DNA of 49,097 bases from an uncultured Bacteroidota bacterium (GTDB lineage Bacteria; Bacteroidota; Bacteroidia; AKYH767-A; 2013-40CM-41-45), in the NCBI GenBank assembly GCA_937871435.1, contig CALMQM010000078.1, forward strand, positions 1 through 49,097, read 5' to 3'. The notes under the pieces are model-generated. The model was not told where the DNA came from and ran no database searches. It saw only the letters and a program-made list of their open reading frames with translations. Of this stretch, positions 1-49,097 are shown in pieces. Made by a program: the position numbers and the translations under genes. Position 1 is the stretch's first letter, and each line of letters starts with the position of its first letter.

Positions 1-72
1 GAATCGAACCCCCACGAGGTTGCCCTCGGCAGATTTTGAGTCTGCTGCGTCTACCAATTCCGCCACCCGGGC
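1..72 (-). tRNA. tRNA-Leu(CAA), 3' end cut off by the window edge
   Basis: On the minus strand the acceptor 5' side GCCCGGG (72-66) is followed by a D-arm. The anticodon stem GCAGA/TCTGC encloses the loop CTCAAAA, which puts anticodon CAA at 38-36. A long variable arm (class II tRNA) and the start of the T-arm with GGTTCGATTC follow. The long variable arm and CAA anticodon give leucine, decoding UUG. The 3' acceptor strand and CCA lie beyond position 1. Confidence 0.93.
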
Positions 73-372
73 GTCTTAATACTGTTTCGGGGTTCAGATT
101 CCGGGTTTTGATTTAATAAATATGATTTATTGACTTCAGTGAAATCTAAATGTCAATCAAACCAGCACCTAAAACCCAAAACTCGGAACCCGAAACTCGA
201 AAACTATTTATTGATAGGCTGCGAAAATACGTAATAATTCTATTGACAGACAAAAAGATCGAATTTTAGCTAAAAACAAGGGGCTTTTTTGCTGAAAAAG
301 AGGGTATTCCGCTTGTCTGTTACGCTCAATTTTCGTTTCTTTGCAGCCCCTGAAAATTCAGGAATCAGACCT
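73..372. other. tRNA-prs intergenic region with two heptamer-repeat blocks
   Basis: No gene is seen here. Positions 84-111 read as four 7-mers (GTTTCGG, GGTTCAG, ATTCCGG, GTTTTGA). Positions 173-200 read as four 7-mers of an AACYCRA type (AACCCAA, AACTCGG, AACCCGA, AACTCGA). The first block is roughly the reverse complement type of the second, so the pair forms an imperfect inverted repeat around an AT-rich centre. The end of the region holds the likely prs promoter. Confidence 0.6.
313..343 (+). promoter_or_regulatory. Candidate Bacteroidota promoter for prs
   Basis: TTG at 313-315, a 20-nt spacer and TTTCTTTG at 336-343 resemble the Bacteroidota -33/-7 arrangement (TTTG, N19-20, TAnnTTTG), with one mismatch in the -7 box. 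Transcription would begin near 350. That supports the ATG at 373 and argues against the longer in-frame TTG start at 289. Confidence 0.4.
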
Positions 373-1305
373 ATGGAGCGCAACGTGAAGCTGTTTTCGG
401 GTACAGCTACCCATTATCTTGCAGAACGCATAGCCCTTGGCTATGGATTACCTCTCGGCGAAGTGAATGTTGCCCGCTTCAGCGATGGCGAATTCTCTCC
501 TTCCTTCGATGAATCCGTTCGCGGCTGCGATGTGTTTATTATCCAGTCGACTTTCGCTCCATCAGATAACCTGATGGAACTTTTGTTACTGATCGACGCG
601 GCAAAGAGAGCTTCCGCACATTATATCACAGCGGTAATTCCTTATTTCGGATTTGCCAGATCTGATCGCAAAGACAAACCACGGGTTTCAATCGCTTCCA
701 AACTGGTTGCGAATATGCTCACCGCTGCCGGTGTTACGCGTGTGATTACCATGGATCTTCATGCTCCGCAAATCCAGGGATTCTTTGACATCCCGGTAGA
801 TCACCTCGAACCATCTTCTCTATTCGTTCCCTATATCGAGTCACTGCAATTGCCTAACCTCACTATCGCCGCTCCGGATATGGGCGGAGTGAACAGAGCA
901 CGGGGCTACGCGAAATATTTCAACGCGGAAATGGTGATCTGCGATAAGCACCGTAAAAAAGCGAATGAAATTGATACCATGACAGTCATTGGTGATGTAG
1001 AAGGTCGTGATATAATTCTTGTCGATGATATCTGCGATACTGCCGGTACACTTACCAAAGCAGCCGAGATGCTGTTCGACAAAGGTGCCAGCAGTGTCCG
1101 CGCATTTTGTACACATCCTGTACTGAGTGGCAAAGCATACGAACGCATCAAAAATTCCCGACTTACAGAACTCGTAGTTACAGACACCATTCCACTGCGT
1201 GAAGAATGCGATAAGATAAAAGTTATCTCCACAGCGGAACTCTTCTCAAGAATTATCCGAAGAGTGTATGTGTATGAGTCTATAAGTCAGCTATTCCTTG
1301 TATAG
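373..1305 (+). CDS. prs: Ribose-phosphate pyrophosphokinase (PRPP synthetase)
   Basis: A 310-residue protein that transfers pyrophosphate from ATP to ribose 5-phosphate, giving PRPP for purine, pyrimidine, NAD, histidine and tryptophan synthesis in the cytoplasm. The N-terminal KLFSGTATHYLAERIA and the SDGEF segment fit the family. So do the ATP/flexible-loop region with FGFARSDRKDKPR (about residues 90-105), MDLHAPQIQGFF, and the PRPP-binding loop VDDICDTAGT (about 217-226). Length is typical of bacterial Prs. The start at 373 was chosen because family similarity begins at MERNVKLFSG and a plausible promoter lies just upstream. The TAG stop (1303-1305) lies inside the first unit of a 48-bp tandem repeat, so the 3' end abuts repetitive DNA. 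Confidence 0.96.
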   Translation: MERNVKLFSGTATHYLAERIALGYGLPLGEVNVARFSDGEFSPSFDESVRGCDVFIIQSTFAPSDNLMELLLLIDAAKRASAHYITAVIPYFGFARSDRKDKPRVSIASKLVANMLTAAGVTRVITMDLHAPQIQGFFDIPVDHLEPSSLFVPYIESLQLPNLTIAAPDMGGVNRARGYAKYFNAEMVICDKHRKKANEIDTMTVIGDVEGRDIILVDDICDTAGTLTKAAEMLFDKGASSVRAFCTHPVLSGKAYERIKNSRLTELVVTDTIPLREECDKIKVISTAELFSRIIRRVYVYESISQLFLV

Positions 1306-1494
1306 GGGACGAGGGACAGGGGACGAGGGACGATGCCATACTACCTAAAATAAGGGACGAGGGACAGAGGACAAGGGACGATGCCAACCTACCTAAAATA
1401 AGGGACGAGGGACAGAGGACGAAGGACGATGCCAACCTACCTAAAATAAGGGACGAGGGACAGAGGACGAAGGACGATGCCAACCTACCTAATA
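1303..1494. repeat. Four tandem copies of a 48-bp repeat built from GGGACRA heptamers
   Basis: Units begin at 1303, 1351, 1399 and 1447, an exact 48-bp period. Each holds three or four 7-mers of the GGGACGA/GGGACAG/GGGACAA type followed by ATGCCAACCTACCTAAAATA. Copies 3 and 4 are almost identical and copy 1 is the most diverged. The last unit runs directly into the CCTAATA repeat. There are no unique spacers between units, so this is a minisatellite-like array and not CRISPR. Confidence 0.92.
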
Positions 1495-1543
1495 CCTAAT
1501 ACCTAATACCTAATACCTAATACCTAATACTTAATACCTAATA
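1487..1543. repeat. CCTAATA heptanucleotide tandem array
   Basis: About seven copies of the 7-mer CCTAATA (one variant CTTAATA) continue from the ACCTACCTAA tail of the preceding 48-bp unit. The array ends about 25 bp before the rplY start codon, so it lies in or next to the rplY leader. Confidence 0.92.
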
Positions 1544-1569
1544 ACAACAACCAATAACAAAAAAACAAA

Positions 1570-2220
1570 ATGAAATCAATTGAAATTATCGGAACAAAGA
1601 GAGCAGCTCAGACAAAGCAGGAAACAAAAAAACTGCGGGCAGAGGGTATGGTTCCGTGTGTACTGTACGGTGGAAATGAACAATACCACTTCAGCACACC
1701 GGCCATGAATCTGAAAGGCCTGGTGTACACACCGGACGTTTACACCGTTGATTTAAATATCGATGGAACGCATCACAAAGCCATCATGAAAGAAATCCAG
1801 TTTCATGCAGTATCCGATGCTATCCTCCACATCGACTTCATGGAAATGAACGATGATAAAAAAGTGGTGATCGATGTGCCTGTGAAAGTAACAGGAACAG
1901 CACCGGGAGTACGTGCGGGCGGACAGCTCATCAACAAACTCCGTCGCCTCAAAATTTCCGCATTGCCTAAACACCTTCCTGATTTCGTGGAAGTGAACAT
2001 TGGCAGTCTTGAAATCGGTGACAATATCCGCGTGCGCGACATGAAACTCGAAGGCGTTGAATTCTTCGACAGCCCTTCGAATGTAATCACTGCTGTACGT
2101 ACTACACGTGCCGTTGTCGCTGAAACACCTGCCGCTGCTGCCGCTACTCCGGCCGCTGCCGCTCCTGCCGCTGCAGCTGCGCCTGCAAAAGCCGCTGCTC
2201 CTGCAGACAAGAAAAAATAA
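1570..2220 (+). CDS. rplY: 50S ribosomal protein L25/general stress protein CTC
   Basis: A 216-residue two-domain L25 of the CTC type that binds 5S rRNA in the large ribosomal subunit. The N-terminal L25 domain (about residues 1-90) contains KRAAQTKQETKKLRAEG, VPCVLYGG and HIDFMEM. The second beta domain (about 95-180) contains VDVPVKVTGTAPGVRAGG and DNIRVRD. The last 35 or so residues form a low-complexity Ala/Pro tail ending in DKKK, often seen in Bacteroidota L25 proteins. It sits downstream of prs, as in many genomes of the phylum, and is followed by a clear terminator. No strong Shine-Dalgarno is visible; the leader is A-rich. Confidence 0.95.
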   Translation: MKSIEIIGTKRAAQTKQETKKLRAEGMVPCVLYGGNEQYHFSTPAMNLKGLVYTPDVYTVDLNIDGTHHKAIMKEIQFHAVSDAILHIDFMEMNDDKKVVIDVPVKVTGTAPGVRAGGQLINKLRRLKISALPKHLPDFVEVNIGSLEIGDNIRVRDMKLEGVEFFDSPSNVITAVRTTRAVVAETPAAAAATPAAAAPAAAAAPAKAAAPADKKK

Positions 2221-2242
2221 TTTTATCTCTTTACCTGTTATT

Positions 2243-2277
2243 AAAACCTTTCTCCTTTCGGAGAAAGGTTTTTTTAT
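2243..2277 (+). terminator. Rho-independent terminator of rplY
   Basis: A perfect 13-bp stem pairs 2243-2255 with 2260-2272 around the loop TTTC, and its 3' arm runs into a T-rich stretch. It starts 23 bp after the rplY stop. Confidence 0.92.
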
Positions 2278-2348
2278 TTCCGCTTTTTGCCGGACAATTT
2301 CTCTCATGCGAAAGAGTCGATCAAACATTTCCGCATAAAAAGAAAGTG

Positions 2349-2356
2349 TATATTTG
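2349..2356 (+). promoter_or_regulatory. Candidate -7 box (TATATTTG)
   Basis: It matches the Bacteroidota -7 consensus TAnnTTTG exactly and lies 24 nt before the ATG at 2381. No good -33 TTG is present at the expected spacing. Confidence 0.4.
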
Positions 2357-2380
2357 ATCATACTCTTTAACATTCTTCGC

Positions 2381-3145
2381 ATGAAAAATTTTCTCTTGTT
2401 ACTGGTTTTCTTTTTCATTGGACACGATCTATTATTTGCCCAAACTACTTTTACCGGAACATTCAATGGTGTAGTGAATGAAGTAAATGCTGTCTTGCAC
2501 CTTCAGGAAAGTAATGGGCAACTAAGCGGAGAGTATAAAGAAGGACAAGACATCCTCACTTTGCAGGGAACAGTCCAAAACAATGCTGCGGCCGGCGAAA
2601 TGCTGGATCCCGGCAGCGGACAAGCATTGTCTACTTTTCAATTTCTACTCAACGGAAATCAGCTGAATGCTCAATTCTCAGTTCTCGGTTTCATTTCTAC
2701 TGAAGCAATATTTACTCTTGCAAACAATAAAGTTGCATCCGGAAGCTCAACGCCGGCAATCAAATCAACGACTTCTGAGAATTCTGAAAACAAAAAAGAT
2801 CTTAGCCTCGACCCACAATTGTTCGGAACCTGGATGCATGAATCAATTGTAAACTCAGGGAGTGGTTCGGAATACGCAGGATTTACTTCTGTCCGTTATT
2901 ATACTTACAATCCTGACGGAACCTACAAACAAGAAACAGCTTCCGCCGGTGGAGGCGATGGTTGGTCCGCTTCATCCAACGGCAGAACACTTGTGGAACA
3001 AGGTACATGGACAATAAAAAACGGAATCATCCACGTAAAAACAGATGATTCAAACACCTTCTCACCTATGCTCAAACACTTTTTTCACGAAGGAAATCTC
3101 GTCTTTAAAAAAGCGAATGGCGAGTATTTAATTTACCATAAATAA
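2381..3145 (+). CDS. Secreted protein with lipocalin-like C-terminal half
   Basis: A 254-residue exported protein. The ATG at 2381 gives a clean signal peptide (MKNFLLLLVFFFIG, cleavage probably after FAQ near residue 21); an upstream in-frame start at 2354 would spoil it. Residues about 22-115 form beta-rich repeats of the type FTGTFNGVVNEVNAVLHLQ, LSGEYKEG and LTLQGTV. A Ser/Asn-rich linker precedes a second part (about 145-254) beginning LFGTWMHES, with YYTYNPDGTYK, GTWTIKNG and a C-terminal EYLIYHK. That pattern fits small lipocalin-like domains of Bacteroidota exported proteins. There is no T9SS tail. Its ligand and role are unknown. Confidence 0.8.
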   Translation: MKNFLLLLVFFFIGHDLLFAQTTFTGTFNGVVNEVNAVLHLQESNGQLSGEYKEGQDILTLQGTVQNNAAAGEMLDPGSGQALSTFQFLLNGNQLNAQFSVLGFISTEAIFTLANNKVASGSSTPAIKSTTSENSENKKDLSLDPQLFGTWMHESIVNSGSGSEYAGFTSVRYYTYNPDGTYKQETASAGGGDGWSASSNGRTLVEQGTWTIKNGIIHVKTDDSNTFSPMLKHFFHEGNLVFKKANGEYLIYHK

Positions 3146-3200
3146 TCGGAAGTTAAACCCGAATCAAGATCTTTAATTACGTGGTTTATCAGAACATCAA

Positions 3201-3208
3201 TATCTTCG
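3201..3208 (+). promoter_or_regulatory. Candidate -7 box four bases before the pth start
   Basis: TATCTTCG fits TAnnTTYG and is followed by exactly four bases (CGGC) and the ATG at 3213. A start site 5-7 nt past the box would make the pth mRNA leaderless or nearly so. No clear -33 element is seen. Confidence 0.35.
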
Positions 3209-3212
3209 CGGC

Positions 3213-3803
3213 ATGAGTAAATTTTTGATTGTCGGTCTCGGAAATATTGGTGAAGAATATTCATTTACCCGACACAACATTGGCTTTGAAGTAGCAGACG
3301 CACTTGCGGCTGATCTGGCGAAGGAAGAAACATTGTCTCCGGGCAAACTGTTCCGCTCAGATCGTCTGGCTCATGTATGTGAATCAAAATTCAAAGGAAA
3401 ACAACTCATTATTTTAAAGCCTACCACCTATATGAACCTGAGTGGAAAGGCTGTGAATTACTGGATGCAGGCTGAAAAAATTCCTCTTGAAAATATTTTC
3501 GTTATCACCGATGATCTTGCTCTTCCTTTCGGAACATTACGACTGAAGAAAAAAGGCAGCGATGGCGGACACAATGGTCTTACCGATATTATTGAAACTT
3601 TGAATACCAGCAATTTTGCCCGGCTGCGTTTCGGCATTGGCAACAATTTTCAAAAAGGCCGTCAGGTTGAATTTGTTTTACAACGCTGGTCTGAAGATGA
3701 AGCCAAAGCACTTGTGGAAAGAATTGAAAAGTGCATTCAGATCGTCAAAAGCTTCGTCAGCATCGGTGTAGATCGCACAATGTCTGATTTTAACAATAAA
3801 TAA
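3213..3803 (+). CDS. pth: Peptidyl-tRNA hydrolase
   Basis: A 196-residue cytoplasmic enzyme that cleaves peptidyl-tRNA released from stalled ribosomes. Visible Pth signatures are GLGNIGEEYSFTRHNIGFEVAD, in which the His of RHN is the catalytic base, then KPTTYMNLSGKAV, DDLALPFGTLRLKKKGSDGGHNG, and FARLRFGIG with a substitution-tolerant tail. Length is typical. It lies on the same strand as rplY, a common neighbour in this phylum, but an unrelated secreted-protein gene and the rplY terminator separate them here. Translation probably starts close to the transcription start. Confidence 0.95.
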   Translation: MSKFLIVGLGNIGEEYSFTRHNIGFEVADALAADLAKEETLSPGKLFRSDRLAHVCESKFKGKQLIILKPTTYMNLSGKAVNYWMQAEKIPLENIFVITDDLALPFGTLRLKKKGSDGGHNGLTDIIETLNTSNFARLRFGIGNNFQKGRQVEFVLQRWSEDEAKALVERIEKCIQIVKSFVSIGVDRTMSDFNNK

Positions 3804-3856
3804 GGCTTTTGACTATAGAAATGAATGGATTGTGTTTCAGCACAAACACCCTAAAA

Positions 3857-3886
3857 TTGGTTTTTGGGGTATTTTTGTTACCTTTA
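3857..3886 (+). promoter_or_regulatory. Candidate promoter for the T9SS gene at 3915
   Basis: TTG (3857-3859), a 19-nt spacer and TACCTTTA (3879-3886) match the Bacteroidota -33/-7 pattern with one mismatch at the final base. The ATG follows 28 nt later. Confidence 0.45.
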
Positions 3887-3914
3887 CGCTGTTTATTTTA
3901 CTAAAGCAAAATCG

Positions 3915-4682
3915 ATGAAAAGAATCTTTACTATCCTGATCTTATCAGTATTCACACTTCCAACATTTGCCCAGATTCTGGTGCAAACTGACTTCGCATC
4001 TTACAACGGTTTGTCAACCGGAGTTCCTCCGGGCTGGTTCATTTACTGGAATGACACTGCAGCAAGCCATAAATCTTTTTATACCGGTTCATCTACCTGC
4101 GGTATCGCTTGTCCGGCTTACAAATTCGGCTGGGATTCGATCTATGTTATCACTCCTGCTTTTGCACATGCTGACAGCGTGCGCTTCTACATGAAAGGCA
4201 ATGGAACATTCCAGGCAAATCGTTTCCAGGTATATGGTGGTCCGGATACAACGAACTGGACTCTGATTCAGGAGTTCAACAACGTTTCAGGATCGGCGAC
4301 AATTGTTACTTTACCTGTTGCTGATTCATACACAAATCTCAAATTCAATTATTACAAGGATTCTCTGGGATACAATGTCGGTTTCGATGACGTGTATGTA
4401 TTCGCGGGAAGCTTCAGCGGCATTGCTGAACATTCTGTTCTCGATGCATCGATCTACCCAAATCCTACTCAGGGAAAAATTAATGTTGAAATGGCACATT
4501 ACAGCAAGAGCCTGAGTGTGACCGTATCCAACATCCTTGGAAAAGTAGTGAAACAAGTTGTGATGAATACAATTTCTGCAAACTACGAAGTGGACCTCAA
4601 CGATCTTGAAGATGGAGTGTACATGGTAAATGTTCGCAACGAATTTGGTGAGAAGACTCAGAGAGTTGTACTCAAGAAATAA
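3915..4682 (+). CDS. T9SS-sorted secreted protein, choice-of-anchor J/MAM-like domain
   Basis: A 255-residue exported protein. The ATG at 3915 gives MKRIFTILILSVFTLPTFAQ, a signal peptide ending in the typical FAQ. Residues about 25-170 read as one beta-sandwich of the cleaved-adhesin/choice-of-anchor J type: FASYNGLSTGVPPGWFIYWN, YVITPAFAHADSVRFYMKG and LKFNYYKDSLGYNVGFDDVYVF. The last 75 or so residues are a type A T9SS sorting domain (SIYPNPTQGKINVEM, VTVSNILGKVVKQV, LEDGVYMVNVRN, QRVVLKK). It is predicted to be exported by Sec, then moved to the surface or medium by the type IX machinery, which is not in this window. A hairpin follows the stop. Confidence 0.9.
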   Translation: MKRIFTILILSVFTLPTFAQILVQTDFASYNGLSTGVPPGWFIYWNDTAASHKSFYTGSSTCGIACPAYKFGWDSIYVITPAFAHADSVRFYMKGNGTFQANRFQVYGGPDTTNWTLIQEFNNVSGSATIVTLPVADSYTNLKFNYYKDSLGYNVGFDDVYVFAGSFSGIAEHSVLDASIYPNPTQGKINVEMAHYSKSLSVTVSNILGKVVKQVVMNTISANYEVDLNDLEDGVYMVNVRNEFGEKTQRVVLKK

Positions 4683-4701
4683 TTTTCATTTTCATGAAAA
4701 A

Positions 4702-4743
4702 ACGCAAAGGGCGCAAAGATTCATTTCTTTGCGCCCTTTGTGT
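4702..4743. repeat. GCAAAG-type intergenic hairpin
   Basis: An 18-bp stem (4702-4719 with 4726-4743, one G-T pair) surrounds a 6-nt loop. It lies between two convergent genes and could terminate both. It belongs to the same sequence family as the hairpins near 9496, 12052 and 13566. Confidence 0.85.
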
Positions 4744-4767
4744 GTTTAGGAATATGTAGTCCTGGAT

Positions 4768-5199
4768 TTATTCAATTTTAATCTGAATGTCTTTTTCACT
4801 TTCTATTCCGGAAAAAGAAGTCAATGCATCCGATGCCGGACTTTGAAGCACTTTTCCATTCATATCAAAGATGCTACCGTGGGCAGGACAAATCAACTGA
4901 TCACCTGTTAATTCCAGTTGAGTGTTCCGGTGTGTGCAGCGCATCAACAAAGCATGCGCTTTTCCATCGCCTTCGCGAACCAACAACAATGGCTCCCTGA
5001 AATTAATCGTTTGTACTATGAGCATTTTGGAGTCGGAGAATGCTTTGAGAGGTACAACCAGAAATCCGTTTTTTGTTTTACCGGCATAGAGTCCGCCGGA
5101 AGTTTTACAGGCAGAGGAAGAAAAAATCAAACCCGCGGAAACCGCTCCGATACAAAGTTTGCATCCTGTTTTTAAAAACTCGCGCCGGTCAGATGACAT
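4768..5199 (-). CDS. Rieske [2Fe-2S] domain protein with Tat-like/lipoprotein leader
   Basis: A 143-residue protein. The N-terminus DRREFLKTGCKLCIGAVSAG resembles a twin-arginine leader (RR plus FLK), and SSSAC at about residues 27-31 could be a lipobox, so it may be a membrane-anchored periplasmic lipoprotein. The cluster-binding boxes are CTH (in MRCTHRN) and CPAHGS (in LICPAHGSIFD), about 16 residues apart as expected for a Rieske fold. This fits small ubiquinol oxidoreductase-type Rieske proteins of Bacteroidota. The redox partner is unknown; no cytochrome or oxygenase gene is adjacent. The start lies just upstream of the Tat-like motif. Confidence 0.85.
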   Translation of the reverse strand: MSSDRREFLKTGCKLCIGAVSAGLIFSSSACKTSGGLYAGKTKNGFLVVPLKAFSDSKMLIVQTINFREPLLLVREGDGKAHALLMRCTHRNTQLELTGDQLICPAHGSIFDMNGKVLQSPASDALTSFSGIESEKDIQIKIE

Positions 5200-5378
5200 A
5201 GGAATAAAATTTAATCCAAAGCAAGATACATTTTCATTTCAACGAATATCATTCAGCTTGAGTAGAATTCTGTTCACTCTCTAAAATGTGTTATATAGCA
5301 ATGCAGGAATCAACACTAAGCGTGTTCCTAAATAGTTGAATTCTCACAGGAACAAAGGATCGGAATGAAAAGACCGAA

Positions 5379-6929
5379 TCAGTTCAATCTTTTCAATGCG
5401 GCCCGGATATCTACTTTCTCATTCAGAATTTTCGCGACTTCTGAAATGGATACTCGCTCCTGAGCCATTGTATCCCTGTCACGAATGGTGACTTTGTTGT
5501 CGTTCAGTGTATCGTGATCGACAGTGATGCAAAACGGTGTACCAATAGCATCCTGTCGACGGTAACGTTTCCCGATATTGTCTTTCTCTTCGTAGAAACA
5601 CAAGTGATCGTACTTCAGCTGATCCATGATCTCGCGGGCTTTTTCCGGAAGACCGTCCTTTTTCACCAGTGGCATAATGGCGCATTTAATCGGCGCAAGA
5701 AAAGGAGGAATTCGTAGTACTACTCGCTCTGTGCCATCTTCAAGTTTTTCTTCCGCGTAACTTTGTGAAAGAATTGCGAGGAACATCCTGTCCAGACCAA
5801 TGGAAGTTTCCACCACATAAGGAACGTAGTTCTGATTCAATTCAGGATCGAAGTACTGCAATTTTTTACCGGAAAATTTTTCGTGATTGCCAAGGTCAAA
5901 ATCCGTTCGTGAGTGAATTCCTTCCAGTTCCTTGAAACCAAATGGAAATTCAAATTCAATATCACACGCTGCATTGGCATAATGCGCGAGTTTGAGATGA
6001 TCATGAAAACGTTGTTTGCTTTCCGGAAAACCAAGAGAACGATGCCATTTCATGCGCGTTTCTTTCCAGTAAGAATACCATTCCATTTCAGTTCCCGGCT
6101 TGATGAAAAACTGCATTTCCATCTGTTCAAATTCCCGCATGCGGAAAATAAATTGTCGGGCGACAATTTCATTGCGAAACGCTTTTCCGGTCTGCGCGAT
6201 ACCAAAAGGAATTTTCATCCTTCCGGTTTTCTGTACGTTGAGGAAATTCACAAATATACCCTGCGCTGTTTCAGGGCGAAGATAAATCGTACTGGCTTCC
6301 TCACTCACAGAACCTACCTGAGTCGAAAACATCAGGTTGAATTGTCGCACATCTGTCCAGTTGCGTGTGCCGCTTATCGGACAAACAATTTCGAGATCCA
6401 GAATAATTTGTCTTACTTCCTCCAGGTTATTCGCCTCGAGCGCTGATTTGAATCGTGCATTGATCGCATCAATCTTTTGTTGGTTCTCGAGAACCCTCGG
6501 ATTCGTGCTGCGGAATTGATCTTCATTGAATGCATCACCAAAACGTCCGCGGGCCTTTTCAACTTCTTTAAAAATCTTTGCTTCAATTTTTGCCACATGA
6601 TCTTCAATGAGCACATCGGCACGGTATCTTTTTTTCGAATCCTTGTTATCGACCAGAGGATCATTGAAAGCATCTACGTGACCGGATGCTTTCCATGTTG
6701 TGGGATGCATAAAAATCGCGGCGTCAATACCAACGATATTTTCATTCATCTGAACCATTGCCTTCCACCAGAATTCACGAATGTTCTTTTTCAACTCGGC
6801 TCCATTCTGTCCGTAATCATAAACAGCACTCAGTCCGTCATAGATTTCACTGGAAGGAAAAATAAACCCATACTCTTTTGCATGGGAAATAATGTTTTTG
6901 AAGAGATCTTCACTGTTAGTACTTGCCAT
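5379..6929 (-). CDS. glyS: Glycyl-tRNA synthetase, single-chain class II type
   Basis: A 516-residue enzyme charging tRNA-Gly. Class II features are visible. Motif 2 region FRNEIVARQFIFRMREFEQMEMQFF is preceded by YLRPETAQGIFVNF. The EGIHSRTDFDLGNHEKFSG insert and motif 3 region VVETSIGLDRMFLAIL follow. The C-terminal anticodon-binding domain contains LAPIKCAIMPLVKK and DAIGTPFCITVD. It is the homodimeric alpha2 form and not the alpha/beta form. The start MASTNSEDLFKNIISHAKEYGF was chosen over an upstream ATG at 6971 because similarity starts there and the box TATTTTCG ends four bases before it. The adjacent intergenic region carries heptamer repeats. Confidence 0.95.
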   Translation of the reverse strand: MASTNSEDLFKNIISHAKEYGFIFPSSEIYDGLSAVYDYGQNGAELKKNIREFWWKAMVQMNENIVGIDAAIFMHPTTWKASGHVDAFNDPLVDNKDSKKRYRADVLIEDHVAKIEAKIFKEVEKARGRFGDAFNEDQFRSTNPRVLENQQKIDAINARFKSALEANNLEEVRQIILDLEIVCPISGTRNWTDVRQFNLMFSTQVGSVSEEASTIYLRPETAQGIFVNFLNVQKTGRMKIPFGIAQTGKAFRNEIVARQFIFRMREFEQMEMQFFIKPGTEMEWYSYWKETRMKWHRSLGFPESKQRFHDHLKLAHYANAACDIEFEFPFGFKELEGIHSRTDFDLGNHEKFSGKKLQYFDPELNQNYVPYVVETSIGLDRMFLAILSQSYAEEKLEDGTERVVLRIPPFLAPIKCAIMPLVKKDGLPEKAREIMDQLKYDHLCFYEEKDNIGKRYRRQDAIGTPFCITVDHDTLNDNKVTIRDRDTMAQERVSISEVAKILNEKVDIRAALKRLN

Positions 6930-6933
6930 GGGG

Positions 6934-6941
6934 CGAAAATA
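6934..6941 (-). promoter_or_regulatory. Candidate -7 box four bases before the glyS start
   Basis: On the minus strand TATTTTCG is followed by CCCC and the ATG at 6929, the same four-base spacing as at pth and at the small gene starting at 24964. Confidence 0.35.
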
Positions 6942-6990
6942 GTGAATTCCGGTAAGAAAGGCATAAGGCATTCACGAGAGACGGTTATTG

Positions 6991-7053
6991 GTGACGAGGG
7001 GCGAGGGGCGAGGGACGATAGACAAGTGACAAGGGACAAGGGGCGAGGGACGA
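6991..7053. repeat. Nine tandem GGGACRA-type heptamers
   Basis: Positions 6991-7053 divide exactly into nine 7-mers: GTGACGA, GGGGCGA (twice), GGGACGA, TAGACAA, GTGACAA, GGGACAA, GGGGCGA, GGGACGA. The consensus is the same as that inside the 48-bp units at 1303-1494. Confidence 0.9.
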
Positions 7054-7116
7054 TTATTGGGGATGTGGGACGTGGAAGTGTGGTTTAATTTTAATGAACG
7101 CAGTGCTTCAATCATC

Positions 7117-7166
7117 GCCTCTCGTCACCAACAAACCGTCCCCCGCCCCTTGTCCCTTGTCCCTCT
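7117..7166. repeat. Inverted copy of the GGGACRA heptamer block
   Basis: CGCCTCTCGTCACC followed by CCCCCGCC, CCTTGTC, CCTTGTC, CCTC is the reverse-complement form of the block at 6991-7053. The whole glyS-DUF3109 spacer is therefore a large imperfect inverted repeat that could fold. Confidence 0.75.
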
Positions 7167-7249
7167 AACAAGAGTTATTACGACTAATATTTTCATCAAT
7201 CACAACCCGCTAATTACTTACTTTAGCAGTCTCAATTTAAACGACATCC

Positions 7250-7831
7250 ATGCTCGCTATCGGCAATACACTCATCTCTGAGGAACTCCTGGAAAAGCAC
7301 TTTGTTTGTGACCTGAATGCTTGTAAAGGAGCATGTTGTGTAAAAGGAGATTATGGTGCGCCGCTCGAGGATGATGAGTTGGACAAGCTGGATGAAGTGT
7401 ATGAAAAGGTGAAGCCTTATTTGCCTGAGACAGGAATTACTGCTATTGAAAAGCAAGGCAAATACCTGCTTTATGAAAAGAAAGAATGGGTAACTCCTCT
7501 GGTGAAAGGAAAAGAATGCGCCTATACAGTTTTTGAAGATGGTGTTGCCAAATGTGGAATTGAGAAGGCCTATTACGACGGAAAAATCAAATGGAAAAAA
7601 CCAATTTCCTGTCACCTCTACCCTATCCGAATTACAAAAAATAAAAAGACAGGAATTGAAGCATTGAATTATGACCGGTGGAGCATTTGCAAAGCCGCAT
7701 GTAAACTGGGCGATCAGCTGAAGGTCCCTGTATTTAAATTTTTGAAAGAATCACTCACCCGTAAATACGGGAAGAAATGGTATGCAGAATTAGAGTTCGC
7801 AGCCAAGGAATGGGAAGCAAGACAAAAATGA
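7250..7831 (+). CDS. DUF3109 family cysteine-rich protein
   Basis: A 193-residue cytoplasmic protein with conserved cysteines typical of DUF3109/YkgJ-like proteins: C-x4-C-x3-CC near the N-terminus (HFVCDLNACKGACCVKGDYG), then a Cys pair in CAYTVFEDGVAKC, CHLYPIRI, and C-x3-C in SICKAACKLG. These residues suggest a metal site (zinc or an Fe-S cluster), but the function is not established. It is followed by a long non-coding stretch, then the nrd genes. Confidence 0.85.
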   Translation: MLAIGNTLISEELLEKHFVCDLNACKGACCVKGDYGAPLEDDELDKLDEVYEKVKPYLPETGITAIEKQGKYLLYEKKEWVTPLVKGKECAYTVFEDGVAKCGIEKAYYDGKIKWKKPISCHLYPIRITKNKKTGIEALNYDRWSICKAACKLGDQLKVPVFKFLKESLTRKYGKKWYAELEFAAKEWEARQK

Positions 7832-8522
7832 TGTCCGGATTTTCATCAGTTTAACTGATCAGAAGATCATCCCTGATTGTATTTTTTCTTTATGCATATC
7901 GTTGGATGATGACATTCGTTTTTTTGATTCCAGAGCTTACATAATAACTTGTTTATTTTCAATTAAATATATCAATATCCTGAAAGGCAGGAGATTAGCT
8001 GCTTATTAACAATTTCAGAGAGTTTTCAGCAGTGGTTTCTGTCATGTTTGATTGTGTGACAAACAGAAAAAGGAGTGAATTGGGTGTTAAATTCCTGCAA
8101 TCAAACTCCTGTCAATTCATCATCACTTGATTTTCAACTTAAAAAAAATTGCATGGCAAAATATGCTCATGCCGAATATTGCAATGCATCGATTTTGCAA
8201 GTTCTAGTTTTAAACAAAGTTTGTTCAAAACCCCTGCAGCCCTTGACTGGCAAGGCTTTCGACGTGCAAGCGTGTTTTTTAAACAAAGTCCGGTGCATAA
8301 TTGTCGAAAAAAAAAACTGTTCTCTATTGCACATGCGGTAAGAAAAAAGAATTTTTGTTCAGCACTAAGGAAGAGTATCAACCTTAGAATTCAGCAAGCA
8401 TTTAAGGAATCGTAGCAATGATTCTCTTTGGGTAGGTCAAAATTAATTTTGCCGTTCCGGAGAGCCAAGGCATCGTCACCTCTATTCAAAACCAGAGTTC
8501 ATTATTTTATCAATAATTCCAT
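7832..8522. other. Long non-coding region upstream of nrdB
   Basis: About 690 bp with no credible gene. It contains two copies of a composite direct repeat 69 bp apart: TGCAAG, six variable bases, then TTTTAAACAAAGT (8196-8220 and 8265-8289). In the first copy AACAAAGTTTGTT (8213-8225) is a perfect inverted repeat. TAATTTTG at 8444-8451 matches the -7 consensus TAnnTTTG without a well-placed -33 element. I saw neither an NrdR-box pair nor a cobalamin riboswitch core. Confidence 0.55.
8196..8289. repeat. Composite direct repeat upstream of the nrdBA genes
   Basis: TGCAAG-N6-TTTTAAACAAAGT occurs at 8196-8220 and 8265-8289 with identical internal spacing. It may be a pair of regulator sites for the reductase genes. 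Confidence 0.6.
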
Positions 8523-9488
8523 ATGAAGAAAGAAATTCTTTTAGAAGAAAATAAAGACAGATTTGTTCTGTTCCCTATTAAATACCCAAAAATTTGGGAG
8601 ATGTATAAAAAAGCTGAACAAAGCTTTTGGACAGCTGAAGAAATTGACCTGCATGCCGACCTGAAAGACTGGGAGCGTTTGAACGACGGCGAGCGTCATT
8701 TCATTAAACATGTATTGGCATTTTTCGCTGCCAGCGATGGTATCGTGAATGAAAACCTCGCGGTGAATTTCATGAAAGAAGTACAACTTCCTGAAGCCCG
8801 CTGCTTTTATGGCTTTCAGATCATGATGGAGAATATCCACAGTGAAATGTATTCACTGTTGATCGATACATATATTAAGGACACTACAGAAAAAAACAGA
8901 TTGCTTAAAGCAATCGACACCATTCCTTGTGTAACAAAGAAAGCAGAATGGGCATTGCGATGGATTGGCAACGGTTCATTCGCTGAACGACTGATCGCTT
9001 TTGCAGCTGTTGAAGGAATATTCTTTTCCGGTTCTTTTTGTTCGATTTTCTGGTTGAAGAAACGTGGTCTTATGCCCGGTCTGAGTACCAGCAACGAATT
9101 TATTTCCCGTGACGAAGGAATGCATTGTGATTTCGCCTGCCTTCTTTACGACATGCTTGAAAATAAACTGACAAAAGAACACGTTACCCGTATCATTACG
9201 GATGCCGTAAGTCTGGAACATGAATTCGTTACCGACGCGCTTCCGGTTTCATTGATTGGAATGAATGCGAAGATGATGTGTCAGTATATCGAATTTGTTG
9301 CCGACCGTTTGCTTGTATCTCTCGGCTGCAGCAAAGTCTACAACAGCACCAATCCATTCGACTTCATGGAAATGATTTCCCTCCAGGGTAAAACTAATTT
9401 CTTTGAAAAACGTGTGAGTGAATACAAAAAAGCTTCCGTCGGAACACAGAAGGAAGAAAACGTATTCAAACTGGACGAAGATTTTTAA
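8523..9488 (+). CDS. nrdB: Class Ia ribonucleoside-diphosphate reductase, small (radical) subunit
   Basis: A 321-residue di-iron protein that holds the tyrosyl radical needed by NrdA for making deoxyribonucleotides. Ligands and radical site are visible: D72 in AASDGIVN; E103, H106 and Y110 in MENIHSEMY, with the same D-to-E distance as in E. coli (84 to 115); then E in AAVEGIFF and E/H in RDEGMHCDF. The C-terminal [10 protein letters not shown] is the tail that docks on the large subunit. It precedes nrdA by 118 bp with a strong hairpin between them, so the two are probably co-transcribed. The long upstream region may hold its regulation. Confidence 0.96.
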
Positions 9489-9495
9489 TCCCTTC

Positions 9496-9548
9496 GCGTT
9501 CTCTGCGTCTTTGCGTGAAATTGTTTCGCGCAAAGACGCAGAGAACGC
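9496..9548. repeat. Perfect 20-bp hairpin between nrdB and nrdA
   Basis: Arms at 9496-9515 and 9529-9548 are perfectly complementary around a 13-nt loop. It belongs to the GCAAAG hairpin family. The 27 nt at 9509-9535 are identical to 12061-12087. No T-run follows, so it is unlikely to be a simple terminator. It could stabilise the nrdB transcript or set the nrdB:nrdA ratio. Confidence 0.93.
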
Positions 9549-9606
9549 AAAGAAATATTACCTCAATACTTTTCCGAAGAACACCTAAACAACCCAACCA
9601 CCACCC

Positions 9607-11991
9607 ATGTTCGTTATGAAACGCGACGGCCGTAAAGAGGCCGTAAAATTTGACAAAGTAACTGCACGTATCCAGAAACTGGCTTATGGTTTATCAGAGC
9701 ATGTCGACACATTCTCTGTTGCCCAGAAAGTCATTGAAGGAATCTATGACGGTGTAACTACCACCCAACTGGATAATCTCGCCGCTGAAATTGCAGCGTC
9801 GATGACCGTTCGTCATCCCGACTACGCTACACTTGCTGCACGTATCGCAGTGAGCAACCTGCATAAAAATACCAAGAAGTCCTTCAGCGATACCATGAAG
9901 GATTTGCATGAATATATCGACCCGCATACAGGAAAAAAAGCTCCGCTGCTGGCTGACGATGTTTTTGAAATCATCTGGAAAAACCGCGACTTGCTGGATT
10001 CCACCATCATCTATGACCGCGATTTCGGATATGATTATTTCGGTTTCAAAACACTGGAAAAATCTTATCTCCTCAAATTGTACGGTAAAGTCGCAGAACG
10101 TCCGCAACACATGATCATGCGTGTGGCTGTAGGAATTCACAAGAACGATTTGGAATCAGTAGTAGAGACCTACAACCTGATGAGCGAACGTTGGTTTACA
10201 CATGCAACGCCTACTCTTTTTAACGCCGGTACTCCTAAACCTCAATTGAGTTCCTGCTTCCTTCTCCAGATGGAAGAAGACAGCATCGATGGAATTTACA
10301 ACACCCTGAAAAACTGCGCTAAAATTTCTCAATCTGCAGGAGGTATAGGACTGAGCATGCATAACATCCGCGCTACAGGCTCTTACATCCGTGGAACAAA
10401 CGGAACATCCAATGGTATCGTACCGATGCTGCGTGTATTCAACGATACAGCACGTTACGTAGATCAGGGTGGTGGTAAACGCAAAGGTTCTTTCGCGATT
10501 TATCTTGAACCATGGCATGCCGATATTTTTGATTTTCTTGAATTGAAGAAAAACCACGGAAAGGAAGAACTCCGCGCACGTGATCTGTTCTATGCTTTGT
10601 GGATTTCTGATCTGTTCATGGAGCGCGTAGAAGCAAATGGAGAATGGAGCCTGTTCTGTCCGAATGAAGCGCCCGGTCTCGACGAATGTTACGGAGAAAA
10701 ATTCCGCGAACTGTATACTCGTTACGAACAGGAAGGTCGTGCACGCAAAACTGTTCCTGCGCAGGAACTCTGGTTCGCAATTCTTGAATCACAAATCGAA
10801 ACAGGAACACCATACATGCTTTACAAAGATGCATGTAATGAAAAGAGCAATCAGAAAAATCTGGGAACGATCAAGAGTTCAAATCTCTGTACTGAAATTC
10901 TTGAATACACTTCTCCTGACGAAATCGCGGTTTGCAACCTTGCTTCCATCGCATTGCCTCGCTTTGTGATCAATGGCAAATTCGACCATCAGCGTTTGTT
11001 TGAAATCACCTATGTGATTACAAAAAACCTGAACAAAGTGATCGATGTAAATTATTATCCGGTTGAAGCAGCACGTCGCAGCAATCTGCGCCATCGTCCG
11101 ATTGGTATCGGTGTGCAGGGACTTGCTGACGCGTTTATCCTGCTTCGTATGCCGTTCGACAGTGACGAAGCAAGAGAACTCAACAAAGAAATTCACGAGA
11201 CCATCTACTATGCTGCAATGACAGCTTCCAAAGATCTCTCGAAAGTAGAAGGTCCATATGAAACGTATGAAGGTTCTCCTGTTTCTCAGGGAATTTTCCA
11301 GTATGACATGTGGAATGTTACTCCTTCTTCACGCTGGGAATGGGATGTCCTGAAAGATGAAGTAAAGAAATACGGTGTACGAAATTCGCTGCTCCTGGCT
11401 CCAATGCCTACAGCAAGTACTTCACAGATACTTGGAAACAATGAATGTTTCGAACCATACACTTCCAACATTTACACACGTCGTGTATTGAGCGGAGAAT
11501 TCCCGATCGTCAATAAACACCTGCTGAAAGATCTTGTGAAGCTGAATCTCTGGAACGAGACGATGAAAAATAAAATCATCGCGGCAAACGGTTCTATCCA
11601 GAATATCACTGAAATTCCTGATGAACTGAAAGAAATTTACCGTACAGTGTGGGAAATCAAACAACGTTCATTGATTGATATGGCCGCTGATCGCGGAGCC
11701 TACATTTGCCAAAGTCAGAGTCTGAACCTGTTTATCCAGGATGCAAATTTCGCGAAGCTCACATCAATGCACTTCTACGCATGGAAAAAAGGTTTGAAAA
11801 CAGGAATGTATTACCTGCGTTCTAAATCTGCGGCTGATGCCATTAAGTTTACAGTTGATCAGAGCTTCATCAAACAAAATCAGGAAGCAACTGATTCGGC
11901 AAATCTTTTAAACGTGAGCAAAGAAGAAGCCTTCGAACAAATGGCTTGCAGTCTGGATAACCCGGAAGCCTGCGAGGCCTGCGGTAGCTGA
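9607..11991 (+). CDS. nrdA: Class Ia ribonucleoside-diphosphate reductase, large (catalytic) subunit
   Basis: A 794-residue catalytic subunit. An N-terminal ATP-cone (about residues 1-95, [21 protein letters not shown]) gives overall activity control. Catalytic features include [22 protein letters not shown] with the reducing Cys, [20 protein letters not shown], the thiyl-radical segment CNLASIALP, the [22 protein letters not shown] loop, and the radical-relay Tyr pair in GMYYLR. The protein ends ACEACGS, the C-terminal Cys pair that relays electrons from thioredoxin or glutaredoxin. It is the partner of nrdB just upstream and is followed by a terminator hairpin and a GCAAAG hairpin. Confidence 0.96.
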
Positions 11992-12017
11992 TAAAATTAA
12001 CGCTTGCTATAGTATAG

Positions 12018-12051
12018 CCCTTCCGGATGATGACTGCCGGGAGGGTTTTTT
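12018..12051 (+). terminator. Rho-independent terminator of nrdA
   Basis: CCCTTCCGG (12018-12026) pairs with CCGGGAGGG (12037-12045, one G-T pair) and is followed by a run of T. It lies 26 bp after the nrdA stop. Confidence 0.85.
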
Positions 12052-12095
12052 CTTTGTGCCCTTTGCGTGAAATTGTTTCGCGCAAAGGCGCAAAG
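12052..12095. repeat. GCAAAG-type intergenic hairpin after nrdA
   Basis: CTTTGTGCCCTTTGCG (12052-12067) pairs with CGCAAAGGCGCAAAG (12081-12095) with small imperfections. It shares an identical 27-nt core (12061-12087) with the nrdB-nrdA hairpin. Confidence 0.85.
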
Positions 12096-12135
12096 ACCGC
12101 GAAGAGTTGTATCTTGGTGAGTATTCCCGAAAGCC

Positions 12136-13563
12136 ATGAACAAACTTCTACGCCTCCTGACAATTACTCTTTCCCTGTACATCCAAACACCTGTTGAAAG
12201 TTTCGCCAGCCATGCAATGGGAGCGGAACTTACTTATACATGTCTGGGTGGAAATCAGTATCAGGTGACTTTTAAATTTTATCGCGATTGTGTCGGAATT
12301 CCTGCTCCGGATCCGGCTGAAATTGACCTCTTCTCTTCCTGTTATCCATTCCAGAGTTTTTTTTTCAATTCAACAGCCGGCAGTCCACAGCAGATAACTC
12401 AGGTCTGCCCCACTGCACTTACTACCTGTGACGGAGGCGCTTTTACAGGAATCGAAGAGTGGATTTATGAAGGAATAATAACATTGCCGGGACCCTGTGC
12501 CGACTGGAGAATCAGTCACTCAGAAAATGCGAGAAACGCGGCTATCACAACTATTGCAGGTGCGGGTGTAGACCCTCAATACGTTTATGCGATCATCAAT
12601 AATACGAATGGCATTTGCAACAGCTCTCCCATTTTTAACAACAGACCGGTTCCATTCACTTGCTTGGGACAACAATTTTGCTATTCTAATTCTGCCTATG
12701 ATTCAGAGGGAGATTCACTCAGCTATCAACTTATAACACCAATGGTGGATTCGGTTGATACGGTTGAGTATTTGTCGCCGTATACACGCAGTCAACCCAT
12801 GATTTCAAATCCAGCGGTGACATTTAGTTCACAGACCGGTGATTTGTGTATGCTTCCGACTCAACCTGATGTGACTGTCTTCGCGGTTCTGGTAAGTGAA
12901 TACAGAAACGGAATACTCATTGGTCAATCGGAAAGAGATGTACAACTCACAATAATGAATTGTGCCAATTATCTTCCATACCTAAGCGGATTCAACGGTT
13001 CACCATCTACTTCTACCACCGCTTGTCCAAATGTACCATTGAATTTCTTTACTGCATCCAGAGATGGTGATGCAGCCAATACCACGCAAATAACATGGGA
13101 TAATTCCGTTCCAGGAATGTCTTTTTACGCCGTCGGCGGACATCGCGACACAGGTTTTTTCAGTTGGACACCAACAACCGCAAATGTGAGCATTACTCCC
13201 TATTGTTTTAGTGTATATGTTCATGATGATGCTTGTCCATATATCGGATTTACAATTCAGAATTTTTGCATCACTGTACTCCCTTCCTCGAATGCCCAAT
13301 GCCAGCTTGCCGCAGTGCAATCTATTCCCAAAGAAACGTTGCTCGATTTATTTCCAAATCCTGCTTCAGGTAAAATAAATTTTAAACCAACACATTCTGG
13401 TAAACTCAATGTTTATTCAAATGAAGGAAAAATTGTCTTTTCAGAATTACTTCCGGAAGCAACGCAAAAATCAATTGACGTTTCTGCATGGGCAAAAGGA
13501 ATTTATGAAGTATTGTTGGTTTCTCCATCCATGAGAAGCAAAGCCCGATTTATCATCCAATAA
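12136..13563 (+). CDS. T9SS-sorted surface protein with SHAMG-type N-terminal module
   Basis: A 475-residue exported protein. The signal peptide covers roughly residues 1-25. The mature part begins SHAMGAELTYTCLGGNQY, a start shared by many large T9SS cargo and adhesin-like proteins of the phylum. Paired cysteines (FKFYRDC, LTTCDGGAF, GPCADWRIS, GICNSSPIF, SNSAYDSEGDSLSYQLITP, VSEYRNGILIGQSERDVQL) suggest disulfide-stabilised Ig-like folds. The C-terminal 75 or so residues form a sorting domain (LDLFPNPASGKINFK, KLNVYSNEGKIVF, AWAKGIYEVLLVS). A close paralogue with the same block order lies at 42832-44283. Function is unknown; adhesion or surface coating is likely. Confidence 0.88.
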   Translation: MNKLLRLLTITLSLYIQTPVESFASHAMGAELTYTCLGGNQYQVTFKFYRDCVGIPAPDPAEIDLFSSCYPFQSFFFNSTAGSPQQITQVCPTALTTCDGGAFTGIEEWIYEGIITLPGPCADWRISHSENARNAAITTIAGAGVDPQYVYAIINNTNGICNSSPIFNNRPVPFTCLGQQFCYSNSAYDSEGDSLSYQLITPMVDSVDTVEYLSPYTRSQPMISNPAVTFSSQTGDLCMLPTQPDVTVFAVLVSEYRNGILIGQSERDVQLTIMNCANYLPYLSGFNGSPSTSTTACPNVPLNFFTASRDGDAANTTQITWDNSVPGMSFYAVGGHRDTGFFSWTPTTANVSITPYCFSVYVHDDACPYIGFTIQNFCITVLPSSNAQCQLAAVQSIPKETLLDLFPNPASGKINFKPTHSGKLNVYSNEGKIVFSELLPEATQKSIDVSAWAKGIYEVLLVSPSMRSKARFIIQ

Positions 13564-13565
13564 AT

Positions 13566-13610
13566 CCTTTGCGCCTTTGCGCGATTTTTTTTCTCGCAAA
13601 GCCGCAAAGG
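13566..13610. repeat. GCAAAG-type intergenic hairpin
   Basis: CCTTTGCGCCTTTGCGCGA (13566-13584) pairs imperfectly with TCGCAAAGCCGCAAAGG (13594-13610) around a T-rich loop. It starts two bases after the stop of the preceding gene. Confidence 0.8.
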
Positions 13611-13778
13611 ACGCAAAGCAGTTTCTTCTACAGGATCACTACAGGATTTCTTTGTTAATTCGCATGGCTGTAGATTTTTGATAAATTGATTTATTCATGC
13701 AGAGAGCCAATGCTTAAAAACAAATCGGTATATCGAAAACTACTTCCATCCGCAGTAGTTTACTCCGGCTTTTCCCGT

Positions 13779-14312
13779 ATGAATTTTACAGCCATGATGA
13801 TATTATTTCTAACTGTATTGTTTCATCCTCATCCGGCTTTTAACCAAAATATTTACATCAATTTCAAAGATGGAAGTCATCAACAAATGGCTTTGACAGA
13901 CATCCTGAAAATTACTTTTCAGGGCGATTCGATGCGGATTTTTAAAACGGATGGTAGCAGGTTGAATTTTGCGGAATCTTTCATCGGCAATTACAATTAC
14001 AAAGGTCTCCTGTACGACATTCCGGAATTTCAATCAACACAGTCAATCTCTGTACTTGTATACCCAAATCCGGGTAGCGGTACATTCAATATAGAAATTC
14101 ACCTGCAAACAAATGAGGAGCTACTTTTTGAATTGTCTGATCTGAGTGGATAGAAAATGCTTATCCTGAAAAATATTCACGTCTATCCCGGCACCAATAT
14201 AATTCCATGGGATGGAACTGATGCAGCAGGAAACCCGGTTAAATCCGGAATTTATTTTTGCAAAATAACCGGAGCTATAGTGACAATCACAAAAAAAATC
14301 ATCGTCAATTAA
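13779..14312 (+). pseudogene. T9SS-sorted secreted protein gene interrupted by an in-frame TAG
   Basis: From the ATG at 13779 the frame gives a signal peptide (MNFTAMMILFLTVLF, ending near AFNQ). A short domain IYINFKDGSHQQMALTDILKITF follows, similar to the start of the next gene product, and then the first half of a sorting domain (VLVYPNPGSGTFNIEI, LLFELSDLSG). TAG at 14151-14153 stops it. The same frame continues after the TAG with the missing half: KMLILKNI, IIPWDGTDAAGNPVKSGIYF, CKITG and TKKIIVN, ending at TAA 14310-14312. A single base change of CAG (Gln) to TAG would explain it. An in-frame ATG at 13686 is possible but gives no signal peptide. The full frame is 176 sense codons plus the internal stop. 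Without its sorting tail the product should not be surface-exported. Confidence 0.85.
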
Positions 14313-14320
14313 TTCTTCCG

Positions 14321-15082
14321 ATGAAAACATTTATCCTATTATCGTTTTTATTGCCGGTTATGATAGCATTCGGACAATCCACGATGAACATTTACAAAAG
14401 CGATGGTTCCGTGCAGCAAATTCCAATCACGGAAATAGACAGCATTACTTATACCCTTGAGCAAGGACCTCTTTTTACATCGGGATCTGGAGTAACGGAT
14501 ATCGATGGAAATAATTATGGGAGTATTGTTGCAGGCACTCAGGAATGGATGTCAGAAAATTTAAACACATCACGTTATTCCAATGGCGATAGTATTCCGA
14601 ATGTGACAGACAATAACCAATGGGCTACGAGGACAACCGGCGCATGGGCGTATTACAATAACGATCCGCAATTTGAACACCCATACGGAAAACTGTACAA
14701 CTGGTTTACTGTTGTCGATTCACGAAATGTTTGTCCATCCGGATGGCATATTCCGAGTGATGATGAATGGAATACTTTGCTCCTGTATTTAGGAGGCGCG
14801 AGTGTTGCCGGAGGTAAAATGAAAGAAGCCGGATTTGTACACTGGACCAATCCAAATGTCAATGCCGACAATAGCGGTGGCTTTACAGGATTACCCGGCG
14901 GTTATCGTTTGAATACGGGAAGCAGCATGAACATGTACGATTACGGATACTGGTGGAGCTCGGTAGAATACAATCCGGGAACAGCCGCATATTACTGCTC
15001 ACTTTACTATAACAATGAACTCGCAAGAATTACTTTTAATTATGAAGCATACGGACTCAGCGTGCGCTGTCTGAAAAACTGA
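14321..15082 (+). CDS. Secreted FISUMP-domain protein (Fibrobacter succinogenes major paralogous domain)
   Basis: A 253-residue exported protein. The ATG at 14321 gives MKTFILLSFLLPVMIAFGQ, a signal peptide, followed by MNIYKSDGSVQQIPITEID, a short module common before this domain. The FISUMP domain fills the rest: VTDIDGNNYGSIVAGTQEWM, SENLNTSRYSNGD, YGKLYNWFTV, NVCPSGWHIPSDDEWNTLL, GLPGGYRL, WWSSVE and GLSVRCLKN at the C-terminus. There is no T9SS sorting domain. It starts eight bases after the end of the interrupted gene upstream, with which it shares an N-terminal motif, so the pair probably formed an operon. The role of this domain is not established. Confidence 0.88.
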   Translation: MKTFILLSFLLPVMIAFGQSTMNIYKSDGSVQQIPITEIDSITYTLEQGPLFTSGSGVTDIDGNNYGSIVAGTQEWMSENLNTSRYSNGDSIPNVTDNNQWATRTTGAWAYYNNDPQFEHPYGKLYNWFTVVDSRNVCPSGWHIPSDDEWNTLLLYLGGASVAGGKMKEAGFVHWTNPNVNADNSGGFTGLPGGYRLNTGSSMNMYDYGYWWSSVEYNPGTAAYYCSLYYNNELARITFNYEAYGLSVRCLKN

Positions 15083-15557
15083 TTTATTTTTTTCCCTTTA
15101 TTTCTACATTCCAATATTTATTGAGAATAAAATCGATGTGAATTTTTTGGAACGATCTTGTAAAGCAATTTACTTCCGCCTTTCCCGTGCTCCGCTCACC
15201 CGCGAAAAGCGGGATCGCTGCGCCCGGGGTTGGATTAATCATTTTTCAGCATTTTACTCAATGACCAGAACCCACTGAAATTCTTCCTTCGAGGAATCTA
15301 TTAATTTGTTAGAGTTGAGTAAGGAAAGAGGATGTTATAGGTTAATCAAACGTGTCACTACAGAAGAAATTAGCAATTTTTTTGGTTCGTTATTATTATT
15401 TTCTAATTTTTTTGTTAATGTTCTTGCTAAATTGAATTTTATTAGTTGCTTTGTTTTGAGTTGATTTTTCAGGTAATTAATTCAGAAGGTTTTTTTATTC
15501 GTAGATTTAGATTTTATCTATTTTTATGTTGCTCTGGAAAGTTGAATCTACGAACAG
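15083..15557. other. Non-coding region with a REP-like GC-rich block and an upstream inverted repeat
   Basis: No gene is seen. A GC-rich patch (about 15182-15232) in otherwise AT-rich DNA contains the hairpin CCCGC-GAAAA-GCGGG (15199-15213) and looks like a dispersed palindromic repeat. TTCGTAGATT (15498-15507) and AATCTACGAA (15545-15554) form a perfect 10-bp inverted repeat ending three bases before the next start codon. It could hinder translation or be a regulator site. Confidence 0.55.
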
Positions 15558-16952
15558 ATGATTAAAAACAAATTCTTTATATTATACTTTTTTATTCCAA
15601 TTGTGTCCTATTCTCAAAATTGGGTGCCACTTGACAAGGGTTTTAATAGTTTTGTCCGATGTGTTTATCATGATTCACTATCCGGATTAATCTATGCCGG
15701 AGGAGATTTTGGAAAAGCGGCTGACAGCACAGTAATGGGAATAGCTTTCTGGGATGGCAACGAGTGGCAGTCATTGGGATTAGGTATGGATGCACAACAT
15801 TCCTCAGGATTTCCTAACCATGTTCAATCTATTCTCAGGTATGGCAACGACATCTATGCTTGTGGAGGATTTAATCAGGCAGGAACGATATACACTGATT
15901 ACATTGCTAAATGGGACGGGTTACAATGGGATAGTCTGTCATCCAGATTCAATAGTACACCATTCCGATTTCGAATCATTGACAACGAACTATATATCTG
16001 TGGTACATTCGACACTGTAGGAAATATTGTTTGCAATGGCCTGATAAAATGGAATGGCTCACAGTTTTCAAATGTCGGCAACCTTCCAAGATTTGACACA
16101 ACAGAATTCGGAGAAGTAAATACTATAACAGATGTAATTAAATTCCAGGATAAAATATATATCGCCGGGAATTTCCATGGAGTAGACGGACTATCAAGTA
16201 TAGCATATCTCGACTCAGGTACATGGAAGCCATTGCACAATGGTGTCGTTGGTACATTTGCATATGTAACTTGTATGGCAGAGTTCAACGGAGAACTTTA
16301 TGTTTCAGGATTATTCACAAAACAAGAAGGTAACACAGGAGATCACATTCAAAAATGGAATGGAGTATCCTGGTCAGAACCCGGAAATGGTCTTTTTAGC
16401 AATGGCGTTTTTTCACAAGTTAATGCTCTTATTGTTCTAAAAAATCACCTGATCGCTGTTGGAAGTTTTGAATTGGCAGGAGGTGTGCCGGCTGAGAGAA
16501 TTGCAATGTACGATGGGCAAATTTGGTGTGGTTTAGGATCTCATTTCAACAATACCTTATTAAGTATTGAAGTCATTGATTCAACTTTTATCATCTGCGG
16601 TGGATTTACTACTATTGATGGCGATACTATGAATTACATTTCAAAATGGACAGGAGGCTCAATTGTTGATACCTGCAGCTCGTTGATAGGAATAAATCCT
16701 TTAGATCAGGAAGAGTATATTTTTTTCCCAAATCCTTGCATGCAGTATTTAACTATCAAAGTCCCTGATAATCCCACAAAAGCACATGTTATTCTCGTTA
16801 AAAATCTACTAGGGATAACAGTTGCCTCTATTACTCTGCTAACGGATCAGGAGAAATATACATTCAACTCTGTTACCTGGCCTTCCGGAATTTATTTCGT
16901 GGAAGTACAAACTGATCAGGGAAGAGCAGTGAAGAAAATAATAAAAGAATAA
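15558..16952 (+). CDS. T9SS-sorted secreted protein with WDG-type beta-propeller-like repeats
   Basis: A 464-residue exported protein. The signal peptide is MIKNKFFILYFFIPIVSYSQ. The body carries repeated units of the form YAGGDF...IAFWDGNEWQSLG..., YACGGFNQAG...IAKWDGLQWDSLS, YICGTFDTVG...LIKWNGSQFSNVG, YIAGNFHGVDG, YVSGLFTKQEG...IQKWNGVSWSEPG, IAVGSFELAGG...IAMYDGQIWCGLG and IICGGFTTIDG...ISKWTGGSI. The roughly 45-70-residue spacing suggests seven blades of a propeller. A sorting domain ends the protein (EYIFFPNPCMQYLTIKV, TWPSGIYFVEVQTDQG, KKIIKE). Ligand and role are unknown. Confidence 0.88.
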   Translation: MIKNKFFILYFFIPIVSYSQNWVPLDKGFNSFVRCVYHDSLSGLIYAGGDFGKAADSTVMGIAFWDGNEWQSLGLGMDAQHSSGFPNHVQSILRYGNDIYACGGFNQAGTIYTDYIAKWDGLQWDSLSSRFNSTPFRFRIIDNELYICGTFDTVGNIVCNGLIKWNGSQFSNVGNLPRFDTTEFGEVNTITDVIKFQDKIYIAGNFHGVDGLSSIAYLDSGTWKPLHNGVVGTFAYVTCMAEFNGELYVSGLFTKQEGNTGDHIQKWNGVSWSEPGNGLFSNGVFSQVNALIVLKNHLIAVGSFELAGGVPAERIAMYDGQIWCGLGSHFNNTLLSIEVIDSTFIICGGFTTIDGDTMNYISKWTGGSIVDTCSSLIGINPLDQEEYIFFPNPCMQYLTIKVPDNPTKAHVILVKNLLGITVASITLLTDQEKYTFNSVTWPSGIYFVEVQTDQGRAVKKIIKE

Positions 16953-16995
16953 ACCGATTTATATTTTCCTCGCAAATCTCTTTTACAAAAACACT

Positions 16996-17664
16996 TCAAG
17001 AATCAAATTTCGAAGCATCCCAGATCTGACCGGCAGGAAATAATTCTTGCTTCCGCTTTTTCATTTCTGTTGCTATAAGAGCGCTGCTTCCACCCTGCTC
17101 TTCCAGTTTAGCAATGATGTTCTCATAACTTTGCTCATCTCTGTTTTGACTCAGCTTGAATACATTGTCCAGCTTCTCCGCTTTGATTTCGAATCCGACT
17201 ATGGCGGGCATCATTTTACTCAGGAAGGTATCCGGCAGATTGTCGTAGAAAGTAAGAGATGCTGTATTACCCTTTTCAAATTTTAAGGTAAGTTTCTTCA
17301 TGAATTCGATCAATTCACTATCTGACATAAACCGGATTTCTCCGATTGCATGAACACTCATGTAATTCCAGGTGCTCCCAATGTGCGGATTACTGTACCA
17401 GGATGCGCTCACATACGCGGAAGGACCGGTGAAGACCAACAATGCATGCTCGTTTTCCATGAAGGCTTTGTGATGATCCGTATTCCGCATAATATGCCCC
17501 TGAAAATACAATTCACCATTTCGTTCTTCCACCAACACAGGAATTTGTGTTGCTATTTGTTTCCCCGAAAGAAAACTACCGGTTAAAAATGCAAACGGAA
17601 ACTCCTCAAGGAAATTCAGAATAGTCTGCTTGTCCTTTTCTTTGAAATATGAAAAATGATACAT
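16996..17664 (-). CDS. PaiB-family FMN-binding protein
   Basis: A 222-residue cytoplasmic protein of the PaiB family, called FMN-binding negative transcriptional regulators after B. subtilis PaiB. Family blocks are visible: IATQIPVLVEE, LYFQGHIMRNTDHHKAF, GPSAYVSASWYS, GSTWNYMSVHAIGEIRF, MMPAIVGFEIKAEKLDNVFKLSQN and a C-terminal helix. The fold is a split barrel that binds flavin. Many members may be flavin-dependent enzymes and not regulators. It converges with the T9SS gene upstream. TACTTTTA lies six bases before the ATG on its strand and may be its -7 box. Confidence 0.85.
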   Translation of the reverse strand: MYHFSYFKEKDKQTILNFLEEFPFAFLTGSFLSGKQIATQIPVLVEERNGELYFQGHIMRNTDHHKAFMENEHALLVFTGPSAYVSASWYSNPHIGSTWNYMSVHAIGEIRFMSDSELIEFMKKLTLKFEKGNTASLTFYDNLPDTFLSKMMPAIVGFEIKAEKLDNVFKLSQNRDEQSYENIIAKLEEQGGSSALIATEMKKRKQELFPAGQIWDASKFDS

Positions 17665-17843
17665 AGGATGTAAAAGTAGAATTTTCTAAAAAATAACCGA
17701 CAATACACCTGAAGATATACCAATCCTGGATATAAATACGAATAAAGAATGGGAGATCCCACCTCGATCCTGGTTCATTTATTTCGTCCACTGAAGTATG
17801 CTTGATATAACTCAAGTATGAATCCACCAAGAGTTCATACCTA

Positions 17844-19292
17844 TCAGGAATGTCCGAGTATTATTTTTTTATTCCCGGATCCTGCAGCAGTGGTGACGTG
17901 AAGAATGTATACACCGGAACAAAAACCGGACATGTTGAGGATCGTTTGTTTATCAGGAGCATCCGGCTTTTCGCTGAAAATAATTTCTCCCAACAGGTTA
18001 CATACTTCCAGTTTTTTCAACGGGCTCGATGTTTCAATGGTAACAAAGTCCGTAGCCGGATTCGGGAATGCATTAATGAATACATCCTTCTGAAATTCCG
18101 GAACAGCGGCATTCGTTGAAAAACAAACTTCGAGAGCAGGACGTCTACTTGAATCCGGATTATCTCCGGAAGCAAAGATCATCCGGGCATAAGGTGTTTC
18201 ATCTACCATCTTTATCAGAAATCCATTATTGGATCCGCTCACCATTTGTTGAACCATCGCTGTTACATCGAGATTCGTATAATCCTGTGTTCCGGATGTA
18301 CTTTGCAAAAGTCTCACTTCATCCTGTGCTGTCGCTGCCGGCTGATTGTTCCACGTTGTCGTTGATTCACTCCATGGACCAGTGACCCGCTGGACAACCG
18401 ATTCATTGGAATGCGTCAGGGATTCATGTGGAGCATTCGTGTAATTATTGATTGCCGCATAAAACAACGAAAGAGAAGCACTGCTCACAACCGCTGTGCC
18501 TGGTATGGCTGACAAATCAAACTTGAAAAGATTTCTCCATATAACCGGAGTACCATTAATTGTCCATCCTGCCATGTTGTATTCAATCTCATTGCCATAA
18601 TTATTGGATGGATTGTAATTATCAATCGCCACATCTTCGCTGTTCGGAGAAAGCACAAGAGTAATGCAATCCGTATAAGTGACATCCAGCGTGGGATGTA
18701 GCAATGTGTCGGGATGATCCCCGGAAGCAAAGATCATCCGGGCGTATGGAGATTCATCCAACATACTGATGAGAAAACCATTATTACCATTTTGAACCAT
18801 CTGACTAACCATAGCGGTTACATCCATATTCAGGTAATCCTGATTTGCTGAAGTACTCTGTGGAAGCGTCAATGCATCCAGGTTGGTGACTGTTGGCTGG
18901 TTGTTCCAGGTTGCGGTGGATTCTGTCCAATGAGAAGTCACCCGTTGAACAATGCTTGCATTGGAATGTGTTAAGGATTGCTGTGGCGCATTTGTATAAC
19001 TGTTCGTCACAGCGTAATGCAGAGAAAGTTTTGCATCAAGAACCTGAGCACCGGCAGGAATCTGACTCAGATCAAATTTGAAAAGATTACGCCAGATGAC
19101 AGGAGTTCCGGAAATACTCCAACCGGCCATGTTGTATTCTATTTCATTGGGATAATTATTCCCCGGATTATAATTGTCAATCGCGGCGTCTTCACCGTTT
19201 GCATTGAGAGATAAATGAAGAGTTGTTTGCGCAGATACGATGTTGAGACTCTGAATACAAATCATCAACACGAATATGTAAGTCTTTTTCAT
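17844..19292 (-). CDS. T9SS-sorted protein with two tandem DNRLRE domains
   Basis: A 482-residue exported protein. The start at 19292 gives MKKTYIFVLMICIQSLNIVSA as signal peptide; an upstream in-frame ATG at 19337 would put 15 extra residues before it. Two nearly identical modules of about 185 residues follow. Each has NYNPGNNYPNEIEYNMAGW or its counterpart, TPVIWRNLFKFDLS, SLTHSN, VQRVT-WTES-TWNNQP, LDVTAMV-QMV-GNNGFLI and ARMIFASGDHPD. This is the DNRLRE/CBM96-like pattern, which in some proteins binds polysaccharide. A sorting domain closes it (FINAFPNPATDFVTIET, FCSGVYILHVTTAAG). The modules are similar enough to suggest a recent internal duplication. Confidence 0.88.
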   Translation of the reverse strand: MKKTYIFVLMICIQSLNIVSAQTTLHLSLNANGEDAAIDNYNPGNNYPNEIEYNMAGWSISGTPVIWRNLFKFDLSQIPAGAQVLDAKLSLHYAVTNSYTNAPQQSLTHSNASIVQRVTSHWTESTATWNNQPTVTNLDALTLPQSTSANQDYLNMDVTAMVSQMVQNGNNGFLISMLDESPYARMIFASGDHPDTLLHPTLDVTYTDCITLVLSPNSEDVAIDNYNPSNNYGNEIEYNMAGWTINGTPVIWRNLFKFDLSAIPGTAVVSSASLSLFYAAINNYTNAPHESLTHSNESVVQRVTGPWSESTTTWNNQPAATAQDEVRLLQSTSGTQDYTNLDVTAMVQQMVSGSNNGFLIKMVDETPYARMIFASGDNPDSSRRPALEVCFSTNAAVPEFQKDVFINAFPNPATDFVTIETSSPLKKLEVCNLLGEIIFSEKPDAPDKQTILNMSGFCSGVYILHVTTAAGSGNKKIILGHS

Positions 19293-19652
19293 TTTGAGTG
19301 ATGTTAAAATTGTGAGGAAAAAATCATTCTCATTCAATAATCTTTATATGAAGATATACCAAATCAGGTGTATTCAATGTTTTCCCTGTAAATTAATCTG
19401 TTTACAGGACAAAGTTCATTTCATCAGGAATCAGCTCTGTCAACTTGCTCCATAACCCTGCGTATACAGGAAATTGCTCCAATTACCCAAAGGAACATGG
19501 TTGCCGGATGAAGGAAAATGTATACAGATTTGAAAAGCTGTATTAATTTGTATATCAATGGTTTATTCGATGTCTCGAAGGCTCCAAAAACCCGCGATAC
19601 TTACAGGAAATTCCTCAAAAAACTCTGGTGTTTACTCTGGTGTGAATGCTGA
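19293..19652. other. Intergenic region with no recognised feature
   Basis: It lies between a minus-strand gene start and a minus-strand gene end. Small open frames occur but lack coding character, and no clear hairpin or -33/-7 pair was found. Confidence 0.4.
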
Positions 19653-20066
19653 TTATCTTGTTTTTCCGGACTCTCTTTTTTTCAAAGCTTTTTTCTTAAC
19701 TATTTTTTTTGCTGCCGGTTTCATCGCTTTGGGGCTGGCATGTCGCGGTTGATATACTCCAAGTTTGCCACCACCCGGTAAAGTAAGTTGAACCAATTGC
19801 CCCCAACCTTGTTGCTGAATTTTACCGCATGAAATTTTTTGTTTACTCATTTCACTGACAAACTTCTTAATATCCTCGCACATGAGATAAATTTCATGTT
19901 TGTCATTTTCAGAAGAAGGATGGACTGCAAGTTCTGAAGGCGGGAGACCGAAAATCAGCCATCCGTCGCCAACGTCAACATGCGTCAGTTTTAAGATGTT
20001 TTTGAAGAAGGCTTTGTCGGCCTCTGTATTCTTCGAATAAATAATCAGGTGAATTCCGGAAAGCAT
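19653..20066 (-). CDS. VOC (glyoxalase/dioxygenase) superfamily protein with Lys-rich tail
   Basis: A 137-residue protein. Residues 1-112 form a VOC-type unit: LSGIHLIIYSKNTEADKAFFKNIL at the start, GWLIFGLPPSELAVHPSS, HEIYLMCEDIKKFVSEMS and GQLVQLTLPGGGKLGVYQPRH. Such proteins dimerise and bind metals or small molecules; the substrate here is unknown. After PRHASPKAMKP the last 22 or so residues are strongly basic (KKIVKKKALKKRESGK), an unusual tail that could bind nucleic acid. It is the last of three minus-strand genes with short gaps. Confidence 0.8.
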   Translation of the reverse strand: MLSGIHLIIYSKNTEADKAFFKNILKLTHVDVGDGWLIFGLPPSELAVHPSSENDKHEIYLMCEDIKKFVSEMSKQKISCGKIQQQGWGQLVQLTLPGGGKLGVYQPRHASPKAMKPAAKKIVKKKALKKRESGKTR

Positions 20067-20112
20067 GCGTTATTTATTTTGATAAATTTTTTTATTGATA
20101 AAAACATTGACT

Positions 20113-20919
20113 TCAGACCAGACGAACCAGTTTTCCTTTTCGTTTCACAATATTCTTGTAGTCCCATTGTATCTTCTCCGACTTCTTCAACCATCTTTTC
20201 AAATCCGATTTTTTCACTTCAGAAATTTCATTGTAGAAAATGGAAGCGTCCTTGAATTTTTCCCCTCTCTTATTCAATGCTGCTTCTCCAAAATCAGCGC
20301 CGCTCCAAAACATCAGCCGAATTCCATCTTTCTGTTTGCTGAATCCTACAATTGGATTTCCGTCAATAAACCAAACAGGATGCGCATGCCAGACCTTACT
20401 TTCCGCTTTCTTCAGGTTCTCATTAATAATAGTGGTTAGTAATTCACAAACTGGCATGTCCTTCGAAGAAAGTTTCTTCAGATAGGCCAAAATATCTTTT
20501 CCTACAGTGGATTTTTCTTTCGATGCAGGTTTAGATTGTGCACTACTTTCATCTCTCGCTTTGACAAGTGCACGAATTGTTTTTTCCAAGAGGTCAAAAG
20601 GAAATGGTTGATCTAATGGAAACTGATACGTAGCTTTCGATACATGATATTTTCTAATTTCTTTCGGGATCAGATCTGCATCCCGAGGGATGATAAATAA
20701 ACTGATGTGTTTTTTAAAAGCCGCGAAATAAATAAGTCGGCCACGAACTCCCTTGCCTCCATATTCATAGAATGGCATACTATAGCTTAATCGTTCGTCA
20801 GATTTAGGTGCAGCTTTCTTAATTGTGGCTCTGATCCTGAGCAATGTTTTTTGAACATCTTTTGGAAATATAGAAATGTAATCTTCTACACCTTTCAGAC
20901 TTGTATTTTTAGCATCCAT
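20113..20919 (-). CDS. Double DUF1801 (YdhG-like) protein
   Basis: A 268-residue protein with two related parts. Residues about 1-120 match DUF1801/YdhG: VEDYISIFPKDVQKTLLRIRATIKKAAP, ERLSYSMPFYEYGG, LIYFAAFKKHISLFIIP and KATYQFPLDQPFPFDLLEKTIRALVKAR. After a short Ser/Lys linker, residues about 145-265 form a second, more divergent copy: ILAYLKKLSSKDMPVCELLTTIINENLKKAESKVWHAHPVWFIDGNPIVGFSKQKDGIRLMFWSGADFG. The family includes B. subtilis Fra/YdhG, proposed as an iron chaperone of the frataxin type; a role in iron handling here is only inference. The stop lies 46 bp from the VOC gene. Confidence 0.82.
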   Translation of the reverse strand: MDAKNTSLKGVEDYISIFPKDVQKTLLRIRATIKKAAPKSDERLSYSMPFYEYGGKGVRGRLIYFAAFKKHISLFIIPRDADLIPKEIRKYHVSKATYQFPLDQPFPFDLLEKTIRALVKARDESSAQSKPASKEKSTVGKDILAYLKKLSSKDMPVCELLTTIINENLKKAESKVWHAHPVWFIDGNPIVGFSKQKDGIRLMFWSGADFGEAALNKRGEKFKDASIFYNEISEVKKSDLKRWLKKSEKIQWDYKNIVKRKGKLVRLV

Positions 20920-21246
20920 AATTAAATTGAGCGTTTATCATTGATGTTATTCAATCTTATAAAATACACATTGTCATTTTTTGAGAACAAAATGGTTGGA
21001 CAAATTTTAGGGCCTATTAAAAACCTGATCCCGGTGCTGTAAATATAGTTCGTAGTTTCATTCAGAAGCTTTCAATGCCTGAACTTTATTTACTGAATCC
21101 CTGTCTGTCAGCCTTAAAACAGGTTAAGTATGCTCCTCCCGCATAGTGCAAAATATTTTCAGCGAATAGGAAAAAAACAGATTATAAGTGATGCTCCTGA
21201 TTCATTCCCGGTTAAGAGAATTATGCATCAGTATAAAATATTCTGT
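20920..21246. other. Intergenic region with no recognised feature
   Basis: About 327 bp between two minus-strand genes. I see no coding frame of merit, no convincing terminator and no repeat shared with the rest of the window. Confidence 0.4.
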
Positions 21247-22026
21247 TTATTTCTCAAGAAATTTTTCAATCAATGGAACAATCATGTCGCTCTCTTTGAA
21301 GTCAGGTGTGAGCGTGGTTATTTCACCAATGTATTCACCATGGCCACCCGGAATTATGGCCAGTTCCGCCTGAACTATCAACTTCCGAAGTTCAAGAGCA
21401 TGTTCAGGGGTAATAATGTCTTTATCGCCAATGAGAATTAAAGTCGGTGCCTTAATCGAAGTAATTTGTTCATCCGGAATATCCCGGAAATTAACCATTC
21501 TCTTAGCATCCCTGTCATGCATAATTTGCAATCCTTTCGGATCTGTTGCAACTTTTTTATATTCTTCCTGCAACAAGACCGGCATAGTATCCAGACTTGC
21601 CTTTGACATGAAATCCCAAAACCAGGAAGGAACTCCGTTTCTTTTTGCGAGCGGGGAAGCGAGAATAATTTTATTTGCAAATGCGGGCTGACGAATCACA
21701 ATCTGCATCAGCGTTGTTGCTCCATTGCTGAAGCCAAAAAAATCCGCTTTGTAAATGTGCAGATTCTGAAGCAGAGCAATTACATCATCAGCATCCTGCT
21801 CAAAAGTTGTGTCTGTGTCGCGGTCACTTGTTCTTCCATGAGCCTGTAACTCCAATGCAATCACTTTTCTCGTTTTCGCGAGCAACGGAATTACTCTTCC
21901 AAAAGTGGTATCAATGGTAGAACCGCCTCCGTGAATCAAAACTAATGGCTTGCCATCACCATGTATCTCATAGTACATCTGCAAACCATTTACCTGTGAA
22001 TATCCGCTTGTCATCACTAATTTCAA
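21247..22026 (-). CDS. Alpha/beta hydrolase
   Basis: A 259-residue alpha/beta hydrolase. The oxyanion segment LVLIHGGGST, the nucleophile elbow GFSNGAT (Ser), the acid in LILIGDKDIITPEH and the His in IIPGGHGEYIGE complete a catalytic triad. Residues about 120-190 form a cap region with PSWFWDFMS. The substrate cannot be told from sequence; relatives include esterases and C-C hydrolases. The start could instead be the ATG at 22014 (MTSGYSQ). It lies 82 bp downstream of the TonB receptor gene, with an inverted repeat between them. No signal peptide is seen, so it is probably cytoplasmic. Confidence 0.88.
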   Translation of the reverse strand: MKLVMTSGYSQVNGLQMYYEIHGDGKPLVLIHGGGSTIDTTFGRVIPLLAKTRKVIALELQAHGRTSDRDTDTTFEQDADDVIALLQNLHIYKADFFGFSNGATTLMQIVIRQPAFANKIILASPLAKRNGVPSWFWDFMSKASLDTMPVLLQEEYKKVATDPKGLQIMHDRDAKRMVNFRDIPDEQITSIKAPTLILIGDKDIITPEHALELRKLIVQAELAIIPGGHGEYIGEITTLTPDFKESDMIVPLIEKFLEK

Positions 22027-22033
22027 TGATACT

Positions 22034-22087
22034 CACATCTCCGGAAAAAAGATTTATATTCAGGTTAAACTATTTTCCGGAGATGTG
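22034..22087 (-). terminator. Inverted repeat after the TonB receptor gene
   Basis: CACATCTCCGGAAAA (22034-22048) and TTTTCCGGAGATGTG (22073-22087) are perfectly complementary over 15 bp with a 24-nt loop. It lies between the receptor stop and the hydrolase start. No T-run follows, so a terminator role is plausible but not certain; it could also be a regulator site for the hydrolase. Confidence 0.55.
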
Positions 22088-22108
22088 ATACTGCCATTAC
22101 AAGATAAG

Positions 22109-24529
22109 TTATTTCTTAAAAGACAATGGAATAATTACTTTAAAGGAAATGTTTCTTCCCATGTTGTACACTCCGGTTCTTCTTGTTGTGTAATTTTCCT
22201 CGCCATATTTTAGTCTGCTCAGGTGACTTTGGTATGCAACATCGCCCAGATTATTTGCCGCGATATACAAAGAAAACAAAGTTTTGGATTTTGAAACTAT
22301 ATCCGAGCCGATACCGACATCGATAAGTGAATAGCCGGGAGTTGCCGTTTCTGTTCCGAATGCTGAATAGAAATGATTCTGATCAAAATAATGATCAAGT
22401 TCTATTTTTACATACGCATTGGCCAAAACTCTTCCTAGTTTTTTCTTATCCGCTCTTAATTCAGAAGAAAATTTTGGCGCCGGAGTAAACGGGAGATATT
22501 TCATTGAATCAGGCTGGTTTGCCTGAATTGATTGCACATAGGCAAAACTATTTTCAAAGTGCAACCAATCCAAAGGGTGAGGATGAATGTCAATTGAAAT
22601 TTCTCCTCCTAACAAATGAGCATTTCCGGATGTGTATTTAAATGTACTGAAACCATCAGTCAATGAATCAGTGCCATCCAGCCCCTGAAGTTTTTGAAGG
22701 TAGATGTAGTTCGCGATATCGTTGTAAAACAGATCAGCCTCCGCTGTAACATGCTGGGTATTCAATCCCAAGGCATAATCCAGCTGCAGACTATTCTCAG
22801 CTTTCAATGTAGGTGCACCGATGATGTAGTTGATAGTTCCTTCGTGTACTCCATTTGCAGAAATCTCAGCAATGTTTGGCGACCGGAATCCTCTGGAAAT
22901 ATTCAATTTGGTAAAAACCTCCTCACTAAACTGATATGTAGCTCCGATACTGCCTGATATTCCCCCGAAGTCAGCATTAAACTGTGTGAATTGATGCAGT
23001 GAATTAGCATCAGGAACTGTAGTCTTTGATCCGTTTTCATCGAGCCACAAATCTTTTCCGTTTTCAGTTCGTGAATCGTAACGCAATCCACCACTTATGT
23101 CCAACTTATTCCATGATTTCTTCGCGATCGCAAAGAGTCCGATATCAAACAGGTTATAATCCGGGATAAGAAACTCCGTTCCTTTATTCTGAGAATTCTG
23201 ATACATCCCATTTACTCCAAAAGAAATATCCAGGTTATTATTCTCAGGCAGAATATAACGCACATCATAATTCATGGTATTCATAAAAAAGTAAAGCCCG
23301 TATTTCCCCTCTTCAAGGATATCCGCGTACTCCTGTCGTTGATTCTGTTGCCATCCTACTATCGCTTTCAGATTTCCGGATCCGATGATAAAACTGTTAT
23401 TCAATACAGCTTTGTAATGATGAATTTTCTGAAATGGTGTCAAAGGTGTGTAGCTTTTGAAGTCACTGTTCGTAGCGATGGCAGATCCTTCGACAGAATC
23501 GTTCACTGCTACCGGTTTTAAAAATTGACCTGAAGCACTGTCGCGTTCACCTTCAACAATCCCCGGTGTCAGATCATACACACTAAAATGCAAATGAGAG
23601 TAGCCCCAGGATTTATTCAAGCCGATGATTCCTCCGAAAGTATTTTCCTTATATCCTGAATTAAAAACATATCCATCGTATTTATTCTGATAAGCATGCG
23701 CCATTTTATTTGAATATCGAACATCCCAGATAAATCCCTTCTGATTGCCGGCAAAATTCAGTGAGCCGCCAAGTAATCCATTGTTCGATTGATAATTCGC
23801 CAGAACATTTCCCTGGATAGTTCCTTCAGGTAAAGTCGGCGCCGGCAACATATTGATTACACCTGCCATTGCATCGCTTCCATAGGATAAACTTGCAGGG
23901 CCTTTCAGAATTTCCACACGGTTCACACTATACTCATCGATTTCAATTCCGTGTTCATCGCCCCATTGCTGGCCTTCCTGGCGAATTCCATCGTTCACCA
24001 CTACAACACGGTTGTATCCAAGTCCGCGTATGACGGGTTTTGAAATACCCGAACCTGTTGTAACCTGCGAAACACCGGGTTGAGTAGCAATCGCATCAAT
24101 AATATTGGTGGTGGAAAGTTGCTTGAGCTGAATAGGAGAAATTGTGGATATAGGAGTTGGCGTTCTGTTTTTCTCCGCTGATTTTGATAAACCCGTAACA
24201 ACAATTTCATTCAGTTCAGCAACTGATTCAACCATTTTAAAGTCCCTTGTCGTGATCGTTGACAAATCAATTTGTTCCGCAATTAATTTATAGCCTACAA
24301 AACTTACCTGAACCAATACTTTGATTTGCGGGAGATTTTCAATTTTATAAGTACCATCAATTCCGGAATTCGTACCAGTTTTTAGATCCGGAAAATAAAC
24401 AGAAACACCGGGAAGCGCTTCACCGGTTACACTGTCCGTGATACGCCCGCTCAATGTTGTCTGTACGGACGCATAAGTATTGGTAATTGTCGCCGCAATA
24501 GCAACAAGGATCATCAGATGTTTTTTCAT
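22109..24529 (-). CDS. TonB-dependent outer-membrane receptor
   Basis: An 806-residue outer-membrane importer. After a signal peptide (MKKHLMILVAIAATITNTYA) comes a carboxypeptidase regulatory-like domain (about 25-110: LSGRITDSVTGEALPGVSVYFPD, GTYKIENLP, FVGYKLI). The plug domain follows (about 115-235: NEIVVTGLSKSAEKNRTPTPIS, QPGVSQVTTGSGISKPVIRGLGYNRVVVVNDGIRQEGQQWGDEHG, VEILKGPASLSYGSDAMAGVINM). The rest is a 22-strand-type beta barrel ending FKVIIPLSFKK. The plug wording and the small His/Cys-rich exported protein just upstream resemble metal-type receptors, so zinc or copper uptake is inferred. No SusD partner is present, which argues against a glycan system. AGGA lies just before the start. 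Confidence 0.92.
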   Translation of the reverse strand: MKKHLMILVAIAATITNTYASVQTTLSGRITDSVTGEALPGVSVYFPDLKTGTNSGIDGTYKIENLPQIKVLVQVSFVGYKLIAEQIDLSTITTRDFKMVESVAELNEIVVTGLSKSAEKNRTPTPISTISPIQLKQLSTTNIIDAIATQPGVSQVTTGSGISKPVIRGLGYNRVVVVNDGIRQEGQQWGDEHGIEIDEYSVNRVEILKGPASLSYGSDAMAGVINMLPAPTLPEGTIQGNVLANYQSNNGLLGGSLNFAGNQKGFIWDVRYSNKMAHAYQNKYDGYVFNSGYKENTFGGIIGLNKSWGYSHLHFSVYDLTPGIVEGERDSASGQFLKPVAVNDSVEGSAIATNSDFKSYTPLTPFQKIHHYKAVLNNSFIIGSGNLKAIVGWQQNQRQEYADILEEGKYGLYFFMNTMNYDVRYILPENNNLDISFGVNGMYQNSQNKGTEFLIPDYNLFDIGLFAIAKKSWNKLDISGGLRYDSRTENGKDLWLDENGSKTTVPDANSLHQFTQFNADFGGISGSIGATYQFSEEVFTKLNISRGFRSPNIAEISANGVHEGTINYIIGAPTLKAENSLQLDYALGLNTQHVTAEADLFYNDIANYIYLQKLQGLDGTDSLTDGFSTFKYTSGNAHLLGGEISIDIHPHPLDWLHFENSFAYVQSIQANQPDSMKYLPFTPAPKFSSELRADKKKLGRVLANAYVKIELDHYFDQNHFYSAFGTETATPGYSLIDVGIGSDIVSKSKTLFSLYIAANNLGDVAYQSHLSRLKYGEENYTTRRTGVYNMGRNISFKVIIPLSFKK

Positions 24530-24643
24530 TCCTGATATTATTTAAGAATAGAATCATTAATTGAATAGAAACTTCAGCGAACATGAGAACAAATCATGCG
24601 CAAATTCAGCCTGTGGGAAGGCTGTTTAATATTCTACAAATCT

Positions 24644-24964
24644 TCAGGAAATAGACGGCGGACCTCTTAATGAAAAGTTGAACAGGGTTTGTTCAAAAGA
24701 AGAAGCCTTATAAAAATCAAAATATTCGTCAGTAAAGAACGGAACGAAAGAATCAAAAGTCAGAAGAATGGATTGATCCGCAGTAACAGGAACTAAATCG
24801 CAAATGAAGCAATGGTGCTCCAGTTGGTGTAAGTGAACATTGCTTTTTTCTGTACAATGAAAATCATTGCAATGTTCATACTGGTGAACAATCTCTGTTG
24901 CTGTTGGGAATAAAAACAGCAGCAGAAAAAAAACTGAGAGATATTTCTTCAGTCGCAACGACAT
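24644..24964 (-). CDS. Small exported His/Cys-rich protein next to the TonB receptor
   Basis: A 106-residue protein with an N-terminal hydrophobic leader (KKYLSVFFLLLFLFPTATE). Clustered metal-type residues follow: HQYEHCNDFHCTE, HLHQLEHHCFICD (four His and two Cys in thirteen residues), and an RGPPS C-terminus. Similar small proteins are often found beside metal-related TonB receptors in Bacteroidota. It precedes the receptor by 114 bp on the same strand and is probably co-transcribed. I infer a periplasmic metal binder or sensor; no enzyme fold is recognisable. TATCTTTG (24976-24969) ends four bases before the ATG. Confidence 0.75.
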   Translation of the reverse strand: MSLRLKKYLSVFFLLLFLFPTATEIVHQYEHCNDFHCTEKSNVHLHQLEHHCFICDLVPVTADQSILLTFDSFVPFFTDEYFDFYKASSFEQTLFNFSLRGPPSIS

Positions 24965-24968
24965 GGCT

Positions 24969-24976
24969 CAAAGATA
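24969..24976 (-). promoter_or_regulatory. Candidate -7 box four bases before the His/Cys-rich gene
   Basis: TATCTTTG on the minus strand is an exact TAnnTTTG match, followed by AGCC and the ATG at 24964. No convincing -33 element is seen. Confidence 0.4.
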
Positions 24977-25066
24977 TAAAAATAAAACGACTCTCTTTGT
25001 GATTAATAAATGAGCTATTTTAAGTGCCTGCAGCTTTCAAATGGAGCCGGTGCAATATGCTTTTAA

Positions 25067-25176
25067 ACCACAGAGTATCACAGAGTGCCACACAGAGTAT
25101 CACAGATTTTTTTGACTATTCTTCAACAACGTACTCTGTGTTCCTCTGTGAATACCTCCGCGTACCTCTGTGTTTC
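25067..25176. repeat. CACAGAG repeat cluster with inverted halves
   Basis: CACAGAGTATCACAGA occurs twice in the left half (25070-25085 and 25091-25106). The right half (about 25130-25176) carries the complementary CTCTGTG four times (TACTCTGTG, CCTCTGTG, ACCTCTGTG). The halves can pair across a T-rich centre. It lies in the roughly 320-bp gene-free stretch 24965-25285, which otherwise shows nothing. Confidence 0.85.
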
Positions 25177-25285
25177 AAAAAGGAAATATTTACAAAGAGA
25201 AGAGTAAAATTATAAAGCGATCATCAGAAAAGGTTTTGATTCGATCACCAAATTTTAATGCATTCTTTAAAAACAGAAAACTACT

Positions 25286-26197
25286 TTATTCCAACTCGTA
25301 TTCCTTACGCAATAACTGCAGCAATTGCGCATTGATTTCCATGTATTTCCTGATCGGAATTACACGTGTAGAATTCACAACATTTGCCCGGTAGAATTTC
25401 AACACTTTTATTGCATTTTTCTTATCAAAATTTTCCGAAAGGTCAAGGTGAAAAGGAAATGTATCAGTGTCCGCTTCATACTGTTTGATTCCTTCGAAAA
25501 CATTCTTTCCATTCTCCTTCAGGTGCTCATCAAAATCAAAATCATACAGCCGAATGAGTATTGGGTTGACAAATTGCATACGCACCTGGCTTTCCAATTC
25601 CTGACGATCGTAGATGTTTTTTATCGCGACGGTCAGATCGCCAATCAAATTTTGCAATTCATCACTTTTAAAATAACGAAGTGAGCCCGAATTTTTTAAT
25701 TGTTCCAGAATTGCTGTCTTGGGTTCGAAAATAGAAGGAGTGCGAAAGCTAACACCATAAGTAAAATTAATTGCAAATGATTTGGATGTATGTGCAAGGT
25801 CGCTGTCTTCCAAATATTTTACCACACCGTATAAAGCATTTTCCTGCTTGATTCTGTTTTGAACTTTACTGACCGCTGTCGCGGAATCATTTTTCAGTTC
25901 ATGATAAAAACTCTTCGCCAGTTCTTTTGCCCGATCTCTTTCCAATTTGTGTTCCAGTTGGTATTCGGCAAGAAATCCGCAGAATACAGCAAGAAACAAC
26001 ATGAGAAATTCCCAGAAATAATCCTTCCATGATTTCTTTTCATGTCCGCTATGCGTATGGTGATGTACTTCCATCTCTGATTGTTGATTTGCGTGAATAC
26101 TCTCTGCTTCAGGTTGAGGTCCGACCTCCAATGCACCAGGCTCCTGTTCAGGCTTGACTGAATTATCCATAGTTCCTTCTTCCGGAGTGTCTGTCAT
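25286..26197 (-). CDS. Single-TM protein with His-rich juxtamembrane motif
   Basis: A 303-residue membrane protein. Residues 1-45 are acidic and Pro/Glu-rich. Then comes EVHHHTHSGHEKKSWKDYFWEFLMLFLAVFCGFLAEYQLEHKLE (about 44-85), a His-rich segment followed by one membrane helix. This block is widespread in uncharacterised Bacteroidota proteins. The remaining 215 or so residues are mostly helical and charged (AKSFYHELKNDSATAVSKVQNRIKQE, ILEQLKNSGSLRYFKSDELQNLIGDL). The orientation is not clear. No enzyme motif is visible and the function is unknown. Confidence 0.8.
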   Translation of the reverse strand: MTDTPEEGTMDNSVKPEQEPGALEVGPQPEAESIHANQQSEMEVHHHTHSGHEKKSWKDYFWEFLMLFLAVFCGFLAEYQLEHKLERDRAKELAKSFYHELKNDSATAVSKVQNRIKQENALYGVVKYLEDSDLAHTSKSFAINFTYGVSFRTPSIFEPKTAILEQLKNSGSLRYFKSDELQNLIGDLTVAIKNIYDRQELESQVRMQFVNPILIRLYDFDFDEHLKENGKNVFEGIKQYEADTDTFPFHLDLSENFDKKNAIKVLKFYRANVVNSTRVIPIRKYMEINAQLLQLLRKEYELE

Positions 26198-26418
26198 TGT
26201 TATTCTAATAGTGAAAAAATAATATAGAGTTCGCCAATAAACCGCTCTCCTACAAGCATTCGATTAGTCAGGCGGTCAGTATTCTGACCTGTGAACTCAA
26301 GGGTTCAAGATAGTAAAAAGTACTAATGATATACAAGGAGGAAGGCTAATCTGGAAGGCATACAACTTTACCTTTATAATCAACTCGTAGAAAAAAAGGA
26401 AAATGATTCAATCGACAC

Positions 26419-28071
26419 TCAGTGACAGATGATCATTTTGCGATTAAATTCCGACGTATCAGTATGAACCCTGACAAGATATATTCCATCAGGAATTCCA
26501 CTGATGTCCATTACGTTTGAAGCAGAGTGGAGTAACGATTCGCCGAGTGTATTTACCAATTCTACTTTGTACTTAAAAACACCTTCGGGCAATTTAACTG
26601 ATAAGACAGAATTCGCCGGATTGGGAAAAATTTTAATGACTTCATCAGAATTAATTTGAGAAAGACCGGAAGTACAATTTCCAATTGTATACGAGAAAGC
26701 TACTTCCCGGTTTTGATGTACTCCGCTGACTGTATCAGCAGGTAAATAGGCACGAACAAAATCGACAGTGACACAGGAAGGCGCGACTGTGACACGAAGG
26801 TGACCTGTTCCATCAAGAGTATCCGCCGTATACGCGTCCGCGTTTGCAAGCATTCCGATTTCATAGGTAGAATCAGCTGCCATCGGCACTTCCTGGTAAG
26901 TTACACTATCGAGAACTTCGTGAGCAAACAAGTGATCATGTCCCTGAAAAAAAATATTGACACCATACTGCACAAACAATTCATGGATGGACATTGGCCA
27001 GCCCGGACGATGCGTTGCAAAAGTATAGCTGCCACCGGTATTTTGATAACCTCCCCATTCATATAATGGTGCTTCCAAAACTGCACCACGACCCTGACCA
27101 CGCAAATGATGCGCGAAGACAAATTTGTAACGCGCTGTACTGCTTTGTAAGGTATTCAGTAACCAGTTGTATTGTGACTGGCCTAAAGTCCAGTTCCAGC
27201 CTTGCGGTTTTGCAACAAGGGTATCATGACATTCTGTTCTATACACATCCAGAACAATAAACAGCGCATCTCCCCAGGTCCAGGCATAATAATTTTCAGG
27301 AAGGTCCATTCCAAAATTTTCCTGAACAGTATTTCCGGAATAAAATCCATTCGGAAAAGGATTCGGATAATATTTTTTACGTGTCAATGTACCGGATACA
27401 CCTATGTTATTGGGTGGCATTGAATCCAGATAATAATCATTCTCACCTTCGTGATTACCAAGACACACATAGAAAGGAACCGAATGGCAAATGTTCGACA
27501 GAAATGGACGGTACGCGTTGTGCAAAGTATCCATATCAGCCAATGTCGTAGTGGAAGGTGTATGATCATCTCCAAAAATATCACCAAGTGTGATCATAAA
27601 ATCAGGATTATCAGCCGCTTCATTTTCCAGTGTAATTCGATACATATTGTCCACACCTTTTTTATCATACAAATGCTCATCCGCTTCAATCGTAAAAGTA
27701 TATGTACTGCCCTGGGCTCGCTGCGTATGAAATGAATATTCAGCAGTTGGAGTATATGCGACTGCTCCAACAGCCCGATATTGCATACGGTAATAGTATT
27801 TTGTATCGGGCATCAGGTTTTGCAGATCTTTTTCGTCAGGAATATTTGCTGTGTTATTGAAAACCGGAATTGTATTGGTATAAACACCTGAATTGGTTCC
27901 ATACTCCAGGTAACAATCAACGTCATAATCAAACTGAATACTTGCCGTTATGGAAACATCGGTAGGCCGCCCTAAAATGATGGAATGTGTTTGTGCAAAT
28001 GAAGAAAGAAAATGGAAGAGAAAAAGGAGAGTCAATATGTAGTGACCAGAGAGAGAACGTTTATTCTGCAT
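26419..28071 (-). CDS. T9SS-sorted metallophosphoesterase (purple acid phosphatase-like)
   Basis: A 550-residue exported phosphoesterase. The signal peptide is HYILTLLFLFHFLSSFAQ. A fibronectin-like N-domain (about 28-118, GRPTDVSITASIQFDYDVDCYLEYG, MPDTKYYYRMQYRAVG) precedes the calcineurin-type catalytic domain. Metal motifs there are EADEH, LGDIFGDD, LGNHEGEND, FAHHLRGQGRG and GHDHLFAHE. A sorting domain ends it (IKIFPNPANSVLSVKLPE, IPDGIYLVRVHTDTS). It probably hydrolyses phosphate esters at the cell surface or in the medium. Domain order matches purple acid phosphatase-like proteins. The first metal motif differs from the usual DxH/DxG, so the exact activity is open. Confidence 0.9.
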   Translation of the reverse strand: MQNKRSLSGHYILTLLFLFHFLSSFAQTHSIILGRPTDVSITASIQFDYDVDCYLEYGTNSGVYTNTIPVFNNTANIPDEKDLQNLMPDTKYYYRMQYRAVGAVAYTPTAEYSFHTQRAQGSTYTFTIEADEHLYDKKGVDNMYRITLENEAADNPDFMITLGDIFGDDHTPSTTTLADMDTLHNAYRPFLSNICHSVPFYVCLGNHEGENDYYLDSMPPNNIGVSGTLTRKKYYPNPFPNGFYSGNTVQENFGMDLPENYYAWTWGDALFIVLDVYRTECHDTLVAKPQGWNWTLGQSQYNWLLNTLQSSTARYKFVFAHHLRGQGRGAVLEAPLYEWGGYQNTGGSYTFATHRPGWPMSIHELFVQYGVNIFFQGHDHLFAHEVLDSVTYQEVPMAADSTYEIGMLANADAYTADTLDGTGHLRVTVAPSCVTVDFVRAYLPADTVSGVHQNREVAFSYTIGNCTSGLSQINSDEVIKIFPNPANSVLSVKLPEGVFKYKVELVNTLGESLLHSASNVMDISGIPDGIYLVRVHTDTSEFNRKMIICH

Positions 28072-28329
28072 AAAATTTTTATAATTCCTGATATTCCCCG
28101 TCTTTGATTCAAATTTCAGGATCAGGTTTAATGGCTTATGCGTTTTTTCACAGATAAATAAGGAGAATCCGGATGCCCCATACTTTATTCGTATTCAGCA
28201 TTGGCTCATCCGAATTAGCCTGTCAACAATACACTTACAGAATCTTAAAGAAATTCTGAGTGTCCGGATTTCCAGAGGAAGCTTTATGATTCTCGCTTCG
28301 ATGACACCTGTTCACTTGTGATTTGCTCT

Positions 28330-28911
28330 TTACTCCAGAAAAAATCTTTGTGAAAGTGTCCCGTCTTCTTTGGTTAGTTTGAGAATATATATAGCTGAAG
28401 GAATATTGTATGTTTTCATGAACAATGAATTTTTTCCTTCGTTCAATGTACCTTCAAAGACTGTTTCAATTTTTTTCCCGTTCAAATCCCACAGTTCAAT
28501 CTTTACATTTTGTGTTTTGTCATTGAGGATTTCAAACTGAGGAGCAGGAGAAGAAATAAAATTCATGCTGAATTTACCGGGAACTTCATTCTGCACAGAA
28601 GTGGAAACAATCACAACGGTATCAGTAGCATTGGAAATGGAGGAACTGCAACTATTCGGACCACCATAAACAGAGAGGGCGGATATGTACTGCCCGGAAG
28701 CCGCATAGGTAACCATGGGATTTTGGATTGAAGATGTCAATGGATTTCCTCCATTGAAAAACCAACTCCAGCCGCTTGGGTTATCAGGACTGTTACCATA
28801 ATACTGAACCTGATTCCCATTAATCACATGCGAGATGATTACAGTACAAACCTGAGACCTGCCGGTTAAACTCAACAAGATAAAGGCGAATGAACATACA
28901 ATTTTTTTCAT
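28330..28911 (-). CDS. T9SS-sorted small PKD-like secreted protein
   Basis: A 193-residue exported protein. The signal peptide is MKKIVCSFAFILLSLTGRSQ. One PKD/Ig-like unit (about 20-110: ISHVINGNQVQYYGNSPDNPSGWSWFFNGG, IQNPMVTYAASGQYISALSVYG) contains the W-F-GG and P-V-Y motifs of PKD domains. Residues about 120-193 are a divergent sorting domain (VKIELWDLNGKKIETVFEG, NIPSAIYILKLTKEDG, QRFFLE); the usual FPNP start is replaced by SPAPQFEI. A role in adhesion or a surface layer is likely; no partner gene is nearby. Confidence 0.82.
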   Translation of the reverse strand: MKKIVCSFAFILLSLTGRSQVCTVIISHVINGNQVQYYGNSPDNPSGWSWFFNGGNPLTSSIQNPMVTYAASGQYISALSVYGGPNSCSSSISNATDTVVIVSTSVQNEVPGKFSMNFISSPAPQFEILNDKTQNVKIELWDLNGKKIETVFEGTLNEGKNSLFMKTYNIPSAIYILKLTKEDGTLSQRFFLE

Positions 28912-29026
28912 AGTATTATTTAGTTTATGGTTTTATGAATGGCAACAAGTTCCGGGTCATTAAACAATCTGATCATTCTATTGTTTTTGACACTTTATCT
29001 TTAGCAATGCAAAAATAATATTGATA

Positions 29027-29827
29027 TTACAAATGTGTAGCTGTCCATGCAAGAAGCTGAGCTCCCGGTAATAATAATAGTTGGGCAATAATGGTTCCGA
29101 TCAATCGTGCAATGGTCATGTACACAATGTATTTTCTGAATGTCGTTTCCGGGCATTTGCCAAGAGCTACATCGTCTGTCATCGCGGATAAATGCGGGTC
29201 GATAAATGCAAACATCAAAATAGTGGCAAAGCCATTGATGAAAGCAGATAAATTACTCGCTGTTGTCCGGTATTCCGGATTGTAATACGATGCATACACC
29301 GCTGAAAGAACACCAATCGTAAGAATAGCTACCGCAAAAACATTCAGAATAAATATTCTCCAGGGAAATTCTTTGTCAAATTTTATCTGAGCGATGTTGT
29401 CTTTGTGGGGAACAGTCAGGTTGTCTCTAAAATAAAGTATTCCCGCTTTCGAAAAGCCATGAAGTAACAGCTTCCCCATAGATTTATGTACACTGAAATT
29501 AGTTACAGCTCTTGATAATACCCGCTGAAAAGTCGGAATGAGAAAAGCACCAATGATTGTAGCCACAGTGCAGGATAAAATGATGAGTCGAAAGGTCCAG
29601 ACGTTGTCGAAGATTCCCGCTTTAAGATCGTTCTCGACAGTTTTTGCCAAAAGCGGTGCCTGGAAGCCGTTGGCTGTTCGGGATACAAGCACCAGAATAT
29701 TAAACAACGCGAATGAAATAGCAATCCTTCCGGTACGAATACCTACAATTCTGACAGAATAGGACAAAGTTGTAATCAGGTTGATTACAAAAGTCAGGAT
29801 GAGAACAATAATTATTTGAGTTGTCAT
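29027..29827 (-). CDS. amj: Amj-like alternative lipid II flippase (DUF2837)
   Basis: A 266-residue polytopic membrane protein with about six hydrophobic segments. The N-terminal block LITTLSYSVRIVGIRTGRIAISFALFNILVLVSRTANGFQAPLLAK is the signature I associate with B. subtilis YdaH/Amj. That protein moves lipid-linked peptidoglycan precursor across the membrane when MurJ is absent or inhibited. Other blocks are FRLIILSCTVATIIGAFLIPTFQRVL, PWRIFILNVFAVAILTIGVLSAVYASYYNPEYRTTASNLSAFINGFATILMFAFIDPHLSAMTDD and IARLIGTIIAQLLLLPGAQL. Length is typical. AGGAG precedes the start, an unusual strong ribosome site for this genome. It is downstream of a zinc metallopeptidase and the DUF2975/XRE modules. 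Confidence 0.75.
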   Translation of the reverse strand: MTTQIIIVLILTFVINLITTLSYSVRIVGIRTGRIAISFALFNILVLVSRTANGFQAPLLAKTVENDLKAGIFDNVWTFRLIILSCTVATIIGAFLIPTFQRVLSRAVTNFSVHKSMGKLLLHGFSKAGILYFRDNLTVPHKDNIAQIKFDKEFPWRIFILNVFAVAILTIGVLSAVYASYYNPEYRTTASNLSAFINGFATILMFAFIDPHLSAMTDDVALGKCPETTFRKYIVYMTIARLIGTIIAQLLLLPGAQLLAWTATHL

Positions 29828-29966
29828 CTTTTATTCTCCTGTTCCGCAATGATCATGTTTGGAATATAGTGATGTTGAATTTACTTTGTCATCATTCAAT
29901 GACATGTCGGGTAAAGATACACATGTAGTTTTACAAAAATATTCTCATCAGGAAGGACAACTGCTT

Positions 29967-30728
29967 TCAGATTTTCATTTTTTCAAACCACATTTTCATT
30001 TCCTGTCTGAGCAATATCTCACCGGTTGTATCCTGAAGTAATTCCGTAAAAGTCATTTTCCGCACATCCATACAATATTGAACCAATGTCCAGGATTGAA
30101 AATATTCGCGTGGAGAAATGGTGCTGTCCTCAAGAACTATCTCCCATGAACCTGTATTTTGTTTTTGCAAATATTTCAGATTGCTGTATAAGTCGCATTG
30201 TCCGGGCCTTTGCCTTGAAATGTATTCCGCATAACCTTCCCATTTCCAATTGTCAATGTCTGCGATTGGTTTTGATTTCCATAATCCCAGTTTGTCAAAT
30301 TGCAGGCAATGTATCATTTCATGCGCGAGAAGCTGAGTGAAGTTCCATTTGTAGCCGTTCAATTCGACAACATTTATCTCCGTGTTCAAATTTCCCTGTA
30401 AGACCACTTTATTATAAAACCCCATCGCGAATGCTTGTCCGATAATTCCCCGTATGATATCCGGATAATCCGAGCCGTCGTTTAAACAAATGTCAAGTCG
30501 GAGATTTGGATTATACAACTCACTTTTTTTCAACAAGTCATTCGCCTGATCAAGATAGGTGGAGATTAATGGATCGGGTATTGACTGAGAATAAATCGTG
30601 AAGAGTTCATGCTGCGTTTTGTTCGCATAAGTCAGGATCGGATTTAAAACGATGATGACTAATAGTCCTGTGATCAACACGATGGTGACTGATAAACGCA
30701 TTGTCCATTTCTTCATTGTTTGGTTCAT
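29967..30728 (-). CDS. Membrane-anchored zinc metallopeptidase-like protein
   Basis: A 253-residue protein. One N-terminal membrane helix (about 8-30, MRLSVTIVLITGLLVIIVLNPIL) anchors an external domain. The motif LLAHEMIHCLQF (HExxH) followed about 25 residues later by WKWEGYAEYIS (third ligand Glu) is gluzincin-like. The start at 30728 was chosen because AGGAG lies four bases upstream; an ATG at 30752 is less likely. The substrate is unknown. The product of the neighbouring Amj gene and the DUF2975/XRE modules act at or near the membrane, so a cell-envelope role is possible. Confidence 0.72.
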   Translation of the reverse strand: MNQTMKKWTMRLSVTIVLITGLLVIIVLNPILTYANKTQHELFTIYSQSIPDPLISTYLDQANDLLKKSELYNPNLRLDICLNDGSDYPDIIRGIIGQAFAMGFYNKVVLQGNLNTEINVVELNGYKWNFTQLLAHEMIHCLQFDKLGLWKSKPIADIDNWKWEGYAEYISRQRPGQCDLYSNLKYLQKQNTGSWEIVLEDSTISPREYFQSWTLVQYCMDVRKMTFTELLQDTTGEILLRQEMKMWFEKMKI

Positions 30729-30813
30729 GGTGCTCCTCTTAATGTCAGACACAAATATAGCAGCGAAGATTTAATTGCTTAGAAATATTTTCTACAAATA
30801 GTCAGAAGATCAC

Positions 30814-31041
30814 TTAGCGATTTGCTGTTTTCTTTTTGCCAGTATCAAATTCCAGAATATCTCCGGGCTGACAATCCAGAGCTTTGCATATCGCTTCCAG
30901 AGTACTAAATCGAATGGCTCTTGCCTTTCCGGTTTTCAGGATGGAAAGGTTGGACAATGTCAGATCCACTTTCTCCGAAAGTTCGTTCAGAGACATTTTT
31001 CTTTTAGCCATCATCACATCCAGGTTTACAATTATTGGCAT
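30814..31041 (-). CDS. XRE-family regulator, YozG type (module A)
   Basis: A 75-residue Cro/CI-type DNA-binding protein: IIVNLDVMMAKRKMSLNELSEKVDLTLSNLSILKTGKARAIRFSTLEAICKALDCQPGDILEF. The helix-turn-helix is at about 17-37. It starts three bases after the stop of the DUF2975 gene, the standard pairing for this family. It is about 75-80% identical by eye to the copy at 32261-32464; the short Lys-rich tail TGKKKTANR is extra. It probably represses its own operon. Confidence 0.9.
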   Translation of the reverse strand: MPIIVNLDVMMAKRKMSLNELSEKVDLTLSNLSILKTGKARAIRFSTLEAICKALDCQPGDILEFDTGKKKTANR

Positions 31042-31044
31042 AGC

Positions 31045-31524
31045 TCAGATGGTTAGGTCATTTTCAGATTTCAAATCAATTGCCTTCTGCAGGATGTTTT
31101 CTCCAACAGCCGCCGTAACTGCTACAACGACGGAAAGCAAAGTAGTCATCAAACACAACGCAATAAATCCGGCCGGATCATCTTCTTCAGCATGAAAGAT
31201 ACGGATATAAACTCCGGCAAGCACAATCAAAACACTCAATATAATTGCACAGTACTTTATTCTCTTTACTGTACTTACAGATTCGGGCGAAAAGATTTTG
31301 TTTCTTCCAATGTGGCCGAGCAATCTGAATACGTTGTATAAAGCGACAAAAAATAAAACAGAAGAAGCGTAAACATACAGGATCAAAGGGTCAGAATAGA
31401 TACTGAATAAATCCAGGTTGACCGCTCTGCCTTCAGAAAGCGGCATACGAATCAGAACAACGAGCGCCACTATGCTGATCAGCACAATGAATGCCTGGAG
31501 AAATTTTGTTGCAGTCCTTTTCAT
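31045..31524 (-). CDS. DUF2975 membrane protein (module A)
   Basis: A 159-residue protein with four hydrophobic helices (about 8-28, 45-65, 85-105, 118-140) and the family's C-terminal LQKAIDLKSENDLTI. DUF2975 proteins occur almost always beside a YozG-type XRE regulator, as here; the function is unknown. The start at 31524 (MKRTATKFL) was chosen over 31557, whose extra residues are polar. The motif TTTACCGTTTT (31587-31597 on the plus strand) lies about 63 bases upstream and recurs before module B. Confidence 0.82.
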   Translation of the reverse strand: MKRTATKFLQAFIVLISIVALVVLIRMPLSEGRAVNLDLFSIYSDPLILYVYASSVLFFVALYNVFRLLGHIGRNKIFSPESVSTVKRIKYCAIILSVLIVLAGVYIRIFHAEEDDPAGFIALCLMTTLLSVVVAVTAAVGENILQKAIDLKSENDLTI

Positions 31525-31586
31525 GTTTGAATTGCGTTTAGAATCTGCAGCAAACATAATAAATATTTATTGTTTATCAATATATA

Positions 31587-31597
31587 TTTACCGTTTT
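31587..31597 (-). promoter_or_regulatory. Candidate operator of DUF2975/XRE module A
   Basis: Minus-strand AAAACGGTAAA. It matches AAACGATAAA found twice before module B (33023-33032 and 33076-33085). Shared placement before paralogous modules suggests a site for the encoded XRE proteins. Confidence 0.4.
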
Positions 31598-31752
31598 ACA
31601 AAAATTCTAAAAATCAGGATTTTATCTGTTTTCAGGTCTTTCTAAAGATGATTCCTGCGGTATGTAGCCTTTCATACAGATATCAAGGGTGAAAATCAAC
31701 AGGAGAAATTATAGCCGGCGTCAATTCAAGAGTCTGATTGCAGTAACCGGAT

Positions 31753-32217
31753 TTATTCCTGAATACGACTTGCTGAATTTCGGACCTGTTGCCAGGTTTC
31801 GTATGTCATTTCGAATTTGATTTCTTTGGTTCCGTGCATACCAACTTCTTTCCATCCTGCGACTTTGTAGAACTTTTCCGCTCTTGTATGGAAAGCTGTC
31901 CCTAACCAAACCGTTTTTCTTGTTTGTGTAAAATACCAGTCCATCATAATTTGATGAAGCTTTTGTCCTATTCCTCTCTTCTCAAAATCCGGATGTATGA
32001 ATAAGGCCCAAATGTTATTCTCCTGCAAGTCAGCAATGGCAAAGCCTACCACCCTATTATCGATTTCACATACCCAGCCTTTTCCTCTTTTGGAAATAAA
32101 CTCTTCGCAATCCAGATCTGTTACGAGCTTAGGGTCAGACAAAGTATTCTCTCTCACAGAATTTCTGACGAATTGTATCTGTTTGATGTCTCCGATTTTC
32201 GCTTCTCTGATGCGCAT
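31753..32217 (-). CDS. GNAT-family N-acetyltransferase
   Basis: A 154-residue acetyltransferase. It starts MRIREAKIGDIKQIQFVRNSV, the usual GNAT opening. The acetyl-CoA loop is HPDFEKRGIGQKLHQIMMDWYF (R/Q-x-x-G-x-G/A form), and the C-terminal part has VWLGTAFHTRAEKFYKVAGWKEVGMHGTKEIKFEM, typical of the family. The start at 32217 is internal to a longer frame but begins exactly at the conserved domain. It lies 43 bases after the module B regulator and may be part of that operon. The substrate is unknown. Confidence 0.85.
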   Translation of the reverse strand: MRIREAKIGDIKQIQFVRNSVRENTLSDPKLVTDLDCEEFISKRGKGWVCEIDNRVVGFAIADLQENNIWALFIHPDFEKRGIGQKLHQIMMDWYFTQTRKTVWLGTAFHTRAEKFYKVAGWKEVGMHGTKEIKFEMTYETWQQVRNSASRIQE

Positions 32218-32260
32218 GCAATTTTTTCCTGAGTACCAGAAATTCTTTGTTTGAAAAAAA

Positions 32261-32464
32261 TCACTTTCTATATTCCAGAATATCGCCAGGCTGGCAATCA
32301 AGAGCTTTGCAAATTGATTCGAGTGTATTAAACCTCACTCCTTTTGCTTTTCCAGTTTTTAAAATCGAAAGATTGACAGTAGTCAGTCCCACTTTTTGCG
32401 AGAGCTCGTTTAGCGTCATTTTTCGCTTTGCCATCATGACGTCCAGATTAATTATGATTGCCAT
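32261..32464 (-). CDS. XRE-family regulator, YozG type (module B)
   Basis: A 67-residue Cro/CI-type protein: IIINLDVMMAKRKMTLNELSQKVGLTTVNLSILKTGKAKGVRFNTLESICKALDCQPGDILEY. It is a close paralogue of the protein at 30814-31041, differing mostly in helix 2 (the DLTLS/GLTTV stretch) and the lost tail. The recognition region is nearly the same, so the two may bind overlapping sites. It starts three bases after the DUF2975 gene, just as in module A. Confidence 0.9.
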   Translation of the reverse strand: MAIIINLDVMMAKRKMTLNELSQKVGLTTVNLSILKTGKAKGVRFNTLESICKALDCQPGDILEYRK

Positions 32465-32467
32465 AAC

Positions 32468-33010
32468 TTAAACGAATGATTCATTTTCACTTTTAATAAC
32501 AAGCGCTTTTGTCACAAATTGTTTGACGGCCCATAAAATTACAGCCAACAGGAAATACATTGTTTGGGGTTGCTGAAAAATTAAAAGTTTTGTGAATGAA
32601 CGAAACAATAAGTTTGAAATACCTATGATTGAATTCCATTGATCAGAATGTACTTCGTAATAGTTGTTGGCAATTATCTGTACTGTGCTCAATAAGGCCA
32701 ATAGCATACAGGAAATGATGACGCCATCAAAGGCCTGCAAACTATCGCTGTCAAAAAATCCGGTCTCCTGATATTTTCTAACAAGTCTGATCAGTAGTGC
32801 CGAAACAAATACAAAAATAATGTTGTTACAAATTTGGACAACAAACCAAATGAAAGGCATTTGTTGGCCCGGAACCACTCCACTTGAATTGTCCATCAAA
32901 AACGGTATGAACCATCGGATGTGATACACTAAAGCCAGTGATGAAAAAAAGATAGCGCCCCACAATACTGACTGAACCAGCAATAGATTGATTTTTTTTG
33001 AGTTGTTCAT
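32468..33010 (-). CDS. DUF2975 membrane protein (module B)
   Basis: A 180-residue protein with four hydrophobic helices (about 9-30, 50-75, 90-112, 145-165) and the ending VTKALVIKSENESFV, which mirrors the end of the module A protein (KAIDLKSENDLTI). The central regions differ much more than the two XRE regulators do. TTTATCGTTT occurs 13 and 66 bases upstream of the start. Function is unknown; it probably works with, or is controlled by, the XRE protein. Confidence 0.82.
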   Translation of the reverse strand: MNNSKKINLLLVQSVLWGAIFFSSLALVYHIRWFIPFLMDNSSGVVPGQQMPFIWFVVQICNNIIFVFVSALLIRLVRKYQETGFFDSDSLQAFDGVIISCMLLALLSTVQIIANNYYEVHSDQWNSIIGISNLLFRSFTKLLIFQQPQTMYFLLAVILWAVKQFVTKALVIKSENESFV

Positions 33011-33022
33011 TTTATAAAAGAT

Positions 33023-33086
33023 TTTATCGTTTGACCATGCAAAGCTAATAACATTTTTAATCTAAACAACTATTTTTTATCGTTTT
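33023..33086 (-). promoter_or_regulatory. Two candidate operators of DUF2975/XRE module B
   Basis: TTTATCGTTT (plus-strand reading) occurs at 33023-33032 and 33076-33085, in the same orientation and 53 bp apart, or about five helical turns. The remaining gene-free stretch (33087-33340) is AT-rich with no other feature seen except a TATTACC-TATCGGGTAATA palindrome-like patch near 33252-33270. Confidence 0.4.
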
Positions 33087-33340
33087 ATTTTAATTTCTTA
33101 TAACTAATCAGAATAGGCCCATTTTATGTACCAGGACCACAGAAATTTAAAAATTGCGCGAAATTTATATGGCGGTACAAGAACAAGTGATTAAGATGAA
33201 ATATTCAAACCTCTCTTAAATTCCAAAAAGTCAAAGTATTTTCATTTCAATGGCTATTACCTATCGGGTAATAGTCTGTCACTTACAATTTCTTTTATCC
33301 GGGTAATACAAACTTTTTATCAGATAAAAAGCACATGTGA

Positions 33341-34798
33341 TCAGATCGTCTTTTTCAAACTGTATATCCTGAAGGATCCCTTTTGCAAGACCAGTGCGTC
33401 AAAATATGGGGATAATTCCAGGTTGTTATTGATCTTTTCGGAATCTGAATACAAATATTGCGCACCTTGATCAATCATTGTTCGGAGCATTTCCGGTGTA
33501 AGCTGATCGTTGTCAAATCCCCAACCTTTTTTATCGATATAGTAAAACATCACAAATTGCGAATCATCGTTTCCTGCAATTACCAGTGCATCTTTTGGAA
33601 CTGCATTTTGTAGTTCAGTCTTATAGGTTAATAAGTCCTTATTAAATCCGGGTGAATCATTATTCCATCTCCCCTGCATTCTTAAATAACATGAAACAGG
33701 TATGGCCAATAATAATAAGTAAGTAAGGTAACGTTTGAATTTTGAAGTACCGGTATAAAATTGAAAAGCTCCATAGGCTACGAGAATAAATAAGATAGGA
33801 TAAAAAGGGAAAAGATAATAATCGTGAACTCTTGCAATCGCATTTGCTTCAAAAAGATAATAAACAATCGCCATTACTCCTAAGGCTGCGAGTGGTAAGA
33901 ACTTCGGGTTTTGATACGCCTTGTTTTTTACTAAAAAGTAAAATCCAGCCAGAAAGAAAATCACCGATCCGTAACCGATCAGGATTTCAGGTAGGGTTGA
34001 AATCAAATTATGCTGATAATAATCGAATAGTTTCGCAACTGAATCCTGATTATTGAGCATTCCATGTACTATTACATTTCCGTTCCATTGTGGAATTACC
34101 ATTAAATACCACGTAATTGGCAGAAGAGAAAAACTAATCGCAGCGCAAAGTGAAAGAATGTCCTTGCGATGCACGCCATTTCTAATCATTTTATCTATGA
34201 AGTATGTAACAGGAACAATATAGTAGATGATAAAAGGAAGCTTACTTAGTGTTCCAATACTTAGAAGCAAACTACTGATCAGTAACCGGAATAATTTATT
34301 CTGCTTATACCACATAAAAAAGAAGACCAATCCCCAAACAGAAAAGCACAAAGCGAAATTATCAGGTAGAGGATTAATCGTATAGTAATAAAATCCGGGA
34401 CTGAAGTTGAATGCCCACGCTCCTATCGCTGATAGAACCGGTTGATTGAACAACTCATCCAACAGGCGGTAAATTCCGATAACAGTAACCAAGCCTGTCA
34501 CAAACATAAAGAGTCTGGTAATCAACAGATGATTTCCAAAGATCTTATACAAACAAGCAATGAACCATTGCATAATTGGAAACTCCATTCGAAAAACTCC
34601 ATCTGAATTGCCCCTGGCATTACGACGAGGTTTAAAAATATTCATATCCTCCTCATAAAAATTATTGATGGTGGATTGAGTCTGAGCTTGTCTCCAGACA
34701 TGAATACTCATTAAATCTTTTGTGAAATGATTAAAATGTAGTGTGGTACTTATCAGAATAATGAAAATAAAAGTAATGTTCCTTAATTTATGATTCAC
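33341..34798 (-). CDS. GT39-type membrane glycosyltransferase
   Basis: A 485-residue polytopic protein with about ten hydrophobic helices. It resembles lipid-linked-sugar transferases of the ArnT/PMT (GT39) group. The first external loop carries the acidic/aromatic HVWRQAQTQSTINNFYEEDMNIF; RMEFPIMQWFIACLYKIFGNHLLITRLF, NPLPDNFALCFSVWGL and GTLSKLPFIIYYIVP follow. A soluble C-terminal part (about 390-485) has LVIAGNDDSQFVMFYYIDKKGW and ends FRIYSLKKTI. It may move a sugar to an envelope lipid, polymer or protein. The start codon is GTG. A remnant of a second gene at 36661-36751 keeps the same GTG-AAT-CAT opening, which supports this start. Confidence 0.82.
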   Translation of the reverse strand: MNHKLRNITFIFIILISTTLHFNHFTKDLMSIHVWRQAQTQSTINNFYEEDMNIFKPRRNARGNSDGVFRMEFPIMQWFIACLYKIFGNHLLITRLFMFVTGLVTVIGIYRLLDELFNQPVLSAIGAWAFNFSPGFYYYTINPLPDNFALCFSVWGLVFFFMWYKQNKLFRLLISSLLLSIGTLSKLPFIIYYIVPVTYFIDKMIRNGVHRKDILSLCAAISFSLLPITWYLMVIPQWNGNVIVHGMLNNQDSVAKLFDYYQHNLISTLPEILIGYGSVIFFLAGFYFLVKNKAYQNPKFLPLAALGVMAIVYYLFEANAIARVHDYYLFPFYPILFILVAYGAFQFYTGTSKFKRYLTYLLLLAIPVSCYLRMQGRWNNDSPGFNKDLLTYKTELQNAVPKDALVIAGNDDSQFVMFYYIDKKGWGFDNDQLTPEMLRTMIDQGAQYLYSDSEKINNNLELSPYFDALVLQKGSFRIYSLKKTI

Positions 34799-34814
34799 CG
34801 GATGTGTTTAAAAT

Positions 34815-35223
34815 TTAACAGATAACAATAGTGTCTTTGTAATACAATGTGTCAGATACGTGAATTGAAATAATTGAATGACCGGGAACACCCGGAGCTT
34901 TATAATGAAATACAGGTGATTGCAAATCAAAATCGTCAGTGCAATTACAACTGTCAATTTTGGTTTCAAATGCAATCGTCATTGTGCTATCAATAAGAAT
35001 CGAACTTAATGAATTGAAATGTTGTCAATGTTTCTGATTATCATAATATACCAAAATAGAAATTATCGAATCTGTCCTTACTGAGTCAGGCTCAAACATA
35101 TAACGTGGTGGAGCTACCTCAATATAAGCACAACTTGTGTTTTTGGCCTCTTCCTTTTTACAACTCTGTCCCAATTAAAGCGATCAATAGTAACCAAAAT
35201 AAATTGACAAGGTATTTATTCAT
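34815..35223 (-). pseudogene. Broken lipoprotein gene (one frameshift, one in-frame stop)
   Basis: Reading from the ATG at 35223 gives the signal-like MNKYLVNLFWLLLIALIGT, then a stop at 35158-35160. If one base is skipped near 35165-35169 the frame becomes SCKKEEAKNTSCAYIEVAPP, then RYMFEPDSVRTDSIISILVY and YDNQKH. A TGA at 35025-35027 follows. The same frame then continues FNSLSSILIDSTMTIAFETK, IDSCNCTDDFDLQSPVFHYK and APGVPGHSIISIHVSDTLYY to a TAA at 34815-34817. The total is about 135 codons. Hydrophobic leader plus SCKKEE is typical of a Bacteroidota lipoprotein. It ends 16 bases before the glycosyltransferase start on the same strand. Sequencing errors could explain the breaks. Confidence 0.7.
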
Positions 35224-35303
35224 TATTTTTCAAATCTAAAATGTTTAAAGCTGAAAGATATTTTTTCGCATTTAGATTTTCTTTTGAGATTAATTGCATG
35301 GCG

Positions 35304-35436
35304 ACTAACGAGTTGGGGGTTTGCGATGGCGAGGTGTTTTAGCACTAAACTTCATTCGGAGAACTGAACTTTCACTTTGCACAAATGTGTCTGCAAAGCA
35401 CGGAACCCCCGCTATCGCAAACCCCTTGTTATGTGC
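35304..35436. repeat. attC-like folded element
   Basis: Left part ACTAACGAG (35304-35312) and GGGGTTTGCGATGGCGAGG (35316-35334) pairs imperfectly with right part CCCCCGCTATCGCAAACCCC (35406-35425) and CTTGTTATG (35426-35433). An inner hairpin CTTTGC/GCAAAG (35375-35380 with 35393-35398) lies between. TAAC and GTTA ends, nested arms and about 130 bp total are like an integron attC site. The strict GTTRRRY end is not met (GTTATGT). GTTATGTGC ends at 35436, facing the cassette gene. Confidence 0.45.
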
Positions 35437-35489
35437 TTTTTTTCTTTTCATTTCGTGTAGTAAAATGCAGGTATTAATAGTGTCGCCGT

Positions 35490-36404
35490 TCAAAGTATGA
35501 AGATATATACAAAGTCTGCAAACGAGGGTGCTGGTCTTTCAGCGACAGGTTCTCTTTTCATTATTCCTTTAAATGCAAGTCTCAATAGTCTTTGAAGAAC
35601 GAGAAAGAAAATAGGCATTGATGTCCCTATTGAAACAAGGACTGATTTGTCTTGATGTGCAAACGCATGGTCTAAAAAATAACCATAGAGAAATATTATT
35701 AATCCAAGTGCTACTGAGCCAAAATATAGTCTGTCAACCTGAAGGATTTTATAGTCAAATGCAAGCCAACCCCAAACAGCAAATGCAATTATGTAGTTTG
35801 CTCTCATGAAGTGTTCACCTGGTTTTAAAATCAGAAAAGTCAAAACATAGGCTAAAATAACAATAGCGGTGATAATTTTGAAACGCCTAGTTAATCTGTC
35901 AGTTCTTTGTTCGGTTACTTTCTCAAGATTTTGTTCTTTCTCAATGACAATAGTTTCAGGAGCATCAAACGTCAAGTCGTTTGGCAGTCTGTAAATTTTC
36001 TTTTCACTTGTTTCTGTTATTCTACCGCCAAAGTCAATTTTGAAAGTTTCGTTTTCAGAAGTGGTCACGAAAACATTATCGTAGTCTTTGTCAGTCGGGG
36101 ATATGTAAACTAACAAATTCTTGTTTTTGAGTTTGTCATCTACTTTTCCTGTCGTGAAACCTTCAATGTCAATTTTATATTGAATTCCTTCTGGATAGTT
36201 CAGATAGTTTATGAGATAATAAAACCTTTCGTTGTCGAGTCGCTCGTCTGCTTGTATTATATGACTTCCACGTCCGTTCTTAAAAAGTTGAAAAGTCAAG
36301 CCGTCTTGAAGGTCTTTTGAATAAAGGTCAATCCACAGTCGCAACGCTTTCTTTATGTCGTTGTATACTCCGCCTTTTATTACTATGAGATTGTCATTTG
36401 TCAC
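35490..36404 (-). CDS. Membrane protein carried on a possible gene cassette
   Basis: A 304-residue protein I do not recognise. Residues 1-170 are soluble (IVIKGGVYNDIKKALRLWIDLY, GLTFQLFKNGRGSHIIQADERLDNERFYYLINYL, FVTTSENETFKIDFGGRI). Four hydrophobic helices follow (about 178-195, 203-220, 227-246, 255-275), then the cytosolic-like tail GIMKREPVAERPAPSFADFVYIFIL. The gene is flanked by GTTATGTGC on the left (35428-35436) and GCACATAAC on the right (36428-36436), inverted copies of one 9-mer. That suggests it moves as a unit. The A+T-rich codon use looks stronger than in the neighbours. No function can be named. Confidence 0.75.
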   Translation of the reverse strand: MTNDNLIVIKGGVYNDIKKALRLWIDLYSKDLQDGLTFQLFKNGRGSHIIQADERLDNERFYYLINYLNYPEGIQYKIDIEGFTTGKVDDKLKNKNLLVYISPTDKDYDNVFVTTSENETFKIDFGGRITETSEKKIYRLPNDLTFDAPETIVIEKEQNLEKVTEQRTDRLTRRFKIITAIVILAYVLTFLILKPGEHFMRANYIIAFAVWGWLAFDYKILQVDRLYFGSVALGLIIFLYGYFLDHAFAHQDKSVLVSIGTSMPIFFLVLQRLLRLAFKGIMKREPVAERPAPSFADFVYIFIL

Positions 36405-36427
36405 GCTGTTGTTGGTCTTTTAAAATG

Positions 36428-36493
36428 GCACATAACATCCCAATATACGCAACATATTGCGTATATACATTGAATTTGGTTGGATATACGCAA
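36428..36493. repeat. Right-hand cassette boundary with ATATACGCAA repeats
   Basis: GCACATAAC (36428-36436) is followed by ATATACGCAA (36443-36452), TTGCGTATAT (36457-36466) and ATATACGCAA again (36484-36493). The first two form a perfect hairpin with a 4-nt loop; the second can pair instead with the third. Alternating pairing of this kind is seen in recombination sites and in RNA switches. Confidence 0.7.
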
Positions 36494-36660
36494 TTAATTG
36501 AATGTAGATTGGTCAAGTTCCCTGGCGCACGGGCGTGCGTAAAAGACCTGGCCCAACAGGGTTCCTTAGAAATTTTTACACAACATAGAAGAAAGTTTAA
36601 ACGTAGAGCCATTCAATGTGGATTTAAATCACACCGCTAAAAAACAACGGATAAATATCC
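36494..36660. other. Gene-free stretch with one dispersed short repeat
   Basis: No gene is seen. It contains GTGGATTTAAATCACAC (36618-36634), which occurs identically at 48760-48776 and in variant form at 44498-44514. Confidence 0.5.
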
Positions 36661-36751
36661 GTCGAAGCGCGTGGGGATAATTCCGGTGTAGCAAGTTGTA
36701 TTGATCAGTACAACAGCAATAAATGTGATGTTTCTTACCTTATGATTCACT
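36661..36751 (-). pseudogene. Internally deleted remnant of a second GT39-type gene
   Basis: Reading the minus strand from GTG at 36750 gives VNHKVRNITFIAVVLINTT. This matches the first 19 residues of the intact glycosyltransferase (MNHKLRNITFIFIILISTT) with conservative changes. The sequence then jumps straight to GGAATTATCCCC and TTCGACG, corresponding to codons near residue 460 of the intact gene (LELSPYFDA). Roughly 440 codons are missing. The junction lies in a short stretch similar at both ends (GTTGTATTGATC). Nucleotide identity in the 5' part is about 75% by eye over 56 bp. Confidence 0.7.
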
Positions 36752-36988
36752 TCGTCTTTTTATTAAACTCAGGGCATCTCAAATTAAACCTTACAATCTA
36801 TTTGAGAATTCAATTGAACAAGAATTCGGAATTTTAAACCCCGACTTTTTCTAAATTCATGAATTTCCGACGGAGAGAATCTAAACCTGATGTCTTGATT
36901 TAGTCTTCGCAAAAACCCAAAAGTATTTCAATCATTCGATTCCTCCGATAATACCTATGTTCATTGATGTTTTGTTTCAAATCATCTA
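36752..36988. other. Intergenic stretch with no recognised feature
   Basis: AT-rich and without a coding frame or hairpin of note. It lies downstream of the antiporter gene, and no terminator was identified. Confidence 0.35.
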
Positions 36989-38158
36989 TCATTTGCTCTG
37001 AGATTTATCAGCCATTAATCCAAACATCATTAGCAACGCGGTCAGAATGATGACCTGGATAATGAGCGACTTATTCACGAGTGAAATAGCATGTGTAGAT
37101 TCAATGGAAAGGAATAACAAGATTGTAATAAGCCCCCGTGGAGCTATGAACAATAAGGGCAGTAATGGTAATTTTGAGAGTGTAAGTTGTATGGCCCGGA
37201 AAAGCAGTATAAAAAATACAATAGCGCAGGCCCAGATAAATGTGTCAGCATTCAACACTTCATTGGTTTCAATTAAGTAGCCGAACAGCAAAAAGAACAA
37301 AGCTCTGATCAAAAATGCTCCTTCAACGGTCAACTCTTTAAATTTGGTGACTTCGGTGTCTAACTCTTCCGGCTTGAATCTCTCCATCCATTTAAACTTT
37401 TTCAACTCGTCCAGATTACCGATTGATAAACCGAATATCAGAATAAAAATCAATCCCGGCAGATGATAGATTTTTGAAACAGCATAAATCAAAACTACTA
37501 GAAGAACGATCGGAACAAACTTTATATGGTGCTCAATTTTGCTCAACAGAAATGAAAGACCAATGGTTGCAATAAATGAAACAACAATAATAATGAGAAG
37601 TTGTAAACCAAAGTGTCCGAATGAAAACCCATCAATTATTTCATTCAGTGCAAGAAAATTGAAAAGAAGAACACCTATGATATCAGACAAACTGCTTTCG
37701 TAGATCACGAACTCTTTGTTGTGTGAGGAAAGATTTCTCACACTGGGAATAGCTATAGCGCTGCTTATTACACAAAACGGAACCGCATTCAACAAACTGT
37801 CCTTTAATCCAAAGCTCCCGTAATACCTGAATGCAAAGGCAAGCAAAAAAGCCAAAGCGATCATTGGAACTAATGCACCTAAAAAAGATTTTCTGATGAG
37901 TCCAACTTTTGAAATATTAAGTTCCAGTTCTAAAGAGCCTTCAAGCACAATAAGTATCAGACCGACAGTCCCTAAAACAGGAAGTATAGGAGAAAAGTCA
38001 GGAAGATGAATGCCAACTAAGAATGTAAACTGTCTGACTGACCATCCCAACAATAAAAGCAAAATGACGGACGGAATTTTTGTTTTGGATGCGGTCAGAT
38101 CAAACACATAGGCCACGAGCAAAAGCACACAAAATGTTATTATTATAATTGTTGTCAT
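36989..38158 (-). CDS. Cation:proton antiporter (CPA family)
   Basis: A 389-residue inner-membrane antiporter with about eleven or twelve hydrophobic segments. It likely exchanges Na+ or K+ for protons. Family features are IPSVILLLLLGWSVRQF, GLILIVLEGSLELELNISKVGLIRKSFLGALVPMIALAF, and YESSLSDIIGVLLFNFLALNEI, which holds the acidic motif of the transport site. FIAPRGLITILLFLSIE, the conserved helix near the end, follows. Length matches the core of CPA1/CPA2 proteins with no C-terminal regulatory domain. Ion specificity cannot be told. AGGCG lies three bases before the ATG. Confidence 0.9.
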   Translation of the reverse strand: MTTIIIITFCVLLLVAYVFDLTASKTKIPSVILLLLLGWSVRQFTFLVGIHLPDFSPILPVLGTVGLILIVLEGSLELELNISKVGLIRKSFLGALVPMIALAFLLAFAFRYYGSFGLKDSLLNAVPFCVISSAIAIPSVRNLSSHNKEFVIYESSLSDIIGVLLFNFLALNEIIDGFSFGHFGLQLLIIIVVSFIATIGLSFLLSKIEHHIKFVPIVLLVVLIYAVSKIYHLPGLIFILIFGLSIGNLDELKKFKWMERFKPEELDTEVTKFKELTVEGAFLIRALFFLLFGYLIETNEVLNADTFIWACAIVFFILLFRAIQLTLSKLPLLPLLFIAPRGLITILLFLSIESTHAISLVNKSLIIQVIILTALLMMFGLMADKSQSK

Positions 38159-38387
38159 CGCCTGTAAATGAATATCTGTTTTAAGTCAAATCGAATATGC
38201 CTTGTATGTCTTCCGAATCCTTCTTTACAAAGCGGAAGAAAATAATGAAGATTTAAAAACGGGAAGAAGAATCTTTGTATTCCGAAAGCCGGCTCAGGGT
38301 ATCAGAGGCATTCTTCTTTGTGTATAGCTCTGCTTCAAGTGCGTTTTCTCTTTAAATCTGCTAAAGAATTACAATTTTCCGTCGACA

Positions 38388-39782
38388 TCATTCAATTTCT
38401 TCCAACTTCTCAATCGTTTTCTTCGCGTTCTCTAAACGTATCTTTTTATTTTTCTTTATCATTTTTCCCTTGATCAGTTTTTCCAGACGGTGATGCAGGG
38501 GAATCAGCAATGATGCAAGCACGACCAATGCCAGCAGCATGAGCAATGGTGAGTGATGCGTAGCGTTTTCCAAAAAAGGATGGATAAGAAGATTGATAAA
38601 TTCAAAAACAATCAGTAAGCCCAGTATTCCAAAAAATGAAATCCATTTTTCGGTAACAATAACGCTGTGACTGAGCAGGAAAAATAAAATGATAAAGCAT
38701 ATAATGCCCAGGGCGATTACAGCGTATTGAATGTTTTGATTGCGTTCTTTTTCTGCCAGTACTTTTTCGGTCTCCCTTTCCAGCTGACGCATCTCTTCAC
38801 GAAAACTCAGGGCCTGAATACTTTTCATTTTTTCCAGATTAAACAAGGAATCTTTTGTAGTCATCGCCAATCTAAAATATTTATTTACGCTGTCTCGGTT
38901 GCTTTTTGACTCATAACTTTTATACAGGTATTCATACGCGCGCATACTTTGGTCCTGGTAATTTGAAGGCACTGCGTAATCAATTGCCTGAGCAGAATAA
39001 TAAATCGAACTATCGTAAAGTTGCTTTTGGAGAAACACCTGTGCAAAATCATTCATCAGATAAGCATAAAGATATTTATTAACCTTCGCTTTTCCGGTAG
39101 TATAATAGTCCAGTGATTTTCGTAAAAATGCCAGCGCAATATCATATTCTTTGGCGGCAATGTAATTTTCGGCTAAAGTACTGATGGAAAGAGCGAGCCG
39201 CTGATAATTTTTCATCTCTGTATCCATGTTCACCGCTTTTTGAGCGTACACCATACCTGAATCAGCCATCCCCGCTTCCCCATAAATGCAACCAATACCA
39301 TTATACAGTTTTGAAATGCTTTCAGCGTCTGAATCAGGAATGAGTGTAAGGACTTTTTTGGAATAAGCCGCGGCCTGATCATATTCCTTAGCCAGAAAAT
39401 AAGCATTGGTAATTGCACGGTTTGCCGAGATCATGCCTTTGATGTCATGGCGTTTTTCAAACTTTTCTAAAACAGGAAAACATAAATTTAAAGCCGCGGT
39501 GAAGTCTCCTTTCTGTACTAAAAAATAAGAAAGATATACGTCGGCATAATCCGCCCCCAGCTCATCATTTTGTTTTTTAAAAAAAGTTGAAATCGCGAGT
39601 GCTTCATTAAATCCTGTTGTATTAGTACTTTTCAGATTCGTAAAGTAATCACTCAGACATTTACTCTTTTCATCATTTGTTTTAGCCGAATGGTATTTAA
39701 GCAATGTACTGTCCGGTACAGGCTGACTTCTTAAAAGAGTGGCGAAGAAGAATAGTATGAATGTGCTTACGGTTTTTCTCAT
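38388..39782 (-). CDS. TPR-repeat protein with C-terminal membrane helices
   Basis: A 464-residue protein. The signal peptide is MRKTVSTFILFFFATLLRSQ. Residues about 35-310 form tetratricopeptide-like helical pairs (YADVYLSYFLVQKGDFTAALNLCFPVLEKFE, AITNAYFLAKEYDQAAAYSKKVLTLIP, LYNGIGCIYGEAGMADSGMVYAQKAVNM, LAENYIAAKEYDIALAFLRKSLDYY, QVFLQKQLYDSSIYYSAQAIDYA). A coiled segment (about 315-355, MRQLERETEKVLAEKERNQ) leads to three membrane helices (about 357-375, 382-402, 415-435). The basic tail ends in a short coiled coil. The layout is like the sensor half of Bacteroidota TPR histidine kinases or LuxR-type regulators, but the output domain is missing. Confidence 0.85.
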   Translation of the reverse strand: MRKTVSTFILFFFATLLRSQPVPDSTLLKYHSAKTNDEKSKCLSDYFTNLKSTNTTGFNEALAISTFFKKQNDELGADYADVYLSYFLVQKGDFTAALNLCFPVLEKFEKRHDIKGMISANRAITNAYFLAKEYDQAAAYSKKVLTLIPDSDAESISKLYNGIGCIYGEAGMADSGMVYAQKAVNMDTEMKNYQRLALSISTLAENYIAAKEYDIALAFLRKSLDYYTTGKAKVNKYLYAYLMNDFAQVFLQKQLYDSSIYYSAQAIDYAVPSNYQDQSMRAYEYLYKSYESKSNRDSVNKYFRLAMTTKDSLFNLEKMKSIQALSFREEMRQLERETEKVLAEKERNQNIQYAVIALGIICFIILFFLLSHSVIVTEKWISFFGILGLLIVFEFINLLIHPFLENATHHSPLLMLLALVVLASLLIPLHHRLEKLIKGKMIKKNKKIRLENAKKTIEKLEEIE

Positions 39783-39984
39783 ATATGATGGTCAAGGTAC
39801 CCATTTTAGTTTTATTCCGTCTATTTTCCCGCAGAATCTTTCCGCTTGCCATTGCGATTCTCTGAAAAGTTTCAAAGACTGAATACCGGATCAGATCCTT
39901 CCTTTATAATATTCCATCAGGACGCAACGAATTTCCTGCTTTTCTTTCCTGCAAAAATTCCCTTGTAATAAAGAATTCTTTCGT

Positions 39985-40512
39985 TTAAAAATATTTATCA
40001 AGGAATTTATCCCATCCTGAAAGTCTCCCAATCAGCATAGTGATGGGCATTAGTATCGATGTCATTATTCGTATTCCCATTCCGGTCGGATTGGAAAATT
40101 CTTTCAGCCCGGCTCGTTTCTCAACATAAAAATATTTGAACATCCATGCTTTCTCTTTGTCATCCTGCAGACCTGCAATTACCGACATCATTTTTGCCAT
40201 ATCCGCGGCCGGTCTCATTTCAGTAATTAAGATTACATCTTCAGTAGTGTCGTTCCTTAATTCATGCTCAACAAGTCTGGGACAGAAAAATGTATCGCCT
40301 TCTTTTAACGTAGTTCTTTCTTTGCCGACCACAAAAGTCGGACGCCCTTGCTTTATAGTCCAGTGCTCGTCAAAATGTTTGTGGTAATGAGGTGGCGCGG
40401 ATTTTCCTGCAGCAAGTTTTGCTTCAATTCGAAAAACACTTTCGTCAAAATAAACCGGGTGGAATGAGTTCCCTCCGAACCAGGGAATTTCACGTTCTAT
40501 ATTTACCTTCAT
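39985..40512 (-). CDS. Cupin-domain protein
   Basis: A 175-residue protein. A single cupin barrel (about 20-105) carries the metal motif PPHYHKHFDEHWTIKQGRPTFVVG (H-x-H, E) and the second motif GDTFFCPRLVEHELRN (His). The remaining 70 residues have a hydrophobic stretch near the end (GIRIMTSILMPITMLIGRL), so the protein may sit at the membrane. The substrate is unknown; cupins include isomerases, dioxygenases and sugar-binding regulators. AGGTG lies five bases before the ATG. It stands alone between a TPR gene and a long spacer. Confidence 0.82.
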   Translation of the reverse strand: MKVNIEREIPWFGGNSFHPVYFDESVFRIEAKLAAGKSAPPHYHKHFDEHWTIKQGRPTFVVGKERTTLKEGDTFFCPRLVEHELRNDTTEDVILITEMRPAADMAKMMSVIAGLQDDKEKAWMFKYFYVEKRAGLKEFSNPTGMGIRIMTSILMPITMLIGRLSGWDKFLDKYF

Positions 40513-40970
40513 GTTTTCACCTATTTAGAGATTCTATTTAGTTTATTCTTGATTGAAATGATTTGGTTTATTGTTTCATCGAAGCAGGATACATCGCATC
40601 TGAGACTTTGCATGGAAGCGGATTTCGAAGTACTGAATTCCCGACTCATTAAAAATTTGAAATTAGACTGAATACTCATTTTTCACCAGGTCCGCTCTTA
40701 CTTGTGGCTTCGCTCAGGCATGACTCCTGATATAAATGTACAAAACATCCGGAAAATATTTACAGAGAGGTTTCCAAAAATCCTTTTTAAATGCTGCGAG
40801 CAGAGCTCATTTACAAAACGAGAATAAAAAAGAGAAGAAGAATCCAACAAACCGAAAAACGAAGAACGATTCACTTAAAATTTCAGATAAGATAAGCTCC
40901 GGATTGAAACTATGAATCATAATAACATTACCCGATCAAGGTCTGCAAGCGGATCCCACAAAAGTTTTAT
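40513..40970. other. Intergenic region with no recognised feature
   Basis: About 458 bp between two minus-strand genes. No credible gene or strong hairpin was found, and no repeat shared with other spacers was noticed. Confidence 0.4.
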
Positions 40971-42344
40971 TCAACGTCCGCTTTTTATCAAGTCCAGCGT
41001 TTTGGAGAGGACTACATCATTTTGTTGTAAAATATCAGCGATAGATGGAAGCACTGTATATGTTGGCATCACTCCGTATCCGGTGTTTTCGCGAACATCT
41101 GTAACTGTCAATCTGTAGTTTGAGTTGTCGCAAAGCAATTTTGTGTTGGGCAAAACGGTCTGGCCTTTCAGACCAAAGACTCCGCTGAAAACAACTTTGT
41201 TTCCACCTGTTTCTTCTCCAATAAAAACCGCTCTTTTGTAGTATTCCAGTCGGGAACAAAAGGCACCGGTGTTTGAAAAACATCCACCGTTAATAAGCAC
41301 ATACACTTTTCCTTTGAATGAATTTTTCATTGGCTGATGTATTCCCAACATTTTCCCCGTTATATTTTTCAATTCCCGGGATGAATCGTTTACATGGGAT
41401 ACAGATTTGATTTCTGTAAAATACTGAAACGGCTGATCGAGTAAGCCGGAAAGCAGATATACAGCCGGTGAGAAGTCCCCGCCTTGATTGTCGCGCAGAT
41501 CGAGAATTAAGTGTTCAAGGTTTTTTTGTTGAAGCTGCAAGAGAACAAAGTCAATCTCCTTCTTTAATTTTTTGTCATCCCAGGATTTTATTCTGAAGAT
41601 GGCGGCATTGGTAGCGCTGTCAATCCGAAAGAAAGAGGATGGTTCCGTTGTAATTTCATTTTTATTTCCCGCATTCAACGACAACTCCTCCTGTCTTGAA
41701 ATTGCGGCAACATTTAATATTTTCTCCCTGCTGTCAGACGATTTGATGATGAGCTTAAATGAATCGGGATGTCCGAAATGAAAGCTGTAATATTCTCTGA
41801 AGTAGTTATTGAGAATCCACAAAGCATAATTTTCATTGTTCCCGTCTCTCACCTGGCGGCAGAGTAAATAGTTCATTACATCTTTTGAATTCTTTCCGTT
41901 AATACTTACTATTTCATCTCCGGGATGAATATCAGTGTTGCCTGATAAATTCCGGGTGACATAGAGAGAACTTCCCGTCCAGTAGATTCTGAAAGGAAAA
42001 TATTTTGATTGCTCATTGAATTGACTGGAAGATTGTTTGCTTAAATAAATATTTGAGTGTCCGTCTTTGATAAGTGAAGAAACCGGAGTGATGTAGCGAT
42101 AGAACTCCATTTCTGTCATAGGTTTTAAATTGAAATACAAGCTGTCAAAGAAATTGTCCACTTCCTTTTTTGAAGCATAGAGATAACAATTCACCAGATT
42201 GTTTTCATATCTCCTTCTAAAAACTCTGAAGTCGGACTGTAATTGAGATGTTGAATAAATCCTCCCCGTAATCTGCGCAAGCAAATCAGTTGAATTTGAA
42301 AACGAAAACAAGAGAATTATTAAAATGGAGAGTCTGAACTTCAT
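40971..42344 (-). CDS. S41-family peptidase (C-terminal processing/tricorn-like)
   Basis: A 457-residue exported protease-like protein. The signal peptide is MKFRLSILIILLFSFSNSTDLLAQ. An N-terminal helical part (about 30-130, SDFRVFRRRYENNLVNCYLYASKKEVDNFFDSL, SSLIKDGHSNIYLS) is followed by a PDZ-like stretch (about 150-175, IHPGDEIVSINGKNSKDVMNYLL). The S41 core has HLILDLRDNQGGDFSPAVYLLSGLL, VYVLINGGCFSNTGAFCSRL (nucleophile Ser) and VFIGEETGGNKVVFSG (catalytic Glu/Gly region). It probably acts in the periplasm or outside. No T9SS tail is present. The substrate is not known. Confidence 0.88.
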   Translation of the reverse strand: MKFRLSILIILLFSFSNSTDLLAQITGRIYSTSQLQSDFRVFRRRYENNLVNCYLYASKKEVDNFFDSLYFNLKPMTEMEFYRYITPVSSLIKDGHSNIYLSKQSSSQFNEQSKYFPFRIYWTGSSLYVTRNLSGNTDIHPGDEIVSINGKNSKDVMNYLLCRQVRDGNNENYALWILNNYFREYYSFHFGHPDSFKLIIKSSDSREKILNVAAISRQEELSLNAGNKNEITTEPSSFFRIDSATNAAIFRIKSWDDKKLKKEIDFVLLQLQQKNLEHLILDLRDNQGGDFSPAVYLLSGLLDQPFQYFTEIKSVSHVNDSSRELKNITGKMLGIHQPMKNSFKGKVYVLINGGCFSNTGAFCSRLEYYKRAVFIGEETGGNKVVFSGVFGLKGQTVLPNTKLLCDNSNYRLTVTDVRENTGYGVMPTYTVLPSIADILQQNDVVLSKTLDLIKSGR

Positions 42345-42589
42345 TGAATCAAGGAATTTTTTTCCCAGATAAAATTACATCAAAGATAAAAAACCATGAG
42401 AAACAATTGCGCCTCCGGTTGACAAGAAAAATGTCATCACTCCGATTGAAAAAATTCCGGAACTAAGATTATTATGCAGAATACAGGTACAATTCAAAAA
42501 ACAAGTTGATTTAGAATTTTAATCCTTCCAAACTCCGGAGTGGTGAGCGATCGCAAATTGCTTTGTGAATGCTCAGACCTTAGTTGCTT
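42345..42589. other. Upstream region of the S41 gene, no recognised feature
   Basis: No gene is seen. The divergent gene at 42832 lies to the right, beyond a folded element and a candidate -7 box. Confidence 0.35.
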
Positions 42590-42724
42590 GGCGGAATGTT
42601 GTGGGCGGGATTGTGCGATGGCTCATTCCGCCATGGCACTTCGAGAGCTAGTTCAATGAAAGTATCGCCACCCACCTCCGCGACGGAATGACCTCTCGCA
42701 CGGGCTTTCACACAACATTTCGCC
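42590..42724. repeat. Large nested inverted repeat (folded element)
   Basis: GGCGGAATGTTGTG (42590-42603) pairs with CACAACATTTCGCC (42711-42724). Inside, GTGCGA (42613-42618) pairs with TCGCAC (42696-42701), and CATTCCG (42624-42630) pairs with CGGAATG (42684-42690). Three nested stems in about 135 bp of GC-rich DNA within an AT-rich spacer suggest a mobile or structured repeat. Its size and nested build are like the attC-like element at 35304-35436, but the ends differ. Confidence 0.75.
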
Positions 42725-42804
42725 GAGCGAGGGACCAAATCAAATTTTAACAATTAATTTCTGCATTTGGAATTTAGTCCTGACGATGAAACCGGGAATA
42801 AACA

Positions 42805-42812
42805 TACATTTG
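42805..42812 (+). promoter_or_regulatory. Candidate -7 box (TACATTTG)
   Basis: An exact TAnnTTTG match 19 nt before the ATG at 42832. A TTTG at 42766-42769 is too far away (35 nt) to be its -33 element. Confidence 0.4.
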
Positions 42813-42831
42813 AAAACGTAAATCCGCTATC

Positions 42832-44283
42832 ATGAATAAGCTCCGCTATCTGCTTCTCCTTGGTTTTCTTTTAATAAACATTTCCGCTTTTTCCAGTCAT
42901 GCCATGGGCGGAGAAATCACTTATGAATGCCTGGGAGCAAATCAGTACCATGTTAAATTGATTCTCATCAGAGATTGTTCGGGTATTCCGATGACTTCTT
43001 CCAGAACAATTGTGATCACAAATTCCTGTGGTCTGACAAGCCCGACACTCACTGTAAACCAGGTTGGAAATCCGGATGTGATTTCTTCCGTCTGTTACAC
43101 AGGACTTACCACATGCAATGGAGGAATAGAATTTGGGATGGAACGCTATACTTATGAAGGCACTGTAACCTTGACAGGTGCCTGCAGCGACTGGACATTG
43201 GGACACACATTAGCCGATCGTAACAACTCAATTACCACCACAGCGGGAGCAGGAAATGACAGTTTGTACATCTACACACAAATCAACAATACCAATTCAA
43301 TCTGCAACAACTCACCTGTCTTCGCAAATATAGCCGCCGGAATTTTTTATCTCGGGTATGCTACCTGTTATACGCAGGGTGTATACGATCCTGATGGTGA
43401 TTCACTCGCTTTTCAAATGACACCGCCGCGCACAGGTCCTGCTGCAGGTGATACGGTTCAGTATCTCAGCGGATACAATTCAAGCAATCCGATACATTCA
43501 CAATCGGCTCTCAGCTTTGATAATGCAACCGGCGATTTGTGTTTTACTCCAGTACAAATAGAGAACTCAGTGTGGGCGCTTGTCATATCGGAATACCGGA
43601 ACGGCGTACTCATTGGTCAGGTTGAACGGGATATTCAGCTACGATTGCAACCGGATCCAGTCCCCAACAATATTCCAACCTTGTCCGGTTTTGATGGGGG
43701 CAACAGCTTTAGTCAGAATGCATGTCCCGGTTCGCCGGTAAACTTTTTTATTGCGGCGTATGATGCAAATGCTCAGGAAGATTTAACCATGAACTGGGAT
43801 CACGGAATCACGAATGCCATCTGGACAAATAATACTTCCACGAATTCCAACTATGATACTGCTTTTTTCAGCTGGACCCCTACTCTGGCTGACGTGAGTA
43901 CTACTCCTCATTGTATTACAGCAAGCGTTCACGACAGTCATTGTCCTTATACCGCTTCTCAGATACGTCAATATTGCATTACTGTATTACCGATCACTGA
44001 TCCATTTTGTATAAACCCCGGAATTTTCGAATCAACGACAGACCTTGGTGTAGAGGTATTTCCGAATCCAGTACAAAACGAATTACATATCGAAATCAGA
44101 AACTCCTCCTCGCCTGCAGTCAGCTGCATGTTTTATAATATACTCGGTCAGCCAATCCTGAACAGACAATTTTCCCCGAAAGAAAAGAACACAGTAGATG
44201 TTTCAGAATGGCAGCGTGGAATTTACATGGTAAAAATTATTGACCGGGATAAAATTTCAATACAATGGATTATGCTTCTCTGA
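42832..44283 (+). CDS. T9SS-sorted surface protein, paralogue of the 12136-13563 product
   Basis: A 483-residue exported protein. The signal peptide is MNKLRYLLLLGFLLINISAFS; the mature part starts SHAMGGEITYECLGANQYH. Block order follows the paralogue: LIRDCSGIPM, CYTGLTTCNGGIEFGMERYTYEGTVTLTGACSDW, INNTNSICNNSPVF, GVYDPDGDSLAFQMTPP, LVISEYRNGVLIGQVERDIQLRL, FFSWTPTLADVSTTPHCITASVHDSHCPY. The C-terminal sorting domain is VEVFPNPVQNELHIEI with SEWQRGIYMVKIID. Many paired cysteines suggest disulfide-rich Ig-like modules. The two copies lie 30 kb apart, so they are not a fresh tandem duplication. Function is unknown, probably surface adhesion or structure. Confidence 0.88.
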   Translation: MNKLRYLLLLGFLLINISAFSSHAMGGEITYECLGANQYHVKLILIRDCSGIPMTSSRTIVITNSCGLTSPTLTVNQVGNPDVISSVCYTGLTTCNGGIEFGMERYTYEGTVTLTGACSDWTLGHTLADRNNSITTTAGAGNDSLYIYTQINNTNSICNNSPVFANIAAGIFYLGYATCYTQGVYDPDGDSLAFQMTPPRTGPAAGDTVQYLSGYNSSNPIHSQSALSFDNATGDLCFTPVQIENSVWALVISEYRNGVLIGQVERDIQLRLQPDPVPNNIPTLSGFDGGNSFSQNACPGSPVNFFIAAYDANAQEDLTMNWDHGITNAIWTNNTSTNSNYDTAFFSWTPTLADVSTTPHCITASVHDSHCPYTASQIRQYCITVLPITDPFCINPGIFESTTDLGVEVFPNPVQNELHIEIRNSSSPAVSCMFYNILGQPILNRQFSPKEKNTVDVSEWQRGIYMVKIIDRDKISIQWIMLL

Positions 44284-44609
44284 TCTGAGCGCATCGGAAA
44301 ATTTGCATTCTTTAGCTTACCCGAAAAACAATAATCGTGGATCAGAAATCATATGTGTTCAAAGTAAAGGGTTTTTGGGGTTTGTTCCGGTGGATGGGAG
44401 AAGACCTGCAACGCTGGAGATTGGTTTTGAACCATGACAACAAATACGCATTGTTCAATACTGTCCTACTTATTTCTTACCAGAAAATCCCTGATCAGTG
44501 GATGAATATCACACAGTTTAAGGGCAAAGGATCCTGGAGATCCTTCGGAGCAGGAATATGTGCATTTCTTGTGCGGCGGGGTAAGCTAATACAGAATTTT
44601 AAATCAAAA
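44284..44609. other. Degenerate region with a dispersed repeat
   Basis: An open frame (44337-44636) runs through this stretch but overlaps the end of the next gene and has no recognisable fold. I treat it as possibly decayed coding DNA. Positions 44498-44553 contain GTGGATGAATATCACACAG and ACAGTTTAAGGGCAAAGGA followed by a TGGAGATC stretch. Related sequence occurs at 48760-48786 and 48906-48950. Confidence 0.45.
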
Positions 44610-45830
44610 TTAACTTTTACGTTTTATTTTGTTTGATATTTTTCTTTTGAATATTTTATTAGCACTATCTGAATTATTATTATAATATCCACCGCTTGTA
44701 TAAGAATTACTGCCTAATTGTTTTAAAATAGTAATGTCCTTTTCATTTTTTATATCCTTTGGGTCACTATGACTTGGTGTAATTTTTTCGTTTCTTCCAC
44801 TTCTTCGAAATACAGCATCACCATATCTCATATGCAATGGACTGATTCTACAATAACAAGCATTTATTCCATCAATTTCTTCCCACCGATCTGCTGAGTT
44901 TAATTGCCCGTAGAATGACATCATTATATCTTTTGTTTCATTGAATCCGGTTATTTTTATTCTATCTCTCCCAATTTTATAAATGCTCATTGAAAAAGTA
45001 TTTGTCGAAGTAATACAAGTAATCTTTAAATCTTTATCTATTATCATTTTGTAAATACTATATTTTGATTCGGCTTCATTCCATCGTATGATTTTCCAAG
45101 TTCCACTTAGTTGACGAAAGCGTTTAATAGTTAACCCTGACTCTTGAATTAGCGAACCCTCATGGTCTTTAAAAGAAATGCCCTTTAATATGCTATTTTG
45201 ATTTAAATAAAAATATGCAAAAAAATTCTCGTTGAAATATTTGTTTTGGGGGTCTTGATAATAATCATCTTCCATTAATAATACAGGGCCGCTTACTTGA
45301 TTTTTGTGTGAATCAATCGTTAAAAATAGGCCGGAAAGCACATTGTAATCGTATGCATCTTTTAGGATCCAATATACTTTTTCAGATGTACTTAAGTGTG
45401 TAAGCTCAACATAGAAGTTCGAGGATGAATCTTTAACTATTCCGCCTTTTAATTCAATAGTATCATTTTTTAAATTTATAATTTTTATCTGATCTGACTC
45501 TGCTTGCATGATATAATGGTTCGAAAAATTAATTGTTCGATCCGAAACTGCAGTATTGCTATAGAAAATTCTGTATTTATTTTTAAATGGAATTCTTTTT
45601 TTATATTTTGTTTTAATTCCAAATTCATTTCTGAGAGCAGAAATAATATTGGGAAGAATAACTTCATATTGTTTAGGGAATCGATTTCTAGTTTTGAAAT
45701 CCGATATCCAGCCTGATGATGTATATTCAATATTAGGAAAAGTTTTTTTGAGGTACTGGTGAATATCCCTCTGACTTACATGTAATGCAAGAGCTTGTAA
45801 AATTTCTTTAAATTCTTCCTTAGGTTCCAT
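44610..45830 (-). CDS. Unrecognised 406-residue protein of an accessory segment
   Basis: No family is recognised. Residues 1-75 are helical (KEEFKEILQALALHVSQRDIHQYLKKTFPNIEYTSSGWISDFKTR) and could hold a helix-turn-helix. Residues about 85-300 are beta-rich, with units such as IKIINLKNDTIELKGGIVKDSSSNFYVELTHLS, LSGLFLTIDSHKNQVSGPVLLMEDD and LSGTWKIIRWNEAESKYSIYKMIIDKDLKITCI. A short Cys-containing patch (INACYCRISPLHMRYGDAVFRR) and a disordered, basic Ser/Asn tail end it. Two perfect 16-bp palindromes lie upstream (45858-45873 and 45926-45941), suggesting a self-regulating DNA-binding protein. The low G+C and lack of family suggest transfer. Confidence 0.72.
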   Translation of the reverse strand: MEPKEEFKEILQALALHVSQRDIHQYLKKTFPNIEYTSSGWISDFKTRNRFPKQYEVILPNIISALRNEFGIKTKYKKRIPFKNKYRIFYSNTAVSDRTINFSNHYIMQAESDQIKIINLKNDTIELKGGIVKDSSSNFYVELTHLSTSEKVYWILKDAYDYNVLSGLFLTIDSHKNQVSGPVLLMEDDYYQDPQNKYFNENFFAYFYLNQNSILKGISFKDHEGSLIQESGLTIKRFRQLSGTWKIIRWNEAESKYSIYKMIIDKDLKITCITSTNTFSMSIYKIGRDRIKITGFNETKDIMMSFYGQLNSADRWEEIDGINACYCRISPLHMRYGDAVFRRSGRNEKITPSHSDPKDIKNEKDITILKQLGSNSYTSGGYYNNNSDSANKIFKRKISNKIKRKS

Positions 45831-45857
45831 GCTGCAATAAATAAAAAGGATTGGATA

Positions 45858-45941
45858 CTTCCAAATTTGGAAGGTTTTTGGAACAAACTTGCTTTTGTCT
45901 TGGATTTAATGTGGTAATTACAGTGGAAATTCATGAATTTC
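45858..45941 (-). promoter_or_regulatory. Two perfect 16-bp palindromes upstream of the 406-residue gene
   Basis: CTTCCAAATTTGGAAG (45858-45873) and GAAATTCATGAATTTC (45926-45941) are both perfect palindromes, 68 bp apart start to start. They lie 28 and 96 bases upstream of the start codon at 45830. Their sequences differ, so they may serve different regulators. Confidence 0.55.
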
Positions 45942-46154
45942 AGATTGGTATATTTGATAGTATGAAACTTGGATTGAAAATATTTAAAGTAATAACATTT
46001 CGAAAGTGGCCGTAGATTTTCAAATCGGTGACGAATTGCTATTTTTCTTTTATCCAAATATTAAATGTAAATCCTATGAAACTCAGAATTAGTTTAACCA
46101 AAGACACAAAAATGTTCCTATCCTTATTCCAAAATAGTGCTAAAATCTATAACC
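45942..46154. other. Spacer upstream of the small membrane protein
   Basis: It contains TATATTTG (45949-45956, a -7 match on the plus strand). An overlapping frame (46077-46255) shows no coding character and was not called. Confidence 0.35.
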
Positions 46155-46361
46155 ATGAAGAGAAAGAATTCTGCAAACTGGGAATTGGTGATAATTTACT
46201 TAACCTTGTTATCACTTATCTTTTTAATGGCATTTGGTGTGATCATACCGGATAGTCATTGGTGGGGTATAGTTGATGATTTATTATCTCACGTTCTCAT
46301 TCTTGTACTAATTTCTGCCATACTAAAGATAACTCTAGAGATTTTTAATAGAAGGGGATAA
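46155..46361 (+). CDS. Small two-TM membrane protein
   Basis: A 68-residue hydrophobic protein: KRKNSANWELVIIYLTLLSLIFLMAFGVIIPDSHWWGIVDDLLSHVLILVLISAILKITLEIFNRRG. Two membrane helices (about 10-31 and 44-61) are separated by a short polar turn with DSHWW. The start at 46155 was chosen for the basic N-terminus. A strong terminator follows directly, which supports a real transcript. Small two-helix proteins can be toxins or membrane regulators; the function here is unknown. Confidence 0.5.
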   Translation: MKRKNSANWELVIIYLTLLSLIFLMAFGVIIPDSHWWGIVDDLLSHVLILVLISAILKITLEIFNRRG

Positions 46362-46366
46362 ACTTA

Positions 46367-46392
46367 TGGGGGCGCTGCCCCCATTTTATTTT
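46367..46392 (+). terminator. Rho-independent terminator
   Basis: TGGGGGC (46367-46373), loop GCT, GCCCCCA (46377-46383), then a T-rich tail TTTTATTTT. It separates the small membrane gene from the mazG-like/helicase unit. Confidence 0.9.
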
Positions 46393-46472
46393 CATTTTAT
46401 CAATTGCTTTAAAATCATTTTTCACTGCATTAAAAAATCCAATTGGATTCGTACCTTTCCCAAAAAAATCCC

Positions 46473-46802
46473 ATGAATGACATCACCGCCGCCCTGCTGA
46501 AATTCAGAAATGAACGCGATTGGGAACAGTTTCATGATGCAAGGAATCTGGCTTTGGCTTTAAGCATTGAGGCTGCGGAGCTCAATGAGCTTTTTCTTTG
46601 GAAAAAAGATACACAAATCGATTCTGTAGATTCTGAGAGGGTGAAGGAGGAGTTGGCTGATGTATTTGCTTTCGCTTTTTTATTGGCTGAAAAGTATAAA
46701 TTCGATGTGAAGGAAATTATTCTCGATAAGGTGAAGAAGAATGCGGAGAAATATCCTGTAGAGAAATCCAAAGGTTCTGCAACAAAATATACCATGCTCT
46801 AA
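46473..46802 (+). CDS. MazG-like nucleotide pyrophosphohydrolase
   Basis: A 109-residue all-helical enzyme of the MazG/RS21-C6 (dCTPase-like) group. It hydrolyses nucleoside triphosphates (often dCTP or modified dNTPs) to monophosphate and pyrophosphate. Metal-site residues are visible: E33-x2-E36 in SIEAAELNELFLW, E59/E60 and D63 in VKEELADVFAFAFLLAEKY, and N/K residues near KKNAEKYPVEKSKGSATKY. The ATG at 46473 was chosen; an upstream in-frame TTG at 46443 adds nothing recognisable. Its stop is five bases before the next gene, so the two are almost certainly co-transcribed. The substrate was not determined. Confidence 0.88.
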   Translation: MNDITAALLKFRNERDWEQFHDARNLALALSIEAAELNELFLWKKDTQIDSVDSERVKEELADVFAFAFLLAEKYKFDVKEIILDKVKKNAEKYPVEKSKGSATKYTML

Positions 46803-46807
46803 AATTT

Positions 46808-48682
46808 ATGATTGTCTACCAATCTGATAAAGCCGGCTTTAATGATGATTTTCTTGCCGGAAACATTGAGGAAGTTATCCAGGAGAGATTTAGAAAAATT
46901 TTACATCAGCGCGTCGCTAAAAACGAGGTTCAGTCATGGAAGAACTCTCTGCATTACATGAACACTGTTTTGCAGGACCGGGAGATTCCGGAAGATGCGG
47001 GAATCAGTATTGAAACAAAAATTCCTCAGACCTCTAAACGAATTGACTTTATCATCACTGGGCAGGATAAGGAAAAGAAGGATCATGTTGTTATTATTGA
47101 ACTCAAACAATGGTCTTCAGCAGTTCTGACTGAAATGGACGCAGTTGTGAGAACCCGCTTTGAACACGGTTTCGCTGATGTGAACCATCCCAGTTATCAG
47201 GCCTGGTCTTACGCAGCTCTTCTTGAAGGCTACAATGAAGCGATCTATAACGGCGACATAAACCTCAATCCTTGTGCGTTCCTTCATAACTATAAAATGG
47301 ATGATGTTATCCGTCATCCATTCTATAAGGAACATCTTGACAAAGCACCTGTATTTCTGAAAACGGAAATCCGACAATTGCAGGATTTCATTCGTCAGTT
47401 TGTTCGTTATGGTGACAGGAATAAAATTTTGTACAAGATTGAGAATGGAAGAATCAGACCATCAAAATCACTTGCAGACAGTCTGGCAAAAATGCTAGTT
47501 GGTAACCGAGAGTTCGTGATGATAGATGAGCAAAAATTGGTTTACGAAAAGGTCATGAATGCTGCAGCAAAGTCTGACCGTAAAGGTAAAAAGCATGTAA
47601 TAATTGTTGAAGGAGGACCTGGAACAGGGAAATCCGTTGTAGCAATAAACCTGCTTGTGAATCTAACCGGCAAAGAAAAGAATGTGCAATATGTTACCAA
47701 GAATGCAGCCCCAAGAGCAGTTTACGCCAGCAAACTAACCGGTACAATCAAAAAAACCGAGTACGAAAATATGTTCAAAAGTTCCGGTGCGTACATCAAT
47801 ACCAAGCCTAATACATTTGATGTGTTGGTTGTAGATGAAGCTCATCGTTTGAATGATAAATCGGGGTTGTATGGTAATCTTGGAGAAAATCAGGTGAAGG
47901 AGATAATAAAGGCATCGATGACTTCTGTATTTTTTGTAGATGAGGATCAGCGTGTGACATTGAAAGACATCGGGAGCAAGGAAGAAATTCAGAAATGGGC
48001 AGAACGATCGGGAGCTGAAATTGAGGAGTTGAAACTGGAATCACAGTTTCGATGTAATGGTTCGGATGGATATTTATCCTGGCTTGATCACACACTGCAA
48101 ATTCGACGAACTGCAAACCCTACTCTGGAAGGTATAAATTATGATTTTAAAATATTTTCAGACCCCAATTCTCTGCGAAAGGAAATAGAAAAGAAAAACA
48201 AGCCCGGAAACAAAGCCCGAATGGTGGCAGGTTATTGCTGGGAATGGAAGAGCAAAAAAAATTCAAAATTGAAAGATGTAATCATTCCGGAATTCAATTT
48301 TGAAATGACCTGGAACCTGACAAAGGATGGTAGTTTGTGGATTATGAGTCCGGATTCTGTGAATGAAATTGGTTGTATCCACACCTGCCAGGGACTGGAA
48401 CTTGATTATATCGGTGTGATTGTAGGACCAGATCTTTTGGTTCGCAAGGGTGAAATAAAAGTTGATCCCGGCAAGAGAGCCAAATCCGATGCTTCCATCA
48501 AAGGATACAAACGATTGATAGACAATGACCCTGTAAATGCAAAGAAACTATTAAAAGGAATAATCCTTAATACCTATCGTACCCTTATGACAAGAGGCAT
48601 GAAAGGTTGTTATGTTTATTTTTGTGATAAGGAAGCAGAAGAGTTTTTCAGGGAAAATTTGGCTATAACACATGTCGGTTGA
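46808..48682 (+). CDS. DUF2075-type nuclease-helicase (Schlafen group 3-like)
   Basis: A 624-residue two-part protein. Residues about 60-105 have a PD-(D/E)xK-like nuclease core: D80 in KRIDFIITG, then E98-L-K100 in VVIIELKQW after beta-strands. Residues about 255-624 form a superfamily 1 helicase/P-loop core of the DUF2075/SLFN-g3 type. This has Walker A GGPGTGKS (269-276), VLVVDEAHRL (about 338-347), FFVDEDQRV, a Q-rich LESQFRCNG, IHTCQGLELDYIGVIVG, and NTYRTLMTRGMKGCYVYFCD near the end. A nuclease joined to a helicase suggests processing or cleavage of foreign or damaged nucleic acid. It is tightly coupled to the upstream MazG-like gene. Confidence 0.9.
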   Translation: MIVYQSDKAGFNDDFLAGNIEEVIQERFRKILHQRVAKNEVQSWKNSLHYMNTVLQDREIPEDAGISIETKIPQTSKRIDFIITGQDKEKKDHVVIIELKQWSSAVLTEMDAVVRTRFEHGFADVNHPSYQAWSYAALLEGYNEAIYNGDINLNPCAFLHNYKMDDVIRHPFYKEHLDKAPVFLKTEIRQLQDFIRQFVRYGDRNKILYKIENGRIRPSKSLADSLAKMLVGNREFVMIDEQKLVYEKVMNAAAKSDRKGKKHVIIVEGGPGTGKSVVAINLLVNLTGKEKNVQYVTKNAAPRAVYASKLTGTIKKTEYENMFKSSGAYINTKPNTFDVLVVDEAHRLNDKSGLYGNLGENQVKEIIKASMTSVFFVDEDQRVTLKDIGSKEEIQKWAERSGAEIEELKLESQFRCNGSDGYLSWLDHTLQIRRTANPTLEGINYDFKIFSDPNSLRKEIEKKNKPGNKARMVAGYCWEWKSKKNSKLKDVIIPEFNFEMTWNLTKDGSLWIMSPDSVNEIGCIHTCQGLELDYIGVIVGPDLLVRKGEIKVDPGKRAKSDASIKGYKRLIDNDPVNAKKLLKGIILNTYRTLMTRGMKGCYVYFCDKEAEEFFRENLAITHVG

Positions 48683-49097
48683 ATCTTTGTTCAAGCGACT
48701 TGTTTGGTGGAAAGTTTGAAATCAATTTGGATATATGTTGACACGTTGAGTGATTAAAGGTGGATTTAAATCACACAGTTGAAGGGAAATTATAGCTGAT
48801 TAAATTTCTTTAGGAAAGTTGAACAAGAATCAATTCTTTCAATCCTAAATAATAGCACGGATTCGCATCTGTGAAATCACATAAATCACCAAAATCACTG
48901 TTCAGACAGTTTAATGGCACAGGAACTTGGAGATCTTTAGAAGAGGTAGCAGCCTTCGCAACAGTTTGATATTAGCTGGTGTTATATTTTGCGCCTTGGC
49001 GGGAAAAATAAAAACCTCATCATACCCGTCCCCGAGTATCATCCTACCACCTATTCAATTCGTTTCGTTTTCAGTTTTAGTCCGGTGGAAATTATAG
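48683..49097. other. Gene-free window end with a dispersed repeat
   Basis: No gene is supported. GTGGATTTAAATCACAC (48760-48776) is identical to 36618-36634. ACAGTTTAATGGCACAGGA with TGGAGATC downstream (48906-48932) resembles 44512-44538. The rest shows nothing. Confidence 0.5.

Follow-up and report, generated by a model that had tools for sequence, protein, structure and literature searches.

The window, by which we mean the whole 49,097-nt stretch of uncultured Bacteroidota DNA analysed here, carries a gene bracketed by inverted 9-mers, which raises the question whether this gene is an integron-like cassette and, if so, which enzyme placed it there. The 9-mer occurs exactly twice in the window, as GTTATGTGC at 35428-35436 on the plus strand and as its reverse complement GCACATAAC at 36428-36436, bracketing one gene at the positions given in a preliminary description of the locus. 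The expectation in the shuffled window was 0.29, and at least two copies were present in 1 of 100 shuffles. The inverted pair can be extended to 16 nt at 88%. The gene lies on the minus strand and the unit runs right to left, so that its reading order, from 36505 down to 35301, is the right element, GTTATGTGC, the gene, GCACATAAC, the folded element and GTTAGTCGC (Table 1). No partner of GTTAGTCGC, which would start the next cassette behind the attC, was found within the window. Nor was any recombinase or recombinase remnant found above shuffles beside the unit, in agreement with the earlier statement that the window holds no integrase gene. An Rfam scan of the window matched a tRNA alone. Homologues of the cassette gene were present in 3 other genomes among 395, and those of G184 and G393 had no flanking attC. 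In the relatives searched for an empty site, the flanking gene was present and synteny was not found. What had been called the remnant of a second glycosyltransferase is a stretch of 33 nt (36718-36750) resembling, at 85%, the beginning of the glycosyltransferase gene (34766-34798).

Table 1. Coordinates of the features of the window unit and of the tet(X) cassette loci
Feature	Position	Strand	Basis
attI-like site (leader), AATTGCGTATATCCAACC...ATATACGCAA-TATG-TTGCGTATATTGGGAT ending at the GTT cassette boundary	36434..36505	-	own-genome copies; relatives beside recombinase genes
Cassette start / R' core, G/TTATGTGC on the minus strand (slash, boundary)	36428..36436	-	exact complement of R'' 35428-35436
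Whole gene cassette, TT of first boundary to G of second	35309..36435	-	start/R'' complementarity and the same rule in other units; exact cut position inferred
Cassette gene, 304 aa, GTG start	35490..36404	-	soluble N-terminal part, 3-4 predicted C-terminal membrane helices
R'' core GCACATAAC of the cassette's own attC	35428..35436	-	complementarity to cassette start
attC-like site, 136 nt	35301..35436	-	R'' GCACATAAC, arms 35407-35425 and 35316-35334, R' GTTAGTCGC; fold, model R1, stem covariation
R' GTTAGTCGC, start of next cassette, now absent	35301..35309	-	without partner core in the window
tet(X) cassette locus L130 (NZ_CP041297.1)	3998-6120		
tet(X) cassette locus L156 (NZ_CP043635.1)	510-2035		

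The left boundary had been described as the end of a folded, attC-like element, and this description held up. Folded as single-stranded DNA, 35302-35436 reaches -27.8 kcal/mol against a shuffled mean of -15.0 (z -4.7; 0/200 shuffles as low), with two arms of 19 nt. R1, a covariance model of 15 attC-like sites from the window's own genome and five others, scored the element at 114.6 bits, the window sequence being one of the 15 members. These sites have in common a stem of 18 pairs, interrupted by two unpaired steps, and at 17 of the 18 pairs two-sided changes occur in at least one sequence. Stem covariation was 0.723, compared with 0.191 after shuffling and at most 0.14 when the partner was slid. 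As read from these alignments, a pairing constraint acts on the stem, and it is the structure, not the sequence, that is conserved. About ten strong R1 sites are present in the window's own genome.

The right element had been taken for a second attC with ATATACGCAA repeats. The repeats are indeed there, in both inverted and direct orientation, and the fold is mildly unusual (z -1.6); the covariance-model check proposed for both elements was strongly positive on the left and left the right element unmatched. As the attC of a lost upstream cassette would, the right element ends in a GTT boundary and contains inverted repeats, but it lacks the R''/L''...L'/R' build of such a site, and its relatives adjoin recombinase genes. 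A degenerate form of its pattern, ACGCAANNNNTTGCGTAWAYNNRNNNGTTA, matched ten contigs among 84,980 species genomes, all of them Bacteroidota. In five independent loci with relatives of the leader (L038, L040, L042, L044 and L043, the last cut by the contig end), a recombinase of the family described below lies just upstream and co-oriented, so that an attI stands beside the integrase as in canonical integrons; the window copy is solitary. The distance from the tyrosine recombinase to the leader-type element downstream is 30-200 bp in other Bacteroidota. Because these relatives sit directly downstream of a tyrosine recombinase, the right element is, as judged by them, attI-like and not a second attC, and its origin as the attC of a lost cassette is very unlikely. 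The order proposed earlier, attC-gene-attC, is accordingly replaced by an apparent attI-gene-attC.

Further copies of the leader were found in the same genome on contigs C46, C54 and C76. Among 60 relatives, the exact pattern was confined to this genome, which argues that the window leader is not a repeat of the lineage. At C54, the leader is preceded at a distance of a few hundred bp by the C-terminal remnant of a recombinase of the family (0/200 shuffles as good); beside the window, C46 and C76 leaders no remnant rose above shuffles. The attI on contig C106 is weakly like the window leader (GCGGGTATTATAATGTTA vs GCGTATATTGGGATGTTA).

A search for an integron integrase had been suggested as well. 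It revealed no canonical IntI above the cut-off in the window's own genome; what it did detect, below the cut-off and without the additional domain of integron integrases, was an Xer-like tyrosine recombinase on C106 (42372-43280, open frame of 302 aa). This enzyme scored 207 bits with the integron-integrase model (cut-off 265) and 212 bits with XerA, its best NCBIfam match (cut-off 220), and its best PDB matches were also XerA. The catalytic residues could be recognised by eye (R in GLRLSE, K in GKGKKDR, HTLRH, GHSS and YTHV). Alignment with VchIntIA showed about 43 residues to be missing between positions 178 and 242, and the additional-domain region measures 40-46 aa in 35 of 35 members of the recombinase family, 44 in XerA and 82 in 30 of 30 canonical IntI of the phylum. 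The genome also holds separate XerC-like and XerD-like genes. In the tree, the IntI sequences group as a single clade (100/100) within or beside the family, which is nearer to IntI than to XerA/C/D and is monophyletic in 52% of bootstraps, the Xer outgroups being few and long-branched. Since IntI branches within or beside it, the family may represent the condition that preceded the additional domain.

We considered whether the unit belongs to an ordinary CALIN, in which a canonical IntI, complete with the additional domain, placed the cassettes and has since been lost or is in another cell. Canonical IntI is present in 105 of 395 genomes of the phylum, some of which have R1-type attC sites as well. 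The same class tells against this explanation: canonical IntI was found in G097 only, yet R1 sites (E <= 1e-6) were present in 46 of 61 genomes. These belong to a survey in which 125 of 247 Bacteroidota genomes, about half of those sampled, carried such attC-type sites (short calibration; some R1-positive genomes also carry canonical IntI). R1 matched none of 30 canonical-IntI loci, taken with short flanks, and the arrays and attI sites adjoin recombinases that lack the domain. Together with the absence of an IntI over the cut-off from the window's own genome, this makes the CALIN explanation very unlikely. A CALIN has at least two attC sites and no neighbouring integrase; the window holds a single strong attC, and in the same genome it is C59 and C54 that would fit this definition.

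The deciding evidence came from the cassette starts. In the circular form of an integron cassette, its own attC supplies the first bases (TT...), and each start should therefore complement its own R'' and not those of its neighbours. In the window this complementarity extends over 9 nt. The search for other units in the genome, proposed in the preliminary description, returned the start/R'' pairs GTTAGCGGTA/TACCGCTAAC on C54, around a TIR protein gene, GTTAGCGG/CCGCTAA on C46, and GTTACATGCA/TGCATGTAAC, GTTACCTGTA/TACAGGTAAC, GTTACCTGC/GCAGGTAAC and GTTAGCTGTG/CACAGCTAAC on C59. The cores vary from unit to unit yet agree within each unit, both here and on unrelated Bacteroidota contigs found through the leader, which bears out the earlier reading of an integron-like cassette bounded by inverted 9-mers. 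Set against the canonical integron consensus RYYYAAC / GTTRRRY, the cores keep GTTR and vary in the next two bases (GTTATGTGC, GTTAGCGGT, GTTACCTGT).

Among 29 consecutive attC pairs at R1 sites, some from loci that had fed R1 and had been chosen by this same rule, a mean of 4.97 of 6 core bases matched and 18 pairs were perfect, compared with a mean of 2.17 and a maximum of 3.21 in 5000 shuffles of the partners. Ten pairs from L092, L088, L131, L045 and C59, none of which had given sequence to R1, had a mean of 4.6. Independently of R1, we examined 23 loci of the recombinase family with at least 1.5 kb downstream: a start/R'' pair lies behind the recombinase in 16 of them at 9 nt and in 12 at 10 nt, against 1.65 and 0.45 in Markov controls and 0/22 on the upstream side.

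A transposon or MITE with 9-mer terminal inverted repeats, or a REP/BIME-like hairpin beside an unrelated gene, would account for the inverted 9-mers at both ends and for the long hairpin. The ends of such elements should be identical in every copy, and the observed cores vary and match their own partner only; in addition, a target duplication was not seen and one end is asymmetric, all of which makes this origin extremely unlikely. That a 9-nt inverted pair fell by chance around a gene near two unrelated hairpins has a negligible probability, the window pair alone being moderately unlikely in shuffles and the matched-core arrangement recurring across genome and phylum. Transposon, REP-type repeat and chance were all ruled out by a core that varies between units and matches within them.

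The window, then, very probably contains an attI-like site, a cassette and a folded attC-like site, belonging to a Bacteroidota integron-type system with an Xer-like recombinase. On the sequence comparisons made here, this system is a widespread and apparently new variant of the integron. The C106 recombinase would most likely cut beside the G of the GTT boundary. The cassette would be excised as a circle, its attC made up of R'' and the bases with which the cassette itself starts, and circles would be inserted at attI in the manner of integron integrases. The attC is probably used single-stranded, and the first cassette would be expressed from the attI side. The C106 enzyme, rather than a lost relative of which the C54 remnant is an example, would have placed the window cassette. 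Recombinase, attI and co-oriented array were found in that order, and one and the same resistance cassette lies behind attI in one replicon but behind attC in another, the switch falling at the GTT boundary. Counting against this reading are the solitary position of the window unit, away from any recombinase, the weak likeness of the C106 attI to the window leader, and the homologues of the cassette gene that have no flanking attC.

Integrons and CALINs share with this system co-oriented cassettes, the GTT boundary, an R'' complementary to the cassette's own start, a folded attC (here about 135 nt) and an attI beside a tyrosine recombinase. The family recombinase differs from IntI in having no additional domain (roughly 40 aa), and its gene was oriented with the cassettes at the loci examined, whereas the canonical integrase gene runs against them; reversed integrase orientation is known in some integrons. 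XerA has the same layout without the IntI insertion, but the family is unlike XerA/C/D in being accessory and tied to cassette arrays.

Recombinase-associated acquired interbacterial defence (rAID) clusters of Bacteroidales have a recombinase gene and, behind it, a series of orphan immunity genes. One plasmid of Bacteroides ovatus (L132, NZ_CP081918.1, 5725-12804) carries a recombinase of the family with SMI1/KNR4, Imm26, PoNe-immunity and PoNi-like genes behind it, and this gene order is the rAID arrangement. At the intergenic sites, whose boundary is ATTA, the variable core of start and R'' matched perfectly in 9 of 10 cassettes when the boundary was set at CATTA after inspection of the sequence; an automatic test that took the wrong ATTA as the start had given 6 of 10. 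The mean match in this one cluster was 4.9 of 5, against 2.19 after shuffling (0/5000 shuffles as good). The B. ovatus cluster resembles the system of the window in its same-family recombinase and in the start/R'' rule, and differs in its boundary (ATTA, not GTTR), in sites of about 60-70 nt and in its cargo of immunity genes. By the rAID definition, the window, with one cassette and no recombinase, has the recombinase family alone in common with these clusters. A 2025 preprint describes the mechanism of rAID biogenesis as undefined, and integrons go unmentioned in it (PMC12247911).

The family also occurs beside tet(X), a gene for resistance to a last-resort antibiotic. In Acinetobacter indicus p80-1-2-tetX3, the gene annotated 'xerD' encodes a truncated member of the family; behind it come an attI-like palindrome, GTTATGTGCC and then tet(X3). 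An Empedobacter brevis plasmid carries tet(X) between two complete attC sites. Identity between the two (97.5%) starts exactly at the G of the GTT boundary, upstream of which E. brevis has a complete attC. The tet(X) R'' matches its own start in part, and the cassette may for this reason be a hybrid. The xerD-tet(X3)-res-ISCR2 segment is like the window system in its family recombinase, its attI-like site and the GTT boundary before tet(X3), and differs from it in having a truncated recombinase and, after tet(X3), a cut attC. Published work on the tet(X3) segment has emphasised ISCR2 (PMC8635130), and the role of XerD beside tet(X) was left open (PMC7473080).

According to Messier and Roy (2001, as cited in PMC9668308), integron integrases alone possess the additional domain and need it for activity, and an integrase survey selected its sequences by this domain (PMC2426708). 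IntegronFinder 2 reported In0 elements and one complete integron, from Salinibacter, in Bacteroidetes (PMC9024848). In a literature search that covered mainly open-access papers, we found no description of Bacteroidota integrons with a domain-less recombinase. We think it likely, from sequence alone, that the Bacteroidota possess a phylum-wide integron lineage whose Xer-like recombinases never had, or have lost, the additional domain and were missed by domain-based surveys, and that this lineage builds the rAID immunity arrays in gut Bacteroidales and gave rise to the tet(X) cassettes, which Acinetobacter acquired later. A large cassette system of this kind would alter both the definition of integrons and the way they are looked for; it would also prompt the question of how an enzyme without the additional domain recognises attC. 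Such a system also offers a testable mechanism for gene gain in rAID clusters and for the role of 'XerD' beside tet(X).

Seven successive cassette units were found in one genome (G176). In the window's own genome, cassettes carry genes for a TIR protein, a SLATT protein, a dCTP-deaminase-like protein and a second TIR-like match, showing that defence-type cargo occurs; the searches gave no such assignment for the product of the window's own cassette. A larger array on C59 (18978-27359, L151) and C111 (3094-3894), with no adjoining recombinase, holds TIR-like, DMP19/MORN and hydrolase-like genes. Behind the intact recombinase on C106, the first cassette-like stretch (43370-44245, L029) starts, as seen by eye, with GTTACCTGCAAG and contains a DnaK/Hsp70-like reading frame that is cut by the contig end. 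In L074, L076, L089 and L090, as on C106, the contig ends soon after the recombinase, as if repeated attC sites had broken the assembly, and array sizes are underestimated as a result. One locus filed as viral, L045 (IMGVR_UViG_3300036668_000367, 649-3081), shows the attI pattern and four matches to the attC model; this may reflect either a cassette-bearing phage or bacterial DNA misfiled as viral.
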